From contig JAFLCB010000011.1 in assembly GCA_017302795.1 (NCBI GenBank), positions 1 to 64,000 of the forward strand: DNA of 64,000 bases, given 5' to 3'. The notes beneath the pieces were generated by a model. That model was not told where the DNA came from. It did not search any database and was given only the letters and a program-made list of their open reading frames with translations. The position numbers and the translations under genes are program-made. This document shows positions 1-64,000 of the stretch, piece by piece (position 1 is the first letter of the stretch; the number at the start of each line of letters is the position of its first letter). The DNA comes from Deltaproteobacteria bacterium. Its GTDB lineage: Bacteria; Bdellovibrionota; Bdellovibrionia; Bdellovibrionales; JAMPXM01.

Positions 1-145
1 CATCGGACTCTTCTTTCTTCATTTGAGTTTTTGTGTGGTAACAAAATTCTCGAACGAGAGAGTCCGTGACTCAATTCTTCAACAGACTTGAGTCCTGGTC
101 CTGTAAACGCTTTTCGTAACTAGCCCAGATCAAGCGAGCTGGCTG

Positions 146-949
146 ATGTCGAAGTTTGAGACAAAGGTAGAAAAGGAAATTCTTGTTATCGCCTGCCCAA
201 TGGCGATCGACAAAGTTGCTGCGCGAGAATTCTTCGATCTTTTTCAAGGTTGGATGATGAGGCCCGAAGAAACGGTTGTGATCGACTTCACAAGAACCCG
301 AAGTGTCGATCGACTTTTTTATCAAAACCTTATTCAGCTAAAGTCGATTCTAAAGACTAACTCCAAAAATCTCTTCTCGCTTCACATAACTCCTACCCTT
401 TTGAAAGAGATTAGGGCTGCTGGGATGGAGGCAGTGTTTTCCCCAATAGAAAAACTCGAACAAGCAGCGGCATCGGGAATTGTTCTGGATTTTATCCAGC
501 CGTTTCTTGCTGCAACAAAAAAGGTAATAGAAGTTCAATGTCATACGGCTGCCAGGCCGTCGGTGCCAAAAATCCGTGAGAAAGTTCCGGAAAATATCGT
601 AATTGTCGGGATGATAGAACTAGAATCGAGGGGATCTCGCGGTCGGTTTTTATTGTCAATGAATAGGGAAGCATTTTTCGAAGTTTACCAGAATATGCTA
701 GGTGATAAAATTGACTCTATCGGAAAAGAGGAGTCGGATGCTGTCGGGGAACTTGTTAATATCATTTACGGTCAGGCGAAAATCGACTTGAATAAACGTG
801 GTTTTGCCTTTGATAGAGCGTTCCCGACTGTCTTTTATGGCGACAGAATTTCAACCTGTCATTTCGCAATTGGAAAAGCTGTTGTACTCGCGTTTGCGAC
901 GCCAGCAGGTATTGTCGAAGTGGATATTGAATTTAGCAAAGCAGGCTAA
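146..949 (+). CDS. STAS-CheX fusion protein
   Basis: 267 aa, cytoplasmic, no signal peptide. Residues 1-100 look like a STAS domain (the anti-anti-sigma/MlaB fold). The C-terminal half (about 130-267) matches the CheC/CheX phosphatase family: the stretch DAVGELVNIIYGQAK carries the conserved E and N of the phosphatase helix, followed by the usual 'P-V-x-x-G' segment (FPTVFYG). CheX-type proteins dephosphorylate CheY-P, which fits the cheY gene 10 bases downstream. The single chain joining both domains is less common than stand-alone CheX. Ribosome binding at the ATG is weak (GCGAG region), so the exact start is not certain. Upstream bases 1-145 hold only short inverted repeats (68-74 with 88-94). 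Confidence 0.8.
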   Translation: MSKFETKVEKEILVIACPMAIDKVAAREFFDLFQGWMMRPEETVVIDFTRTRSVDRLFYQNLIQLKSILKTNSKNLFSLHITPTLLKEIRAAGMEAVFSPIEKLEQAAASGIVLDFIQPFLAATKKVIEVQCHTAARPSVPKIREKVPENIVIVGMIELESRGSRGRFLLSMNREAFFEVYQNMLGDKIDSIGKEESDAVGELVNIIYGQAKIDLNKRGFAFDRAFPTVFYGDRISTCHFAIGKAVVLAFATPAGIVEVDIEFSKAG

Positions 950-959
950 AGGAGTTCTC

Positions 960-1361
960 ATGTTTACAGCGAATACGAAAGTTTTAATCGTAGATGATAT
1001 GTCGACGATGCGAAAACTGGTTAAGCGAAGCGTTGGGCTTTTGGGCATGACCCAGCATGAAGAAGCGGCCGACGGGCAGATCGCATGGACGCTGCTAAAC
1101 GAAAAGAAAGACTTCGGTCTTATAATTTCGGACTGGAATATGCCAAATTGCACGGGTTTGGATTTTTTGAAAAGAGTCCGCGCTGATTCTCAATTTAAGA
1201 ATCTTCCGTTTGTTTTGCTAACCGCTGAGGGAGAAGCAGAACAAGTGAAAGAAGCTATTCTCGCCGGCGTTGATAGCTATGTCCTCAAGCCGTTCACCCA
1301 CGAGTCATTGACTACTAAACTCGAGCAAGCTTACAAAAAGCGGATTACTGGCGCAAAATGA
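960..1361 (+). CDS. cheY: CheY-like single-domain response regulator
   Basis: 133 aa, one receiver domain only. Seen: acidic pair D12-D13, phospho-acceptor D58 in ISDWNMP, the T of VLLTAE, and the K-P pair of VLKPF. The DWNMPxxxGLDFLK stretch is typical of chemotaxis CheY. The start is the ATG at 960 because AAGGAG lies 7 bases before it; a longer in-frame reading would run back into the STAS-CheX gene. The stop overlaps the next start (ATGA). The order CheX, CheY, HD-GYP suggests that CheY-P feeds a flagellar motor or a local c-di-GMP output and is reset by the CheX partner. Confidence 0.92.
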   Translation: MFTANTKVLIVDDMSTMRKLVKRSVGLLGMTQHEEAADGQIAWTLLNEKKDFGLIISDWNMPNCTGLDFLKRVRADSQFKNLPFVLLTAEGEAEQVKEAILAGVDSYVLKPFTHESLTTKLEQAYKKRITGAK

Positions 1362-2704
1362 CCTCATCGGAGTCGTTTGATTTTCTTTTGGTAGGTAAAC
1401 CAGAATCGCTCTCTTACTTCACTTCAGAGATGTATGAGGGACTGACGGTCAATACGATTTCGGAAGCGGAGACTTTGGAAAAGTATTTTGAGGTCGGGCA
1501 ATTTCCCGAGTCGCTTTTTGTGACCGTGCTTTCTGATCTTGGTCCCATGTCACTGATCGAAATCGCCCAAGCCTTTAGCTCGTATGTGCCTGGCGTTAAG
1601 CTGATCTGTGTTTTAAATGAATCGGATGGGTTGGATTTCAAATCGCTCAAGAAAAATGGCTTTGCTGATGTTTTTCTTTTTCCTATCGACAAAAAGTACG
1701 TGCAATCGACATTTCTGGCTCTGAAGTCCAAAAAAGGCGTCGGCGGCAAACACTACAAACCGGTAAAGCTCATTGATTTGAATCCGGGTGACGAGTTGCC
1801 TTTTAGTCTTTCGACCTATCTTCCAATGAACCAAAAGTACGTTCAGTTGACTGCGGCAGGTGGAATTTCTGAAAAGAAGTTTGAAATTCTGAAAGCAAAG
1901 GGGATCAACTCTCTTCTTGTCGATCAAGACGAAATTGAGAAGTTTTATTCGTACAGTGCGGCTCAGTTTTCTCGTTTGATGAACGGAGGAGACGGGTCGC
2001 TTTCGGAAACAGAGCGGCAGGAGCGAGCACAAGGTGCCGTGCGCGATTTGTTTCGTTCATTTTTGGACAAAAGCGATGATGCTACGGGTTTTGAGCAAGG
2101 TCGAGAGCTTTTGGAACAATCCAAAAAAATTGTTGAAAGCTACGTCATCCAAAAGACCGGCGTCGATTTGCAGGGAAAGTTTCGGGAGTTAAAAGGTGAG
2201 GGTTCCGACTTTTACTCACATGCACAAGTCGTCTCGACACTTGCAGCACTTCTAAGTATGGCGACGGGGATCGGTCAGCCAGAAGATCTGGCAATTGCAG
2301 GACTCTTTCACGATATTGGTCTCGACCGAGTGAGCGTTGACGTTTCGCTGTTCGAAATCAGCGAATTAAGCAACGAAGATCGCGCATACTACCTTCAGCA
2401 CCCGAAGACCTCGGTGCTGAGGTTGAAAGACAAGCGAGTGACGCTCATGCCGAAAATCGTTGAAATCATTGAACGGCACCACGAGAGAATCGACGGTAAA
2501 GGGTTTCCTGATTCCCTTCCAGCACACAAGGTTTCAGCGGAGGCACAACTGCTTGGCTATGCCGATGCTTACGAATACTTGTCGCGGCGTGTTCCGGGGC
2601 GGAAAATCAAAACCTCGTTGGAGATTCATGGTGAAATCGCTGAACGTCTGAGCCTCTCTCCGGAACTTCTTGGAAAGGTCCACACTTTTCTTTCAAACGT
2701 ATAA
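1358..2704 (+). CDS. HD-GYP-type domain protein
   Basis: 448 aa. The N-terminal ~125 residues have a receiver-like alternation but no clear phospho-aspartate pocket, so this may be a degenerate receiver. The C-terminal domain (about 285-448) is HD-GYP-like: HDIG in the metal-binding helix, then HHERIDGKGFP in place of the usual HHExxDGxGYP. HD-GYP proteins hydrolyse cyclic di-GMP or related dinucleotides. The GYP triad is GFP here, a conservative change, so activity is possible but not assured. It overlaps cheY by 4 bases (ATGA), so it is translationally coupled to the chemotaxis-like regulator. Confidence 0.85.
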   Translation: MTSSESFDFLLVGKPESLSYFTSEMYEGLTVNTISEAETLEKYFEVGQFPESLFVTVLSDLGPMSLIEIAQAFSSYVPGVKLICVLNESDGLDFKSLKKNGFADVFLFPIDKKYVQSTFLALKSKKGVGGKHYKPVKLIDLNPGDELPFSLSTYLPMNQKYVQLTAAGGISEKKFEILKAKGINSLLVDQDEIEKFYSYSAAQFSRLMNGGDGSLSETERQERAQGAVRDLFRSFLDKSDDATGFEQGRELLEQSKKIVESYVIQKTGVDLQGKFRELKGEGSDFYSHAQVVSTLAALLSMATGIGQPEDLAIAGLFHDIGLDRVSVDVSLFEISELSNEDRAYYLQHPKTSVLRLKDKRVTLMPKIVEIIERHHERIDGKGFPDSLPAHKVSAEAQLLGYADAYEYLSRRVPGRKIKTSLEIHGEIAERLSLSPELLGKVHTFLSNV

Positions 2705-2879
2705 ACTTGAGAAGTTTAAGAAGCTATTCAAAACATCAAATTTTCATGTGCTCGCGCACCGTTTCGGATCGAGAATCTTAAATAATTGTCAAACGTGTGT
2801 TCCACACTCGAGATTTCAGAAAAGCACGTCGAAGAAGTATTTGCCGATTCCGCACAACAAAGTCTCATGGGGGGGATGG

Positions 2880-3176
2880 ATGTCTGACCGCACCGAAAGA
2901 GCGAAGCGAAATGTTGAGGATCGTTTGTTCCTCCATGAGTTAGCAACGCCAATTGCCCTGTTGAAGTATTCAATTTCGAAGCTTGAATCCGAAATTAAGC
3001 TTCATCGCATTGAAGGAACGGACCCTCTTAAGGTCGAACTAGCGATCTCACGGTCTAAAGATGCATTGGCAAGAATGGAGCTCATTCACGGAAGTTATAA
3101 GCTGGTTGTTTATGATCGCGAGATCGAGGACGGTGGGGACCCTCTAGAATCGAGTAGGAATAGAAGATCTTCGTAG
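2880..3176 (+). CDS. Small DHp/HisKA-like protein without kinase domain
   Basis: 98 aa. The segment LFLHELATPIALLKYSISKL closely resembles the H-box of histidine kinases (H-E-L-x-T-P), followed by a second helix (about residues 55-75). There is no ATPase domain (no N, G1 or G2 boxes) before the stop or in the next 150 bases. It may act as a histidine phosphotransfer or dimerisation partner for the adjacent CheY. The ATG at 2880 is chosen because a G-rich ribosome site (GGGGGG) lies just upstream; the reading frame is open further up, into the HD-GYP gene. The 175 bases before it contain nothing I recognise. The function is inferred from the motif alone. Confidence 0.65.
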   Translation: MSDRTERAKRNVEDRLFLHELATPIALLKYSISKLESEIKLHRIEGTDPLKVELAISRSKDALARMELIHGSYKLVVYDREIEDGGDPLESSRNRRSS

Positions 3177-3210
3177 CTCAAAAGTTGCGAATTTTGAGCT
3201 TTCCTTGTTA
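3175..3210 (+). terminator. Rho-independent terminator after signalling cluster
   Basis: Stem 3175-3183 (AGCTCAAAA) pairs with 3192-3200 (TTTTGAGCT), followed by the T-rich TTCCTTGTT. The stem begins inside the stop codon of the preceding gene. Confidence 0.6.
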
Positions 3211-3324
3211 CGGTGTGTAGAACACAGGCAGAAGGCGATAGCCGGATAAATTCCCTTGGGAAAAGTCGTTCGATCAAAACGATCCCATCGACAGCGGATC
3301 GCTCAGCATGCGCCCTAACTTATT

Positions 3325-4242
3325 CTAAAAGCTCAACTGAATATCAAGTCCGACGGTTTCGATTGGCGTTAAGGTCGAGTCATCTTCGGACTTTGAATTC
3401 GCATACCGAATCCCAGTCGAAATTTTTCTGGTCCAAGCGTAGTCGGCTGCAATGCTTGCAGTGAATGTTTTGTCTTCGGTAATTGCGGCCTGTTTGCGGA
3501 TCGCGCCAATTCGTGCACTCCATTTTTTTGCGCTAATTGAGATTCCGATTCCATCCTCTTGGCCAGGCCAAGAGACTGCAGTTGATATTGCGGTCTCCGG
3601 AATAAAAACTGGTGCGAGTGGGCGGCTAAGATCCTGGAATTCGTTAGCGAGCTCAGCACGTTCGGTATGCAGCCTTATCGTCCAGGGAGACAACAAATAG
3701 AAGGCAGCTTCTAGCCGGTAGGTTTGCGCTCTCAATAAAACTTGGTTAGAAGTGAAAATAAGGTTTGGTGAATTGGCAAATTCAAATTCAGCCCCGCGAT
3801 ATTCAAACGCCACCTCCACACCAGGATTATCAAACCCAAAGACTGAGGTCGGCATCGCGGTCAGACGAATCCGACCTTCGCGGACCGTGTACTGGGAATC
3901 AACGCCGAAGGCGTCGGCTCCAAGGTCGATGCTATAATCCGCCAGCGGATCGGTTCCGAAAGTTCCCGAGAGTCCTAGCGTCTTTGTTTCCAGACCGTCG
4001 GTAAGTTCAATAGCGCGATCGCCTGATACTTCAACCCAATAGTTCTTTGGCAACATAAGCCGTATGGCAATTGCTCCTGATCTGGTATCACCGGACGACC
4101 GACTGCCCGACAGGCTGACTGTCGAAGGGAGGCGATAGTCAACGTCCGCTTCCTTAGAAGTAGGATCTGAAGCGAATACGTCGCTCGTCGCGCAGACAGC
4201 GGCAATCAGAAAGATTGCGGGAAAAGCCGAAAATTTTCTCAA
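3325..4242 (-). CDS. Outer-membrane beta-barrel-like protein, last gene of ECF operon
   Basis: 305 aa from the TTG at 4242. An N-terminal signal sequence (FSAFPAIFLIAAVCATSDVFA, then SDP) is followed by alternating polar/hydrophobic strands, and the chain ends ...LDIQLSF. A C-terminal Phe is typical of barrels inserted by BAM. The start is set at TTG 4242 because TTGA overlaps the upstream stop by 4 bases, like every other junction in this block, and because it leaves a compact signal peptide; an ATG at 4308 would add 22 residues overlapping the upstream gene. No named family is recognised. By position it is probably a target or effector of the sigma factor at 5277-5942. Confidence 0.7.
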   Translation of the reverse strand: MRKFSAFPAIFLIAAVCATSDVFASDPTSKEADVDYRLPSTVSLSGSRSSGDTRSGAIAIRLMLPKNYWVEVSGDRAIELTDGLETKTLGLSGTFGTDPLADYSIDLGADAFGVDSQYTVREGRIRLTAMPTSVFGFDNPGVEVAFEYRGAEFEFANSPNLIFTSNQVLLRAQTYRLEAAFYLLSPWTIRLHTERAELANEFQDLSRPLAPVFIPETAISTAVSWPGQEDGIGISISAKKWSARIGAIRKQAAITEDKTFTASIAADYAWTRKISTGIRYANSKSEDDSTLTPIETVGLDIQLSF

Positions 4243-4718
4243 TTTCCTCGTCGCCGACGAATCGCACGTCGCAATCGATCTTTTTGTGCGGGGCTCATTT
4301 GTCGCCATCGTTCAAACTTCGTGCGCAGCCGCGCTTTCTGTTCCGGTGTTAGGGATTGATATTTGCGCCATCGTGCCTTGATTCGATCTTTTTGACTAGC
4401 ATCTATATTTCGCCATCGTTTCAAAGATTCTCGAATCTCTGCCCGACGTTCGGGAGGTAGGTCCCGAAGCCTGGCCGAAACTTCTCGAAGTTGTTTTCGT
4501 TCTTCGGGAGTCAATGCCTTCAAGGCTTGGTAGCGTTCTAGTAGGTTCTTTTTTTCCTCTGGTGATAATGCTTCGAAGCGTCGTCGGGCATCTTGAAGAG
4601 AGGAATCAGTTTCCTGGGCATTTGCAGTTCTGGGCGCCATGACAGGGCTAAGCATTGCGCCGACAGAACCCAAGACTGTGAATTTTAAAAAAGTGCGGCG
4701 ACTGATCGTGTTTTTCAT
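4239..4718 (-). CDS. Tat-exported DUF3106-like protein
   Basis: 159 aa. The N-terminus carries a twin-arginine signal (SRRTFLKF, hydrophobic stretch, then ANAQ), so it should be exported folded through Tat. The mature part is a run of Arg/Lys-rich helical repeats of the form LTPEERKxLRxR...W/Y, about 24 residues each, resembling DUF3106 and distantly the CpxP/Spy periplasmic stress proteins. DUF3106 genes are often found beside ECF sigma factors in proteobacteria, as here. It overlaps both neighbours by 4 bases. It may be a periplasmic sensor or chaperone feeding the anti-sigma-like protein; this is inference. Confidence 0.75.
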   Translation of the reverse strand: MKNTISRRTFLKFTVLGSVGAMLSPVMAPRTANAQETDSSLQDARRRFEALSPEEKKNLLERYQALKALTPEERKQLREVSARLRDLPPERRAEIRESLKRWRNIDASQKDRIKARWRKYQSLTPEQKARLRTKFERWRQMSPAQKDRLRRAIRRRRGN

Positions 4719-4897
4719 TTTGACTCCGATGGATCTTCAACTTCGGCTGCCTGCTGATCATTGTCGGCTTCGTGAAGCTCGAGGTTCTCGAGCAGGTCTG
4801 GGTTCAGCGCGAGCTCGCGGGCATCAGAAGAATTTTCGATAACCAGCAAGGCGTCAAACATCCTCAAAAAATCATTGCTCACTTTTTCATCGCTCAT
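4715..4897 (-). CDS. Small acidic protein in ECF operon
   Basis: 60 aa, strongly acidic C-terminal half, no signal peptide or membrane segment. No family recognised. It is believable because its start and stop both overlap neighbouring genes by 4 bases (ATGA), so it sits exactly in the translational chain. Both this protein and the C-terminal tail of the preceding membrane protein are rich in Leu-Asp/Glu clusters, so the two may interact. Function unknown. Confidence 0.6.
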   Translation of the reverse strand: MSDEKVSNDFLRMFDALLVIENSSDARELALNPDLLENLELHEADNDQQAAEVEDPSESK

Positions 4898-5280
4898 GAT
4901 TCTGATCCTCCGCGATCTAGATCTTCATCCGAAATCAACTCAAGTATGTCCAGGTCTTCAAGAAGATCGAGGTCTGCGACCAAACTAAATTCCTCGACAC
5001 TGAGTTTTTGAAAATCAATATCCAGTTCGCCACTTTGGTCAGCCAGTGTTTTATTATCAACTTTTGACTCGTTTCTAGATACCAACCAGACAGCAGTGAT
5101 GGCTGCGATTCCACTGGCCCAACCAGCCGTCAATGTCACGTCCCGCCAGCTATTGAAGAAAGCGGAAAATAGACTGCGTCGGTCGGCTTCAGCGAGATTT
5201 TCGATTTCTCGGTCCGCTGATTTTTCGACGCGAGCTTTGTAAGATTCATTTGGCTGATCTTCAAACCAGGCGGCACTCAT
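4894..5280 (-). CDS. Single-pass membrane protein, candidate anti-sigma factor
   Basis: 128 aa: a cytoplasmic N-terminal region of about 50 residues, one membrane helix (about 52-67, TAGWASGIAAITAVWLV), and an acidic C-terminal tail rich in Leu-Asp. It directly follows the ECF sigma gene with a 4-base overlap, the usual place for an anti-sigma factor. It has no zinc-binding HxxxCxxC motif. In many proteobacteria a DUF3619-type membrane protein holds this place between sigma factor and DUF3106 gene; I cannot confirm homology by eye. The anti-sigma role is inferred from position and topology. Confidence 0.6.
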   Translation of the reverse strand: MSAAWFEDQPNESYKARVEKSADREIENLAEADRRSLFSAFFNSWRDVTLTAGWASGIAAITAVWLVSRNESKVDNKTLADQSGELDIDFQKLSVEEFSLVADLDLLEDLDILELISDEDLDRGGSES

Positions 5281-5942
5281 GCGTCACCTCGCGGTTGAAG
5301 TAGGCCTTCCAGATTTTTTCTTCCGCGATGAATATGTGTTTTGACTGCGGGTAAGGTGAGTTCCATCGCTCGGGCGATTTCTTCGTAGCTAAGCTCTTCA
5401 ATTAAAAGCAAAGAGAGCGCAGTGCGCTGCGCTGCAGGCAGCGAGTCGAGATGTGTCTTGAAGTTCTTGGAGCTGTCTTTTTTTAGCAGCGATTGAATCG
5501 CGGTGCCCTCGTCTGTCGCAACACTTGAAATCCTTCTCGCTTCGGTTTCTATTTCCGTTTCATTGTCGCTATCGATTTGGACGAAAGATTTTCGACTTCT
5601 CAAAACGTTAAGGCACGTATTTCGCGAAAGTGTTAAGAGCCAAGGTCTTAGCTGATTTCTGGCTTCGTATTTCCGGGCATTCTGTATGACTTTCATCCAA
5701 ACATCCTGTGAAATATCTTCGGCTAAACTTCTATCGGCTAGGAGCCGCGAGCAGTAACCAAGTATCAGTCCCCCGTGCCGCTCAAACAGAATTCGGAATG
5801 CGGCTTTTGCGTCTTCTGATCTTTCCTTTCCAGCTTCCGATCCTCCAGCGAGTTTCTTCATCAAAACATCGTCAGCCGGGATGGAAAGATCTTTTTCTTT
5901 TTTGCTGTTTCCCGGTTGCTCGCTCAAAGCTGCACGCTTCAC
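5277..5942 (-). CDS. ECF-family RNA polymerase sigma factor
   Basis: 221 aa. Region 2 (about 45-115) has FRILFERHGGLILGYCSRLL, ADRSLAEDISQDVWMKV and RPWLLTLSRNTCLNVLR; region 4 (about 165-215) has SLPAAQRTALSLLLIEELSYEEIA and a helix-turn-helix ending VKTHIHRGRKNL. It lacks sigma regions 1 and 3, as expected of ECF factors. The start is a GTG at 5942, 8 bases after the upstream lipoprotein stop; the GTG itself overlaps the stop of a three-codon ATG AGA AAG TGA, which may matter for translational control. It should direct RNA polymerase to envelope-stress-type promoters, probably including its own operon. Confidence 0.9.
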   Translation of the reverse strand: MKRAALSEQPGNSKKEKDLSIPADDVLMKKLAGGSEAGKERSEDAKAAFRILFERHGGLILGYCSRLLADRSLAEDISQDVWMKVIQNARKYEARNQLRPWLLTLSRNTCLNVLRSRKSFVQIDSDNETEIETEARRISSVATDEGTAIQSLLKKDSSKNFKTHLDSLPAAQRTALSLLLIEELSYEEIARAMELTLPAVKTHIHRGRKNLEGLLQPRGDA

Positions 5943-5950
5943 TTTCTCAT

Positions 5951-6853
5951 TTATTCACAGTAGCCAAGTGAAAGTGTGCGATTTGAACCGTCTTTTGACA
6001 ACTGTGCACTGCCGCAACCATTGAACGTAACCGATCCCGAACCAGTTACGCTGCCGGTATAGGTAGCATTTAATTGCCCCGAGATTGGGTGGCAGCAGCT
6101 TGAGTTCCATACCAATGGCTGTCCAGCCGCAACTGAATACACAGCTGTGAACTGCGCGCGATTGTGATTGATCTCGATAGCGCCAGCGGAAACCGTTCTG
6201 CTAGATCGGTCCAAAGTCCCGGTTAAATCGACGGGCGTTGTTGTTCGAGCCGATACATCAAAAAGAGTTCGACCATTTCTTGTCCCGATCTTATGCTTCC
6301 CAAGAACTTCAATTTGCCACGCTGATGCGCCAGTGCGCTCGAGACGTCCGCCACCGCCAATTTGAGTGCCGCGGTAATCAGTACGAAGGGTAGATGTTGT
6401 TTGAATCGCACCACCGCGCGGGCCGGAAATAGAATGGTCATACGTTCGAACGACGTTGTCGCCAATATCCAATGCGCAGCCGTTGTCGGAATAGGTCAAC
6501 GTTACCGAGCCGTTTAGAGTAAAGGCCGACCCAATCGAACAGTTAGTGTAGCTAATCGATTTCACACCGACTGAACAAGATTGCGCAAAGGCACGACCAC
6601 AATTTGCAGCATTGGCGGATGAGAACAGCAATGATTCGGCAATAGCGTACTTAGAGGCCGAGGATCTTGTTTGAAGAGCAAAGGTTCCGCCTGCAGCATC
6701 GTCCGCCTGGCCTTGAACCATCGTAACGGCTGACTCGAGTGCGTCGGTTTGGGCGTCGCTTGAATAAGTGTCGCTAGCTTCTTCTTCTTGGCGACAGCCG
6801 AGAAGGGAGGCACCGACAGCGAATGAAAGAGTGAGTACTGTTAGTTGTTTCAT
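5951..6853 (-). CDS. Lipoprotein upstream of ECF sigma factor
   Basis: 300 aa. The start at 6853 has GAGGA 6 bases upstream, and MKQLTVLTLSFAVGASLLGC gives a clean lipobox (LLGC), so the protein is acylated and anchored in the envelope. The mature part is rich in Gly, Ser and Thr with several Cys (CGRAF, QSCSVG, CSIGS, CALD, CCHP, CGSAQ), suggesting disulfides in a beta-rich fold. No named family recognised. It ends 8 bases before the sigma gene, so the two are probably co-transcribed. Confidence 0.75.
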   Translation of the reverse strand: MKQLTVLTLSFAVGASLLGCRQEEEASDTYSSDAQTDALESAVTMVQGQADDAAGGTFALQTRSSASKYAIAESLLFSSANAANCGRAFAQSCSVGVKSISYTNCSIGSAFTLNGSVTLTYSDNGCALDIGDNVVRTYDHSISGPRGGAIQTTSTLRTDYRGTQIGGGGRLERTGASAWQIEVLGKHKIGTRNGRTLFDVSARTTTPVDLTGTLDRSSRTVSAGAIEINHNRAQFTAVYSVAAGQPLVWNSSCCHPISGQLNATYTGSVTGSGSVTFNGCGSAQLSKDGSNRTLSLGYCE

Positions 6854-6887
6854 TTTGTTCCTCCGAAAATATTTTGGGTTTTTAGTT

Positions 6888-7298
6888 TTATTGGTCAGCG
6901 CTTGAGTCATCAGCTGGTACGCTTGGCGGCGGCTCAACAGGTGTCGTCACATTTCCATCGTCTTTTGTTTTGTCATTGTGTTTCAGGCGATTGATCTGTT
7001 TGCTTCGCGCGTCCTGCATTTGCTCAAGAACAATCGCTTCCTTCTGGCCGATCTCACCGTCGTTATTTTCAAATCGCTTTTCGGTGCGACGGATCGCACG
7101 TTTAGATTGTTGCAGGCGGTGTTTTTCACCAGCCGCGAGCTGATCTGTTTGCGCGCCCTGATGAACACGTGCATTTTGGCGTGCTTGACGTCGATCGTGG
7201 CGCTCGCGAGCTTCTGAAGATGAGCCCACGACGAGAGACATCGCCAGAGTGAGTCCAGTTACGACGATCAGGATTATTTTGTTTTCTTTGGTTTTCAT
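6888..7298 (-). CDS. Exported EF-hand-like Arg/Gln-rich protein
   Basis: 136 aa: signal peptide (IILIVVTGLTLAMSLVVGSS, then SEA) and a basic helical domain with the pattern RQxRQNARVxQG...QLxxGEK...RAIRRxEK...NNDGEIGxKE...QMQDARSKQI. This resembles a proteobacterial secreted family with one EF-hand-like loop; NNDGEIG would be the acidic loop. The C-terminus is a Pro/Asp tail. GGAG lies 8 bases before the ATG. It is the first gene of the block leading into the ECF sigma operon (34 bases to the next gene). Confidence 0.7.
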   Translation of the reverse strand: MKTKENKIILIVVTGLTLAMSLVVGSSSEARERHDRRQARQNARVHQGAQTDQLAAGEKHRLQQSKRAIRRTEKRFENNDGEIGQKEAIVLEQMQDARSKQINRLKHNDKTKDDGNVTTPVEPPPSVPADDSSADQ

Positions 7299-7348
7299 TT
7301 TCAGTCTCCAATGTGGTGCGCCGATAAATTGCGCTGTTACATAGGAAA

Positions 7349-7373
7349 CACGTCAGGAAGATGAAAAGTTTCA
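7349..7373 (-). promoter_or_regulatory. Candidate ECF-type promoter
   Basis: On the minus strand, TGAAAC (7373-7368) is followed 15 bases later by CGTG (7352-7349), similar to the GAAC/CGT layout of ECF promoters. It lies about 50 bases before the ATG at 7298, the first gene of the block containing an ECF sigma factor. Weak evidence by itself. Confidence 0.25.
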
Positions 7374-7380
7374 AACCTCA

Positions 7381-7410
7381 AAAAAAAGGCGTCTCGGCTT
7401 GAGACGCTAC
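7381..7410 (-). terminator. Rho-independent terminator
   Basis: On the minus strand GCGTCTC, loop AAGCC, GAGACGC and then a run of T (plus-strand A run 7379-7387). It would stop transcripts leaving the gene at 7623-8801 before they reach 7298. Confidence 0.7.
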
Positions 7411-7413
7411 TAA

Positions 7414-7473
7414 TGTCGCTGCGGCCTCCGGCCTACACTGCTTTCCGTGCAGTGGCGCGGAAAGATTACGGGA
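7414..7473 (+). repeat. Two-hairpin intergenic repeat, copy A
   Basis: Hairpin 1 is GGCC-TCC-GGCC (7423-7433). Hairpin 2 is CTTTCCG (7441-7447), loop TGCAGTGGCG, CGGAAAG (7458-7464). A 32-base core (7436-7467) recurs exactly, inverted, at 26187-26218. Not coding by any sign. Confidence 0.75.
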
Positions 7474-7474
7474 A

Positions 7475-7573
7475 TGTCGCTGCGGCCTCCGGCCTACGTC
7501 TCGGGCGAGCCTCGCTCCTTCGAAGCTCTCGCCCTCGTTCCGTGCAGTGGCGCGGAAAGATTAGGGGAATGTC
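7475..7573 (+). repeat. Two-hairpin intergenic repeat, copy B with insertion
   Basis: Begins and ends like copy A (TGTCGCTGCGGCCTCCGGCC ... CCGTGCAGTGGCGCGGAAAG) but has about 35 extra bases between the hairpins. The extra part is itself palindromic (GGGCGAG ... CTCGCCC, 7503-7534). It lies in tandem with copy A. Confidence 0.7.
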
Positions 7574-7614
7574 GCTGCGGCTTGGCGACCCTCCAGTGGA
7601 GGGCCCGCGCCAAG
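7570..7614 (+). repeat. Third partial repeat with a nested palindrome
   Basis: Starts with the same TGTCGCTGCGGC as copies A and B, then departs into a nested hairpin: CTTGGCG (7581-7587) pairs with CGCCAAG (7608-7614), with CCCTCC/GGAGGG inside. It ends 8 bases before the stop of the next minus-strand gene. Confidence 0.55.
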
Positions 7615-7622
7615 GGGCGTTT

Positions 7623-8801
7623 CTAAAGCGTTACCTCGTGGACCTGTGTTTTCGGTCCTTCGTCGGTTTTATACGAGATGGTGACGCGATACTTTCCCTT
7701 TGGAAGATAAATTCCTGTGGGCGTTCCAAACATCGATGAGCCGTAGCCTACGCATGCTTGCGAATAGTGCGTGTAGGTTACCCACTGGCTATCCTGATTT
7801 TGATATTGAACAGTGTAGGTAGCGTCAGCCATGTATTGGGATCCGTCTTCGCGAACGACTTTTACTTTGTTCACCTCGAGGCGCTCGATATTTTCAACCA
7901 ATGTCGTTCCCGGCTGAATGTCGACGATCTTCTGTATATTCCCGAAGTTTATTCTTAACGGCTGGGTAGTTCCATAGGCGTTCCGATAGTAGCGAACTTG
8001 GTGAATGTCGGCAGGAACGTTAAACGGGATATCGTAGGTAGGGCGAACTTCTCCAGCCGGCAACCCCGATATGCTCATCGCCGCCCAGACGGACGGCTTA
8101 GTATTAGCGCAGCCGCTTAGGTATTCTGCGTCGGGAAAGCTAACAGCTTTTGTCATAACTAAATGAAGGTGGGAGCGTTTTTGTACTGCATCAGCAGTGA
8201 GCGGTAGAACTGGTGCATCGCCCCACGCAAGAGAGACCTGCGTTGGCTTTGCAACATCTGCCGGCGGCCATTGTCGAATACTGAAATTGCCAGCAACAAC
8301 GGGAATCCCCGCTTTATGCTGCATTTCGAACGGTAGGCTAAGATAGCCTGTATAAAATGGTTTTGCATCGCCGGCTTTTGTGACCTCAAAACGTGGGATT
8401 GGCCCAATTTCAACCCCAAAGTCGTCTTTTTTCCATTCAACTAGCATTTGGGGAAGGGCAAATTCATAGGTTTTGCCGGCCACCAAATCTACTTCGGTGG
8501 CGATACGATACGATGTGCCCGTACTAAATTGGACATCGAGTGTCGTATTTGGTGATGGCAGAATACGTTGTGGTTGTCCGAGTTTGAAAGCCATTGGTGA
8601 GGCCAATCGGCTTGAACTCAATTGAACGGACGGAACGCGGCCACGAGCAAAGAGCTGCGGTCGTGCAGTAGTGACCGTCACAACTGCTAGTTTCTCATTG
8701 TTAACGGGATCGATCGTTGCGGCGTGAGTTACTGAAAAAATTGAAAATAAGCCAGCTCCTGCCAGTCCTAGTTTCAAAGCTGAAGAACAGAGTGTTTGCA
8801 T
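7623..8801 (-). CDS. Exported protein of unknown function
   Basis: 392 aa. The ATG at 8801 has GGAGG 8 bases upstream and begins a signal peptide (MQTLCSSALKLGLAGAGLFS, then THA). The frame is open 17 codons further up but lacks a ribosome site there. The mature protein is beta-rich with repeated phrases such as YEFALPQMLVEW and GKYRVTISYKTDEGP, suggesting Ig- or carbohydrate-binding-like sandwiches; two Cys near SGCAN and QACVGYG could form a disulfide. No family recognised. It is a single gene ended by the terminator at 7381-7410. Confidence 0.65.
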   Translation of the reverse strand: MQTLCSSALKLGLAGAGLFSIFSVTHAATIDPVNNEKLAVVTVTTARPQLFARGRVPSVQLSSSRLASPMAFKLGQPQRILPSPNTTLDVQFSTGTSYRIATEVDLVAGKTYEFALPQMLVEWKKDDFGVEIGPIPRFEVTKAGDAKPFYTGYLSLPFEMQHKAGIPVVAGNFSIRQWPPADVAKPTQVSLAWGDAPVLPLTADAVQKRSHLHLVMTKAVSFPDAEYLSGCANTKPSVWAAMSISGLPAGEVRPTYDIPFNVPADIHQVRYYRNAYGTTQPLRINFGNIQKIVDIQPGTTLVENIERLEVNKVKVVREDGSQYMADATYTVQYQNQDSQWVTYTHYSQACVGYGSSMFGTPTGIYLPKGKYRVTISYKTDEGPKTQVHEVTL

Positions 8802-8997
8802 GTTGAATCCTCCATTGGTTTTCATAAACCTAATGGCGGAATTCAGTCGCATTCAACCGTGATTTTCAGAATGTGCGTGATGTCATAAAGATGTTCGTGG
8901 CGACCAAGTTTGACACAGGCGCTGCCGAACACATGAAGACTATTCCAGTACATAATTCGCTTGCTTAAGCTTCTAATTTCCAAGAGGGACAAGATTG

Positions 8998-9843
8998 ATG
9001 GGGTCATTTTTGTCCGCCCAGAATAAGAAAACTAATATGGTAAGCTACCGATTTCTTCTGCAGCGATTCTTTTTGCCGGTGTTCACAACATTTCCTATTT
9101 TTATTGGGGGAGATTTCGCGATTGCGTCTAACCGGAATCAGGAATTTTCGAGAGAAAATTTTGCAGTCGCAGTTGGGGCAGAGTATGTCTCTCAAGTCGA
9201 TCGACGCGGGGTCATCACCTATGGCTCTTACCAAGCCTTTCCGATTTTTTCTGTCGACTTATTTCATCCTGATTTACAGCTTGTCGGATCGACGCTTAAT
9301 TGGAAATCGCAAATCGGTGATTCCATGCTTTTTCGTCTTCGACTGAATGCTGATGCTCCCAACGACACTCCTCTTTATGTGACGGGCGAAAAGTTAGATG
9401 ACCGGGTTCGTCGACCGTCGGCAAGTGAAGCTGAGGTCTTTCTCGAGCTCAATCCAACCAGCTGGTTGGAGGCGACCTTTAATTATGGAATTGGGTTTGG
9501 TGGTTACCAGGGGTCTTTTGGGGAGCTTTCCTTACGACTAAAGATAGGACAATTTCTGGAAAGGCCCCGAGGGCATCTTTTGGAACCTGCGCTCTTCGCT
9601 ACTTTGGGTGGCGGTTCAACGACCCATAATGAGTTCTATTACGGCGCAGCGGCCACCGCTGGACTTTCGTTCTCAACAGTCGGGATTTCATTCGTATCGC
9701 CAGGGATTGTTGATCACTTCTATCCTTGGTTAAAGATCTACCGGTCCGCTCTGGTTGGCGACAATCGCATTGCTTCCTACATAAGACCGGAAGAACGTGA
9801 ACACTGGTCATTTTTGTTATTAGCGGCAAAGAGGGTTTGGTAG
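8998..9843 (+). CDS. MipA/OmpV-like outer-membrane protein
   Basis: 281 aa. A leader (LLQRFFLPVFTTFPIFIG) precedes a barrel-like chain. The phrases FAVAVGAEYVSQVDRRG, AFPIFSVDLFH, WKSQIGDSMLFRLRL and LEATFNYGIGFGGYQG resemble the MipA/OmpV family, whose members scaffold murein hydrolase complexes or form pores. It ends in W, as barrels often end in an aromatic residue. AGAGGGA lies about 8 bases before ATG 8998; the TTG just before it is a less likely start. The 196-base gap to the divergent gene at 8801 should hold both promoters. Confidence 0.65.
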   Translation: MGSFLSAQNKKTNMVSYRFLLQRFFLPVFTTFPIFIGGDFAIASNRNQEFSRENFAVAVGAEYVSQVDRRGVITYGSYQAFPIFSVDLFHPDLQLVGSTLNWKSQIGDSMLFRLRLNADAPNDTPLYVTGEKLDDRVRRPSASEAEVFLELNPTSWLEATFNYGIGFGGYQGSFGELSLRLKIGQFLERPRGHLLEPALFATLGGGSTTHNEFYYGAAATAGLSFSTVGISFVSPGIVDHFYPWLKIYRSALVGDNRIASYIRPEEREHWSFLLLAAKRVW

Positions 9844-10016
9844 CCGAAATTCGATCGTTAGGCGCAATGCGACGAAAAGTTCTGAGATTTGAAAAGCCTA
9901 CTTGTGGAATTGGCTAAACCAACCTGAAATTTTGTCGATCTAGGTGCAGACCTCTGTTGGACATTGAAAGAGTGAGCTAAGACCGTAGTTCACGTTCACC
10001 GACAGGAGTCCGACTC

Positions 10017-10469
10017 ATGAAAATCAGATTACAGGTACTGGCCCTTCCATTGCTCGTTTTAGTGGTCTCTTCGGTCGGCAATGCCTACCCGCAATCGCGA
10101 CTAGAAAGTTTGGCTAGCGACTTTTGTAAGAACATGAAAATCGACTATCGCAAAGACGTCGCGAATTGCGAGGCGCAATCATCGGCAAAAGTATTGCGAG
10201 CTAAAACCGGTGCACAGCTAACGCCGGAAGAAATCCGAGGTCTTGGTTTTGATCTCAGCAGTGCCATTGATCTCGGTTTGGTCCCTGATCCAGATTCAGA
10301 CACAGCCTATTTCTTTGTTCGTTGGTTGCTGAACTCAAAACGCGAACGCGTGGGCGTGTTGACGATTGAAGGCTGGTACAACACGGAAATGGAATCTGCG
10401 GCCCGATTTGATGTTCGGTATAACCTTTTGGGCGAAGCCGTAAGAGTGACCGAAAGGCCGATGAACTAG
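10017..10469 (+). CDS. Small exported protein of unknown function
   Basis: 150 aa. AGGAG lies 8 bases before the ATG. Signal peptide MKIRLQVLALPLLVLVVSSV, then GNAYP. Two Cys (DFCKNM, ANCEAQ) could pair. The mature part has a short helical half followed by a strand-rich half (FVRWLLNSKRERVGVLTIEGW). No homologue recognised. It is flanked by gene-free stretches of 173 and 216 bases, so it is probably transcribed alone. Confidence 0.65.
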   Translation: MKIRLQVLALPLLVLVVSSVGNAYPQSRLESLASDFCKNMKIDYRKDVANCEAQSSAKVLRAKTGAQLTPEEIRGLGFDLSSAIDLGLVPDPDSDTAYFFVRWLLNSKRERVGVLTIEGWYNTEMESAARFDVRYNLLGEAVRVTERPMN

Positions 10470-10652
10470 ATCGTCTCGTTTCGCTCCCGCGCTTGACGAC
10501 CAGAGTTTTTAAATCCCAACTTTTGGTATTGATTCGTACTTTATACCTTCCGCATACGTCGTAAAGTCTCCCGCCTCTATTGAGGACTGCTCACTTGTAG
10601 GGGTTTCGATGATCACGGCGGTGTAGATGGTGGTAGTTCGAACACTCAATAA

Positions 10653-10671
10653 GGCCGAGAGCTACTCGGCC
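10653..10671 (-). terminator. Probable terminator of the barrel gene
   Basis: GGCCGAG, loop AGCTA, CTCGGCC, followed on the minus strand by TTATT. It lies 15 bases past the stop of the gene at 10686. The T tract is short, so efficiency is uncertain. Confidence 0.5.
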
Positions 10672-10685
10672 ACGATCGTATTAGC

Positions 10686-12113
10686 TTAGTAAGCATACAG
10701 CAGTTTTAAGCCTAGCGTGTAGAACCACTTGTCGTTTGCTTCGTCGTTCGTGTGGCGGTCGATCGCTTCACCTGAGGCAACAACCTTAAGTTTACCCTTC
10801 CATAGTTTTTTGTCATATAAAACAGCCTGCAAGCCGAGCACGACATCACGATAGCTAATAGTACCTTCATTGCGCGCGGTCAGCTCTGGGCGATACGAAT
10901 CGATATTCTTCTCGACGCCAGCAAAGATCGTGACGGCCTCTGTGACACGGTAAGCGACAAAACCCGAAGCGCCACGGCGCAAGTTTTTTCGATCACCGCG
11001 ATAGTAGTCGAGGTAGACATTCATGTCGGGATGAATGCGCAACGTTGCGCCCGTTTGATACACATGATGCCCCTTGTGGCCGATGGTCCCAGCATAATCG
11101 ATGACTGTTGCGTATACGTTGCCGCGGTTGTGCTGCAAGAGCACTCGAACGGCTTTTGAGTCGATTTTAAAAATTTCTGCCTGACGATCAAAAGTTTCGC
11201 TATCAAGAGTTGCTCTGGCTGCGATGTTGCCCTCGCCAGAAATCCATGGGTATCTTTCGTGCAAAAGATAAGCGTCCACTCGTACCGCCAATGCGGGTCC
11301 AAGTTTGCGAATGTAGCTGAGCTGCATTGCGCCCGTCGCCGCTGAATCGCCACCCCGCTGGGTAACGCTATTGCTTGCGCGTAAATCTTCGAGCTCCGTG
11401 GTGTTGGTCATCGGATTGCGTGGCGATCCAAGATCGGGGGTATACTTGCCGAACTTGAAGAAAACCACAGACGAGCCATTTTGAATTACTTTGCCAAATG
11501 TTAGCGCAATTTCCTGAAAGGAGGTCTCGGCACGAATTTGCCGAATACGACTGTGGTTCTGAATCTTCTTTTCCTCAAGAACTTTGTTGAGCGACTCATC
11601 AACACCAGTCATCGCATTGATCACCATCTTGTTACGCATTAGATCTTGCTGGGCTGGACTGAGAAGACCAAAATTAAAGTTCTGTTTCAACGCTGAATCG
11701 ACTTGTTTCGTAACCATCACGAGTGCCGCTTCACGTTTGGCTGCGATGATTTCTGCCAAATGCTCATCTAGCTGTTCTTCTGTTGAGTCCGCTAAGAGAT
11801 AGGGCACGGCCGAAAACTTGAACGAAAAACTAAAGAAGTATTCTGAACGCGAGAAGCTCTCTTTGCCGAGCTGGGCATCAACAACATCACTTGGTTTAAT
11901 GTTGCCCCAATCGATGCCGATGTGGCTCTGCGTAAGATCGACATCCCGACCAATCGTTTTCGACGGACTCGAGTACACGTGGACGCTCAGATAACTTTCG
12001 GGATTGGCCTCTGGTGCAGCCTCTGTTGCCGCAGCAAACGTCAAGGGAGCTAAAAGGTTAAGCGCCATGTAGGCTGCTGCGAGATAAGTCCTGGTTTTTG
12101 GCTGAGTTCGCAT
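10686..12113 (-). CDS. Large outer-membrane beta-barrel protein
   Basis: 475 aa from ATG 12113 (GGAG 7 bases upstream). Signal peptide (TYLAAAYMALNLLAPLTFA, then AAT). A helical segment near residues 120-170 (QLDEHLAEIIAAKREAALVM) is followed by many amphipathic strands (SVVFFKFGKYTPD, AVRVDAYLLHERY, MNVYLDYYRGDRKNL), ending LGLKLLYAY with a terminal aromatic residue. Probably a porin-like barrel; no specific family recognised. Confidence 0.7.
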   Translation of the reverse strand: MRTQPKTRTYLAAAYMALNLLAPLTFAAATEAAPEANPESYLSVHVYSSPSKTIGRDVDLTQSHIGIDWGNIKPSDVVDAQLGKESFSRSEYFFSFSFKFSAVPYLLADSTEEQLDEHLAEIIAAKREAALVMVTKQVDSALKQNFNFGLLSPAQQDLMRNKMVINAMTGVDESLNKVLEEKKIQNHSRIRQIRAETSFQEIALTFGKVIQNGSSVVFFKFGKYTPDLGSPRNPMTNTTELEDLRASNSVTQRGGDSAATGAMQLSYIRKLGPALAVRVDAYLLHERYPWISGEGNIAARATLDSETFDRQAEIFKIDSKAVRVLLQHNRGNVYATVIDYAGTIGHKGHHVYQTGATLRIHPDMNVYLDYYRGDRKNLRRGASGFVAYRVTEAVTIFAGVEKNIDSYRPELTARNEGTISYRDVVLGLQAVLYDKKLWKGKLKVVASGEAIDRHTNDEANDKWFYTLGLKLLYAY

Positions 12114-12351
12114 AAAGTACTCCAAAAGTTGCAACAATGCATAGGTGATTGATGCCGTCAATTACACACATTCAAGGCTAACGCCTGATCAAGGCCGGGA
12201 AACGAGCAGCTTCTGTGCCAGGATTGCTTCCGCAGCGACCCTAACAAAAGAAGCGCAACACCGTAGATCTGAGCAGGAATCTGGAACTCGGGAGGAATCT
12301 TAGTATGAAAAAAAAACGGTTCGTGACAATTGTCGGCCTGAGTAGAGCTAG

Positions 12352-12790
12352 TCAGATTTTTGTATCATCTTTTGGCTGGTCACTTAAGAACACTGTAAAC
12401 TCTCGTGGCCCCAGACTTCGTGGAATAAAAATCCACGGAATTCTCGTCCCACTTTTGACCGCCATATTCGTTTTTTTGTAAGTGGTGCCAATTCCCCAGT
12501 AGGACCCATTTGCGCCTTTATGGCGGTGGTTTAGTACGGGCGTGCCGTTTTCCAGCAAACGAACGAGAAAGCCATTTTCTTCCTAAATTTGTGATTGCTG
12601 TATTTGCACGAATCCAGATTTCAAAAGAACATTCCGATTTTGCGACGATATTAAATCCACAGACGCTCTTAGTGCCAATTGCGAAAATGCGGTTGCACAA
12701 GGGTTGGAGCGTGCGAAAGCGGGCACGAAGACTACGGTCAAAATAGAAATCAATTAGAGTGGCGCCATTAGAGTCATATCGGAGTTTCAT
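12352..12790 (-). pseudogene. Frameshifted small gene of unknown function
   Basis: Reading from ATG 12790 gives MKLRYDSNGATLIDFYF...; it stays sensible to about ANTAITNL, then turns into Arg/Pro-rich text. From the same point another frame reads EENGFLVRLLENGTPVLNHR... to a stop at 12352, with strongly protein-like text. Removing one G in the stretch 12581-12590 (minus strand AAATTTAGGA) joins both into one 145-residue protein. So there is a one-base insertion: a decaying gene or a sequencing error. No family recognised. Confidence 0.5.
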
Positions 12791-12834
12791 TGCGACGTCC
12801 AGAGGCCGAAGCGACACAAGCAACCAAAATAAAA

Positions 12835-12860
12835 ACCTCCCAAGGGGAGGTCTTTTTATT
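12835..12860 (-). terminator. Terminator of tRNA-Arg
   Basis: Minus strand: ACCTCCC, short loop, GGGAGGT and then TTTTTATTTT. The hairpin spans 12835-12851. It is also T-rich on the plus strand (12852-12861), so it can work in both directions. Confidence 0.7.
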
Positions 12861-12861
12861 T

Positions 12862-12937
<76 letters not shown>

Positions 12938-13028
12938 TTAATAGGCCTGATGGCATAAGAAGTAACTGGGAATTCGCCTGCAGGCAAGGACCAGCCAAGG
13001 ACCAGGCAAAAACCAAACACGGTGCAGA

Positions 13029-16000
13029 TCAAAGTGCCTTTGCGGCCTCGTAGTCGGCCGGAATCTTATAGCCTGATTCAGCGGCCATTTCGCGCAACGT
13101 GCCGTCGAATTGGTCGACGGGGGAAGTGCCAAGCAGAGGTACAGTCGGAGCCGGGCGGTTAGAATAAAAGCGCCACGACGGGAACACCAAGGGCTTGTCT
13201 TTGCGTAAAGCTTCTAGTCGCTTGGCCTCTTTAATCGTTTTCGTCAAAAGCGCAATTTGCGTATCGACGCGACGACTGTAGAACCCATTCAACATCGACA
13301 TGGTCGTGGTGGGGATTGCCAGCGCGGGTTCGCCTAAAGATCGCATGGCTTTCATATGGCCTGTGAACTCCATAATCGGACCTGCCCGACTTAAACCACG
13401 TTGCTGTCGACTGTCTTCAGAAACCAGATCGCCAAGCCGATCAGCCGATAGCTTCGTGTAAACGAAATCGAAAAGACCAAGCCAGGTTCGACTACCTTTG
13501 TTCCACGCATAATCATCGAGCACCATATCAAGGTAGGGCAGTGTAAAGCGTGAGGTGACGGTCATGACGTAGGCCATTGTTTCATCCAGCTCGAGCGCTT
13601 TGAGCATCTCAAGCTGAGACTTGAGTAGCTCGGGTATTGAAACTTGCTGTATTCCGTCGCTCGTTTCTTGAGGCCCCGCCTTTGCCATAGCCACCAGAGA
13701 TTCAATACGAACCAAAAAGGCGATCAATTTGTTTGAGCGATCAGCCCAGGACAATACGTGATCACGATGATTAAAAATCAACTGCAAGCCGAAGTCGACG
13801 AAAGCTTTTTCTTCTTCCATCCAAGGGATCCTCAGGTCTTTTTCGCGAAGCGACTGGTTAAAGTCCTGCAAATCATCCGGAATAATAATCGAATTGCGAT
13901 CCCTCATTGGACCAAACTTGCGATCATTCGACTGATAACCTTCTTGAAGAATGTCAGCGACACGAAGTAGCGCCTGAACGCGCGAAAACCGATACCCGTC
14001 TGCGTTATAACCAAGGGAACGCTCGTGGGAAGCGAGACCTTTTATTGAATACTTTTTGCTGAAGCCGAATTCTGGCGCAACAGTTTTGTCGGCGCTGTTA
14101 GTAGCACGACGTTTTGTTATCTGCCGATGGACCTCTTGAAAGTGTGCCATTAGGCCGCGGATCGCGTGGCCTTGGGCCTCGATTTCACCCCTAAGGAGCG
14201 CTTCGCCGCAGGCTGACGTGTTCTTGTGGATTCGGAAGATTCTAGAATAGGTATCTTTCCTCATGTCTTTAAGAGGCTGGATTTGAGAGTCGATGGCCTG
14301 AAGCTCTTGAGCGCCATTCTCAACTGTGTGACGTTCAAAATGAACGCGAGTGAGGTCTCGAAACATTTCGAGCATTTCAATTTTTGGGGTCAGCTCGAGG
14401 CGGATCGTTTCCATGTTGTCGTCTAGTCGAAGACGAGTTAATTCACGTTCAGTTTCATAGAATGTAAATGCATTAAAGAAGGTTTCATCCAAAAACAGAT
14501 TTCCGCCGCCGCCTTGTGGAAATCCCATGAGGGCATAGTTTTCTAGGTTCACGATTGGCATTCGGGTGGTGGCGTAAACTGGGTTGCCCGAAGCTTTACG
14601 TTTCTTTTGTTCTTCGCAAATTTGTTGAAACTCAACGGCTTTGGCCGACGTTTCGAATTGAGCTCGGAACGCACGATTAATTTGGGCGACGTCTTCTCGG
14701 AGCTTGCCTAGCATTTGCTCGTTAAGCATTTTGAACAAGGTGGCCAGATTGATGCCGCCCCCGGTGTGAATTCCCATCTCGATGGCGTAATGATAAACCA
14801 ATGCAATTTCCGATTTCGAAATCGGCTGTTGGTCATTTCCATAGGGAAGCCATGGCGCTAGTTCGCCATTGAAAAACCATTCTAGGATTTTTCCTGCATC
14901 AATTTTAAAAATTCCGGTCCAAGTGTAGACTTTCAAACTGAATTTCAGGCGCGCCAGGTGGTAACACATCACAAGCATGCTAGGGTAGGTCGACAAAAGT
15001 TTAATATTACGATCAAGTCCGGCGAAAAAAAACGTAAGGTCCTTGGCGACTTTGTCGCTTTCTTGGTAACCGCGAAAGTTCTGATCGTGAAAGGTGTTTA
15101 ACAGTTCAAACTTTCCTATTGCTTCAGCCCATTGGACTTGGCCTCGAAGGCTTTCTTTGATGCCTTCTTGAAACACGTCCGCTGTAGAAAATCGTCCTGG
15201 CGAGTTGAAAAAGCTGATCAGAATTTGATTCACATCTTGTGATGTTACGAACAGACGGTTGCGGACATAGCTTAAAAGCTCCTGTTTCATCTGCAATTGT
15301 AAAGCAACTCGCTCCTCGTTTGATTTACCAGATAGAAAGGTTTCCCAAAATATTTTTGCTTCTTCTTTGGTTAGCTTTTGCAGCCATAAACCTTCGAACA
15401 AAAATGTAGAAATTGTTTTCGGAACTTCGGTGCGAAGACCCAAGCTTTCAATGATCTTCGGACGCGCCAGCGTTGTCGGCTGAAGCTTTGTCCTCAGCGC
15501 ACGCGGATCTTTCTCGAAGCCGGCGATCGCCTTATTAAGCGCATCCCCTTCAAATAGGCGTTGGCCGACAAGTTGGAGTATGACTTTTTCCCTAAGGCTA
15601 TTCTCTTGGCTACGTGTACGTTCGAAATTCCAGATATCGAAACTTCTAGCGAGCTCGTCGAGGACCGACTTTTCGACGATCAAGCCTCTGGTTGGGCTAA
15701 CAAAATCTAGCAAGAGCTGATCCACCAACTCCTTGTGTGTTGCAAGACGAAGGCGTTGTGCTGGCGTCATTGGTTCGCCCAGCGACTTTTCATATTCAAC
15801 CGCCGTCAGCAAGTAAGCGAGGGTTAGTTCGCGATTTTCTTTTTCGTTGAGGAACGTATGGGCGAGACGGAGAAGTCGATAGCGTTCGGCGAGCTCTGGA
15901 TTTTCAGATTTTACATACTCCATCAACAAGGGAACCGTTGTCTCATTTTGCTTAAAAAAATGAAGATATCGGCAGCCTGTCAGGTCTTCGCGGCAGCCGC

Positions 16001-16358
16001 CTAGAACGGCTTTTGTAAAGGTCGCAAGAAAGCTCTGACGAATTTCATCCTTGCTGGGAAGGGAAAGTACCATCGACAAAACTTTTTTTGAAAGTGCGTA
16101 AAGTGAGTTGCGATCACTGGTCGATAGTTTTCGAAGATCGGCTTCCATAGCTGAAACCTTCAGTCGGTTTTGCCATTGCGTAAGAAGCGGGCCTTTTTCT
16201 CGATGTACATCGAGATCCGCCGAAACGTTAGGTTGCGGGGAGTCTGAAGTTTCGGTGCGCGCGTTTTCATGTTCGTTCTTGATAGTCGATTGACGATCGC
16301 AGCCAGTCGCTAGGATCAGACTCGATATTGTCAATAAAAGGGCGAGAAGTTTGTTCAT
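13029..16358 (-). CDS. Giant lipoprotein, paralogue of the 17317 gene
   Basis: 1109 aa. Signal MNKLLALLLTISSLILATGC, with the Cys as likely lipidation site. The rest is mainly helical with no transmembrane segment. Residues 450-509 align without gaps to residues 521-580 of the protein at 17317-20871 with 33 of 60 identical (RNIKxLSxYP ... WFFNGxLAP ... GND), and similarity continues in a helical part after it. The start shares one base with the upstream stop (TAATG). It is the last gene of a five-gene operon. No known domain recognised; probably a structural or substrate-binding part of an envelope complex. Confidence 0.7.
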   Translation of the reverse strand: MNKLLALLLTISSLILATGCDRQSTIKNEHENARTETSDSPQPNVSADLDVHREKGPLLTQWQNRLKVSAMEADLRKLSTSDRNSLYALSKKVLSMVLSLPSKDEIRQSFLATFTKAVLGGCREDLTGCRYLHFFKQNETTVPLLMEYVKSENPELAERYRLLRLAHTFLNEKENRELTLAYLLTAVEYEKSLGEPMTPAQRLRLATHKELVDQLLLDFVSPTRGLIVEKSVLDELARSFDIWNFERTRSQENSLREKVILQLVGQRLFEGDALNKAIAGFEKDPRALRTKLQPTTLARPKIIESLGLRTEVPKTISTFLFEGLWLQKLTKEEAKIFWETFLSGKSNEERVALQLQMKQELLSYVRNRLFVTSQDVNQILISFFNSPGRFSTADVFQEGIKESLRGQVQWAEAIGKFELLNTFHDQNFRGYQESDKVAKDLTFFFAGLDRNIKLLSTYPSMLVMCYHLARLKFSLKVYTWTGIFKIDAGKILEWFFNGELAPWLPYGNDQQPISKSEIALVYHYAIEMGIHTGGGINLATLFKMLNEQMLGKLREDVAQINRAFRAQFETSAKAVEFQQICEEQKKRKASGNPVYATTRMPIVNLENYALMGFPQGGGGNLFLDETFFNAFTFYETERELTRLRLDDNMETIRLELTPKIEMLEMFRDLTRVHFERHTVENGAQELQAIDSQIQPLKDMRKDTYSRIFRIHKNTSACGEALLRGEIEAQGHAIRGLMAHFQEVHRQITKRRATNSADKTVAPEFGFSKKYSIKGLASHERSLGYNADGYRFSRVQALLRVADILQEGYQSNDRKFGPMRDRNSIIIPDDLQDFNQSLREKDLRIPWMEEEKAFVDFGLQLIFNHRDHVLSWADRSNKLIAFLVRIESLVAMAKAGPQETSDGIQQVSIPELLKSQLEMLKALELDETMAYVMTVTSRFTLPYLDMVLDDYAWNKGSRTWLGLFDFVYTKLSADRLGDLVSEDSRQQRGLSRAGPIMEFTGHMKAMRSLGEPALAIPTTTMSMLNGFYSRRVDTQIALLTKTIKEAKRLEALRKDKPLVFPSWRFYSNRPAPTVPLLGTSPVDQFDGTLREMAAESGYKIPADYEAAKAL

Positions 16359-17320
16359 TAAAACCTCGCCGACAGGCCAAGCGATAAGATTCGTCGATAC
16401 TCATCGACAAACCACATCGAAGTTTCGCGATCTTCCGCCCGAGAACCATTTGAATGGCTTAACGTCACAGAGAATTTTCCATCGGTCCAACTTAGACTTT
16501 GAACGTTCGAAAGTGCCGATGTGTTTGTTCCGTCAAAGTGCCGAATGATTCGCGCAGTGCCGCCGGCTCGAAACCGAAATCCAGATCCGAAACGAATTGT
16601 TCCGAACGCCGAATAGCCGACTGATCCGTCGGAGTTAACTTCTCTAGACACAGGACTGTATTCATACTGATTTACTATGTAGTCAGCAGAGACGGTCTGC
16701 ATAATTCCGTACCGCCCACCTTGGAACAGTAACGCCCAAGTAAGAGAGGCGTAGGGAACAGCCGATATTCCTTCATACTGGGAGGCGAGGGAAGTCGGCA
16801 GAGAGAGTCCACCGGTTGTCTCCACAGAACTTTTTCCGCCCCAAATCGAATTGAGTTTGAATCCCCGAGAGACAGAAAGGTCTAGGTCCGAAACTTCTGC
16901 AGGGCCATTTCCGCCAGTGGCGTCGATTTCGTTCGCAACGGTCGTCATCTGACCGCCAATCATTGCGCCGAAGGTTGCAAGCTCATCAGCGAACTCGTCG
17001 TCGAATCCTTTGATCACGGGGCGATCTAAAAGTGTCACGGTCATGGCGGCAGAGAAGCGATGAGTTGCTGACTTTGGCTCTCGCGCCTGCGCAAGATCCT
17101 GTCGCACGCTGTAGCTCAGAAGGGAACTGATATCCAGTCGAGTGCGCTCTGCGGAACGCACGTTGACAGTGGTCATCGCCGACTTCTGTTTTTTGCCTTC
17201 TTCATCCAAAGGATTGCCGGTAAGAGAATTCCTCGACGAACGCGCTTGTGCCTGCATGACGCAAGTCATGCTAAGTAAGGCTGCCATTCCTAGGAAGGTG
17301 AGCGGCCGGCAAACAATCAT
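16358..17320 (-). CDS. Outer-membrane beta-barrel between two giant lipoproteins
   Basis: 320 aa. Signal peptide (RPLTFLGMAALLSMTCVM, then QAQA). The mature chain is made of alternating strands (ISSLLSYSVRQDL, FSAAMTVTLLDRPV, FRFRAGGTARIIRHFDG, FSVTLSHSNGSRA) and ends SLGLSARF; a C-terminal Phe is typical of barrel assembly. It overlaps the upstream gene by 4 bases (ATGA) and the downstream gene by 1. It may be the membrane pore or anchor to which the flanking giant lipoproteins attach; that is inference from gene order. Confidence 0.7.
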   Translation of the reverse strand: MIVCRPLTFLGMAALLSMTCVMQAQARSSRNSLTGNPLDEEGKKQKSAMTTVNVRSAERTRLDISSLLSYSVRQDLAQAREPKSATHRFSAAMTVTLLDRPVIKGFDDEFADELATFGAMIGGQMTTVANEIDATGGNGPAEVSDLDLSVSRGFKLNSIWGGKSSVETTGGLSLPTSLASQYEGISAVPYASLTWALLFQGGRYGIMQTVSADYIVNQYEYSPVSREVNSDGSVGYSAFGTIRFGSGFRFRAGGTARIIRHFDGTNTSALSNVQSLSWTDGKFSVTLSHSNGSRAEDRETSMWFVDEYRRILSLGLSARF

Positions 17321-20300
17321 CGATTAGCTCCGCCGGAGGGTCGCTTCGCTTTATTGAATTCATCACCGGTTTCGCGATCAAAGAGAGTTCGGGTCGTAGC
17401 GAAGTCATCTATTTTCTGCTTAGAAAGATAGATTGGCGTCCTACCACTTTGAAGTTCAATCTTCGTTGCGGCAATACCGGAAGGTTTCAGTTCATAGGAG
17501 TATTCAATGAGCTTTCCAGACTCTGCATCTTTTGCTTCTTTCGCGTTGATCGCTTTAATCAATGCGTTGCCTCGACCGAAATAGTTGTCGACTGATGGCT
17601 GAAAACCTTGGCTTACCTTCTCTCGGAACTTTTCCTCCGGAGAAAATAAGAATTCACCGATTGAGCGATTTGTGAGGTTGAAGTCGCGCGCTTCGTCGAG
17701 AAGTGTTTGGTCTTCTGTCAAACCGTCGAGGAGGGTTTCAAAAATAGTCAAAGGATCGCCGTTTTCATCCAACAAAAACTTCTTAAGTTTTTCGCGATCC
17801 CAGCGTGTTGTCATGCCGATCAATTCAATCAGCCGCGTATCTTTTTTCGGCTGCCCGTTTTCAGTTAACGAAAGTGTGCGAACGATGCTCGCGGATTGCG
17901 CAACGAGCTCTTCAGCCGTGACCTGGTAATCGTCCTTAATTGGACACTTCGTAACATCCGCTTGCCCTTTGCAGGACTCTGACGTCGTGTCGTAGATCTT
18001 CATTTTGCCGAGTTTATAAAGCTCGGTTAGAATTTTCAGACGGCCAATGTAAGTGGTTGGATCACTTGTGTTTCCCACCCAAGACATGATGGATTCAGAT
18101 GTGTCATCGAAATTCTTCATTCCGGCGTGCACAAATTCTTCCTCTGAGCTTGAATAGGGAATCACGCGTCGACCTTCCGATTTCCAAATGCTGCTATCGG
18201 AAAGATCAGAGGGCAGGATGACATCAACATTTGGCGCCACTTTTTTCACGTGTTGAATCATGCGCAAAGTGACGTCGAGATCTGCATAAACGTAGTTGTC
18301 TTCCGTTGCGACGCTCTTCGGAATATACGGTTTCGAACTTTGAATTCCAGAAGCGCCTGTCGATTGGACGATGTCCTTGTTCAGCTGCGTAAGCAAGGCA
18401 TCTTTGTTCTGGGAACCACGTGCTTTTTTGATTTCAGCCCAGACTGTTCGCAAGTGTTTCTCTTCGAGCGATAGTATTTCGCCCTGTCGTTCGATTTCGA
18501 TCGCCACTGCTTGGTCGATGCAGTTCGAAAGAGTTTTATTCCACCTTACAACTTCAGTTAAGAATTCTGCGCGAAGGCGCTCTACCGAAGTCGTGAATGC
18601 GGCGATCTGGTCGCGAACTTTCGTGATGTCAGATTGCGATGAACCCGAGCTCGTCATGTGGACTTCTAGGAGTCCTGTCATGATGGAAACGAATTCGAGT
18701 TTTGCGCGCAACGAGGAGTTCAGCGACATAATTGTCTCGGCCCGACGTTCGTTGTGAAACTGGAGCGCCGCTTGACCGTGTCCACCAGAGGCCGTTGTGC
18801 CTACATAGGTGCTATACTTGAATGCCCAAAGATCTAGCGGAAGTCTGGCGCCAGCAGTTCCTGGCTTTATGCTCTTGTTCATAAGGCTGCGATCTTGTTC
18901 ACAAGTCTTTAGGAATGTATCCATCGTGTTTTGCCGAGTTTCTTTTCTGATTTCATCGATCGCGTTTGAAATCGCAATCCGTTCTTCATCAAGAAACTTC
19001 CCAATGACGACCTCAAAAAACTTTACGACGTCCATACGCTCGCCTCTGGACACCGAGAATGACGCAAAGGTGTCCGTTTTGAGTGCGAACAGGAAGGCGT
19101 ACAGAGTCTCAATTCGTTTTAGAGGTACCCCGTCATTACCAAAATTGAAGAACGGCGCAAGCTTTCCGTTGAAGAACCAACCAATGATCATGGCTGTGTC
19201 GATATCGACTTTCCCAAAAAAGGTGTAGACCGGAAGTTTGAACTTAGATTCTGCCATATAATAGGCCATCAACATCATATTTGGATAAACTGAGAGGTAC
19301 TTGATGTTGCGGCGGATGCTCGTAAACATCTTATCAACTTTGCTGAATTCCGACGCTCCCCAAATGTCCTCCGTCGATTTCAGATTTCGGTCTAATAGTA
19401 AATGAATTCGCTCGATGCGACCAAGAAGTTGGTTCCACTGAGTTTGTACTGGGTAAGACCGTTCAATCGCCTTTTCGAGAAGAGTGGTGGAGGACCAATC
19501 GCGGTTTGAATAGATATCGGCCATGTACTTGTTCGTGCGAACAATTTGGGCCGCAATCTGAATCTTCACGTACTGTTCGGCAACCAGCAGTAGGGCTTTT
19601 GAATCTTGTCGCGTCCCACGCCAAACTTCGCTTCCATCTTCAATGGTCAGGTGATCGCCGAAGACGCGATCAATTAAAAAGAAGTATTCATCTCGCTTGA
19701 AAGAATCGTTAAGCCCGAGATTTTTCCATATCGCCGGCTGACGTTCGCGAATATGTTTCGAAACAATTGCAAACGATCCATCCAGACCATCAAACGCTTT
19801 TTGCTCGAATTGAAACTGGTCCACGCCTGACGGCGCCTTAGGAATTTCCTGCGATTCTTTAATCGCTAGTTCTAACGACGATGACAGGCTTTTTCCATCA
19901 GACGTGTAAAGGAAATTTTTTGAAGCTAGTGAGAGCATGCGCGTAGCGGCACGTCCAAATGGGTTCTCGCCGCGACGTGAATAGCGCCAAGGGCCAAAGT
20001 TGTTCACGAACGATTCAAAGCGTTTTCGAAATTCTTGATTCGACAGGTCCGGATTAAATCCGGCGAGGATTGTTTCAAAAACTTCTACATGCTGAGCCAG
20101 AAGTTCGCGCTCGCGTGAAGTGGGAATTTCCGAATCGAACGCCTCCGCGTACTGCGATGCTCGAGCAAGATAAAGAAATTCTAACTCGCGATCCATGGTT
20201 CGGTTTTTAAGTTCGTACGCCATTTTTAGACGGCGATAATAGATGCGAACGAGATCGTTTTTTAGCTTCTTTGATGCAGAAGTTAACTTCAACGATTGAT

Positions 20301-20871
20301 CGATCTCAGCCTCGACCTCACGCGCCGATAGCTCCATCACCTTTGAAGAGCCAGTGTCTCTTCTAAAAAACGAAAGAATTGCTTTCGAACATCCGGCGCC
20401 GGTTCCATCGCAACCGCTTTCAATTACGACCCGAGTTTTCTCTATCCAAGGTGCCGCTGCTTTTGCGTCGATTTGCGCAAGTCCCTTGGTCTGGCTATCG
20501 CCAACAAGAGCCCGCATGAACACAGTCAACGCCTGACGCATTTTTGGTGAAGAATTCATTCGCTCGTTTTCCACATAGGTGCGATCAAGTATGAATGGTG
20601 CCAAGGCCGTGAGAGCACCGATTTTGTCCGCTGTACCGGCGTTTGAAAGTTTAGCGTTCAGCGAGTTGGCGTCGATTTTTTTGAATGCCTCAATGTCCAC
20701 CTTTTCGGTCGCGGGCGCGATGACTATTTCGTCCGAGCGCACGGGACCTTCGTGTTGCGTGACCGGGACATCGCGGTTGGTACACGCCACAAGAATTTGT
20801 GTCGCTAGGAGCACCGTCGCAATCGTTTTTATCGCTTGAAGCTTAAAGAAGACTTGATCTGTATTTTTCAT
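17317..20871 (-). CDS. Giant lipoprotein, paralogue of the 13029 gene
   Basis: 1184 aa. The N-terminus has a hydrophobic stretch ending ATQILVAC, a good lipobox. The ribosome site AAAGGAG is strong. The protein is long and mostly helical, with charged coiled-coil-like parts (about 740-800), no membrane segment, and few Cys. Residues 521-580 match the sister lipoprotein (33 of 60 identical). It follows the metalloprotease after 15 bases and overlaps the barrel gene. No family recognised. Confidence 0.7.
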   Translation of the reverse strand: MKNTDQVFFKLQAIKTIATVLLATQILVACTNRDVPVTQHEGPVRSDEIVIAPATEKVDIEAFKKIDANSLNAKLSNAGTADKIGALTALAPFILDRTYVENERMNSSPKMRQALTVFMRALVGDSQTKGLAQIDAKAAAPWIEKTRVVIESGCDGTGAGCSKAILSFFRRDTGSSKVMELSAREVEAEIDQSLKLTSASKKLKNDLVRIYYRRLKMAYELKNRTMDRELEFLYLARASQYAEAFDSEIPTSRERELLAQHVEVFETILAGFNPDLSNQEFRKRFESFVNNFGPWRYSRRGENPFGRAATRMLSLASKNFLYTSDGKSLSSSLELAIKESQEIPKAPSGVDQFQFEQKAFDGLDGSFAIVSKHIRERQPAIWKNLGLNDSFKRDEYFFLIDRVFGDHLTIEDGSEVWRGTRQDSKALLLVAEQYVKIQIAAQIVRTNKYMADIYSNRDWSSTTLLEKAIERSYPVQTQWNQLLGRIERIHLLLDRNLKSTEDIWGASEFSKVDKMFTSIRRNIKYLSVYPNMMLMAYYMAESKFKLPVYTFFGKVDIDTAMIIGWFFNGKLAPFFNFGNDGVPLKRIETLYAFLFALKTDTFASFSVSRGERMDVVKFFEVVIGKFLDEERIAISNAIDEIRKETRQNTMDTFLKTCEQDRSLMNKSIKPGTAGARLPLDLWAFKYSTYVGTTASGGHGQAALQFHNERRAETIMSLNSSLRAKLEFVSIMTGLLEVHMTSSGSSQSDITKVRDQIAAFTTSVERLRAEFLTEVVRWNKTLSNCIDQAVAIEIERQGEILSLEEKHLRTVWAEIKKARGSQNKDALLTQLNKDIVQSTGASGIQSSKPYIPKSVATEDNYVYADLDVTLRMIQHVKKVAPNVDVILPSDLSDSSIWKSEGRRVIPYSSSEEEFVHAGMKNFDDTSESIMSWVGNTSDPTTYIGRLKILTELYKLGKMKIYDTTSESCKGQADVTKCPIKDDYQVTAEELVAQSASIVRTLSLTENGQPKKDTRLIELIGMTTRWDREKLKKFLLDENGDPLTIFETLLDGLTEDQTLLDEARDFNLTNRSIGEFLFSPEEKFREKVSQGFQPSVDNYFGRGNALIKAINAKEAKDAESGKLIEYSYELKPSGIAATKIELQSGRTPIYLSKQKIDDFATTRTLFDRETGDEFNKAKRPSGGANR

Positions 20872-20886
20872 CGCAAATCTCCTTTG

Positions 20887-23800
20887 TTACTTAGTTGCAA
20901 GTTGGTCGAGGACTTCTGGAAGCCAGTAGCCGTTTATCAGTCCCGCAGCGGATACGATCACACCGACAGCTTCAAGAGCTCGATCGCATCGTTCCTGAGT
21001 TGGACCTTTGCCGTCCGCAGTGGTTCGCAGCTTATAATAAGTCGCGAAGTTTTCGTTGATCGACTCGAAGAACTTGATCTGCTTGGTTTGGTCATTGGCA
21101 ATTCCGTCCATGACAAAGAAGCCTTCAAATTTTGCCTCTTGGCTACTAAAGAAGCTTTCAAGACCGTCGTTGTCTCCGCGAATACAAGTGTCTAGTGCAG
21201 ATTTATGAAGATCCTCGAGCTTTGTTTTTACGCTATGAGCAGCGAGGACATCGTCATAAGCCTTGTCGTACTCGACCGCATAAGCCCACACATAGGCTGT
21301 CTTGTTATCGAGGAACATCGGCTGTTTTGAAATCGGGAAGACAAAGTTTTTACTTTGCCCGCGAACGATCAACTTTCCACCTGGCAGCAGAAACACCTGA
21401 CTCAATGATGACGCTTTTCCGCTTTGTGGATCATACAAAGCACCAACTAGCTGGGTCGCCCTTGTTGTATCACCGCGGTTTTGCATTTCGAAAATGACCG
21501 CTTTTAATGAAAGGCGGAACTGAGTTTGGTTGCGAATGCTTTCGATGAAGTCTTTGGGCATCCTGATCGCGTCGTTACCCATCGACTGTTGGTCGAGAAA
21601 GTATCCCAGAGAAAGGACGGGCAAGCCAATCGACGCACTTTCGCCGCGCTTCGGTTCTGTCTTAATGTTTTTTTCCAGTGCCGATGCGAGGGCCGACGTA
21701 AATTCGCGAGAATAAAGAGTTGAATAAGAGAACAGACCGTCTTGGCCAGAGTACCGAGGAATTGGGAACATCCACCCACCAAGCATGGTGTAGGGATAGG
21801 GCGTAGTCAGAACGTTGACCGCAGCAAGCTTGAGAGGAAACACAGACAGTGTCGAATACGTGCCGAAGACTCGCGAGTAGTCGGTCCATCCGTCGCCGCC
21901 GATCATTTGCGCCGAGATAGAAGCATTGTCCCAGTTCATTCGCGTGCGATCCGGTCCCGGCGTGTTTAGCAGGATTGTGATTTCCGACATGACTTTTTTA
22001 TTTACGCGGCAGAGCTCTTTTAGCTCTGGCTTGCGTCGGAAAATGTCTTCCAGCGTGGCACTACCTTGCATTTCGCCCGAACAGACTCTTGAAAATTCGT
22101 CGAGATCTCGTTTGCTCTGTGAAATCGTGCGAATTTCTGGTTCATACTTTTGGCGCATGTAATCGTAGAAAATTCGAACGCGTCCAAGAGCCCGAAGCGA
22201 ATAAAACCAGAGCGAACCTTCGGCATATTCAGGATCGGAACCGGTCGCGTCAGTGAACGCATGGATTCGAGCAACTTTATTGATATTGAGGTCGTCAAAG
22301 TAGCTAGATACGATCGTGTCCGCATCAAAACCTCGATCAAACCGATTGCAATATGGGTCCGCAGAGAACGAAGCATGAAAGTCGTTGCATTGCGGGAAAT
22401 ACGACGTTTCAAGTTCTGGTTTTTCTGGATGCCGATCTGGGATCAAGCCGCTTGCCGGAAGCTTGGCAAAGGTAAAGTCCTCTTGCTGACTCCCGCGTTG
22501 GAAAGTCGGGAATTCCATATTGTAGAGATACCGTAGCGTCAGTTCGTCTTGATACCCCGGCGCTATGTGTTCGTGGGGCGTTAGGAGTTCGGTCACTGGA
22601 TGACGGTAGCCCATAACAGACGATGCGTTTGTCATGTTAGCTGCGGCCCGTTTTTCCAGTTCAGCTACATACTTATTCGGCAGCGACCCTTTTTCAGGCA
22701 AAATGTTCTCTTTGAATTGGTGACCGAGGCCAAGAAAATGGCCGTACTCGTGAAGGATCAATTCTTTGATGACCTTCTTAAGGCCATCTTCGTAGCCGAC
22801 TTTTGATTGCGCAATTCCTTCCGCAATCATGGGGCCTACGTCAACAAAGCGGCGATCCAGGTCGTGTGTGACGCCGTTGGTAAGGCGCTGCAGCTGATCG
22901 GCAGTTGAATAATTGATGCGGCGAAGTTTTTCGCCGAGTCCGAGTTCTGCGCTATCTGCTCCGAAAATGGATTCGCGTGCCTGATTGCTTGGGCCTTGAA
23001 GGAAACCAAACAGTTGTGTTTTGTTTTTATTCAAGTCCACTTTGTTGGAACGGATTTGCAAATCTTGAAGTGTCGAGCGTAGCGACAACATCATGCTTTC
23101 AGCTTGCGCTGAAGACATTTGTTCGGCCATGCGCTGGCGTTCGCCATCTGAAAGAGATTTAGCAGGCTGGCCTTTTTCGTCGCTTTTTCCAGAAGCTTGC
23201 GCTGCCAGATTCTGAAGGTTTCGTTTCAAAAGAAACTGCGCAGTGGAGGCTTGCAGCACGTTAGAAGCCCCACCCGCACGGAGGCCCTCATTCATCGCGG
23301 CTGAAAATGTGGTCAGCGCTTTGGGATGAAAGTAAGTCTCGAAGGGATTTGGAGAAATCGACGACCGAGCAGCCTTTTTTGCTCCGGGTGATTTTGCGAA
23401 GCCACTTGCGCCACCGCCAGAGGACTCGAGGTAGCCTTTGACGTAGCTTTCTAGGTATCCACCGTACAAAGTGATTTGGCCCCACAAGATTTCGCCGTTG
23501 CGAACATCCGCAGCCGCCATGCCGATTCCAAGCGGTGACACTTCTGAAATCTGTTTGTCATCAACCCAAACCATCATTGGGTACCGAAGATCGAACGGGT
23601 GCTTCATCGGCTTTTTGTTAAGTCGAAAGGCTTTGGGGCGTTTTTTCGATGGATTGTTTTTGTTTGGATCGATTGTTTCGAAAGTTTTATTCCACTGTTC
23701 GACTACGTCTTCCGCAACGGGAACATACTCCTCTGGAAACCCGTGTAGGTAGACGTCGTGAGTTTTTGAAAGATCCCACTTCGCTGCCGACCATACCTGC

Positions 23801-24690
23801 TGAGTGCCCTCGCGTTTTTCTCCTATGACATGAAGTGCATTTAGGAACTTCGAGTTCTTAGTGTTGTAAGGAGTTTGCTTAAATTCTTTATTGTGTTCGA
23901 AGGCTTTAAAGTTAAAGCGAATGCGCGCGCCAATTTCTGCTCCCCACGACGGGTTGTGGACAGATGCGGTGAAGGCAAAAAAGCCAGAATCTTTGTCCCA
24001 TTCAATATCGTCGACCTTTGTGATCCGGCCATCGCGAGAATTAAAGAACATCGCCATGTCCCAATCTTGAATAGAGAGGCGATCAAGGCCGAGATCCATC
24101 AAGGGCCGCGCTGAATAATGCGATCGAGAAGAATTTTTCACCATCTCGTTAGTGTCGCGGCCGTAAGAATCCTTTGCGCGCTCATAGTAGTAATGATTGT
24201 CGATAGGAATAACGATCGCCTCTTTCCAGCGATTGCGGTGCTTAGGGTCATCGCCGTTTGGAAAAGAGGGATTTACGAGGCGGCCGATAAGGGCGCTGTT
24301 GGTGATTTCGAATTCGATATTGCAATGGTTTGTCATGACAGCCGCATGCGTGAGCCAAGCCGACGCAATCACGCCAGTTTCAGAAATTGGAGCCCAACCG
24401 CAAACGAACGTGCGTCGCTTAACGATATTTTTTACGACATTTGATTTTTTACCGCCGACGTCCTCGGTTGTATTGATTGTTGCGACCTGTTCGAAAAACG
24501 TCTTTTCGATTCCTGTATTGTCTGTTGAATCAACTGGAGGTGGGGTTTCGGTTGACGGCGTGCGGATCGTACATGCTGATACGAAGACAAGGGTCGCCAT
24601 CACTGCCAAAGCAAACGAGACTTGTTTAATTTTAGTCATTTTGCTGTTCATTCGTTGATCCTTGGTTCGCGGTTGCGGGTAAGTTTTCAT
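20887..24690 (-). CDS. Giant metzincin-type zinc metalloprotease lipoprotein
   Basis: 1267 aa from ATG 24690. A lipobox ends at VSAC. H647-E648-Y-G-H651-F-L-G-L-G-H657 is the extended zinc site HEXXHXXGXXH; a Met-turn (SSVMGYRH) follows about 50 residues later, placing it with the metzincins. Long N- and C-terminal parts (about 600 residues each) have no recognised domain. The start overlaps the upstream stop by 4 bases (ATGA); an alternative ATG at 24651 has a better ribosome site (AAGGA) and a shorter signal peptide. It probably cleaves proteins at the cell surface or in the periplasm; substrate unknown. Confidence 0.82.
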   Translation of the reverse strand: MKTYPQPRTKDQRMNSKMTKIKQVSFALAVMATLVFVSACTIRTPSTETPPPVDSTDNTGIEKTFFEQVATINTTEDVGGKKSNVVKNIVKRRTFVCGWAPISETGVIASAWLTHAAVMTNHCNIEFEITNSALIGRLVNPSFPNGDDPKHRNRWKEAIVIPIDNHYYYERAKDSYGRDTNEMVKNSSRSHYSARPLMDLGLDRLSIQDWDMAMFFNSRDGRITKVDDIEWDKDSGFFAFTASVHNPSWGAEIGARIRFNFKAFEHNKEFKQTPYNTKNSKFLNALHVIGEKREGTQQVWSAAKWDLSKTHDVYLHGFPEEYVPVAEDVVEQWNKTFETIDPNKNNPSKKRPKAFRLNKKPMKHPFDLRYPMMVWVDDKQISEVSPLGIGMAAADVRNGEILWGQITLYGGYLESYVKGYLESSGGGASGFAKSPGAKKAARSSISPNPFETYFHPKALTTFSAAMNEGLRAGGASNVLQASTAQFLLKRNLQNLAAQASGKSDEKGQPAKSLSDGERQRMAEQMSSAQAESMMLSLRSTLQDLQIRSNKVDLNKNKTQLFGFLQGPSNQARESIFGADSAELGLGEKLRRINYSTADQLQRLTNGVTHDLDRRFVDVGPMIAEGIAQSKVGYEDGLKKVIKELILHEYGHFLGLGHQFKENILPEKGSLPNKYVAELEKRAAANMTNASSVMGYRHPVTELLTPHEHIAPGYQDELTLRYLYNMEFPTFQRGSQQEDFTFAKLPASGLIPDRHPEKPELETSYFPQCNDFHASFSADPYCNRFDRGFDADTIVSSYFDDLNINKVARIHAFTDATGSDPEYAEGSLWFYSLRALGRVRIFYDYMRQKYEPEIRTISQSKRDLDEFSRVCSGEMQGSATLEDIFRRKPELKELCRVNKKVMSEITILLNTPGPDRTRMNWDNASISAQMIGGDGWTDYSRVFGTYSTLSVFPLKLAAVNVLTTPYPYTMLGGWMFPIPRYSGQDGLFSYSTLYSREFTSALASALEKNIKTEPKRGESASIGLPVLSLGYFLDQQSMGNDAIRMPKDFIESIRNQTQFRLSLKAVIFEMQNRGDTTRATQLVGALYDPQSGKASSLSQVFLLPGGKLIVRGQSKNFVFPISKQPMFLDNKTAYVWAYAVEYDKAYDDVLAAHSVKTKLEDLHKSALDTCIRGDNDGLESFFSSQEAKFEGFFVMDGIANDQTKQIKFFESINENFATYYKLRTTADGKGPTQERCDRALEAVGVIVSAAGLINGYWLPEVLDQLATK

Positions 24691-25061
24691 TTTCCAGTAG
24701 CCGGTATTTCTAATTTTCCAGGCATATTTGAACTAGCCGTTGCCGGATCGACACTGGATAAATCAAAGCGCCTCGCCATGTGCGTGCGTTGGTCGCCGGC
24801 TCCCTTTGGAAGAGGGGTGCCATCAATAGAGAAGGCAATTGGATTAGGGGCTGAATGACCGGCGGAGATCCCGGAGGATTGGAACATGGATGGACGCCGC
24901 GCCTCTTCGGCTGCGATTCCAAAGAAGGTTGCGATGAATAGCAATAGGAGCCAAAAGCTGACGACGTCGGAATCTGCGTCTCCGTTAGTTCGCGCGTCAC
25001 GATTGCTTTCCACCTGATTTTTCGAAGCATCGTTGTCCTGAAAATCCTGAGGATTCTTCAT
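24687..25061 (-). CDS. Small single-pass membrane protein heading the envelope operon
   Basis: 124 aa. The first 30 residues are very polar (Asn, Asp, Lys), followed by one membrane helix (VVSFWLLLLFIATFFGIAAEE, about 35-52) and a Ser/Pro-rich extracytoplasmic tail. ATG 25061 has GGAAGGA 6 bases upstream; an ATG five codons earlier lacks one. It overlaps the metalloprotease start by 4 bases. No family recognised. By topology it may be an inner-membrane anchor or assembly factor for the downstream lipoproteins. Confidence 0.6.
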   Translation of the reverse strand: MKNPQDFQDNDASKNQVESNRDARTNGDADSDVVSFWLLLLFIATFFGIAAEEARRPSMFQSSGISAGHSAPNPIAFSIDGTPLPKGAGDQRTHMARRFDLSSVDPATASSNMPGKLEIPATGK

Positions 25062-25343
25062 GCGTGGTCCTTCCATCGTACCCGATCCAACGTTGATTCA
25101 TGTTCAAGCGGTGGGCCGCATAAGATTCGGTGCTGTCGAAAACTTAGACGTCTAAAATAATTCGGTTTTTTTGATTTCTGTCGCTCGTAGTGAATCTCAG
25201 CGAGGCCTGATTCGGCTCTTCGCGGATGAAGACTGACAAAAAATGGCGCGCGGTACTACGCTGGCACCGAGGTGCGCTAACCCCTCGGTTTCTAGGGAAG
25301 TTTTAGGTAGCCTTCGGCTTATACTCGTGGCTAAGCTTTCGAA

Positions 25344-26057
25344 GTGAAAGAAATTGAAGCAGCCAATTTAAAAACTCGTGTACTAGTTGTCGAAGACGAA
25401 GCGGATATTCGCCGCATTTTAAAAGAGCTGCTTGAAGCGCAAGGCTTTTATGTCGTCGACCTGTCTTCCGGACACGCGATTCTTCATCAAATCGAACTTC
25501 ATAATCCCGATGTGCTCTTGGTTGATCAGATGATGCCAGGGATAACAGGAGTCGAAATTATCGCCCAAGTACGCAAAGACGGTCGTCACGCCAATCTTCC
25601 GATCATCATGGTCACAGGTCTGAGCGGTGAAGAAGACAAGGTGAAAGTTTTAAATCTAGGTGCCGATGACTATGTCACGAAGCCGTTTTTGCCAAAAGAA
25701 TTGGCTGCGCGGATCAATGCTTTGGTTCGTCGAACGGCGGCGCGAGAATTAGCCTCGAAGAGCGAACCCCAAGAACTTATTCGGGGTGATATTCGAATCG
25801 AACTCCGCTCCCATCGTGCATTCGTTGGTAGCGAAGAAGTGCAGTTGACACTCACTGAGTTTAAAATTCTGCGTGAGCTATTGAAACAGGTGGATCACGT
25901 TTTGACTCGCGAACAACTTCGAGAGCGAGCACTCGAGAGTGTGAACGTTACCGATCGCACCATCGACGTGCACATGGCGTCGCTCCGTAAAAAAATGGGC
26001 CCCATAGGTGACACCATCGAAACCGTTCGTGGCGTAGGCTACCGCCTCGCCCGCTAG
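25344..26057 (+). CDS. OmpR/PhoB-family response regulator
   Basis: 237 aa. Receiver domain (about 11-125): E17-D18, phospho-acceptor D61 in LLVDQMMPG, T in MVTGLSG, K in VTKPF. The C-terminal winged helix (about 145-237) has LTLTEFKILRELL, REQLRERAL, TIDVHMASLRKKM and RGVGYRL, the classic DNA-binding pattern. The start is a GTG with no clear ribosome site, so the N-terminus is uncertain. There is no kinase gene beside it, so it is an orphan. It is divergent from the envelope operon at 25061 and could control it through the 282-base gap. Confidence 0.92.
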   Translation: MKEIEAANLKTRVLVVEDEADIRRILKELLEAQGFYVVDLSSGHAILHQIELHNPDVLLVDQMMPGITGVEIIAQVRKDGRHANLPIIMVTGLSGEEDKVKVLNLGADDYVTKPFLPKELAARINALVRRTAARELASKSEPQELIRGDIRIELRSHRAFVGSEEVQLTLTEFKILRELLKQVDHVLTREQLRERALESVNVTDRTIDVHMASLRKKMGPIGDTIETVRGVGYRLAR

Positions 26058-26058
26058 T

Positions 26059-26154
26059 ATTGCCGCAGGCATTTTCGGAAGGCGGCCATCCTGCCCTCCT
26101 CGCGGGGGACCGGCATCCTGCCGCGCGAGAGCTTCCTCAAATGCCTACGGCAAT
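26059..26154. repeat. Large imperfect inverted repeat
   Basis: 23-base arms 26059-26081 and 26132-26154 (ATTGCCGCAGGCATTT... / ...AAATGCCTACGGCAAT) with three mismatches. The interior is GC-rich and carries two copies of GGC(C)ATCCTGCC. It starts 2 bases after the stop of the response regulator. Confidence 0.65.
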
Positions 26155-26186
26155 CAACAACGGTCTTCCGATATCACACCCGTCCG

Positions 26187-26240
26187 AATCTTTCCGCGCC
26201 ACTGCACGGAAAGCAGTGGAGGGCGGAGCCCGAAACGACG
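26187..26240 (-). repeat. Two-hairpin intergenic repeat, copy C (inverted)
   Basis: On the minus strand the 32 bases of 26218-26187 are identical to 7436-7467. Its other hairpin reads GGGC-TCC-GCCC in place of GGCC-TCC-GGCC: both sides of the third base pair changed together. Confidence 0.75.
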
Positions 26241-26250
26241 CAAGCAGCAC

Positions 26251-26296
26251 CCGCTCAGTCGTGTTTGCGCGCAAGCGCGCAAACGCGACTGAGCGG
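26251..26296. repeat. Near-perfect 46-base palindrome
   Basis: Arms 26251-26271 and 26276-26296 (CCGCTCAGTCGTGTTTGCGCG and its complement) are 21 bases long with a single G/T wobble position and a 4-base loop CAAG. No T tract follows on either side, so it is not a standard terminator. Confidence 0.75.
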
Positions 26297-27102
26297 GGTG
26301 GATCTTCTCCTTACCCCGTCGTCTAGATTGGTCTTTTGATAGGCTTTCGGCTGCTATTGATTCCGCGATCGCGGGAGCTGCCGGTAGGTCTCCTCTTCAT
26401 CCAGAGTTTCCAGGCATCACTATGTCCTGGTGCTACTCCTGCCATCGCAGTTTCGCGTACTCGACTTGGGGGAGGCAGACTTTCATCTGCGGGGATTCAT
26501 TGTTTCCAACGCTTCCTTGATTTCTTACTAGAGCATTCGCCGTGCCAGCCCTTGGGCGAGGAGAAATCGAACTTTTAGGGTCACTCTGTCACTTGTTTCG
26601 CGTTGCGCTTTGGCGGGCAGTCGGCGTGAAGTAGGGTTATTTCGATCGCCAGAACGAAATGAAGCGTCATTAGGTAAAGTCACCATGAAGTGGCCGTAAT
26701 CCATAATTAAGTCTTATGGTACTTCTGAGGCCGTATCGAGAGACCAAATGACCCCGGTCGCAAGTCCGTCGCGTGTTTTCAGTTACTTTTGCACCCCGAC
26801 GAGATTCGGCACGCTCGCTCGATTCCCACGGCAAACTGTATCATTATTCGACAATCGTGAAAAACGTCGAAAATTCAAGCATCTGCAGTGTCAGATGATT
26901 GAAAGAACTCGTATTTTTCAAAACCCGTGGCCCTCTACCGTCAGTGACATTCTACGTCTCTGGCGCACCTTTTGACGATGTAAGAGTCGTTAAGTTTGAC
27001 CATTAAGCTCAATGATTCCGAACGTCTCGGTTGCAAACCCTGATCATGAAAAGTCGTTGGTATCGTCTTCACGTTGCCGCGGGCACCGCGCTTGCCTTGT
27101 AG

Positions 27103-27807
27103 ATGGGGAGAATGACGAATTCAGAACCGCAGACTTTAACATTCAGGCAGGCCGCCGGGCGCGAGATCGGTCGCCTATTGAAGCGAAAAAAGCTTTATGC
27201 AAGCTTGCTTCTTGCCGGTTTAGCATTGATCACACAAGCCTGTGCTCCCCAAACCTCACCACAGGCCTCGTGCAACTTTGTTATGAGTGGCGAAAGTCAG
27301 CGTGTTTCGTGGGGGCCATCGACTCCTGTTATTCTTTATGTCGATAGCTCGGTTCCTTCCGAGTTCTACGATGCAATTCGCACAGCCGTCATGACCTGGA
27401 ACCAATCGCTAGGTCGCGAAGTATTAAAAGTTGGTGGGTGGTCATCAGCGTACCCGAACGAAAAGCAAGATGGCGTGAACGTTATTTATTTCAATAAATC
27501 GTGGCCAGAAACTCAGCGGGAAAAACAGGCCGTCACCACAATTTGGTGGGCGGGTGACCGAGTGTATGAAGCAGATATTCGTGTGAATGGTGTACCGTCT
27601 CATTTTCAATATTTCTGGGGCCCAACTCCCATCGATGGACGCGTAGATTTTGAATCACTCCTTCTTCATGAATTAGGGCACGTGTTGGGACTTGAGCATC
27701 CTAAAGTGGAAGCCTCCGGTACCGTCATGGCGCGGCGTTTGAATGATGCTCAGTTGCGACGCACCCCTACGTTGGAAGATGTGGGTGACTTGAAGTGCGA
27801 GTACTAA
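27103..27807 (+). CDS. Matrixin-like zinc metalloprotease lipoprotein
   Basis: 234 aa. The signal KKLYASLLLAGLALITQAC gives a lipobox. The catalytic site HELGHVLGLEH (about 196-206) and the Met-turn GTVMARRL are those of matrixin-type (M10) metzincins; the N-terminal part has the usual strand text TPVILYVDSSVP and AVMTWNQSLG. Start codon choice is uncertain: ATG 27103 and ATG 27112 lack a well-spaced ribosome site, and a TTG before KRKKLYAS would give the most compact signal peptide. It is smaller than and unrelated in context to the giant protease at 20887, but shares the zinc site class. Confidence 0.85.
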   Translation: MGRMTNSEPQTLTFRQAAGREIGRLLKRKKLYASLLLAGLALITQACAPQTSPQASCNFVMSGESQRVSWGPSTPVILYVDSSVPSEFYDAIRTAVMTWNQSLGREVLKVGGWSSAYPNEKQDGVNVIYFNKSWPETQREKQAVTTIWWAGDRVYEADIRVNGVPSHFQYFWGPTPIDGRVDFESLLLHELGHVLGLEHPKVEASGTVMARRLNDAQLRRTPTLEDVGDLKCEY

Positions 27808-27883
27808 CGCCTAAGTGAAATAAAGCGTCGATCGCGGCGCAGAGTTTCTCTGGCGGAGGTAAAGAGGCGTTTTCATAGGGTAA

Positions 27884-27902
27884 AAGTTCCAAATTGGAAC
27901 TT
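27884..27902. promoter_or_regulatory. 19-base dyad, possible operator
   Basis: AAGTTCCAA-A-TTGGAACTT: 9-base arms, perfect, with a 1-base centre. It lies 118 bases before the ATG at 28020. Its right half CAAATTGGAAC recurs at 31705-31715. No known regulator is assigned. Confidence 0.4.
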
Positions 27903-28019
27903 ATTTGCCGCTAAGTGCCTCGACGTTTGTAAGGTTATTTAAGTTGTGAAGTGACGTCTTCACTCGAGACGATACAACCAAGCGGGGTCGGGTAATCTGG
28001 CCCCTATGTGGAGGAAAAA

Positions 28020-28286
28020 ATGTCGCAAAAATCATCGAACCCAAATGATTCGTTCAAAGCTGGGTCGACATCGAAGTTGTACTCCGCAACGGCATTTGAT
28101 TCCGCTGATGGGGCAGATTTAGAGACTTCCGCATTCCAAACTCGCGCTTATCACGAGCTGCTCGACAATCCACATATCGAGCTCGATGGTCTGCAGCGCC
28201 TACATGAGAACCTGGCTCGGCTCGAGGATCTTCACGGTCGCTTACAGTTTTTGATGCGTGATCTCTCGTCCTTGCTAAAGAAGTAG
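28020..28286 (+). CDS. Small polar protein of unknown function
   Basis: 88 aa from ATG 28020, with GGAGG 5 bases upstream. Ser/Asp-rich N-terminal half and a helical Leu-rich C-terminal half (LDGLQRLHENLARLEDLHGR, about 57-76), likely an amphipathic helix or short coiled coil. No signal peptide. No family recognised. The dyad at 27884 lies in its leader region. Confidence 0.6.
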   Translation: MSQKSSNPNDSFKAGSTSKLYSATAFDSADGADLETSAFQTRAYHELLDNPHIELDGLQRLHENLARLEDLHGRLQFLMRDLSSLLKK

Positions 28287-28310
28287 GTCTTGGAAACTGT
28301 ATGGCCATTG

Positions 28311-28330
28311 GTCGAGGGAAAATCCTCGAC
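28311..28330 (+). other. Hairpin between two genes
   Basis: GTCGAGG, loop GAAAAT, CCTCGAC. No T tract follows, so it is either a weak terminator or a leader structure for the gene starting at 28366. Confidence 0.4.
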
Positions 28331-28365
28331 TGTGAATTAGCGCAATCGAACGCTATTCTAAGACA

Positions 28366-29124
28366 GTGAAAAACAAAGTTATATTTTTAGCTCTCGTATT
28401 GGCTGGTGTGGCGACAGTTTCTTCCTCCTTTGCTGCTGATATCATATACATCGGCGACTCGCACAGCACGGGATGCTTTGGGCGCACACTCGATGTCACA
28501 CTTCGAACACTGAAAACCAAAGAAAATCCGCAAAGTACAGAAAGACCCGCGACGGTCATCACTCAGGCATCCTGTGGAAGTGCGTCCAGCCATTGGTTGA
28601 AATCAAACGGCCACGTCACGCGATGCGGGACACTTATTTGCGATGTCAGTGGTAACTGTGATTCTCGAAACTCAAAAACGGACTCGATCGGAATGTTGCT
28701 CGAGAAAGAGAAGCCGAAAGTCACTGTTGTTGCTCTCGGCACTAATATGATTAAGGGAAAGCGCGACCAATCAGAAAGCGAAGCCCGCTCTCTGATTCTA
28801 AAAATAAAAGAGGCGGGCAGTCAGTGCATTTGGATTGGCCCACCACAGGCGGCGCTGTTTTTTTCGCCTGAAGCGAAGTTCAATGAGTTTGTTGAAAAGT
28901 TAGAGTCGGTCGTTGAATCTGAGGGCTGTCGGTTTGTTTCGAGCGTCGATAAAACTGCCCGCGAAAACTTGAATGACAGCATGGGCCTTCATTACGGCTG
29001 CAAGGATGCAGAAACCTGGGCCAAGAAAACAATCCCTGTACTGAAGCCGCTGGTTGAAGCCGCTCTCGCACAAACTCCAGCGGATACAGATTCTGAAGAT
29101 GATGCACAAGCTGTAGCGAAGTGA
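28366..29124 (+). CDS. Secreted SGNH/GDSL-family hydrolase
   Basis: 252 aa. Signal peptide (VIFLALVLAGVATVSSSF, then AAD). Block I is IGDSHSTG with the catalytic Ser, block III is ALGTNM with the oxyanion Asn, and the late NDSMGLHYG supplies the catalytic His, matching the SGNH esterase plan. Six Cys or more (GCFG, ASCGS, RCGTLICD, GNCDS, QCIW, GCRF, YGCKD) suggest disulfides. The family deacetylates or de-esterifies glycans and lipids; the substrate is unknown. The start is GTG without a strong ribosome site. Confidence 0.82.
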   Translation: MKNKVIFLALVLAGVATVSSSFAADIIYIGDSHSTGCFGRTLDVTLRTLKTKENPQSTERPATVITQASCGSASSHWLKSNGHVTRCGTLICDVSGNCDSRNSKTDSIGMLLEKEKPKVTVVALGTNMIKGKRDQSESEARSLILKIKEAGSQCIWIGPPQAALFFSPEAKFNEFVEKLESVVESEGCRFVSSVDKTARENLNDSMGLHYGCKDAETWAKKTIPVLKPLVEAALAQTPADTDSEDDAQAVAK

Positions 29125-29128
29125 TTAA

Positions 29129-30652
29129 CTAAACTCTTTTTGGAATCGTGATGGTGATATTGCCGTCGTCGTCGATCTCTTTTCGAACGCCGTCTCGAAT
29201 GACAGGAAGTCGAAGTGGAAACTCCTGGCGCCAAGTTTGGTAGGCGCTCATTGACGCTTTGGCTCCTTCTGCATCCCGTTTATCAGAAAATTGGCGGGTT
29301 GCAGATAGCCAGGCTTTTCCGTCTTTCACGCGAATGTCGACTTTTTCTCTCTCGTGTGGTGGAACTTTTGCGTAAATCGTATATCGGTCATCGGCCTCTT
29401 GAATTTTGGCCTCAAAGGATTGAAGGCGATAGAATGGGTCTTCTTTCCTTGCTTCCGCGCGACCGTACTTAGAGTCGAATTCCTTTTGCTGCTCGTAGAG
29501 CGCACGTAAATACTTTTCTCGCTGATTGCCTAATGTTGATCGATTAACCGAATCCGTCTTGGCTAGACGAGTGTGGAAATCAGACTCCTGTTCCTTCAGT
29601 GTCGCGTCGTGCAGCTTTTCACGATTTTCTATTTTTGCGCGAAGGAGAGTCGTTTCTTCTTTTTCACGCTGATGAGCTAACTGAGTGCGCTCTTCGGCAG
29701 CAGTCTTAAAAGTGGAGTCTTGCTGCTGCAAGTTTTGTCTTATTCGCGCCTTTTTTGCCTCTACCTCGAGATCGCCCTCACGCTGAATTCGCTGCGTTTC
29801 TTTCGAGTATTCATTTTGAACTTTTTCGTTTGTCGTCAAATATCGTTCCCGTGAAGTCTGAAGCTCTTGCGACTGTTTCTGATCGAGGCCTGTGCGACGC
29901 TTTTCGCCTTCTGAGAAGGTTTGGTCATATGCTCGTTTGGCCTGATCGCGCACTTCAAGAAATGCGCGATTGCCCTCAAGCCGTTCGGTTTCAAGTCGTT
30001 TACGCTGATCATCCCTGGTTTCAACCTGGACCTGAGCACCACGCTTTTTGATTTCCTCGAGTGTCGCTTGAGATTGCGCCTGCGTGGATTTTATTTTTTC
30101 TTGTGCACTTTGCTGCTCTTTTTGAAGAACGGTTCGATTTGCGACCTTTTGTTCCGTGATCTCACGGTTTGCGCGCTCTTGCGTAGCTGAGTATTCAGCT
30201 TGGCTCTGCGACTGAAGCTTTTGATGAAGGGCTTGTTGCTCTTTCATCGCATCGCGAAGTTTTGCTTGAGAAGCCTCTAACTGCTTTGTTTGATTTTCCC
30301 TCAGTTGGGTGATGGTTTCGGACGCCCGTTCGCGTTCAGCAGCAATCGCTTGCTCATTTGAGTCGCGAACACTCGCTGATCGAGATTTCAAGTTTTGATA
30401 TTCGCGTTGAGATTGTGAACTCGCTTCTTTCACTTTTGTTTCGCCGTTGGCTTCGATTTGGCGAATGCGTTCCTCTGTCGTTTGTTTGATGTGATTGACA
30501 GCGGCGTCGCCAGCCTCGCGGGTCTCATTCTGTGCCCGCGCACTGTTTGCTCGAATTCGTTTCAATTCGGATTCATGCTGTGCTTGAAGCTTCGATTTTT
30601 GTTCTACGTGTTCATCCTGAAGACCACGACTGATTGAAAGATCTGACGACAT
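29129..30652 (-). CDS. Long coiled coil with C-terminal Hsp20 domain
   Basis: 507 aa, no signal peptide. Residues about 8-395 are almost unbroken charged heptad-like helix, very rich in Gln, Glu, Arg and Lys. Residues about 418-503 match the alpha-crystallin fold: EADDRYTIYAKVPPHEREKVDIRVKDG, then FPLRLPVIRDGVRKEIDDDG and a final ITITIPK carrying the I-x-I type end. Small heat-shock proteins are normally 140-200 aa, so this is a rod carrying a chaperone head, or a filament-like scaffold. Its stop is 4 bases from that of the convergent SGNH gene. Confidence 0.75.
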   Translation of the reverse strand: MSSDLSISRGLQDEHVEQKSKLQAQHESELKRIRANSARAQNETREAGDAAVNHIKQTTEERIRQIEANGETKVKEASSQSQREYQNLKSRSASVRDSNEQAIAAERERASETITQLRENQTKQLEASQAKLRDAMKEQQALHQKLQSQSQAEYSATQERANREITEQKVANRTVLQKEQQSAQEKIKSTQAQSQATLEEIKKRGAQVQVETRDDQRKRLETERLEGNRAFLEVRDQAKRAYDQTFSEGEKRRTGLDQKQSQELQTSRERYLTTNEKVQNEYSKETQRIQREGDLEVEAKKARIRQNLQQQDSTFKTAAEERTQLAHQREKEETTLLRAKIENREKLHDATLKEQESDFHTRLAKTDSVNRSTLGNQREKYLRALYEQQKEFDSKYGRAEARKEDPFYRLQSFEAKIQEADDRYTIYAKVPPHEREKVDIRVKDGKAWLSATRQFSDKRDAEGAKASMSAYQTWRQEFPLRLPVIRDGVRKEIDDDGNITITIPKRV

Positions 30653-30683
30653 TTCAAGCCCCCTCCATGGAGCAGTTGTCTGG

Positions 30684-30734
30684 TGTCGCTTCGGCCTCGG
30701 GCCTACGCTGCTTTTCGTGCAGTGGCGCGAAAAG
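30684..30734 (+). repeat. Two-hairpin intergenic repeat, copy D
   Basis: Same layout as copy A: hairpin 1 GGCC-TCG-GGCC, hairpin 2 CTTTTCG (30711-30717), loop TGCAGTGGCG unchanged, CGAAAAG (30728-30734). Relative to copy A the fifth stem pair changed from C-G to T-A on both sides. Confidence 0.75.
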
Positions 30735-30775
30735 ACTGCCCTCAGGATATCATGTTTTGCTTTCTATCGGACGTT

Positions 30776-31129
30776 TTACCTATGAGAATCGGCGTTTGCG
30801 GGGCTGCCTGCTGGACTACGGTCTTGATCGCCAGACACAGGTCCTGTCGATTCCGGTGCTGGGCAAAGCGTGCCGGTAAAGTCGCCTCGTCGGTAGCACA
30901 TCCAGGTTTGCTCGATGCGAATTGTCTCCGAAGTTTTTACTGCAAAGTATTGCCGATACTGAAGGTCATCTAGTCTAGAGATAACGGTGCGGTCCGTGCC
31001 AGTCGCAGTGTCAGTAATTCGAAGGCGAAACGCGCGAAGTTCTGCATTTGCCGTTGGGGAAAAAAATACTGGGCAAAGCCCAAAGGACAAAACAGTAAGG
31101 AAGCCGATTGTATTGAAAATTTGCCCCAT
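30776..31129 (-). CDS. Small exported protein of unknown function
   Basis: 117 aa: signal peptide (IFNTIGFLTVLSFGLCPVFF, then ANA) and a mature part with one Cys pair candidate (MCYRRG, TLCPAP), ending in a polar Ser/Pro tail. No family recognised. It follows the gene at 31168 by 38 bases on the same strand and may share its transcript. The ribosome site is weak. Confidence 0.5.
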   Translation of the reverse strand: MGQIFNTIGFLTVLSFGLCPVFFSPTANAELRAFRLRITDTATGTDRTVISRLDDLQYRQYFAVKTSETIRIEQTWMCYRRGDFTGTLCPAPESTGPVSGDQDRSPAGSPANADSHR

Positions 31130-31167
31130 CTTAATTGCCTATCGGCAGATGGAGCGTTGGACCTTAA

Positions 31168-31632
31168 TCAGTGGCTTAGATCGGAGTTTGATCGTATGGC
31201 ATTTTCCACAAGATGAAAGTACGCTCGAATCATTAAATCGCGTTCTGTCGCGCTGAGCGATCGAAGAAAGCGTTCCTTGTCGTTGAGAGTTGGTTTACCT
31301 AAGAACCGCGACAAAAGAGATTGCACTCGTTCCATGTTTTTCATAGTGAAAAAATCTTTTTCGTCGGTTGGAACCATCATCACTCGGCTTACATCTTTTT
31401 TGTCGAAGAGAAAGTGTACGCCTTGGGTGCTTTGATGAATGAGGTATTCGATTTGCGCCGTGTCTTTTGGTTTGCCGTTTTTTGATTTTTCCGCGGCCTG
31501 CTTTTTTGCGGACTTCTCGGCTGTTTTTCCGTCCAAAAGACCTTCGTCAGCCAGTTGGTCGTCGATGACATTCTCGTCTTTTGAAGAACCCAAACGTGAC
31601 CCTCGTGGGCCACTCCCTCGTCCATTGCGCAT
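31168..31632 (-). CDS. Protein of unknown function with a charged linker
   Basis: 154 aa from ATG 31632, which has GGGAGG 4 bases upstream; a TTG 15 codons earlier is less likely. N-terminal 60 residues are Gly/Arg/Lys-rich and disordered-looking (KTAEKSAKKQAAEKSKNG). The C-terminal 90 residues look folded and helical (FFTMKNMERVQSLLSRFLG, ATERDLMIRAYFHLVENAIR). No signal peptide. No family recognised. Confidence 0.55.
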   Translation of the reverse strand: MRNGRGSGPRGSRLGSSKDENVIDDQLADEGLLDGKTAEKSAKKQAAEKSKNGKPKDTAQIEYLIHQSTQGVHFLFDKKDVSRVMMVPTDEKDFFTMKNMERVQSLLSRFLGKPTLNDKERFLRSLSATERDLMIRAYFHLVENAIRSNSDLSH

Positions 31633-32019
31633 AAGCCTCCCTGCTTCTGCACGACCATTCCTTAGGTCGAGTTTCAAATCTCAATCACTTTTTTAAAAGT
31701 GTATCAAATTGGAACAGCTTCATTCTGAGGAGGTTTTATCGGAAGACGCAAAGAAATTCTCATTTCAGCGCGAGCATTACTTATGGGTTCCCCAAACTTG
31801 TCGTGATTTGACAGGGTTAAGCAGAAATCAGACAATAGATAGACAGAGGGGATTTTATCACCCCTAAGAAAGGACCTTGCGACTAATCAAAACCCACGCA
31901 TCAAGCCGATCTCCTGAAGAAACTTACAGTTGATCTTTGAATTGCGATGGGGAGGTGTGGAACGCACCCGCGACCTTAGTCTGGTCGGCGCGCCTAGAAA
32001 CAACAAGATCGGGGGACAG
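31633..32019. promoter_or_regulatory. Divergent intergenic region with promoter-like elements
   Basis: Holds a perfect dyad CACTTTT-TT-AAAAGTG (31686-31701), the half-site CAAATTGGAAC (31705-31715) shared with 27884, a plus-strand TTGACA (31808) with GACAAT 17 bases on (31831-31836) as a sigma-70-like promoter, and a small AGGGG/CCCCT stem (31847-31866). The plus-strand gene starts 183 bases after the -10. Confidence 0.4.
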
Positions 32020-32937
32020 ATGTCTCATTCATCTCATTCAGGTTCTAAGGTCGGCGCGCGTGCGAACGCGAAAGCTATTCGAAAAGCAAAAGGCCCAGTT
32101 GTGAAAAAATCAATCGTGATCGATGAATCTCAAGGCCTCGTGTTTGAAACTGAACGCGAGCTTTATAATCATTTTCAGCCGCAAATTTCAATGCTCGAAG
32201 CTGAAGTTCTAGCCAACCGCTCGAGCAAGGACCTGCCTTCAAGTGAGTTCCGAAAGTACGAACCGCTTCTGCAGCAGGTCATTGATGATCCAGACGAAAT
32301 TTGGGAAGACGCTGTTTCGATCCATGGTCTGCGTGTAACAAGTTACGTAGGTCATTACGTCACGGACTCCTCGAAGAGCCTGGACGACCAAGAGGCCGGC
32401 GTTTATTACGTCGCTTTGGCCTATGCGGTTGAAGGAAGTGCCCGTTTTATTTATCTGCATTTCCCTTCTCGCGACTTGAAATTGGTCGATAGGTTTCGTC
32501 GCGGGGAACTTGTTTTTGACCGCATTATGAAGGAAGTCGAAAAAGGCGCAGTTGAAGGCGATGCCCTTTCTGAAGGGGATGCTTTAGCCGTTGGTCTTTA
32601 TAAAGCCATGCTTTCTTTGCGCGCCACAACGGACTACGCAGAAGATGTTTTTCATGATCACGAAGAGTCGCGAGAGCCGACCATCGAGGATCCAGACGAG
32701 ATTTGGCGTTCGTCCGATCTCAACGGCAATACGCTGGTAACATTTGTTAAAAAGTTTGATGAAGGCGCTGCTGGCGACGACGAGTTCTGGTACATCGCTG
32801 TGACAGTGGAAGATGAAGCAAGCTCTAGTCATGCGTTACTTTTTTCGTTCCCGACAAACGACGAAAATCTTGTCGATCGTTATCGGCACGGAGAAAACCT
32901 TCAGGCCGAAGAAGTAACACAAGAAGCGAGTCATTAG
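32020..32937 (+). CDS. Protein with tandem DPDEIW domains
   Basis: 305 aa from ATG 32020 (GGGGG 6 bases upstream). After a basic Ser/Lys-rich N-terminus, residues 88-163 and 222-292 are two copies of one domain: I(D/E)DPDEIW, a strand (TSYVGHY / TFVKKF), VYYVALAY / FWYIAVTV, then FPSRDLKLVDRFRRGE / FPTNDENLVDRYRHGE. The pattern recalls the PBECR group of small barnase/EndoU/RelE-like nuclease folds, but I am not sure and see no proven catalytic residue. No signal peptide. It is followed by a strong terminator and is probably transcribed alone. Confidence 0.65.
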   Translation: MSHSSHSGSKVGARANAKAIRKAKGPVVKKSIVIDESQGLVFETERELYNHFQPQISMLEAEVLANRSSKDLPSSEFRKYEPLLQQVIDDPDEIWEDAVSIHGLRVTSYVGHYVTDSSKSLDDQEAGVYYVALAYAVEGSARFIYLHFPSRDLKLVDRFRRGELVFDRIMKEVEKGAVEGDALSEGDALAVGLYKAMLSLRATTDYAEDVFHDHEESREPTIEDPDEIWRSSDLNGNTLVTFVKKFDEGAAGDDEFWYIAVTVEDEASSSHALLFSFPTNDENLVDRYRHGENLQAEEVTQEASH

Positions 32938-32961
32938 GGTCGCTCACGACACAGCTTAATA

Positions 32962-33000
32962 AGTAAAGCCCGCCTGGTTTTCGGCGGGCTTTACTTTTTG
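32962..33000 (+). terminator. Strong bidirectional terminator
   Basis: 13-base stem AGTAAAGCCCGCC (32962-32974) with GGCGGGCTTTACT (32983-32995), then TTTTTG. It lies between two convergent genes and also has A-rich flanks for minus-strand use. Confidence 0.9.
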
Positions 33001-33028
33001 TAAAGGCGCAGAGGGGAAATTGTTATTG

Positions 33029-33817
33029 TTAGAAGCAATAGCTAGCAGCGCGGTTCGACCACTCAGACTCAGTCAACGTTTGCGTTCGCTGACTCCAAAA
33101 CGGGTGCATGTTGTTAAGGACTGAATCGTGAGTCAAAGCGTAGCGATTCGGATTGGCCTGAATAACTGGAAGTAGGAAATCGGCCTGCCCAACAACTGTC
33201 GCCGGCGTATTGCTTCCATCGTAGACGACCACTTTCATTGCTTGCCAGTTGTAGTCGACGCCACTCACGACCATCGTCGTCTTATTGAAGAAGTCGACAG
33301 CACCTGAACCACCTAGGCTGTGCTCGGTGCGAATCCTGGCCAACGTCGTTCCGCTGACTGACGACAGTGGTGCCGAGATCGGAGACGCTGATCCAGAACC
33401 TTTTTCGAAACTAAACTGAAGCGGAGTTGAATCTAGCGACGGCGAGCCGCCGACAACTTTCCATCGAAATGCTTGGATGTAGTAGTTGGAGTTTGTATCG
33501 AATGCTTCTACCAGACTGGTGACGCGTACTCGAACTTTGTCCTCTTGAAGAACTCCGTTATAGTAATACGTCGTGACTTTTCCACCGAGCCGAGTTGAGG
33601 TCGAGTCGAATAAAGAGCATTCGGCTTGGCCGTCGCCTGTTGGGCTAATGGTCGAGAGGTCTGTAGGCCCACTTCCGCTATAAAGGGCGGACGCGCGAGG
33701 TGTGACCTTGGATCCGCAGGCACTCAGCAGTGCTAGCAGCATTAGAATCATGATGACTCTAACGAACTTCGCTTCCATCAGCGAATTCGAACCCTGCGTG
33801 ATTGTCTGTGTGTTCAT
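33029..33817 (-). CDS. Lipoprotein of unknown function
   Basis: 262 aa from ATG 33817 (GGGGGAAG upstream). Signal VRVIMILMLLALLSAC is a clear lipobox. The mature part is Ser/Thr/Gly-rich and strand-like (KVTTYYYNGVLQEDKVRVRV, YYIQAFRWKVVGG, DYNWQAMKVVVYDG). Only two further Cys (AECSLF and the penultimate C) are seen and could pair. No family recognised. It is convergent with the gene at 32020. Confidence 0.7.
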   Translation of the reverse strand: MNTQTITQGSNSLMEAKFVRVIMILMLLALLSACGSKVTPRASALYSGSGPTDLSTISPTGDGQAECSLFDSTSTRLGGKVTTYYYNGVLQEDKVRVRVTSLVEAFDTNSNYYIQAFRWKVVGGSPSLDSTPLQFSFEKGSGSASPISAPLSSVSGTTLARIRTEHSLGGSGAVDFFNKTTMVVSGVDYNWQAMKVVVYDGSNTPATVVGQADFLLPVIQANPNRYALTHDSVLNNMHPFWSQRTQTLTESEWSNRAASYCF

Positions 33818-34030
33818 AACTTCCCCCTTGCCTGAACTTAGTAAGAGCAACGGTTGAGCCAACGCGACAAATCAAGAGAATGAAATTTGGACGTTATTAC
33901 GAGGGTTTGAGCTTGATTTGGCGTTTCAATTTGAGACGCTTAAGGGGAATCGAACTTGGGATGCCAAAATGGCAAAGGCCTAAGAGCGTCACTGCCATCG
34001 GCCTTTGTAATTGAGCTAGGAGTCTGCTGT

Positions 34031-34975
34031 ATGATCTCTTTTCACGTAACTCGCTGTCTTCCCTATGAAAAATCCCAGATCGTTCGATTCTTTTACACCT
34101 GTCTCGTCCCGATACTATTTCTTCCGGCGTTTGGACTCATTGGCTGCGCTAGCTCTCAGAAGGCTACTGGGCCTGTGCCACCGGGTCTTACAGGCAAACT
34201 AGAGGCGGTAACGCTGAAAGAGCCCGTGCAGCTTCGTTTAAAAGCACAGCCTAAGTCCTCAGAGACTGTCGAGTATTATCATGTGTCAGCTTCTCGAGCA
34301 TTTGAGGGCCAGGAACTTCGTCACGAAAAAACCGAGACGCTTGGTTTCACGGCGCTCGCTGAAACATTGAAGTCCGAGGGCGATCGCTTCACTCAGACGA
34401 TCACTGTCACGAAAAAGGACGGGACGGTTGGGCTTCACGATTTTGCTATGCCCGAGCTAGGCGAGCGACTGGAAGTCATCGCCGATTCAAAAGGAAAGAT
34501 TCATAAGGCCGGAGACTGGCCGACAAATTCTATTTTCTACGTCTCGCCTATATCTCTTCCAGAGCAAGCGGTGGAAGTTGGTGATACGTGGACGATGCAG
34601 GCCACCTGGCTTTCGCTGAACGACATGGTTCCCTACGAACTTGAGATGGTTTCGATCTTAAAAGGTTTTGTGAAGTGCGGCGCCGACACATGTGCCGACA
34701 TTGAAGTGAATGGCAACGTCGCGATGCAGGGCCAACTTCGCGACGCACTGGTCTTTAGAAGTGAATGGCGCGGTCGTTTGTTTTTCGCAATAGAAGCCGG
34801 GACGGTCGCTTGGTCGCGGGTCAATAGTGAAGAGCTTTTTGCCTACGATAAAGTCTATCGAACGGTTGGTTCTTGTCTGGAGGCCGCACTTCGTGAACCA
34901 TCTGCGCAGTCTCTGATAGGTGTGGGGGCAAAGCCCACTTGTGAGGGCTTCACACCGCCAACAGCCTCGCGCTAG
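34031..34975 (+). CDS. Lipoprotein of unknown function
   Basis: 314 aa from ATG 34031, with AGGAG 10 bases upstream. Signal with lipobox GLIGC after a hydrophobic stretch (TCLVPILFLPAF). The mature part alternates strands (VQLRLKAQPKSSETVEYYHV, FTQTITVTKKDGTVGLHDF, GDTWTMQATWLSL) and has a Cys pair (KCGADTC). The frame is open 25 codons upstream but there the DNA is a tRNA-like hairpin region, so that extension is unlikely. It ends directly against the stop of the next convergent gene. Confidence 0.7.
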   Translation: MISFHVTRCLPYEKSQIVRFFYTCLVPILFLPAFGLIGCASSQKATGPVPPGLTGKLEAVTLKEPVQLRLKAQPKSSETVEYYHVSASRAFEGQELRHEKTETLGFTALAETLKSEGDRFTQTITVTKKDGTVGLHDFAMPELGERLEVIADSKGKIHKAGDWPTNSIFYVSPISLPEQAVEVGDTWTMQATWLSLNDMVPYELEMVSILKGFVKCGADTCADIEVNGNVAMQGQLRDALVFRSEWRGRLFFAIEAGTVAWSRVNSEELFAYDKVYRTVGSCLEAALREPSAQSLIGVGAKPTCEGFTPPTASR

Positions 34976-35782
34976 CTATAAGCCTTTGAATTCCTTTAAG
35001 CAGCTGATCCATGAAAGACGGTAACGGTGTACAACTCGCCCGTCTACGGAATCAACCGCCATCATGCCGCCTTGATGTCCGCCGCCGCCTTTGAGTTCTA
35101 TCGTCGACCTCAGCTTCAGCTCAACGCTTTTCTTTGCCGGCAGACATGACAATAGATCAGGACCGTTCAATGGTTTGATAGTTTGCAGAAGATAGTTTTC
35201 GGTTGTCGGTCCAACCCACTGTTGATATCCGAACGATTTATTGAAGCCCGCATGTGAGGGGCCGTTTTGAAAGTCGACTTTTTGTTCCGCTCGTACGCCG
35301 CGATCGAGGTGAATGAATCCACGGAAGTCGACGGAATCTATTTTATAAGACCATAAACGTGGTTTTTTGATTTTCACTTTTACTTCGCAGGTTCTTTTTG
35401 AGTTTGCGACATCAGCGCCGACGCGGGTTTGGAAGTCATCGAATAGTACTGTGAGCTCGCTTGCATTGGGCGACAGAATGACGGAAACCGTCCCGGGCCG
35501 ACAGCCATCTCCGCCGTGTTCAATGCTTTCTATCGAAATATCATTTGGGTTGAATCGCGAGCCCGCGATCAAATCGTCGAAAAATCCTGCCGACGCCTTT
35601 TCTGAGTAAGCGAATGTCGCTGCAGCAAGTGTGATTGCAAGCGCTAAGATCTTGGCCGAGTACTTCACACGTAAATACGACGCCGTTAAAAATATTCGAG
35701 AAACAGTACTTGAAATCAAACCGTCAATCTTCGTGGTCATACTTGCTGAGATCGTCGGTTTTGGTGAAGTATTCGTCGACAT
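34976..35782 (-). CDS. Exported DUF4360-like protein
   Basis: 268 aa. AAGGGG lies 9 bases before ATG 35782. A long N-terminal part leads into a hydrophobic stretch (AKILALAITLAAATFAY, then SEKASA), a probable signal sequence. The mature part fits the DUF4360 pattern: GGDGCRPGTVSVILSPNASELTVLFDDF, RTCEVKVKIKKP, YKIDSVDFRGFIHLDRGVRAEQ; at least four Cys probably form disulfides. Function of the family is unknown; members are secreted beta proteins. Lies 106 bases after mutS2 on the same strand. Confidence 0.7.
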   Translation of the reverse strand: MSTNTSPKPTISASMTTKIDGLISSTVSRIFLTASYLRVKYSAKILALAITLAAATFAYSEKASAGFFDDLIAGSRFNPNDISIESIEHGGDGCRPGTVSVILSPNASELTVLFDDFQTRVGADVANSKRTCEVKVKIKKPRLWSYKIDSVDFRGFIHLDRGVRAEQKVDFQNGPSHAGFNKSFGYQQWVGPTTENYLLQTIKPLNGPDLLSCLPAKKSVELKLRSTIELKGGGGHQGGMMAVDSVDGRVVHRYRLSWISCLKEFKGL

Positions 35783-35888
35783 TCTGGAGCCCCCTTGCCT
35801 CCACTTTACGGGAGGTGAACCAGGGAATTACAACTGCCGTGCCGCGGAAAACTGAGGCAAAAGACGATGTTTCGGTGTCAAAAAGTGC

Positions 35889-38252
35889 CTAGTCCTTCAA
35901 TTCGGCCCAGGTGACGCCGTCTCCACCGGTCTCGGGGCCAGCTGCATTCCACTTCTTCACGTACATCGACCTAGACAGGTGAGTGCGGACAGCGCGCTTC
36001 AAAACTTCTGTACCGTGGCCATGAATGATTTTGATTCTGTTTTCACCATTTAAGGCTGCTGCATCCAACTGACCTTCAAGAAGCGCCATAGCGTCGTCTT
36101 GAGATTTGCCGCGAATATCGATGGTTCTTTCGGTGTCTGTCAAAGTCACCTGAACACCAGAAGCGCGGCGTAAGGCTCCTTGTGTCGGGTTTGAAACCGT
36201 TTGCGACGGTCGAAGCTGCGACCACGGGATCGAGATTCTCATTGAATTTGCAAGAACCAGGATTTCGCCTTTGGCATTGGCTTTACCTTGAACAAGACCC
36301 TCTCCGCCAATCGATGGAACAAAAATTTTCGAGCCCGGAGGATACACCTTTTCGAACTCTTCCAGAGTGTCAATTTTCTTGCGGTTGTTGCCTGAGCCTG
36401 GCGGGGGAGCTTTGATAATTTCAGGAAGTTTTAATTTCACTTCTTGAAGTCGTTCGTGTTTCTGGAAAATATTCTGCACTTGAGAAAAGTCGAGCATCTC
36501 GTCAATCTTGCGTTCAGTCTTTTTAATTGCTCTTTCCATCCACTGATCACGGTCGCGCTTAAACAAGGATATCATCTCAAGATACTTGCGCTTAGATTCT
36601 TTCGTTTCCTGCATTTCCTTGAATAGTTCTCGACGAAGCCCGTTGAGCTCTTCTTTCAACGATTCAAGATCTTTTAAGTGCTCTTGTCTCGCCTTCATTT
36701 CTGGACTCAAGTGCTCGAGGGCACGGTTCAAAATCTTTTCGGCGACCCCAACTCGCCTTGCTGTTTGCAGCGCTAAGCTCTGGCCCGGAATCCCCATAAA
36801 AAACTGGTAAGTCGGAGTGCCTGAATTTTGATTGTACTCGAGGCTTCCATTTATCACCCCGCCGTCGTGAGACCAGCCGACTTTCAATGGACCCAAGTGG
36901 GAGGTAACGACACCGAAGACTCCATTGGCAGCATAGGTTTCGAGAAAACTTCGCGCTAATGCAGACCCTTCTTCCGGATCTGTCGAACCGCAAATTTCGT
37001 CGATCAATAGTAATTCGTTGGGTCCTCGGTGGCATGCCGCCTGGTTCAAAACGGTGACGTGCGCAGCGAACGTTGAAAGGGCTGCGTCGACGCTTTGATC
37101 ATCACCAACGGCGATGTGAATCCCTTGAAAGAAGGGGAGCGTCGAGCCTTCCTCAGCACAAATCGGAAGTCCGCACCGGGCCATCTGAGCCGCTAAACCC
37201 ACACTCTTCAGCAGGACGGTCTTTCCACCTGCATTCGGTCCAGAAAGTAAGAGGATCCGGTTACCTGCAGAAAGCTTCACTGTGTTGGGAATGACCTTCC
37301 CACCTTTCAGAGTATCTTTCAGAAGAAGAACCGGGTGTCTGACGTCGCGTAAGTCTAATGTGTCTTCCGAAAATTTGACGGGATTCGCCTCTAAAATTTC
37401 CGCAAGCTTTGCTTTGGCAAATGTGAGATCAGCTTCAAGCAGCGCTTCACTGGAGGTTTGAAAATCAAGGACTCGCGATTTTAGAAAACGAGAAAGCTGC
37501 GTTAAGAGACGTTCGACTTCTTCTTCAATTTCGACGTCGATCTGCTTCAATCGATTATTGAGTGGAACCACATCGTCGGGTTCCATAAAAACGGTTTGCT
37601 TTGACTGGCTCGCGCCGTGAATGATTCCTGGAAATGCATGCTGCATTCCAGACTTTACCGGGATTACCCAACGACCCTCTCGAGTCGTGACAAACTTCTC
37701 TTGCACCACGGGATCCATTTCGTGCGCCTTTACAAGACGATCGAGAGTGCCGTGAAGCGCCTTTGTCTGGCTCGTCTTTTCCCGGTGGAGATTATTGAGT
37801 GCTTCGCTTGCATCAGTGCGAATTTCTCCGTTTGGGCTCATCAGTTGATCGATGGCGGCCAGCGGAAGAGCAGCGTTCATCAATAGGGTTTTTAGGTGAT
37901 TCACCCAAGAGTTTTCGAAAGGTTTAATCACTTCAGTTAGCGCGATGATTTCCGTACAAAACCGGCGGACATCGCGAAGCTCGATGGGTTGTAAAACTCC
38001 GTCACGTTTAAGTCGGGCCTGCCAAGTCGAAAAAAGATCCAGGCTTTCAGCAAATGGTCGTTCACCCATGGTGAGCACCGACCGAGCATTCTCAATTTGT
38101 GCAAACGACCGCGTAGCATCAGCTTCGTCTTCCAGGCACGAAAGCATTCGAAGCTTGGATCTTGCCGGTTCGCTTGTCGCAAGCAGTTCGAGCCTGCTAA
38201 CAATGACGCCCCAATCGATAGATTCGCCGAACTTTCCTTGCGTCAGACTCAT
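35889..38252 (-). CDS. mutS2: MutS2-type ATPase/endonuclease
   Basis: 787 aa, cytoplasmic. N-terminal core domain, then the MutS ATPase with Walker A GPNAGGKT (about 350), Walker B LLLIDEICGSTDPEEG and the conserved TSH; then a coiled coil, a linker and a C-terminal Smr domain (about 715-787) with IDIRGKS and IIHGHGTEVLKRAV. MutS2 acts in suppression of recombination or in rescue of collided ribosomes. The Smr motif reads HGHGTE rather than the more usual HGxGTG, so nuclease activity may be altered. ATG 38252 overlaps the lnt stop by 4 bases; a longer reading has no support. Confidence 0.9.
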   Translation of the reverse strand: MSLTQGKFGESIDWGVIVSRLELLATSEPARSKLRMLSCLEDEADATRSFAQIENARSVLTMGERPFAESLDLFSTWQARLKRDGVLQPIELRDVRRFCTEIIALTEVIKPFENSWVNHLKTLLMNAALPLAAIDQLMSPNGEIRTDASEALNNLHREKTSQTKALHGTLDRLVKAHEMDPVVQEKFVTTREGRWVIPVKSGMQHAFPGIIHGASQSKQTVFMEPDDVVPLNNRLKQIDVEIEEEVERLLTQLSRFLKSRVLDFQTSSEALLEADLTFAKAKLAEILEANPVKFSEDTLDLRDVRHPVLLLKDTLKGGKVIPNTVKLSAGNRILLLSGPNAGGKTVLLKSVGLAAQMARCGLPICAEEGSTLPFFQGIHIAVGDDQSVDAALSTFAAHVTVLNQAACHRGPNELLLIDEICGSTDPEEGSALARSFLETYAANGVFGVVTSHLGPLKVGWSHDGGVINGSLEYNQNSGTPTYQFFMGIPGQSLALQTARRVGVAEKILNRALEHLSPEMKARQEHLKDLESLKEELNGLRRELFKEMQETKESKRKYLEMISLFKRDRDQWMERAIKKTERKIDEMLDFSQVQNIFQKHERLQEVKLKLPEIIKAPPPGSGNNRKKIDTLEEFEKVYPPGSKIFVPSIGGEGLVQGKANAKGEILVLANSMRISIPWSQLRPSQTVSNPTQGALRRASGVQVTLTDTERTIDIRGKSQDDAMALLEGQLDAAALNGENRIKIIHGHGTEVLKRAVRTHLSRSMYVKKWNAAGPETGGDGVTWAELKD

Positions 38253-39880
38253 AATGGGCTCTTGGAGTAGCGCAGTTTTGCGAAGGCAACAAGGAGGATC
38301 CAAAGAGAAAGCATTAACCACCAAGAGTAACCAGCAATTCGTGAATAAAAAGCGATCGAAGGACCTTTGATAAACGGTACCGTGAATGCGCCGACCCATT
38401 CCTTTCCAATCGGTGACTGTTCTAGCTGAGTCCCGTCGGCGAGGATCACTGTCGTGATCCCGGTGTTTGTTGCCCGCAACAACGGTCGGCGGTTTTCAAC
38501 AGCGCGCGCCAATGTCATTGTCAAATGCTGATAGGGCTCAAACGTGTTTCCAAACCAAGAGTCATTTGTGACATTTGAAAAAACCTCTGCGCCTTTCAGG
38601 GACATCTCGGCGGAAAAAGTCGGATAAAGACTTTCGAGGCAAATTTGCGGCCCAAGGCGAAACTCACCTAGTTCCATGACGCTCGGTCCAGGGCCTTGGC
38701 CAAAACTGCCTAGACCCGGAAAAAGCCATTTGGTGTAGGGGATGATATCAGAAAATGGAAAGCGTTCGCCGAAGGGAATCAAAATTGACTTGCGATAAGG
38801 CGGTCCAAGAAGTGCGCCCTCTTTTGACATCGCAAAAAAACCATTGAAGGATTTCTTAACCTCCGTGTCGTAGGAGTATGCTCCAGTTAAAATCATTCGA
38901 CCCTGAATTTGTGCAAAGCCGCGGATGGCGATCCAGTTTTTTTCGTTCTGGAAAACCTGATCTAAATAATCTGGATATGCAGTTTCTGGCCAAATTGCGA
39001 ACGTAGATTTCGGATGTTTTTCAAATCCTTGGGACGAGAGCTTTAAATAACCCTCTATAATCGGGACGGAAAACTCTTTTTGTTTTTCAACGATCAGCTT
39101 TTCGTAGTTTCCAATATTTCCTTGAGCAATGACAAAGTTCAGCTCGGCGTTTGTTTGCTGCCAAGGCTTTTCACGCCCAATACCCAGTAAGTTAACCGCG
39201 ACGAAGACCGCGATCCCGCCAGCGAGCCACTTTAACGTCGGACGCAATCGCGCAGCTAAGGTAGGCTTGTCCTTTTTCCAAGCAAGCCAACCAATTGCGA
39301 AAAGTGCGTTCGACAAAAGTGTAACAAGATTTAAACCCTCAAAGCCAATCACATCCGAAAACTGAGCGCCTGGAAGCTGGGCCCAAAGCCACGGATAACC
39401 CAAGTGCCAAGGGAAGATCGAGGGCCAAAGGGCTTCGATGAAAGCAAAGCTTGAAAAATAAAGTGCGACGATAATCCATTCCGAGGCCGCCGCTCCGGGA
39501 GCTTTTCGCGAATTTATCCAAAAAGCTATCTTGAGTGTCACCAAGGCCGCAAGACCGTAATAAATATGAGCGATCGAACAAAAGCACATCAGGGTAAGAA
39601 AGCCGGCCCATTTCGGGAAGTGACCGAACTCAACTGCGGTGATCGAAATCCAATGAAATCCGATCGCATTCAAAATAAACTGCGAAAGCCAGCCAAAGAA
39701 AAAACCTCTCCAGGCAAGCTTCGAGGGTGACCTGTCGCCGACCAAAGAGGTTCGGTACAATTGGACGATCGCAACCACGAGCGGTGCGATCCCGAAGAGC
39801 ATCGCCCACGGCGGAAATGGAATATAGCTTGTGCCTATAAAAAGGCCTGTTAGTATCGGAAGTAGTAGAGCGTTATTCAC
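38249..39880 (-). CDS. lnt: Apolipoprotein N-acyltransferase
   Basis: About 543 aa. N-terminal half has six or more membrane helices; the C-terminal periplasmic nitrilase-like domain has the expected catalytic regions: E in IWPETAYPDYL, K in TEVKKSFNGF, C in QICLESLYP, plus VTNDSWFG. The enzyme adds the third acyl chain to lipoproteins in the inner membrane, which suits a genome this rich in lipoproteins. The start is uncertain: a GTG at 39880 gives a typical Lnt N-terminus (NNALLLPILTGLFIG), a TTG at 39940 would add 20 residues that overlap the divergent gene. Coupled to mutS2 by ATGA. Confidence 0.9.
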   Translation of the reverse strand: MNNALLLPILTGLFIGTSYIPFPPWAMLFGIAPLVVAIVQLYRTSLVGDRSPSKLAWRGFFFGWLSQFILNAIGFHWISITAVEFGHFPKWAGFLTLMCFCSIAHIYYGLAALVTLKIAFWINSRKAPGAAASEWIIVALYFSSFAFIEALWPSIFPWHLGYPWLWAQLPGAQFSDVIGFEGLNLVTLLSNALFAIGWLAWKKDKPTLAARLRPTLKWLAGGIAVFVAVNLLGIGREKPWQQTNAELNFVIAQGNIGNYEKLIVEKQKEFSVPIIEGYLKLSSQGFEKHPKSTFAIWPETAYPDYLDQVFQNEKNWIAIRGFAQIQGRMILTGAYSYDTEVKKSFNGFFAMSKEGALLGPPYRKSILIPFGERFPFSDIIPYTKWLFPGLGSFGQGPGPSVMELGEFRLGPQICLESLYPTFSAEMSLKGAEVFSNVTNDSWFGNTFEPYQHLTMTLARAVENRRPLLRATNTGITTVILADGTQLEQSPIGKEWVGAFTVPFIKGPSIAFYSRIAGYSWWLMLSLWILLVAFAKLRYSKSPL

Positions 39881-39928
39881 GAAGTTGAATATAACAAACC
39901 TGTTCGGCAAAGAAAGATTTATAACAAC

Positions 39929-40822
39929 ATGATGATGCAAACAGGAACGGAACCAAATCTTAAATTAAAACCGGCGCACGAGCCGAATGTCTCGGTTTCT
40001 CGAACCCGCTGCCCAGCTTGTATGAAACTCTTTGCGGTGGACACGGACGTTTTATTGGCAATGACCAGAGCCGGTGTTTACCGAGCGGAATTTAATTGCA
40101 CGGGCGATCTTTGCGGGACCGCATTTGCGGTTCAGCTGCCTTTGCCGGTCGGCTACGACGGGGTTTCGATTTTACCTTCAATTCAAATTGTTGGACCTCA
40201 AATTGTTGTACCTACTCCGTCGTCGAAGTCGCCAAATGAATCCGTACCTTCGCCCGGTGTGCCGTCGGCAGCAATGAAGGCTCCATTAGCAGAAAAAGAA
40301 TGTCCCCGCTGCAACGCTAAAAATGTCGTTACGATGAATGAATGCGTGCGCTGCGGAATCGTTTTTGAGCGGTTTGATGCGGCCAATGATCTTCGAGTTG
40401 AGGAAGAGCTGGCTCTTGGTGGAACTCGCGACCTTGCAGTTTTGTGGGATAAGGTTATCGAAGATTACGAAGACCGGGTCCGCCATGACCGGTTCTTAAA
40501 TGCGTGTCGCGACGCTCGCGCACTGTCGTACGCAGCAAAAAAGTATTCTCAAATTTTGGTGTCTGCTCCTCAAGACGATATTGCACGTTTGATGCGAAAT
40601 AAGGTTGTCGCCCTTGTCGCGGCTCAAGCGGAAACTTCGAAGTTGCCAATTCGCCTCGACTTTAGAATTCCGAAACTAAATTCTATGGCTCTTTTCATGG
40701 GCTCGCTATTGTTTGTGTGGGGATTAGCCATGCCGCAGTTGAAGAACATGATGGAAATTGGTCTTTCCATGTTGCTCCTTGCAATTGGCGTACGGTTAGC
40801 ATTGCGAACGCGAATAAATTAG
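39929..40822 (+). CDS. Zinc-ribbon protein with C-terminal membrane helices
   Basis: 297 aa. Residues about 28-60 have CPAC...C...C (RCPACMKLF, FNCTGDLCG); residues about 125-145 have CPRCNAKN and CVRCGIVFE, so two zinc ribbons. A helical middle (about 160-245) is followed by two membrane helices (MALFMGSLLFVWGLAM and MEIGLSMLLLAIGVRL), then a basic tail. No signal peptide: zinc ribbons face the cytoplasm. No family name assigned. It overlaps the convergent subtilase by 4 bases. Three ATG codons in a row (39929, 39932, 39935) could each serve as start. Confidence 0.65.
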   Translation: MMMQTGTEPNLKLKPAHEPNVSVSRTRCPACMKLFAVDTDVLLAMTRAGVYRAEFNCTGDLCGTAFAVQLPLPVGYDGVSILPSIQIVGPQIVVPTPSSKSPNESVPSPGVPSAAMKAPLAEKECPRCNAKNVVTMNECVRCGIVFERFDAANDLRVEEELALGGTRDLAVLWDKVIEDYEDRVRHDRFLNACRDARALSYAAKKYSQILVSAPQDDIARLMRNKVVALVAAQAETSKLPIRLDFRIPKLNSMALFMGSLLFVWGLAMPQLKNMMEIGLSMLLLAIGVRLALRTRIN

Positions 40823-42285
40823 CGCGTGTTCGGATCTGCCAATGTTGCGTTTTCTGGGGTCGCCGTGTTGTTCGACCGAGAGGGTTCGCGTGCATTGGGT
40901 GAACCAATGGCGTTCAGCAAGTTCTTTCCAAAAGAGGACATTTGCTCCGCAGGATCTACCGAGTTCGGATCACTGCTAAGCGCTGAAGGACCACCGTTCC
41001 GTCCTCTTGCACTAGGATCTGCGGCGAAGGCCGTCGGTGATGTGCGCTCGGTATTGACGGTCGTCTGACCGGTGATGGATACGCCCATATCAAGACTTGT
41101 CAGAGCTTTGTAGGCATTCAAAAGTTTCGCAGTTCCAGTTTTCGAGAGCAGAGTTTGGTACTCATCGCCAGTCCGCAAAATGTATTTCTTAACATCACTC
41201 GCTACAAATTCTGGTCGATGCGCCATGATGAGAACCGCAACGCCTGTTGTGAATGCGGTCGCCTGTGACGTGCCCGTCATTCTTCCGAACGAGTTGCCGG
41301 GAAGTGCAGAATAAATTTGGTCGCCCGGTGCCGCGAGATCGACAGTTCGAACTCCGTAGTTACTACTCGCAAGAACTTTTGTTTCTTTTTCATTTACTGC
41401 GGTGACCGATATAATATTCGTTAGGTCATAGTCGGCAGGGTAGTAGTGCTTTTCGGGGTCGTCGGTGTTCGAGCGTTCATTGCCCGCCGCCGCGATAAAC
41501 AGAACGCCCTTTTTCTCGGCCTCTTTGACTGCAGCGAATTCTTCTGCCGAATACTCGGTGCCGCCTCCTGAATAATTAATTACTTTAGCGCCCATCTTTA
41601 TTGCGTAGCGAATAGACTGAATTGTGTTTTTGAGATTGTTAGCGCCAGGCGACTTGGGATCGTAATATTTTAAAGTCATCAATGAAACTTTTGGCGCGAC
41701 ACCGGTGATTCCGAATCCATTTCCACCACGAGCGCCGATGATTCCGGCGATGTGGGTCCCATGACCATGATTGTCGGTGAGGTCACCATTGTTTGAAACG
41801 AAATTCCAACCGTGGACATCATCGATGAAGCCGTTTCCGTCGTCGTCAACACCGTTGGTCGCTTTGTCTTTGCTATTTTTGTCGATTCCGACTTCGCCTT
41901 TGTTCACCCATAGATTTTCGGTCAGATCTTTGTGTCGGATATCTGTTCCAGTGTCGATGACGGCAACGACGATTTCTTTTGATCCTTGCGTTATTTCCCA
42001 AGCCTTGTGCGCATTGGTTCGAACAAGTCCCCACTTTTCTTTGATAAACGGGTCGTTAAAAAGCACGTTTTCTTCTTTTGCGCTTTTCTTTCCGGGTTCT
42101 ACACCGGTTGCTTTCTTCAATAAGAGTTCCCGATCGGACGCAGTGGTCGAGGCTCCAACGGCGGGGACCGAAGCGGGACTCTTTCGCGATATATTGCCAA
42201 AAACACCCCAAACAGTGGCGGTGCCAGCAAGACATAAAATGGCGATTCCAGCGCGAACAATTGGGTGAGAAGTCATCGAGTTCAT
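40819..42285 (-). CDS. Subtilisin-family (S8) serine protease
   Basis: 488 aa. N-terminal hydrophobic segment (IVRAGIAILCLAGTATVWGVF) acts as signal or anchor. The catalytic triad is all there: Asp in AVIDTGTD, His in HGHGTHIAG, Ser in GTSQATAF, with oxyanion Asn in AAAGNERS. A Ca-binding-like loop GVDDDGNGFIDD follows the Asp region. The last ~90 residues are Ser/Pro/Asn-rich and disordered. It is an exported or periplasm-facing protease; in predators such enzymes may act on prey, but that is inference. The start is uncertain between ATG 42285 and GTG 42309. Confidence 0.9.
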   Translation of the reverse strand: MNSMTSHPIVRAGIAILCLAGTATVWGVFGNISRKSPASVPAVGASTTASDRELLLKKATGVEPGKKSAKEENVLFNDPFIKEKWGLVRTNAHKAWEITQGSKEIVVAVIDTGTDIRHKDLTENLWVNKGEVGIDKNSKDKATNGVDDDGNGFIDDVHGWNFVSNNGDLTDNHGHGTHIAGIIGARGGNGFGITGVAPKVSLMTLKYYDPKSPGANNLKNTIQSIRYAIKMGAKVINYSGGGTEYSAEEFAAVKEAEKKGVLFIAAAGNERSNTDDPEKHYYPADYDLTNIISVTAVNEKETKVLASSNYGVRTVDLAAPGDQIYSALPGNSFGRMTGTSQATAFTTGVAVLIMAHRPEFVASDVKKYILRTGDEYQTLLSKTGTAKLLNAYKALTSLDMGVSITGQTTVNTERTSPTAFAADPSARGRNGGPSALSSDPNSVDPAEQMSSFGKNLLNAIGSPNAREPSRSNNTATPENATLADPNTR

Positions 42286-42353
42286 GACTGTCTTTTCGGT
42301 CTCCGACACTGGAAAAGAGAGACTAGATGTCGGGATTTTTGAATTTCAGTGTC

Positions 42354-44522
42354 TCAATTTGAGACATCAGAAAGTCTCAGCGTCCACTCTGGAAACTGGA
42401 CGGACGTCGAGCTTAGTCGCCGTTGATAAGTGACAAAATTTCTAAGTACCAGTTTCACGTAGAGGCGAGTCTCGTCGTATGGAATTTCTTCGATGAATTC
42501 GAGTGGGTCCTTCCGCATTCTTGTTCGAAGCCACCCTTGAATTGCTTTATCGTTGGCGTTGTAGGCCGCGACCGAAAGAATAAAGCGGCCTCCGTATTTG
42601 GTAAAAAGATCCTTGAGAAAAACAGTGCCAAGGGCGATGTTTTTATCGGGATCGTAGAGATCATCGGGACTTTCAATTGTGATCCCGATTCTCTTCGCCG
42701 CTTGCCCCGCCATTTCCGGAATCAATTGCATCAGACCAAAAGCGTCTGCGTGGCTACGGGCATAAGGATTAAACAACGATTCTTGGCGAATAATTGAATA
42801 AATCAGTGCAGGATCTAGTCCGTGACGGGAAGCCTCATCACGAATTCGCGTTTGAAAAGGAATCGGAAAGATCAGCTCGGGGCGCTTTTCAAGAATGGCA
42901 TTTCGATCTTCTGGGCTAAGCTCTTCTGTTTTTACCGCCACTTGTACGTGCTGCTCTAGGTGAGAAAGAAGAACAAGCGTCGCCTCTTTTTTCTCGCGGG
43001 AGAACGACGGGTCCCATGTTTCCTTTGCAGGGAAACTTTCAAAGTACTTTCTTCCAACTTCGATTTCACCGAGGGCTATGAACCAATCGATCGGTACTCG
43101 CAAAGCTTCGGCCAGTGGCGAGCCTTGACGAGAGCTGTATTCAGGCGAATAAGTTCTTAGTGGCGATTGCGGCACACCAAGTTCGTGAGCTGCAAGAACC
43201 CCGTAATACCCAAACGGACTGAGTGACAAGAGATCGCTAAAGTACTTCTGGGCGGCATCCGTTTTTCCGAGATCTTTGTAAAGACGGCCCAACCAGTACA
43301 TGTTTCGCGTCTGCGAACCGTGAGAGTCCTCGTACTTGAGAGTTTGCTCTAAAACAGTGACCGCCATTTCACTTCTTCCAGCTAGGCGCCGGAGATTCCA
43401 GCCGCGATACCACAGAATTTTTGCTTTTGATGCGCGATCGGGAAGATCTTCGATTTCGATAGCACTCAGGATGTCGTGCATCGCCTGAAAATCGGCTTTT
43501 TCTTCCGCGATTCGCGCCCGAATGAGCGTCGATTCATAAAGTGGAATTTTGCCGGAGTATCGCTTTAATTGCTTTTCTAGCTGCACAAGAAATCGATCGG
43601 CATCCGATGGACGATGGTCTGTCCAAATAGCTCGTGCATACAAAATTGCCGTCTCGAGGTAAATTCGCAAAAGCGCAGCGTCCCGGTTCTTCAAACCCGG
43701 TTTCAAAAAGTTTGCCTCCGCAAAAGACAGCCAGTGGCTCGTTGCCTTTAAAAAATCCTCTGTTCGGAGCTGCAGTTTAAATGACATGCGAATGCCATCA
43801 AGCGCCTTGAGGCGGTCTTGTGGCGACAGACTCTTTTCTTTAACCGCTTGCAAATAAACCGATCTTGCACGATCAAACTGTCGCGAAGACCGCAAGTCCG
43901 CCGCAATCGCGAGCAGCGTCGGTCGAGCTTCAGTCGCCGCTGAATCCTGGAGGTAGAACCTGGGCGCAACTTGTATCAGCTTTGCCTTCGTTTTTTGAAG
44001 CTCACCTCGTTGCTCGCCGCCCATGCTTTCGAGTATTCGAACCGATTCAGAAAGTTTGCTTTCGCGGAGTTTAGGCGTTTTTTCAAACGCGGCAGCCTCA
44101 CGAAGAGCAATTGCCAAGTCCAGTCCGATTTTGGATTTCATTGCAAACGCAACTTTTGCTCGAGCGTTCTCTTCGGCCAACCACTTTGGTACTTCTAGGC
44201 TTGGAATAATTCGGTCGGCAGGGCAGGCCGATAACGTTCGAACCCGGGCCAGTGCTCGAACGGGCTCGGGCAATGATGCCTCGAGCGCCACAGCTCGAAA
44301 TCCTTCGCACGCCTCAACAAAGTTTCCAGAGTTTAAATTCGCTTGGCTTTGTTTATAGTTTTGTAGAGCTGACCAAGCAGGGTCTGATGGATTCGCGCCG
44401 GCCCTATTGCTCTGTGTGCCGTTCGGAGCGCGCAAGCCGAAAGCACTGCGGTCTGAAACCGTGGAGCAACGAGAAATAGTCAGCAGCAGCCCTGCCATGA
44501 TCGCGATTTTGCGAAACTTCAT
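42354..44522 (-). CDS. Soluble lytic transglycosylase (Slt-like)
   Basis: 722 aa from ATG 44522. A hydrophobic leader with IMAGLLLTISRC suggests export, perhaps as lipoprotein, though Arg before the Cys is unusual for a lipobox. The long superhelical middle (TPR-like repeats, about 60-540) resembles the U and L domains of Slt70. The C-terminal SLT domain has catalytic Glu in IIRQESLFNP, then SHADAFGLMQLIPEMA, ALGTVFLKDLF and AAYNANDKAI. It cleaves peptidoglycan to 1,6-anhydro products. Confidence 0.9.
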   Translation of the reverse strand: MKFRKIAIMAGLLLTISRCSTVSDRSAFGLRAPNGTQSNRAGANPSDPAWSALQNYKQSQANLNSGNFVEACEGFRAVALEASLPEPVRALARVRTLSACPADRIIPSLEVPKWLAEENARAKVAFAMKSKIGLDLAIALREAAAFEKTPKLRESKLSESVRILESMGGEQRGELQKTKAKLIQVAPRFYLQDSAATEARPTLLAIAADLRSSRQFDRARSVYLQAVKEKSLSPQDRLKALDGIRMSFKLQLRTEDFLKATSHWLSFAEANFLKPGLKNRDAALLRIYLETAILYARAIWTDHRPSDADRFLVQLEKQLKRYSGKIPLYESTLIRARIAEEKADFQAMHDILSAIEIEDLPDRASKAKILWYRGWNLRRLAGRSEMAVTVLEQTLKYEDSHGSQTRNMYWLGRLYKDLGKTDAAQKYFSDLLSLSPFGYYGVLAAHELGVPQSPLRTYSPEYSSRQGSPLAEALRVPIDWFIALGEIEVGRKYFESFPAKETWDPSFSREKKEATLVLLSHLEQHVQVAVKTEELSPEDRNAILEKRPELIFPIPFQTRIRDEASRHGLDPALIYSIIRQESLFNPYARSHADAFGLMQLIPEMAGQAAKRIGITIESPDDLYDPDKNIALGTVFLKDLFTKYGGRFILSVAAYNANDKAIQGWLRTRMRKDPLEFIEEIPYDETRLYVKLVLRNFVTYQRRLSSTSVQFPEWTLRLSDVSN

Positions 44523-44564
44523 CGATGAGTGCACTTGTGTTGTCTCCGTTAATTCAGGATAACG

Positions 44565-45677
44565 TTGGACGTGGATTCACGCAAAATCATTCATATCGAC
44601 ATGGATTGCTTTTATGCGGCCGTCGAGGTCAAGTATCAGCCGCGCTTAAGGGGCAAACCAATGGCTGTTGGCGGGTCGCCAGATGGACGCGGCGGCGTTT
44701 TAACCACCGCAAATTATGAGGCGCGGCAATTTGGCATAAAGTCCGCAATGACATCAGTGCAGGCCCTTCGTCTCTGTCCAGACCTAATTTTAGTGCCGCC
44801 TGATTTTTCGAAGTATAAGGCAGAAAGCGCCAAAGTTCGACAGATTCTCGAACGCTACACGAATCGAATTGAGCCCCTCAGTCTTGATGAAGCTTACCTA
44901 GACGTTACCGGTCTCGAGATTGAGAACGGAAGCGCTACGCGCATCGCTCAACGAATTCGAGCGGAAATTAAAGCTGAGCTCCAGCTAAACGCAAGTGCAG
45001 GTGTGGCGCCAAATAAGTTTTTGGCCAAGATCGCAAGTGATCTTAATAAACCCGATGGAATAGCAGTGATTCGACCCGAGGATGTCGAAAAATTTGTTGC
45101 GACTTTGTCCGTGGAAAAAATCTGGGGAGTTGGGAAAGTCACGGCCGAGAAATTAAAGAGGAAAGGGCTCGTTACCTGCGGAGATTTACGAAAGCTAAGT
45201 CTAACGTCGCTTGTGGAAGAATTCGGGAGCTGGGGGGCGCAGCTTTACGACTATTCGCGAGGCATAGATCATCGACAGGTGAAAAGCGAACGGGAACGAA
45301 AGTCGCTGACGGTTGAAGAAACCTATAATCATGATTTGGTTTTGCGCTCGGATATATTAAACCGGCTGCCAGAGCTTTACCGCGACTTTGCCGAACGTCT
45401 GGAAAAGTATCGGTCGCGCGGTGAGTTTGAAAAGTCTCAGGCTGCGAAATCGGTGGTCGTAAAGCTAAAATTCAATACCTTCAGAACCAAGGGTCGCGAG
45501 CGCCAATGGAATTCGGCAAGTGTCCCGCCGCTGGCCGTGTTCCGTGAGATCCTAGAAGAAGCTCTCGACGGGGAAACTTTACCAGTGCGGTTGATCGGCC
45601 TTGGAGTTCGTCTTGCTTCAAGCTCTTCTGACAAAAAGTCCGTGCGTGATGCCGACGGATTGCAGCTAAAATTTTAG
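44565..45677 (+). CDS. dinB: DNA polymerase IV (Y family)
   Basis: 370 aa. HIDMDCFYAAVE and SLDEAYLDVT carry the catalytic carboxylates; KPMAVGG, ANYEARxFGIKSAM and the helix-hairpin-helix (WGVGKVTAEKLKRKG) are typical of DinB. It performs translesion synthesis. The start is TTG 44565 with CAGGAT about 6 bases upstream. A GTG two codons later is possible. I see no obvious LexA box in the short gap to the divergent transglycosylase gene. Convergent with the pilin gene, 16 bases apart. Confidence 0.95.
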   Translation: MDVDSRKIIHIDMDCFYAAVEVKYQPRLRGKPMAVGGSPDGRGGVLTTANYEARQFGIKSAMTSVQALRLCPDLILVPPDFSKYKAESAKVRQILERYTNRIEPLSLDEAYLDVTGLEIENGSATRIAQRIRAEIKAELQLNASAGVAPNKFLAKIASDLNKPDGIAVIRPEDVEKFVATLSVEKIWGVGKVTAEKLKRKGLVTCGDLRKLSLTSLVEEFGSWGAQLYDYSRGIDHRQVKSERERKSLTVEETYNHDLVLRSDILNRLPELYRDFAERLEKYRSRGEFEKSQAAKSVVVKLKFNTFRTKGRERQWNSASVPPLAVFREILEEALDGETLPVRLIGLGVRLASSSSDKKSVRDADGLQLKF

Positions 45678-45693
45678 ACGCCGGCAAAATTCT

Positions 45694-46266
45694 TTATGGT
45701 GCTCCATTATTGGTATTTGTAACGAGACCTAGCTGAGTTATGGACCAAGTATCAGCGGTGCCGTTGCCAAGAAGTCCGCTTGCGCACGTCGTGAAACTTC
45801 CGGGCGCCCCCATGACTCCTGCCGCTGCCGCAACACAGCCGACTGGCGCAATCTGCGCATACGTGGATTCGACCCATCGACTATCATAGAGCGCGCTACA
45901 GTTAGCGGCGTTGGGTACCACAGAGGTTGCATCGCAGCCTGGAAATAAATCCACCGGATTCGTCGTCGGACCGCCAAGAACATCTGGATTGTCGGCGGCT
46001 GTCAGGCGAAATCCCAACGATCCTTCCGGAATGAAACCTGCTCCAACAAAGTTACCAGCGTAGTATGCGTATTCTGCATATGTTGCTTTTTGGCTGGTGA
46101 GATAGCCAGACAGCAATGTTTTTGCGCTAGATTGACGGGAACGAGCTTGAAATCTTTGGTAGTTTGGAACCGCAACCGACGCGAGAATGCCAAGCACTAC
46201 CACAACAATCATTAATTCGATGAGAGAAAAACCCTTCTGGTTTTGAATCGTCTTTTGGATCGACAT
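45694..46266 (-). CDS. Type IV pilin-like protein 1
   Basis: 190 aa. Short basic leader ending in G, then FSLIELMIVVVVLGILASVAVPNY: the type III signal cut by PilD, with the conserved Glu5. The C-terminal globular part has Cys (PGCDA, ANCSA, VGCVA, TTCAS) that could form the D-loop disulfides. It is a paralogue of the pilin at 49808: the first ~75 mature residues correspond closely (for example RFQARSRQS vs RFQAKARQS, SQKATYAE vs AQKATYSE, IPEGSL vs KPEGTL), while the C-terminal parts differ. AAGG lies 9 bases before the ATG. Confidence 0.88.
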   Translation of the reverse strand: MSIQKTIQNQKGFSLIELMIVVVVLGILASVAVPNYQRFQARSRQSSAKTLLSGYLTSQKATYAEYAYYAGNFVGAGFIPEGSLGFRLTAADNPDVLGGPTTNPVDLFPGCDATSVVPNAANCSALYDSRWVESTYAQIAPVGCVAAAAGVMGAPGSFTTCASGLLGNGTADTWSITQLGLVTNTNNGAP

Positions 46267-46478
46267 ATAGTAGCCTTCTTTCGAAAATCCAGCTGCCCCA
46301 CACAGCTCGATTAGTTAAAGAATAGCGCTTATTTGATTATCTGTCGTATTGAAGCAAAGAATTTCCACGAATTCGTTTCATCCTGAAGTAGTGAATGTGA
46401 TTCGAGTGCGAAGTGCAGAAAATTCGAAAGAATTGTCGACACTAATCTTTCTTATTTCGACTAAGGATTTTACAGTCG

Positions 46479-48851
46479 TTAGGAATACTCGAAGGTCAGT
46501 TGGTCGTCCTTCACATCGATGTTCACAGAGCCGCCTTTTTCGAGTCGTCCAAACAGAAACTCGTCGACAAGCGGTTTTTTCAAATGATCATCAATTGCTC
46601 TTGCCATTGGCCGCGCACCAAGGAGCGGATCAAAGCCACGTTTCAATAACCAACGATTGGCCGCGTCGCTAGTTTTCAAAATGACTTTTTTCTTAGAAAG
46701 CTGTTGAGCGAATTCACTAACAAACTTCAAGACCACCTTCAGCACAATGTCTTCAGGCAACGCCTGAAACTGAATCGTGGCATCTAGTCTGTTAAGAAAT
46801 TCTGGTGTGAAAGCTCGTTTGATCGCTTCGCTTTGCTTGTCGGTACTTGAAGCAGCACTTGAGGCACCAATTCCAATCGAACTCTTTTGTGCATCCGCGG
46901 CGCCGGCGTTGGTGGTCAATATTAAAATAGTGTTCCGAAAGTCGGCAGTCTTTCCGTGCGAGTCGGTGAGAGTTCCATTATCCATGACTTGGAGAAGTAT
47001 ATTCATTAAGTCTGGGTGCGCTTTCTCAACTTCATCCATGAGCACGACGGAATAAGGGTTTCTGGAAACCGCTTCAGTCAGTAGGCCTCCTTCTTCGTAC
47101 CCCACATAGCCGGGAGGTGCGCCCACGAGCCGAGAGACGGCGTGTTTTTCCATATATTCAGACATGTCAAAGCGCAAAAACTGATTGCCGAGGACTTTGG
47201 CGAGCTGCTTTGAAACCTCTGTTTTTCCGACGCCCGTCGGGCCGGCGAACAAATAGCTACCGATCGGTTTATTTTCCCTGCCCAAACCGGATCGTGAAAG
47301 TTTGATTGAAGTTGCAACTCGCTTGATCGCCTCATCTTGGCCGAACACAGCTTCCCGCATTTGTGCCTCAAGGTTTTTAAGCGCGGCTTTGTCAGTCGCA
47401 TTCACACTTTGAACCGGGACTTGCGCCATCGACGCGACAACTTTTTCTATGTCGGCGACTCGGATGGCTTTTGTCTTATCGTCTTTTGATTTGATTCGAA
47501 CGCGTGCGCCAGCTTCGTCAATCACATCGATCGCTTTGTCTGGAAGCTGTCTCGCTTGAATGTATCTGGACGAAAGCTCTGCAGCTGCTTTTAGCGCCCC
47601 TTCCGAGTAAGTGACGTTGTGATGTTCCTCATATCGTTCGCGCAAACCTTCTAAGATTTTGACGGTCTCTTCGACCGTAGGTTCTTTGACGTCGATCTTC
47701 TGAAATCGTCTAGCGAGTGCCCGATCTTTTTCGAAATGCTGACGGTACTCTTTGTAAGTCGTAGAACCGATACAGCTGAGTGTACCATTCGCTAGGCCAG
47801 GCTTTAGTAAATTTGAAGCATCCATGGATCCGCTCGACGTTGCCCCGGCGCCTACCAATGTGTGGATCTCGTCAATGAAAAGCAGACCATGCGGTTCGTT
47901 TTCAAGCGCCTTGACGACGGCCTTCAGGCGCTCCTCGAAATCCCCGCGAAACTTTGTTCCGGCTAGCAGGGCACCCATATCTAAGGAATAGATGACCGCG
48001 TCTTTAAGGACCGAAGGAACTTTGTTTTCAATAATTCGAAGCGCAAGGCCGTCAGCAATGGCTGTTTTTCCGACGCCGGGCTCGCCAATCAAAAGAGGAT
48101 TGTTTTTTGTTCGACGCGAAAGCACCTGAATGACGCGCTCGATGACTTCGTCTCGTCCCACAAGAGGATCGACTTTCCCTTTTCGCGCGCGTTCGTTCAA
48201 ATTCATGCAAAACAAATTCAACGGATTCTTCGATTGCTTTGAATCATCTTTGGGTAGTCCATCGATGTCGCGATCGGTTTCTGTCTCGCCTGTTTGCCGG
48301 CTGGCTGAAGATTTCGAAATTCGTTCGGAGGGCTCGCTTGTGTCTCGCGTGCTTGGGCCTTCGCCGATCGAGGGGCCAAACTTTGGTGTGCCATGGGCGA
48401 TGTAATTCACGACATCGAACTGGTTGACGCCCTGTTTTTCAAGAAAATGCACCGCATGCGATTCCGCTTCGTTAAAAAGTGCAATCAGCACGTTGCCAGG
48501 TAAAACCTGTTCGCGGCCCGCGCTTTGTACTTGGATCACAGCGCGCTGTAAAAGTCTGTGGCAGGCAAGGGTGAATTCTGGTTTCCATCCAACAGGTACA
48601 CTATTGCTTTCTGCCTCAGATGTACCTTGTGCCTTTAAGAGACGAATACGAGGTGCGTGATTTTCCAAGAAGGCTTCCAGTTCACGTTTCAACGTTGAAA
48701 CATCGCAGCCAACAGCGCGAAGGACTTCGGTCACTTCGTCATCTTGCGCGAAAGCGAGGAGAATATGTTCGAGGCTCACAAACTCGTGACGAGAATCGCG
48801 TGCCAATCGCACCGCCGAATTTAGCAGACGCTCTAAGCTAGCACTCAACAT
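46479..48851 (-). CDS. clpA: ATP-dependent Clp protease ATP-binding subunit ClpA
   Basis: 790 aa. N-terminal double Clp-N domain (about 1-145), two AAA+ modules with Walker A GEPGVGKT and GPTGVGKT, Walker [11 protein letters not shown] and [10 protein letters not shown], no ClpB-type middle coiled coil. It unfolds proteins for ClpP. A charged linker (about 160-205) after the N-domain is longer than in E. coli. Its partner clpS lies just upstream, 19 bases away, as in most proteobacteria. Confidence 0.96.
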
Positions 48852-48870
48852 ACGAACCTCCGTAAAAAAT

Positions 48871-49215
48871 CTACGCTTCCGCTTTTTCCATTGTGCACTT
48901 CAGTGGAAAGCGGTTTTGTCGGGCATAAGTGTTAACGATATGTACTTTTGTTTCAGCGATTTCATGCGTAAAGACGCCGCAGGTACCAGCCCCTTTATGG
49001 TGAACTTCCAGCATGATCTGGGTGGCTTCTTCAGCAGGTTTGCTAAAAAACTTTTGTAATACGTGAATAACGAAGTCCATTGGCGTGAAGTCATCATTCA
49101 TCAATAGGACTCTGTACATCGGCGGCGTCTGTACTTCGGGGCGCGCGTCGGCGACAGCGGTGTCTCCCGCTGTACCGATCGACTCAGATTGAGATGAGTA
49201 CACTGGGACGTACAC
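48871..49215 (-). CDS. clpS: Clp adaptor protein ClpS
   Basis: 114 aa. [20 protein letters not shown], then [19 protein letters not shown]: the N-degron binding pocket residues (N, D, D, M, H, H) of ClpS are all present. It delivers N-end-rule substrates to ClpA, encoded next to it. The start is a GTG at 49215 with GGAGG 10 bases upstream, giving a ~32 residue acidic, flexible N-terminal tail, somewhat longer than usual. Confidence 0.95.
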
Positions 49216-49807
49216 AGCCTCGTCCTCCTCTCTCTATTATATGTGCACGCTTTCGATCGACGCAAACTGAGGCACGGAAGAATCGCGACCTTTTTAGCAG
49301 TTCCCGAACAATCTGGCCTCGACCTTGGGCGCCACGATTGGGTCTAAACGTGGCGCGCGCGATTTGTAGTGCCGAGTGTGACGAAAATCGGGCGTATTTG
49401 CGGCATTCCGTTGCCTAAGCTTTAGTCGGCATCAGGAAAATCTGGACTATTCAGCGGGTTAGGTTGCGTCAAACTTCTATGCAACACCGCGCTTTGAGGG
49501 CCACTTCGAGGCTTTGTTTTGGAATGAGACAAAGTTCGTTTCACGATGATTCGATTCCCTGATTCGCTTTGAGACGGTCGACGAATGCCAATGAAGAAAA
49601 CGTCTCAGAGTGATTCCTTTAGATGGCACGAAGGATGAACGAAGGAATGGTGTAGCGCGATGTTGGGCGCGCGATCTCGGACAGCAAATGTAACGAAATA
49701 ATTTTCGTGAATCTGCTTAAGGGGTCGACAGAGGTTTCCGATAAGCGTTCGTTAATAGAAGTTATAAACAAGTGCTGGGTGAAATCCAGACGTCCTAAGG
49801 GGGAAAT
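49216..49807. other. Gene-free leader region before the second pilin
   Basis: About 590 bases with no believable gene. It contains a sigma-54-like site at 49624-49639 (listed separately), and a short hairpin CTGG/CCAG at about 49774-49788, close to the pilin ribosome site. I see no known riboswitch consensus. Confidence 0.5.
49624..49639 (+). promoter_or_regulatory. Possible sigma-54 promoter for pilin 2
   Basis: TGGCACGAAGGATGAA: the -24 half is a full match to TGGCACGR; the -12 half ATGAA fits only partly (TTGCW expected). It lies 168 bases before the pilin ATG. Pilin genes are often PilR/sigma-54 controlled, which is why this is listed. Confidence 0.3.
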
Positions 49808-50389
49808 ATGAAAGCAGTCCGTATGTTGAAGTCAGAAAAAGGTTTCTCGCTGATCGAGCTTATGATCGTTGTTGCGATCATCGGCATCTTGGCGACAGTT
49901 GCAGTTCCAAACTTCACGCGCTTCCAAGCGAAAGCACGTCAGTCGAACGCGAAAGCAATTCTATCGGGATATGCTACCGCACAAAAAGCTACGTATTCGG
50001 AGTTCCAGTACATGCCAGGTCGATTCAGTGCGGCTGGTTTCAAGCCCGAAGGTACATTGGTCTATTCAGTATTGTCGGCTGCTAATACCACAGTAACTCA
50101 GGCCATTGGTCTTGCTGCTGGTAACCAAGCTGATACTGCTGCTACTGACGCTTGTGTTGCTACAGGTTCGTTAGCGACTGCGCGAAACGCCGAGTGTGAT
50201 GCTGGTTATGTACTGTCTTCTTACACAGCTGACCCAGCGGCTGCGACTGCGGCGACAGGTGCCGTAGGTGCTCCAGAAGGCGCCTTGGTCGCGCGATCTG
50301 CTGCATTCATCGGTGGTGCTGCAGCTGACCAATGGTCGTGGACTGCAAGTACTGGTGTTATCGTTAACTCGGTACCAGGTCTCCCGTAA
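49808..50389 (+). CDS. Type IV pilin-like protein 2 (PilA-like)
   Basis: 193 aa. Leader ends in ...SEKG, cut before FSLIELMIVVAIIGILATVAVPNF; Glu5 present. The mature part is Ala/Thr/Gly-rich, with two Cys (DACVA, AECDA) rather than the four of pilin 1. The ribosome site AAGGGGG is strong, and a dedicated terminator follows, so it is an efficiently expressed single gene: a good candidate for the major pilin. Ala-rich, small-residue composition fits an abundant structural subunit. Confidence 0.9.
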   Translation: MKAVRMLKSEKGFSLIELMIVVAIIGILATVAVPNFTRFQAKARQSNAKAILSGYATAQKATYSEFQYMPGRFSAAGFKPEGTLVYSVLSAANTTVTQAIGLAAGNQADTAATDACVATGSLATARNAECDAGYVLSSYTADPAAATAATGAVGAPEGALVARSAAFIGGAAADQWSWTASTGVIVNSVPGLP

Positions 50390-50414
50390 TCTAAATTCTT
50401 AAAAGTAAATCTCG

Positions 50415-50445
50415 AAAGAGAGGGCTTCGGTCCTCTCTTTTTTTT
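50415..50445 (+). terminator. Strong terminator after pilin 2
   Basis: AAAGAGAGG (50415-50423), loop GCTTCGGT, CCTCTCTTT (50432-50440), then a T run to 50445. Confidence 0.95.
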
Positions 50446-50472
50446 ATCTCGAACATCGACTAGCATTTACTC

Positions 50473-51192
50473 ATGTTGATTCTAAGAAAGTTAAATCTGT
50501 CCGTTGTGCTGCCCATCTTATTCTTTTGCTTTGGTGCGGCCATCATTCAAATTTGTAAGCCCGGTGTTTCGCTGGTTGAGAAAGTTAACTTGCGCCGAGT
50601 TCCACCGCCGCCTGGCCTAGAGAGGTTTTCATTCGGCTATCAGGAAACAATGGCCGACATTCTGTGGATTCGAATTCTGCAGGATATCGATCTCTGCGAG
50701 AACGTTCCCGATGGTCGCGTGAAAGGCACCGAAGAACGAGGCCCGAAGGCTGCCTGCCACAAAGGCTGGAGCTTTCAAATGTTAGATCGAATAACGGCGC
50801 TTGCTCCACCTTGGCGTCTTCCGTATCACGCAGGAGCAGTCATTCTTTCGGTGATGGTTGATGATGACGAAGGCGCGCGCCTCATCCTCGAAAAAGGGAT
50901 GGCGCAGTTTCCTTCTGACTACAATCTCCATTACCTCGCTGCTTATCATTACATCTACGAAGTCAAAAATCCGCAGCGAGCCGCCGATGCACTTTTGGTA
51001 GCAGCCAAAAACGGAGGGCCGTCTTGGTTTTACTCGCTTGCGGGTCGACTTTTAAATGAAGACGGCCAGCGAGAAATTGCCATCAACGTCTTAAAAAAAG
51101 CGCTCGAAGAGCAAAAGACCGAGGACGGAAAAGCCCGCATTCGTTGGCGGCTAAAGCAAATTCTCGAGCAGCCGGCGGTGGGTTCCAAGTAG
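50473..51192 (+). CDS. Membrane-anchored TPR-like protein
   Basis: 239 aa. One N-terminal membrane helix (LSVVLPILFFCFGAAIIQIC) then helical repeats: YQETMADILWIRILQDI, MLDRITALAPPWRLPYHAGAVILSV, GARLILEKGMAQFPSDYNLHYLAAYHYI, PQRAADALLVAAKNGGPSWFYSLAGRL. This resembles a TPR-like family found in deltaproteobacteria, which I believe often lies near pilus genes. It lies 83 bases after the pilin stop, beyond its terminator. Role unknown, perhaps in pilus assembly. Confidence 0.65.
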   Translation: MLILRKLNLSVVLPILFFCFGAAIIQICKPGVSLVEKVNLRRVPPPPGLERFSFGYQETMADILWIRILQDIDLCENVPDGRVKGTEERGPKAACHKGWSFQMLDRITALAPPWRLPYHAGAVILSVMVDDDEGARLILEKGMAQFPSDYNLHYLAAYHYIYEVKNPQRAADALLVAAKNGGPSWFYSLAGRLLNEDGQREIAINVLKKALEEQKTEDGKARIRWRLKQILEQPAVGSK

Positions 51193-51274
51193 CCGAATGG
51201 CCTCAGATTTAAGCAAAAAAATTTTAGTCGCCGTTTAGCCTTGACCTGCCCAGATTCCGCCTCATATTGGCGAA

Positions 51275-52408
51275 ATGCCAGAAAAGACAGGTTCTCAGGG
51301 GAAATCTCCTCGCGATTACTACGAAGTTTTGGGCCTTGGGCGTGACGCTCAAGCCGATGCTATTAAAAAAGCGTATCACAAGCTTGCGCTTCGTTTTCAC
51401 CCTGACAAGAACCCCGGCGATGCAACTGCCGAGGAAAAATTTAAAGAGGCCGCTAACGCTTACGATGTCTTGGGTAATCCCGAGAAAAGAGCAAAGTACG
51501 ATAGGTTTGGTCATGCTGCCTTTCAAGGCGGTGGCGGTGGCCAGTATCAAAATGTCGACGATATTTTTTCGAACTTTTCAGACATTTTCGGAGACTTCTT
51601 TGGCGGTGATCCATTTTCACAAGGGCGCGGCAGGCGATCGCGAAACACCGGTCCTGCACGAGGTGCGGATCTTCGCTACCGAACGGAGCTTTCGCTCGAA
51701 GAAGTTGTGAGCGGCTTAGAAAAAGAAGTTCAGTTCGACACCGAATCAAATTGCGATCCCTGCAACGGTACGGGGGCTAAAAAAGGCACTTCTGCCGCGA
51801 CCTGCAGTACCTGCGGCGGCCAGGGCCAGGTCATCGCTCGACAGGGCTTTTTTCAAGTCGCGACAACTTGTCCGACGTGTCAGGGCAATGGCCAGGTAAT
51901 CAAAGAGAAGTGTGAGTCGTGCGCTGGCCGAGGCCGCGCGAAAGTGAATCGAAAAATTCGGGTCACAGTGCCAGCAGGTGTCGACACCGGTACTCAACTT
52001 CGAGTTTCCAATGAGGGCGAAGGCGGATTTCGCGGCGGACCGGCAGGCGATCTCTATGTCGAAATCATAGTGCGTGACCACGATCGCTTCGAGCGGGAAG
52101 GTAGCCACCTTTACGGATCGATGGAAGTTAGTTACCTGCAGGCTCTCCTAGGTGCCGAGATAGAGTTTAAAACTTTGACGGAAAAAGAAAACGTGCGGAT
52201 TCCTGCCGGCACCCAACCCGGAGCCCAGATTCGGGTGGAATCTCAAGGTGTACCGCACCTTCGTGGCCGAGGTCGCGGCGACCTTGTGCTTACGGTTCAG
52301 GTAAAAATTCCGACGAAAATTTCGAAAGACGAAGAAAAACTTTTGCGAGAAATTGCCGAGGAAAAAGGCGAAAAGGTCGCTCCTCCTCGCAAAGGTTTAT
52401 TCGGCTAA
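51275..52408 (+). CDS. dnaJ: Chaperone DnaJ
   Basis: 377 aa. J domain (about 13-80) with HPDKNPGD, a Gly/Phe-rich region (GGGGGQY... FFGGDPF), four zinc repeats CDPCNGTGA, CSTCGGQGQ, CPTCQGNGQ and CESCAGRGR, and the C-terminal substrate-binding domain. Delivers clients to DnaK and stimulates its ATPase. A ten-residue N-terminal extension precedes the J domain. The start ATG lacks a clear ribosome site. It lies upstream of dnaK, the reverse of the common dnaK-dnaJ order. Confidence 0.95.
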   Translation: MPEKTGSQGKSPRDYYEVLGLGRDAQADAIKKAYHKLALRFHPDKNPGDATAEEKFKEAANAYDVLGNPEKRAKYDRFGHAAFQGGGGGQYQNVDDIFSNFSDIFGDFFGGDPFSQGRGRRSRNTGPARGADLRYRTELSLEEVVSGLEKEVQFDTESNCDPCNGTGAKKGTSAATCSTCGGQGQVIARQGFFQVATTCPTCQGNGQVIKEKCESCAGRGRAKVNRKIRVTVPAGVDTGTQLRVSNEGEGGFRGGPAGDLYVEIIVRDHDRFEREGSHLYGSMEVSYLQALLGAEIEFKTLTEKENVRIPAGTQPGAQIRVESQGVPHLRGRGRGDLVLTVQVKIPTKISKDEEKLLREIAEEKGEKVAPPRKGLFG

Positions 52409-52552
52409 CGCACGGCATTGGGTTTAGCGCAAAAAGGTGAATCTAGATGATGAAAACAGATGTAGTCGGCTTGACGTAGTTGGAATCAGACACAATCTGT
52501 TAGATAGAAGCGCGTACAGAAGGCGTACAGAAGTTAGAAAAGGAAATTGGAT

Positions 52553-54517
52553 ATGTCGAAAATTATCGGAATCGATCTCGGAACGACAAACTCATGTGTT
52601 GCCATTATGGAAGGCTCTGACCCAAAGGTTTTGGTGAACGAAGAGGGCGCGCGCACGACCCCTTCCGTTGTTGCCTTCGCGAAAGACGGCGAAAAGCTTG
52701 TTGGTCAGATTGCCAAGCGGCAAGCGGTGACGAATCCGGAAAATACAATTTATTCGGCTAAGCGCTTCATCGGTCGCCGATTTGATGAAATCAGTGAAGA
52801 GTTGAAGTTGGTTCCGTACACGGTTGCGCAAAAAAGTGCCAACGACTGCGGGTTTAAAATTGGTTCACAAATCGTTTCTCCGGAAGAAATCGGTGCAGCA
52901 GTTCTGGCGAAACTAAAAAAGGTTGCGGAAGATTACGTTGGCAGTGAAATCACCGAGGCCGTGATAACGGTTCCAGCGTACTTTAACGATGCTCAGCGCC
53001 AGGCGACAAAAGACGCCGGGCGGATCGCCGGTCTTGAGGTCAAACGGATTATCAACGAGCCGACGGCAGCGGCGCTCGCCTATGGCTTCGATAAAAGCAA
53101 AGACCAAAAGATTGCGGTCTATGACTTGGGTGGCGGTACTTTTGATATCTCGATTCTTGAGGTTGCTGAAAACGGCGGCGAGACGATTGTTGAAGTAAAA
53201 GCAACTAACGGCGACACGCATCTTGGCGGTGATAACTTCGACACGGCTATCCTTCAGTGGATGGTTGATGAATTCAAGCGCGATCAGGGTATCGATCTCA
53301 CCAAAGACAAAATGGCTCTTCAGCGTCTAAAAGAAGCTGCGGAAAAAGCTAAAATTGAATTGTCACAAACACAGGAAACGGAAATCAATCTCCCGTTCGT
53401 TACAGCGGATGCGACTGGTCCAAAGCACATGCAGATGCGTCTGTCTCGAGCGAAATTCGAACAGATGACCGAGGACCTGGTGAAGCGATCACTCGTCCCA
53501 TGTCAAAAATGTTTGGAGGATTCAGGTTTCTCGTTATCGGAAATCGACGAAGTCATTTTGGTTGGTGGCTCGACTCGAATTCCGTCGATTCAAAAAGCTG
53601 TTCGCGACTTCTTTGGCAAAGAGCCAAATAAATCAGTGAACCCTGACGAAGTGGTTGCGATCGGTGCTGCTATTCAAGGCGGCGTTCTAACTGGCAGCGT
53701 GAAGCAAATCCTGCTTCTGGATGTAACTCCATTGTCTCTTGGAATTGAAACTTTGGGCGGCGTTATGACGAAGCTCATCGAGAAGAACACAGCGATCCCG
53801 ACCAAACGTTCGCAAAAGTTTTCGACAGCGGCCGACAATCAGACTTCGGTCGATGTTCATGTTTGCCAAGGCGAACGAGAAATGGCGAAAGACAACAAGA
53901 CGCTTGGGCGCTTCGAACTTGTGGGAATTCGCCCGGCACCTCGTGGTGGTCCGCAGATCGAAGTTACTTTCGATCTCGATGCTAACGGAATCTTGAATGT
54001 TTCTGCGAAAGATCTTGATACCGGAAAAGAACAAGCCATTAAGATCACGGCGAAGTCAGGTCTTACTGAGGCAGAGATCAACCGTATGGTTAAAGATGCG
54101 GAAGAGCATGCTGAGGAAGATCGCAATCGTCGAGAGCGTGCACAAATCGCCAATGATCTCGATACACTCGTGTACAACATGGAAAAGTTGTTCCGTGACA
54201 AAGCGGCAGACATCGACAAAGCGGACAAAGAAAAGTCCGAAGAATTGATGGCTCGCTCACGCACGCTCCTTACGAATCTTGAGTCGACACCGACAGAGCT
54301 CCGCGAAGTTTTCGATAAGCTTCAGGTCCTGAATAGCCGAATTTCTTCTGCGCTTTATGACAAGAAGAACGCTTCGGGCGGAGCAGGTGCGGGCGGCGGC
54401 GGTGCTGGTGGCGGGCCGACTTCGGGCGGTGCTGCAGGTGGATCGTCTGGCGGTAATGCCGGTGGGGACCAAAAAGGTGACGATGTGATCGACGCTGATT
54501 ACAAAGACGTTCGCTAG
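52553..54517 (+). CDS. dnaK: Chaperone DnaK (Hsp70)
   Basis: 654 aa from ATG 52553 with AAAAGGAAA 7 bases upstream. [42 protein letters not shown] and LVGGSTRIP give the ATPase domain; [16 protein letters not shown] starts the substrate domain. The usual C-terminal tail is replaced by about 40 residues nearly all Gly, Ala and Ser before [12 protein letters not shown]. There is no grpE in this window. It is ended by a strong terminator. Confidence 0.97.
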
Positions 54518-54539
54518 CCTCGTCGAGTCAGTAAATGAA

Positions 54540-54571
54540 AAAAAGACCGGGTAATCGCCCGGTCTTTTTTT
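54540..54571 (+). terminator. Strong terminator after dnaK
   Basis: AAAAAGACCGGG, loop TAATCG, CCCGGTCTTTTTTT; A-rich 5' side, so it can also serve minus-strand transcripts from 54610. Confidence 0.95.
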
Positions 54572-54609
54572 AACCGATCAAAGGATCTGGATAACTTTAC
54601 TCTTCATTT

Positions 54610-55275
54610 TCACTTCGCGGATGATCTAGATAGCTTCGTATCATCGAAGCGGTACGCAACCCCGACGGTAGCGTAACCAAACGATTTTGACATATTCATC
54701 CCAACTTCACCAAAGAAGCCCCATTTGGGCATATCAAGCGGGCGAAGTTCAGAGCCAACTACCAACTGCACTGGAACAAATGTTTGATCAGTTCCACCGC
54801 TTTGGATGGTAACGCCCAAAGGAAGCGACAAGTATGGCGACACGTCGCCGATTTCAGTCTCAAGCTTCTTGCTAATTAGAGGATGGAGGCGCAGCGAGTA
54901 TTGCGTTACACTTCCGATTCGAGCGATCAATACTCCGGCTTCGCCGCCGATCGCCGGTTGCCCGTCTGCATCTGGAAACGGAATCCACTTTACCAGGCCG
55001 CCAATTTGAAAATCGACTTTTCCAAAGCCTAAAATTCCGCGGGCAGAAACGCCCTCCATCAGTCCCATATCAAGGCGACCAATGAAGTTTGCGCCGTCAT
55101 ACTGATTGAAGACCCATTGTGGCGACAGCATTACTTGGTACTCGCCCTCTTTGAGGACGTCGCCGGTATCGAGCGTCGAGTAGTAGGCATTCGCTCGGCT
55201 TGTAAGGGTGAGTGTCATGACTACTGAGAGTGTGACTGCAAGCGCATGCAGACTCGATTTAAATTGGTTCTTCAT
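54610..55275 (-). CDS. Outer-membrane beta-barrel-like protein
   Basis: 221 aa. AGGAG lies 10 bases before ATG 55275. Signal peptide (ALAVTLSVVMTLTLTSR, then ANAYY). Mature part: EGEYQVMLSPQWVFNQ, GLMEGVSARGILGFGKVDFQIGGLVKW, PYLSLPLGVTIQSGG, WGFFGEVGMNMSKSFGYATVGVAYRFDD, alternating strands fitting an 8-10 stranded barrel, with a short polar tail after the last strand. No family recognised. Confidence 0.68.
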   Translation of the reverse strand: MKNQFKSSLHALAVTLSVVMTLTLTSRANAYYSTLDTGDVLKEGEYQVMLSPQWVFNQYDGANFIGRLDMGLMEGVSARGILGFGKVDFQIGGLVKWIPFPDADGQPAIGGEAGVLIARIGSVTQYSLRLHPLISKKLETEIGDVSPYLSLPLGVTIQSGGTDQTFVPVQLVVGSELRPLDMPKWGFFGEVGMNMSKSFGYATVGVAYRFDDTKLSRSSAK

Positions 55276-55352
55276 TACGGAATACTCCTAGTTCCTAAGC
55301 TTTTAGGACTTATCAGATTTCATTTACCCTGATTTGACAACAGGCTGTTACC

Positions 55353-56195
55353 TTGCAACCGTGGGAAGGCGTGTCGATTTCAAGGTTTCCCGTTTCATTG
55401 GTGATTATCACTCTCAACGAAGAGAAGGGCATTGCTCGCGCAATCGAATCGGCGGGATTTTGTTCGGACGTCGTTGTTTTGGATTCTGGTTCGACCGATA
55501 ACACTTGCCAAATTGCTCGCGAACTCGGGGCCAGAGTTTTTTTGGAAGAATGGCGTGGTTTTCAAGCTCAGAAACAACGAGCGACTGAGCTTGCTGTGAA
55601 CGACTGGGTGCTTTCGCTTGATGGCGACGAGGCCGTTAGTTCAGAATTGCGCGAAGAAATTAAATCTATTCTTTCAAGCTGGGCCCGCGGTGAAGAGCAA
55701 AGTCATTACACCACCGATGGTTACCGGATACCTCGTCTAACTTGGAACCTCGGTCGGTGGATCCGACACGGTGGATGGTACCCCGACTTTCAGCTTCGCT
55801 TGTTCAATAGAACTCGCGCCAAATGGGTGGGCGGCCAGATCCACGAACGAGTGAAGGCCAGTCGTGTGGAGAGATTAAAAGGGGCATTACTGCATTATCC
55901 GTTTGCTCGGCATTTTGATCAAGTTGCCACAAACAATCGATACTCGGGTCTTGGCGCGGAAGCTCTACATTCATCCGGTCAGAAATTTAAGGTTTCGAAG
56001 TTGATATTGAAACCGGTTTCAAAATTTGTAGAGACTTACATTTTTAAGCGCGGTTTTTTAGATGGTCTTCCAGGATTTATTATCGCTGTCGGCGCGGCAT
56101 ATTCGATTTTTCTGAAATTTGCGAAGCTTTGGGAAATTCAAAAGCTGGGTTCAGTTCAGGACCCACCTGAGCCTAAAAACCCCTTCAGCGATTAG
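55353..56195 (+). CDS. Family 2 glycosyltransferase (WaaE/KdtX-like)
   Basis: 280 aa. SLVIITLNEEKGIARAIES, VVVLDSGSTDNT, LSLDGDEAVS and LRLFNRTRAKWVGGQIHE match the GT2 fold of lipopolysaccharide core glycosyltransferases of the WaaE type. A hydrophobic patch near the C-terminus (GFIIAVGAAYSIFLKF) may bind the membrane. It probably adds a sugar to LPS core in the cytoplasm. Start uncertain: TTG 55353 or GTG 55371; neither has a well-spaced ribosome site. Confidence 0.85.
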   Translation: MQPWEGVSISRFPVSLVIITLNEEKGIARAIESAGFCSDVVVLDSGSTDNTCQIARELGARVFLEEWRGFQAQKQRATELAVNDWVLSLDGDEAVSSELREEIKSILSSWARGEEQSHYTTDGYRIPRLTWNLGRWIRHGGWYPDFQLRLFNRTRAKWVGGQIHERVKASRVERLKGALLHYPFARHFDQVATNNRYSGLGAEALHSSGQKFKVSKLILKPVSKFVETYIFKRGFLDGLPGFIIAVGAAYSIFLKFAKLWEIQKLGSVQDPPEPKNPFSD

Positions 56196-56215
56196 CACAA
56201 ATGACGACGTGGAAT

Positions 56216-56749
56216 TCAGGGCTGAAAAGCCCTGGCCATATCGAAGAATTCTTGCCGAGCGGTTGCTACGGGTTTCGCTTCGCGACTGTCGACTGCGATA
56301 ATTAAAATAGAGTCCTCTTTGATCGTGGCAAAAACCCAAAAAAGCCCTTTCCCAGGTTTTCCCATTTCAAGTTCAATCGTCGGAATATCGTCGATAATTT
56401 TTGCGGATCTGTAGAGAGGCTTTGTTTTGCGGCCATCTAAGTAGGCCGCGAGTTCCTTCTCTAGTCTTGCCAATTTGGCTGAGGACGTTCGGGTTGAAAG
56501 GGCACTGGCTCGCCTGAGAATCACAGGTGCGGTCAAATAGTGCGATGGCAATTTAACTTCCTGCAGGATGCCGATCTGGTCTGCGTGGGCTCGAAGTAGG
56601 GAATCCGAAGTCTTTTTGATGTAAGTCCAGCCTGGAGGTATATGAGGGCCTGAATTTTCCGCTAATTTCTCGGCCGACGCGTAAGTGAGCGAAGAAGAAA
56701 CGGTTAAACGAATTGCGATAAGCACAAACAAAGCGAGTCGCGTTCGCAT
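56216..56749 (-). CDS. Exported protein of unknown function
   Basis: 177 aa from ATG 56749. Signal peptide (RTRLALFVLIAIRLTVSSS, then TYASA). The mature part reads like a small alpha/beta domain (GWTYIKKTSDSLLRAHADQ, GLFWVFATIKEDSILIIAVD). The start shares one base with the upstream stop (TGATG), so it is coupled to the gene at 56749-57447. No family recognised. Confidence 0.65.
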   Translation of the reverse strand: MRTRLALFVLIAIRLTVSSSLTYASAEKLAENSGPHIPPGWTYIKKTSDSLLRAHADQIGILQEVKLPSHYLTAPVILRRASALSTRTSSAKLARLEKELAAYLDGRKTKPLYRSAKIIDDIPTIELEMGKPGKGLFWVFATIKEDSILIIAVDSREAKPVATARQEFFDMARAFQP

Positions 56750-57447
56750 CAACGTATTACCCCATTGGCGGCAACACCGGATCCAGAAACCGCACCTGAA
56801 ACGGGCGCTGATTGTGTACCGTTTCCAGCAACAGCGCGATCCTTGGTGTGCTTTTCTTCCATCGCGACGCGCACGGCGACCGGCATTTCGCCTTTGCAAA
56901 ACGTCGAACGGTCCGGTTGAAAACCAGCGAGAATGCCCCCGATTTTGAAACATTCCGAAGTGAAACTGACATCCCAATTCCCGGCCGGCGCGGAAGAGAT
57001 CGAGACATTCCCTTTTCTATCGCAGATCGTGAGGGCGCCTTCTTCAAATTCAAATGCTCCGTCTGTCGTCGCGGTAGAGTAGAAACTGACAAAAATGCGG
57101 CCTTTTGGCCCCTCGGGACTTTTGAATTTTACATGCGAAGACTTTGTTTTATTCGTGAACCCGGTCCTTGACTCCATTTGAGTTGCAATGGTTCGGAGCT
57201 TGTCAGATGCCGACGCTTTCATTTCGGCAACGCTAGTGGCGCAAACATCGGTGACCTCTTGCTGGGCAAACGCCGACTGACCGAAAATAAGAAAGAATCC
57301 GAGTACGCAATAAAACAGTAGAAATCGCGTTCGGTCATGTTCCCGTCTCAAAATGAAACGCACCGATGGCGGCTTTGCAGATCGCGTAGCAAATGTGGTC
57401 GTGCGGCTTTCAAAAAAGTTTTTAAGGCTCACGGTCACCTCTGTCAT
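56749..57447 (-). CDS. Exported protein of unknown function
   Basis: About 232 aa. A hydrophobic segment FLLFYCVLGFFLIFGQSAFA, ending in a good signal-peptidase site, lies some 35-50 residues from the start, so the true start may be further in. Candidates are ATG 57447, GTG 57432 (GAGG 6 bases upstream) and a TTG before RREHDRT. The mature part has several Cys (DVCATS, TICDRK, SECFKI, TFCKGE) and a Gly/Ser/Val tail. Coupled to the next gene by TGATG. Function unknown. Confidence 0.6.
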   Translation of the reverse strand: MTEVTVSLKNFFESRTTTFATRSAKPPSVRFILRREHDRTRFLLFYCVLGFFLIFGQSAFAQQEVTDVCATSVAEMKASASDKLRTIATQMESRTGFTNKTKSSHVKFKSPEGPKGRIFVSFYSTATTDGAFEFEEGALTICDRKGNVSISSAPAGNWDVSFTSECFKIGGILAGFQPDRSTFCKGEMPVAVRVAMEEKHTKDRAVAGNGTQSAPVSGAVSGSGVAANGVIR

Positions 57448-57652
57448 TTTGTTTACGGGGAAGTCCCGTCGACCAATCAAACTAGCTCGCTCGCACATTT
57501 AAACTTCAAGAAGAGGGCCGTGTGGCTTCCTATTAAACGTTTAACGGCAAGCTCTGGGTGTCAAAAGTTTCGACGGACAGTTCTGAAACTTAACAGTCTA
57601 TCAATCTTCCAACAGTTGTGAGTCTGCGGGTTTCTGCCGATAAAGAAGTACG

Positions 57653-59038
57653 ATGTGGAGTCAATTGAGACTACTTGTCCTTGTCATTGGCGCGGCAGCG
57701 GGAATCAGTCTCGCGGCCGTGGTACCGTCTGTGGTCTTCGGAGCCGCAGAAGTCACCTGTCAATGTCTTCAGTCCACTTGTGGTGCATGCGAAATCGAAG
57801 ACGGTGTTGATTTCTACTCAGAGAAATGTGGTCCCAATCTATCAAAGACAAAATCGTGTAAGCGGCCTCAATGTCGACCTGTTGAAAATCAAAAGGCCTG
57901 CTTAAGCCGCCAGGGCCAATCGCCAATAGAATCACAGTCTGAACCTTTAGCGGAATCACAAGAGTCGCTACGGGATCGAAACGTAAACGTGGTTACGACG
58001 ACCGATTCGCCGATCCGAAAAATCGCGAGCTTAAATTCTAACGGCGAGATTCCGAATCGCTCGGCGCAAGTGGTTTTAGCGGGTGGCCGTGCCTTCTTGA
58101 TTCGCTCAACCGGATCTAAACCGGCGGCCTTGACAGGTGATCGTCAGCCAATCGAAAAAGGTACTTTGATTCAGATTAACGATCGAATTGTCACTGAGGC
58201 CGACGGACGAGTGCGGCTTCGTTTCCCGGAGCTTTCGGAGATTTTCATTAGCCCGGGATCAAGCGTTGTCATCGAAGAGGCCCTGTTGGAAAAACGGTCT
58301 GGGCCCTCCAAGCGAACGATCATGCTTGATCTTCATCGGGGGAAAGTTCGTAGCCGGGTTCAAGGTCGGTACGACGATGGAGAATCAAAGTTTCAGGTTA
58401 AAACCCGGGCGGCCGTCGCCGGAGTTCGTGGAACGGACTTCGTGATTTCGTTTGAGCCAGGAAAAAAAGACTGGAAGACTGAAGTAAAAACTTTGTCGGG
58501 TAATGTCTGCTTGGGTTCCGACGCTGAATGCGGTCGCCCGTCTGCTGCCGCACCTTGTGGTGAGAGCGGTGAAAAGTCGGCAGTGATCTGCGCTGGAATG
58601 TACGCTGCCTATGTTGCTCCTGCTCCACCGGAGGACGCATCGCAAGTCGAGATTGAAGCTGCGATGGAACGTGGCTTCATGACGCCGCTCTTTAGAATGT
58701 CAGAGGAAGATCTTCGGACTCTCGATCGAGAAACTGAGATCAGATATGACAGTTTCGGCGCCGACGCGAACTCTGGTGATCAACATGTTCGAACGATTTC
58801 GTCTGACCACGCAACTTGTCACTCGCCAGTGGGAAACTTCAATCAATGCGCATGGACCTGCGAGGGTAATCCCAAAGGTCTGAAAAGCTGTCGAACAGAT
58901 TTGCCTGGAGTTCAATGTGTGCGGCGGCTCTGCCGGGCAAGCGGACAGTGGGCTGAGCCAACAGTTATGCCCTCGCGTCATAACGGAAGCTGTGCCGGCG
59001 ACACGCCGGTTGTAAAAGACTGCGGCGGTTACTGGTAA
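57653..59038 (+). CDS. Secreted FecR-domain, Cys-rich protein
   Basis: 461 aa. Signal peptide (RLLVLVIGAAAGISLAAVV, then VFGA). The N-terminal segment (about 35-85) has nine Cys in pairs (CQCLQSTCGACE, CGPN, CKRPQC). The centre (about 170-270) is a FecR domain: TLIQINDRIVTEADGRVRLRF, SEIFISPGSSVVI, LDLHRGKVRSRV, RAAVAGVRGTDFVI. The C-terminal ~70 residues are again Cys-rich (CHSP, CAWTC, SCRT, QCVRRLC, SCAG, DCGG). FecR domains in TonB systems sense signals, but stand-alone secreted FecR proteins are common and of unknown role. The Cys modules look extracellular. Confidence 0.8.
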   Translation: MWSQLRLLVLVIGAAAGISLAAVVPSVVFGAAEVTCQCLQSTCGACEIEDGVDFYSEKCGPNLSKTKSCKRPQCRPVENQKACLSRQGQSPIESQSEPLAESQESLRDRNVNVVTTTDSPIRKIASLNSNGEIPNRSAQVVLAGGRAFLIRSTGSKPAALTGDRQPIEKGTLIQINDRIVTEADGRVRLRFPELSEIFISPGSSVVIEEALLEKRSGPSKRTIMLDLHRGKVRSRVQGRYDDGESKFQVKTRAAVAGVRGTDFVISFEPGKKDWKTEVKTLSGNVCLGSDAECGRPSAAAPCGESGEKSAVICAGMYAAYVAPAPPEDASQVEIEAAMERGFMTPLFRMSEEDLRTLDRETEIRYDSFGADANSGDQHVRTISSDHATCHSPVGNFNQCAWTCEGNPKGLKSCRTDLPGVQCVRRLCRASGQWAEPTVMPSRHNGSCAGDTPVVKDCGGYW

Positions 59039-59234
59039 TCGAAACGGCCTGCGGTTCCATTTCGATGGCACAGCCCCATCTCGGAACTCTTATCTGGAAC
59101 CACTGCTTAATAACGCAGCAAATCAATAAACGTGTAAGATGTCCTGAACGACATAAGTAAATACTTGGTCAGGTATAAGCTGGCATCAAAGTTGTATTGC
59201 TAATTCCCGAACAGATTATTTTTCAGGGGGAATT

Positions 59235-59690
59235 ATGAACCGATCTATCCGAACTCTTCTCACGATTGCTGTTAGCTATGCCACTTTCGTCGGCGCTGTT
59301 TTCTTTTCGATGAAATCAGAAGCAAGCGTAGAGGAAATTTCCAATACTCAGTTTGTTGCTGCAAAGTGCGGCGAAGCCGTCACGGCTGAAGGTAGCGCGA
59401 TCGCGATTTCTGCTGTTTGTATGGGAGATCTCCTAGGCCGGCCCTCGGCAAATCAAATGAGCGCTGTTCAGTTCACTTCGGAAGATGGTTCATCTGCGGT
59501 TTTCGAAGTTAAAGACGTAGCGAATTTGTATATAAAACTTCTTTCGGGCGCTGTCCGTTCTAATGTCATCATGGTAGGTCCACAGGGCGAAGAAGCGACA
59601 ATGAAAATCGTGCGCTTCGCTGATGGGTCGATTCGAAATGCGGTCGGTAAGCTTGGCGAAACGTCGTTCCAAGTACCGCAGTTCGAATAA
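59235..59690 (+). CDS. Small exported protein of unknown function
   Basis: 151 aa. The ribosome site AGGGGGAA is strong. Signal peptide (IRTLLTIAVSYATFVGAVF, then EAS). Two Cys (AKCGEA, AVCMGD) may pair. The mature part is strand-rich (VQFTSEDGSSAVFEV, LYIKLLSGAVRSNVIMVG). No family recognised. It lies between the FecR-domain protein and the M23 peptidase, all on the plus strand. Confidence 0.68.
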   Translation: MNRSIRTLLTIAVSYATFVGAVFFSMKSEASVEEISNTQFVAAKCGEAVTAEGSAIAISAVCMGDLLGRPSANQMSAVQFTSEDGSSAVFEVKDVANLYIKLLSGAVRSNVIMVGPQGEEATMKIVRFADGSIRNAVGKLGETSFQVPQFE

Positions 59691-59757
59691 GCGCTCGGTT
59701 TTAAGTCGAGTTTCCGGCCCCCCCCCATCTGACCAAAGTTTTTCCACCTGTCATCCC

Positions 59758-59818
59758 AAAGACAGCTCTCCCCAGTAACCAGGCGTAGCCTGGCTCTAAC
59801 GGAGGCTGTCTTTTGTCG
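59758..59818 (+). terminator. Branched terminator-like structure
   Basis: Outer stem AAAGACAGC (59758-59766) with GCTGTCTTT (59805-59813), continued by CTCC/GGAG; inside it a second hairpin CCAGGC-GTA-GCCTGG (59779-59793). A T-rich TTTTGTCGTTTT follows. A run of nine C (59718-59726) precedes it. Confidence 0.6.
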
Positions 59819-59899
59819 TTTTAATGCTCCTCGCACCCGTCGTTTTGGCGCGGACCTTGATCTCTCTACTTCTGAGCAAAGAAGGAAACGAGGTTCGAG

Positions 59900-61231
59900 A
59901 TGCGAAGAACGGAACGTCTTCAAAATACAAAAAAACCGGCTGTGTTTTTAGTCGTCGGTTTTCTTCTTTACTCATCATTCGTACAAGAAACGGCGAAAGA
60001 TCCCGTGGTTAAGCAGTTCGACCGAGGGCCAGCGGCCGATTCGCAAGCAACGATTCTTAGAACGGGCGACGGCAATGCGAAGGTCACGTTCACACCGGTG
60101 TCCCGCGGTGACAAAGTTGAAATCTATAATCGTGCCGGTAAGTCAATTGCTTCTATCAATTGGACCGGCGCCTTTGAGGTCAATGTTTCGGAGAAATCAA
60201 TTCGCGAAGCCACTACGGATTCCGGGATCGACCTTCATCGCCTTTTGAAAGAAGTCGGAACAGTGGAATCAACGACCGGTTCTTTGATGGTGACTGCGTC
60301 TCTTCCAATGCGAGTACAAGGCTATGATGGCAACGAGATTTCTGAAGGTACACCTGTTTACTTTGGTCTCGAGCGCCTAGCGACAGATGGAGCGATGGCT
60401 CCGGTTGGTGCATGGGGCGGAGACAACATGGGCCCTGGAGGCGCGGTGAACCAGTTTAACGATCGGTTGATAGACCGAGGCGTTCGCGGAGTAAAACCGC
60501 GTAAGCCAAAGGCGCTTCCAAAACTTGAGCAAACGCCGATTCCGCCGAAGGGCCCGCACGGTGAGGGCGTAACGCCTAAAGATAGTTCAGTGGTCGACGG
60601 GCAGTGGACTGATCGATCTTCCGGATTTCTTTCGTCTCCGACTTGTACAATGCGTTCGGAAGATTCGTTTCGAACGACCAGTGAGTTTGGTTCCCGCCGT
60701 CGCTTCCGAACTAAAAATGGTGCAATCGCATCGAAGCACCACCACGGGATCGATGTCGCTGGGAAATCGGGTGCACCAGTTCTAGCGGCAGCGTCCGGCT
60801 GCGTGAAGATACGTGAAATACGAATGAATCGAAAATCGGGGTACGGTTTATCGATCGAGCTCTCACATCCCAACGGAATTTCGACCCAATACTCACACAT
60901 GCACGGCTTCTCGAAAGATCTTCGAGACTTCATCCGCACAGCAAAACGAAATGACGAGTTCTGCGTCAAGCGCGGCGAGCAACTTGGAACTGTTGGTCAA
61001 ACTGGCAACTGCACGGGGCCGCATCTCCACTTTGGCGTAAAAGAAAATGGCAAACCTACTGATCCGCGCAAGCACTTGAGGGCACAATCAAACGGCGACT
61101 TCTCGAAAAATTGTCAAACTTTGATTGCGGAGAACGGGCCCCTTCATGCACTTGACGATCAGGCGTACGCGAATGCTGCAGCTCGAATGACAGGTGGCCA
61201 ACAACTTAGCCAGGCTCATACTGGCCAGTAG
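59900..61231 (+). CDS. M23-family peptidase
   Basis: 443 aa. Hydrophobic N-terminal segment (AVFLVVGFLLYSSFV) for export or anchoring. The middle is of unknown fold (about 35-230). The C-terminal M23/LytM domain (about 255-395) has HHHGIDVAGKSGAPVLAAASG, TQYSHMHG and GPHLHFGV: zinc ligands H, D and H plus catalytic His. It cleaves peptidoglycan peptide bridges. GAGG lies 7 bases before the ATG. Exact role, self wall or prey wall, cannot be told from sequence. Confidence 0.88.
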   Translation: MRRTERLQNTKKPAVFLVVGFLLYSSFVQETAKDPVVKQFDRGPAADSQATILRTGDGNAKVTFTPVSRGDKVEIYNRAGKSIASINWTGAFEVNVSEKSIREATTDSGIDLHRLLKEVGTVESTTGSLMVTASLPMRVQGYDGNEISEGTPVYFGLERLATDGAMAPVGAWGGDNMGPGGAVNQFNDRLIDRGVRGVKPRKPKALPKLEQTPIPPKGPHGEGVTPKDSSVVDGQWTDRSSGFLSSPTCTMRSEDSFRTTSEFGSRRRFRTKNGAIASKHHHGIDVAGKSGAPVLAAASGCVKIREIRMNRKSGYGLSIELSHPNGISTQYSHMHGFSKDLRDFIRTAKRNDEFCVKRGEQLGTVGQTGNCTGPHLHFGVKENGKPTDPRKHLRAQSNGDFSKNCQTLIAENGPLHALDDQAYANAAARMTGGQQLSQAHTGQ

Positions 61232-61269
61232 AAAAAACCTCTGGCCGAACCTCTGGTGAAAACTTGCGA

Positions 61270-61656
61270 TTACCTTCGCACCCGGCCGTGCCCATCGGCA
61301 TGGGCATCTTCAATAGTCTCAAACAGTGATTCACGGCGAAGCTCCGTCGCTACATCACTTTGGCAATCGACCGATGTAAGTGTGATTTCCCAGTCAGCTC
61401 TTCGCGTCGACGGATCCGTCAGGATGTCGAATGCGGCGTCAAGATTGCGGCCAAAATTCGTAGTTCCTACGACGGCAGATGGTTTAGGCCACAACTCTGC
61501 TTGGATCCAATCGTAGAAATCATCTTCCGACGTTTCACACGTAAATTCGAAGCTCGCCCGCCCTGCCGCCTGCGCAGGCTGGTTAACAATGAGAGAGAAA
61601 AACAGCAGAGCAATTACAGTGAGGAAAGCGCGTGAGAGAATTGATGTTGTCTTCAT
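61270..61656 (-). CDS. Small exported protein of unknown function
   Basis: 128 aa from ATG 61656 (GAGGA 6 bases upstream). Signal peptide (SRAFLTVIALLFFSLIV, then AQAA). Mature part short, acidic, two Cys (FTCETS, VDCQSD). No family recognised. Convergent with the M23 gene; single gene. Confidence 0.62.
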   Translation of the reverse strand: MKTTSILSRAFLTVIALLFFSLIVNQPAQAAGRASFEFTCETSEDDFYDWIQAELWPKPSAVVGTTNFGRNLDAAFDILTDPSTRRADWEITLTSVDCQSDVATELRRESLFETIEDAHADGHGRVRR

Positions 61657-61760
61657 TTTGTCCTCGGCAGTAGCAGGATTTTCTAGGCACACGGGTACCC
61701 ATTCCTCTTTGGCAAGTCAAATGAAGTCGATTTGTTAGGACGAAGAACGCGCAGTTGACT

Positions 61761-63383
61761 CTAAGCGTGAGCAGCGGCAGTTATTTTGTCCGTCGATTTT
61801 CCTTTGGGAACTTCGCCGCGGATTCGATCTTCAAAAGCCGTGAGAGCGGCTTTCGCACCTTCACCCATAGCAATGATGATTTGCTTGTACGGAGCCGTCG
61901 TCACATCTCCAGCTGCGTAAATTCCCGGAACATTTGTCCGACCCTTTTCGTCGACGATGATTTCGCCAAATTTCGAAAGTGCCACCACGCCCTTTAAGAA
62001 TCCACTGTTCGGCAAAAGTCCAATTTGAACAAACACACCATCAACGGCAAAGGCTTTTTTCGAAGTGTCGGTGCGATTTGTATAATGAAGCTCGACGATT
62101 TTTTGCCCATCGCCTTTTAGTTCTGTTGTTTGGGCTTGTGTGATGACGGAAGTGTTCGGCATCGAGTTTAGTTTGTCGACCAGAACTTGATCAGCGCGAA
62201 GTTTTTCGCCGTACTCAAGAACCACAACGCTCCCAGCGATTCCAGCAAGATCGATCGCCGCTTCCACACCAGAGTTACCGCCGCCTATGACCGCAATCTT
62301 TTTATCTTTGTAGAAGGGTCCGTCGCAGTGCGGGCAATAGGCTACGCCGCGGCCGATATAGTCCTTTTCGCCTGGCACACCCAGTTCGCGCCACTTAGCG
62401 CCAGTCGCAATGATGATCGCTTCGGAACTCAATGTTTCGCCACCTTCGAGGGTGATTGTACGATCTGTGCCAACAGCTTTTACTCGGCGTCGATCGAAGA
62501 TCGTCACAGGATAGGAAGCGAGATGTTTGGCCATATCTTCAGAAAGTTTTGGCCCTTCAGTGTAAATAACCGACACGAGGTTTTCGATGCCTTTTGTGTC
62601 TTGCACTTGGCCACCCATGCGTTCTGCGAGAAGGGCGGTCTTCAGACCTTTTCGTACGCTGTAGATCGCGGAAGAAACGCCTGCAGGGCCACCGCCGATC
62701 ACGACAACATCAAAATGGCCAAGGTCTTTTGGTGCAACTTGGGCCGCTTGATCTGCGCCAAATGTCTCTTCAACTTTTGCAAGCAAATCTAAAAAGTGAA
62801 TGCGGCCCGAATGAATCATTTTATCGCCGACCACAATACTTGGAACCCCTTGAATTCCAAGTCGGTCGATTTCGTCTTGCGCGTATGCGCCGTCAATGAC
62901 CTCGTGTTCGAAGTTACCGTGCAGAAGCGCCATTTGATTGAGTGCTTGAACAACTTCCGGACAATTTTCGCAGGTCAGTGACATGAAGGTTTTGATTTTC
63001 ACTGGACCACGCACGGCCCGAATGCGGGCGCTAAGACCGTCGTCCGGCATTTTTCCCTTGCCGTCTGCATTCAGTATCCCAAGCACTAAAGACGTGAATT
63101 CGTGTCCACCGGGAATACCTTTGAAGCGAATTCCAGTGGGAACGAGAGGCTTGGGTGTTTCGCGAGAGGTTTTGTCGGCGTGAAGAATTTCGAAGCCCGG
63201 CGCGCCAAGCGTTTTTCCTGACGGTCGAACTTCGATCATCGAGGAGGTTTCAGCGAGATCATTCAGCATTGAAACTAGTTCGGGTTGGTTTTCGTTTTTC
63301 GAGTCGTCGTAGACGAGTGCTACTTTCGATTCGAGTTTAGCGAAGACTCCGCGAAGCTGTTCTTTCATCTCTTGATCTAACAT
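61761..63383 (-). CDS. ahpF: Alkyl hydroperoxide reductase subunit F
   Basis: 540 aa. N-terminal tandem thioredoxin-fold domain with CENC (about 139-142), then FAD/NADH domains with GGGPAGVSSA, redox-active CPHC and GGGNSGVEAA, ending with GIYAAGDVTTAPYKQ. It passes electrons from NADH to AhpC to remove peroxides. It follows ahpC by 52 bases on the same strand, so the pair is probably one operon, as is usual. Confidence 0.95.
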   Translation of the reverse strand: MLDQEMKEQLRGVFAKLESKVALVYDDSKNENQPELVSMLNDLAETSSMIEVRPSGKTLGAPGFEILHADKTSRETPKPLVPTGIRFKGIPGGHEFTSLVLGILNADGKGKMPDDGLSARIRAVRGPVKIKTFMSLTCENCPEVVQALNQMALLHGNFEHEVIDGAYAQDEIDRLGIQGVPSIVVGDKMIHSGRIHFLDLLAKVEETFGADQAAQVAPKDLGHFDVVVIGGGPAGVSSAIYSVRKGLKTALLAERMGGQVQDTKGIENLVSVIYTEGPKLSEDMAKHLASYPVTIFDRRRVKAVGTDRTITLEGGETLSSEAIIIATGAKWRELGVPGEKDYIGRGVAYCPHCDGPFYKDKKIAVIGGGNSGVEAAIDLAGIAGSVVVLEYGEKLRADQVLVDKLNSMPNTSVITQAQTTELKGDGQKIVELHYTNRTDTSKKAFAVDGVFVQIGLLPNSGFLKGVVALSKFGEIIVDEKGRTNVPGIYAAGDVTTAPYKQIIIAMGEGAKAALTAFEDRIRGEVPKGKSTDKITAAAHA

Positions 63384-63435
63384 CTGAAACCTCTCTCTTT
63401 CGCATAAGTTGAACCTCTAACGTCGCTTGCGACGA

Positions 63436-64000
63436 TTAGATCTTTCCGACGAGGTCGAGACCTGGCTTGAGTGTCTTTTCGCCTGGACGCCATTTCGCTG
63501 GGCAAACTTGACCTGGGTTCGAAGCGATATACTGAGCTGCTTGAACTTTGCGAACGAGTTCGTCAGCGTTGCGGCCGATGCCGTTGTCGTTCACTTCAGC
63601 CAATTTGATCTTTCCATCTGGATCGATCAAGAAAGTGCCGCGGTAAGATAGACCTTCTTCTTCGATGTGGACGCCAAATGCGCGCGACAGGTGACCTGTT
63701 GGATCGGCAAGCATCGGAAACTTAATCTTTTTGATCGTTTCTGAAGTGTCGTGCCATGCTTTGTGCGAGAAGTGTGTGTCGGTGCTCACCGAGTAAACTT
63801 CCACGCCCATTTTTTGGAGAACATCGTACTTATCAGCTAGATCGCCAAGCTCTGTTGGGCAGACGAAAGTGAAGTCAGCTGGGTAGAAAAAGAAAACCGA
63901 CCATTTTCCTTTTAGGTTTTCTTGAGTCACCGTACGGAAATCACCGTTGTGATAAGCCTGCGATTTGAAGTCGGGCACTTTCGTGTTGATGAGTGTTGCC
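63436..64000 (-). CDS. ahpC: Peroxiredoxin AhpC (5' end at window edge)
   Basis: At least 187 aa. ADFTFVCPTE holds the peroxidatic Cys, GQVCPAKWRPG the resolving Cys. A GTG at 63978 is not the start: the frame continues upstream as ATLINTKVPDF, the usual AhpC N-terminus, and the last base of the window would be the G of an ATG. So only the first two bases of the gene appear to be missing. Reduces peroxides with electrons from AhpF, encoded next. Confidence 0.95.
   Translation of the reverse strand, partial: ATLINTKVPDFKSQAYHNGDFRTVTQENLKGKWSVFFFYPADFTFVCPTELGDLADKYDVLQKMGVEVYSVSTDTHFSHKAWHDTSETIKKIKFPMLADPTGHLSRAFGVHIEEEGLSYRGTFLIDPDGKIKLAEVNDNGIGRNADELVRKVQAAQYIASNPGQVCPAKWRPGEKTLKPGLDLVGKI

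Follow-up and report, generated by a model that had tools for sequence, protein, structure and literature searches.

A conserved Bdellovibrionota gene cluster encoding a predicted giant metzincin lipoprotein and two paralogous giant lipoproteins

The window, which is the whole stretch of 64,000 nucleotides analysed here, possesses five closely packed genes on the minus strand, designated A to E from the 5' end. Gene A (24687-25061) encodes a predicted single-span membrane protein of 124 aa, or of 129 aa when the ATG at 25076 is taken as the start. Gene B (20887-24690) encodes a predicted giant metzincin lipoprotein of 1267 aa, with its lipobox cysteine at position 40. Genes C (17317-20871) and E (13029-16358) encode the first and the second giant lipoprotein, of 1184 aa and 1109 aa with lipobox cysteines at positions 30 and 20, and gene D (16358-17320), encoding an outer-membrane-barrel-like protein of 320 aa, is situated between them. 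The lipobox sequences are VSAC in B, LVAC in C and ATGC in E. A and B overlap by 4 bases, B and C are separated by 15 bases, C and D overlap by 4 bases and D and E by a single base. The spacing, and the three lipoproteins of more than 1100 residues each with a lipobox, are thus as the preliminary description of this DNA had given them. A tRNA-Arg(CCT) gene (12862-12937, minus strand) lies directly 3' of E, and a terminator-like hairpin followed by a T run (12831-12855, minus strand) is located 3' of both.

Upstream of the operon, two divergent plus-strand genes were found, encoding an OmpR-type response regulator (25344-26057) and a small matrixin-like lipoprotein (27103-27807; PF00413, E 1.3e-5). 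The same two genes adjoin the operon in three other loci (L032, L034 and L037), and they are possibly its regulator and a second protease. In L032, L034 and L035 the tRNA-Arg gene occupies the corresponding position. The position of the operon is kept within the family of the window, while in the loci inspected outside this family the flanking genes are not conserved. An integrated island, suggested by the tRNA gene, was rejected as a general explanation, since this gene is part of the synteny of the family and the other operons scanned showed none next to them.

B was searched against 141 genomes of the order, and profiles of C/E and of B were searched against 369 Bdellovibrionota genomes. 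Strong C-type proteins were detected in 21 of the 369 genomes, distributed in six families and fifteen genera, and every one of these 21 genomes also contains a strong B. Strong B without C was observed only in two genomes (G167 and G091), in both cases at a contig end. Scanning the genomes of 84,980 species for the B pattern gave matches only in MAGs titled as Bdellovibrionota lineages. In a neighbour test, C followed directly after B in all the fetched loci whose contig continues (29 of 29), and in the three loci without C after B the contig stops 0-166 bases from B. Complete B-to-E loci, counted by hand from the locus maps, number 24 including the window, and all of them contain both C and E. 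The preservation of this order across six families is more than chance. The preliminary description had proposed a single operon and had set scattered homologues without order as its refutation beforehand; the phylum search found an ordered cluster instead of such scattering.

Of the complete loci, 14 have D between C and E, one (L053) has it ahead of B and nine lack it; D is thus dispensable in some loci. Near the D-less operons examined, no other barrel was seen to take its place. Homologues of A were found only in three loci of the window's genus (L032, L033 and L037). B, C and E therefore constitute the core, with D as a frequent partner and A as a local addition. Of the five-gene composition described earlier, the constant association of B, C and E is retained, whereas A and D are not essential parts of it. 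Several divergent subtypes co-occur in individual genomes, the maximum being four, in G076. Some subtypes are common to distant families (L053 with L132, L045 with L131), which reflects either transfer or ancient paralogy. Among the window and twelve relatives, mean identity was 34% for B, 22-23% for C and D and 17% for E, and in each operon pair listed B was more conserved than C, followed by D and E. The highest identity of B is consistent with a conserved enzyme having faster-changing partners.

The HEXXHXXGXXH zinc motif noted in the preliminary description was located in B as HEYGHFLGLGH at residues 647-657, and a Met-turn-like segment, SVMGY, follows at residues 691-695. Sequence comparison showed the zinc motif to be intact in every operon-type B member read over that region, and in the alignment the Met-turn residues M693 and Y695 and the cysteines are invariant across operon-type B proteins. 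The undegraded zinc site in all the operon-type members read over it argues that catalysis matters. By its zinc site and Met-turn-like segment, B is assigned to the metzincin clan. The zinc region aligns with the Pfam Met-zincin family DUF4953 (PF16313) at E 0.011, its 15.4 bits lying below the gathering cut-off of 24.2, and relatives of B from a wider family match DUF4953 at 1.6e-11 and 6e-6. B differs from DUF4953 in having a long insert ahead of the catalytic helix and N- and C-terminal regions without assignment. Archaemetzincin was obtained as a weak local sequence match.

The structure of B was modelled as a single chain covering residues 68-1267 (pLDDT 78, pTM 0.75). The N-terminal part of the model is beta-rich, and a variable insert of low confidence, at about residues 420-640, precedes the catalytic helix. 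Comparison of the model with solved structures gave no global match; the likeness seen was local, to an astacin-type protease and to lipocalin-like barrels. For the catalytic-domain fold of metzincins the matches were weak and local as well, e.g. that to myroilysin (TMt 0.20). B resembles the astacin, matrixin and archaemetzincin metzincins in the HEXXHXXGXXH motif and the Met-turn, but it is far larger, is lipid-anchored as judged from its lipobox, is encoded in an operon with putative scaffolds and has no global sequence or fold match to them. Soon after the lipid cysteine, conserved positions (ETPxP...KxFF) are found in a linker which is otherwise variable.

C and E share 23% identity across 887 columns (BLASTP E 2e-45), in agreement with the paralogy noticed earlier. 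In a tree of 55 C-family proteins, the labels for first and second position change 2 times, compared to 16.4 in shuffles; the tree was built quickly and includes several long branches, which leaves fine placement unsure, but the separation is far from chance. The near separation of the first- and second-position proteins indicates that the C/E pair is ancient, the duplication having occurred before the operon spread, with both copies retained. Such retention of both proteins would be the pattern expected for two different subunits. The structure of C, predicted with AlphaFold2 from a 38-row alignment, is nearly all helical (mean pLDDT 85, pTM 0.73) and includes a long helical segment at residues 708-837. 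A Foldseek search of the PDB with this model showed no meaningful fold match, the best having E 7e-4 and TM 0.11, and a resemblance to importin/HEAT-type proteins was rejected as the matches were generic helical ones with TM about 0.1. In the PDB sequence-profile search, C gave coiled-coil matches to spike glycoproteins, which were rejected as chance, and C has no Pfam match.

A histidine at Cys+10 after the lipobox is found in 37 of the 57 C/E proteins, again in linkers otherwise variable. These conserved positions past the lipid cysteine in B and C/E may represent a docking or sorting signal. A similar histidine after the lipobox was seen in a 241 aa lipoprotein which is otherwise different from C/E (L114, 1429-2154). 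The lipoboxes together with the conserved cysteines indicate an extracytoplasmic location for B, C and E. In E, the residue immediately after the lipid cysteine (+2) is aspartic acid. An aspartic acid at +2 favors inner-membrane retention of lipoproteins in E. coli, a rule which may not be that of Bdellovibrionota. By this analogy, the residue is a caution against placing E in the outer membrane.

D has a signal-peptide-like N-terminus and a C-terminal end, ...LSLGLSARF, with a terminal phenylalanine; a simple test of the D sequence by itself for amphipathic strands gave z 1.2. Profile-profile comparison by hhalign matched D with the barrels adjoining wider-family metzincins (probability 99%, E 7e-18). 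The preliminary description had placed a barrel gene between the two lipoproteins. Its position is as described, and D is better termed barrel-like, by homology to a family whose own matches to outer-membrane barrels are all sub-threshold.

A clear gap was observed below the scores of operon-type B proteins, with the next best match at 5.6e-28, followed by many giant metzincin ORFs of about 900-1700 aa throughout the phylum. This wider family is also present in the best-sampled genus, f3 g11, which is probably Bdellovibrio. Of the 59 wider-family metzincins examined, 48 have a barrel-profile gene no more than 300 bases away on their own strand, and the barrel family itself was found in 216 of the 369 Bdellovibrionota genomes. 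In the reverse sample, 16 of 20 fetched barrels were near a giant ORF containing HEXXHXXGXXH, and two of the four remaining were on contigs ending nearby. As the neighbouring barrels are homologous to D and the metzincin-barrel pairing is phylum-wide, the operon of the window is an elaborated form of this pair. That this pair exists across Bdellovibrionota in the absence of C and E had escaped the preliminary description. A variant cluster in six loci (L061, L062, L143, L161, L164 and L184) consists of a lipoprotein of 650-750 aa, a metzincin of about 950-1030 aa and then a D-like barrel; profile comparison of the lipoproteins from three of these loci showed no relation to C/E. In another locus of the window genome's family (L207, 4862-6847), a barrel-family domain is included within a 661 aa ORF, and a weak B-family ORF overlaps it upstream.

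All five proteins were searched against Pfam, NCBIfam, PHROGs and PADLOC, and none scored above the cut-off; the anti-phage defence models of PADLOC gave no match. Sequence-profile searches of B, C/E and D against the PDB returned chance-level or local matches only. The open-access literature searched, on metzincins, metalloproteases and operons of Bdellovibrio and Bdellovibrionota and on DUF4953, does not describe the system. The earlier statement that no named system has this composition therefore holds for these four databases and these papers. Bd3137 is mentioned in papers only as resembling zinc metalloproteases, with no link to the operon established. Predatory proteases of B. bacteriovorus (Bd2269 and others) are described as secreted in the consulted portion of one source (PMC12546842). 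They resemble the operon in phylum and in extracytoplasmic proteolysis, but that portion describes no link of them to a lipoprotein-barrel operon. The enzyme belongs to a known clan, and membrane-anchored metzincin proteases are a known kind, while neither the gene composition nor the C/E fold has a known counterpart.

The reading which we favor, tentatively, is that the operon specifies a metalloprotease complex tethered to the outer membrane, with C and E as a heteromeric scaffold and D as the barrel, which would cleave extracellular or surface proteins. B, anchored by its N-terminal lipid, would act as a metzincin-clan zinc endopeptidase. The likeliest role of C and E would be that of a heteromeric scaffold or a substrate-guiding cage around B, and D may anchor B in the outer membrane or help its passage to the cell surface. 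The targets, cleaved on the cell surface or beyond it, would most likely be prey, host or own surface proteins. Catalysis, the outer-membrane and surface location, the physical complex and the substrates are all points which we infer. A more general proposal, possible but doubtful, is that Bdellovibrionota have a machine class of their own in the outer membrane, composed of a metzincin lipoprotein and a dedicated barrel and joined in some lineages by a giant-lipoprotein heteromer of new fold, which would cleave selected proteins of partner cells or surfaces and would have diversified into several subtypes per genome.

The extracytoplasmic location drawn from the lipoboxes and paired conserved cysteines would also suit a complex which faces the periplasm, serving as a protease in the envelope for the maturation or quality control of outer-membrane or peptidoglycan-linked proteins. 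Large helical scaffolds fit the periplasm, and D is dispensable at some loci. However, the patchy distribution (21 of 369 genomes), the several divergent subtypes per genome and the fast-changing C/E proteins are unlike housekeeping, and we regard this explanation as rather unlikely. The phylum-wide pairing of lipoprotein and barrel genes also recalls Slam/type XI secretion, in which surface lipoprotein exporters similarly combine a barrel gene with lipoprotein genes (PMC9100927, PMC5449769). By this comparison, the operon would be an export or display machine, with D as a translocation or assembly barrel, C and E as holding chaperones and B as the cargo or a cargo trimmer, and the conserved residues past the lipid cysteine in B and C/E could serve sorting or docking. 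D and its relatives differ from Slam in having no DUF560/Slam Pfam match, and the barrel gene is missing from several operon subtypes and from 9 of the 24 complete loci, which makes an export function improbable. Finally, C and E could be surface recognition proteins of a contact or attachment apparatus, with proteolysis secondary. This agrees with the rapid divergence of C and E and the several subtypes per genome, but it is the most improbable of these explanations, as no adhesin domain or repeat was found, the helical model of C has no known adhesive folds, the members read over the zinc site all retain it undegraded and no finding points to attachment specifically.

The favored complex would represent an apparently undescribed, conserved proteolytic module, probably of the outer membrane, in a phylum noted for its predatory bacteria. 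C and E present a helical fold without a solved relative. Bdellovibrionota genomes encode many uncharacterised secreted and surface proteins, among which the metzincin-barrel pair is a testable candidate for surface proteolysis. Its simple two-gene form also occurs in genomes of f3 g11, a genus which is probably Bdellovibrio and in which deleting genes may be feasible.
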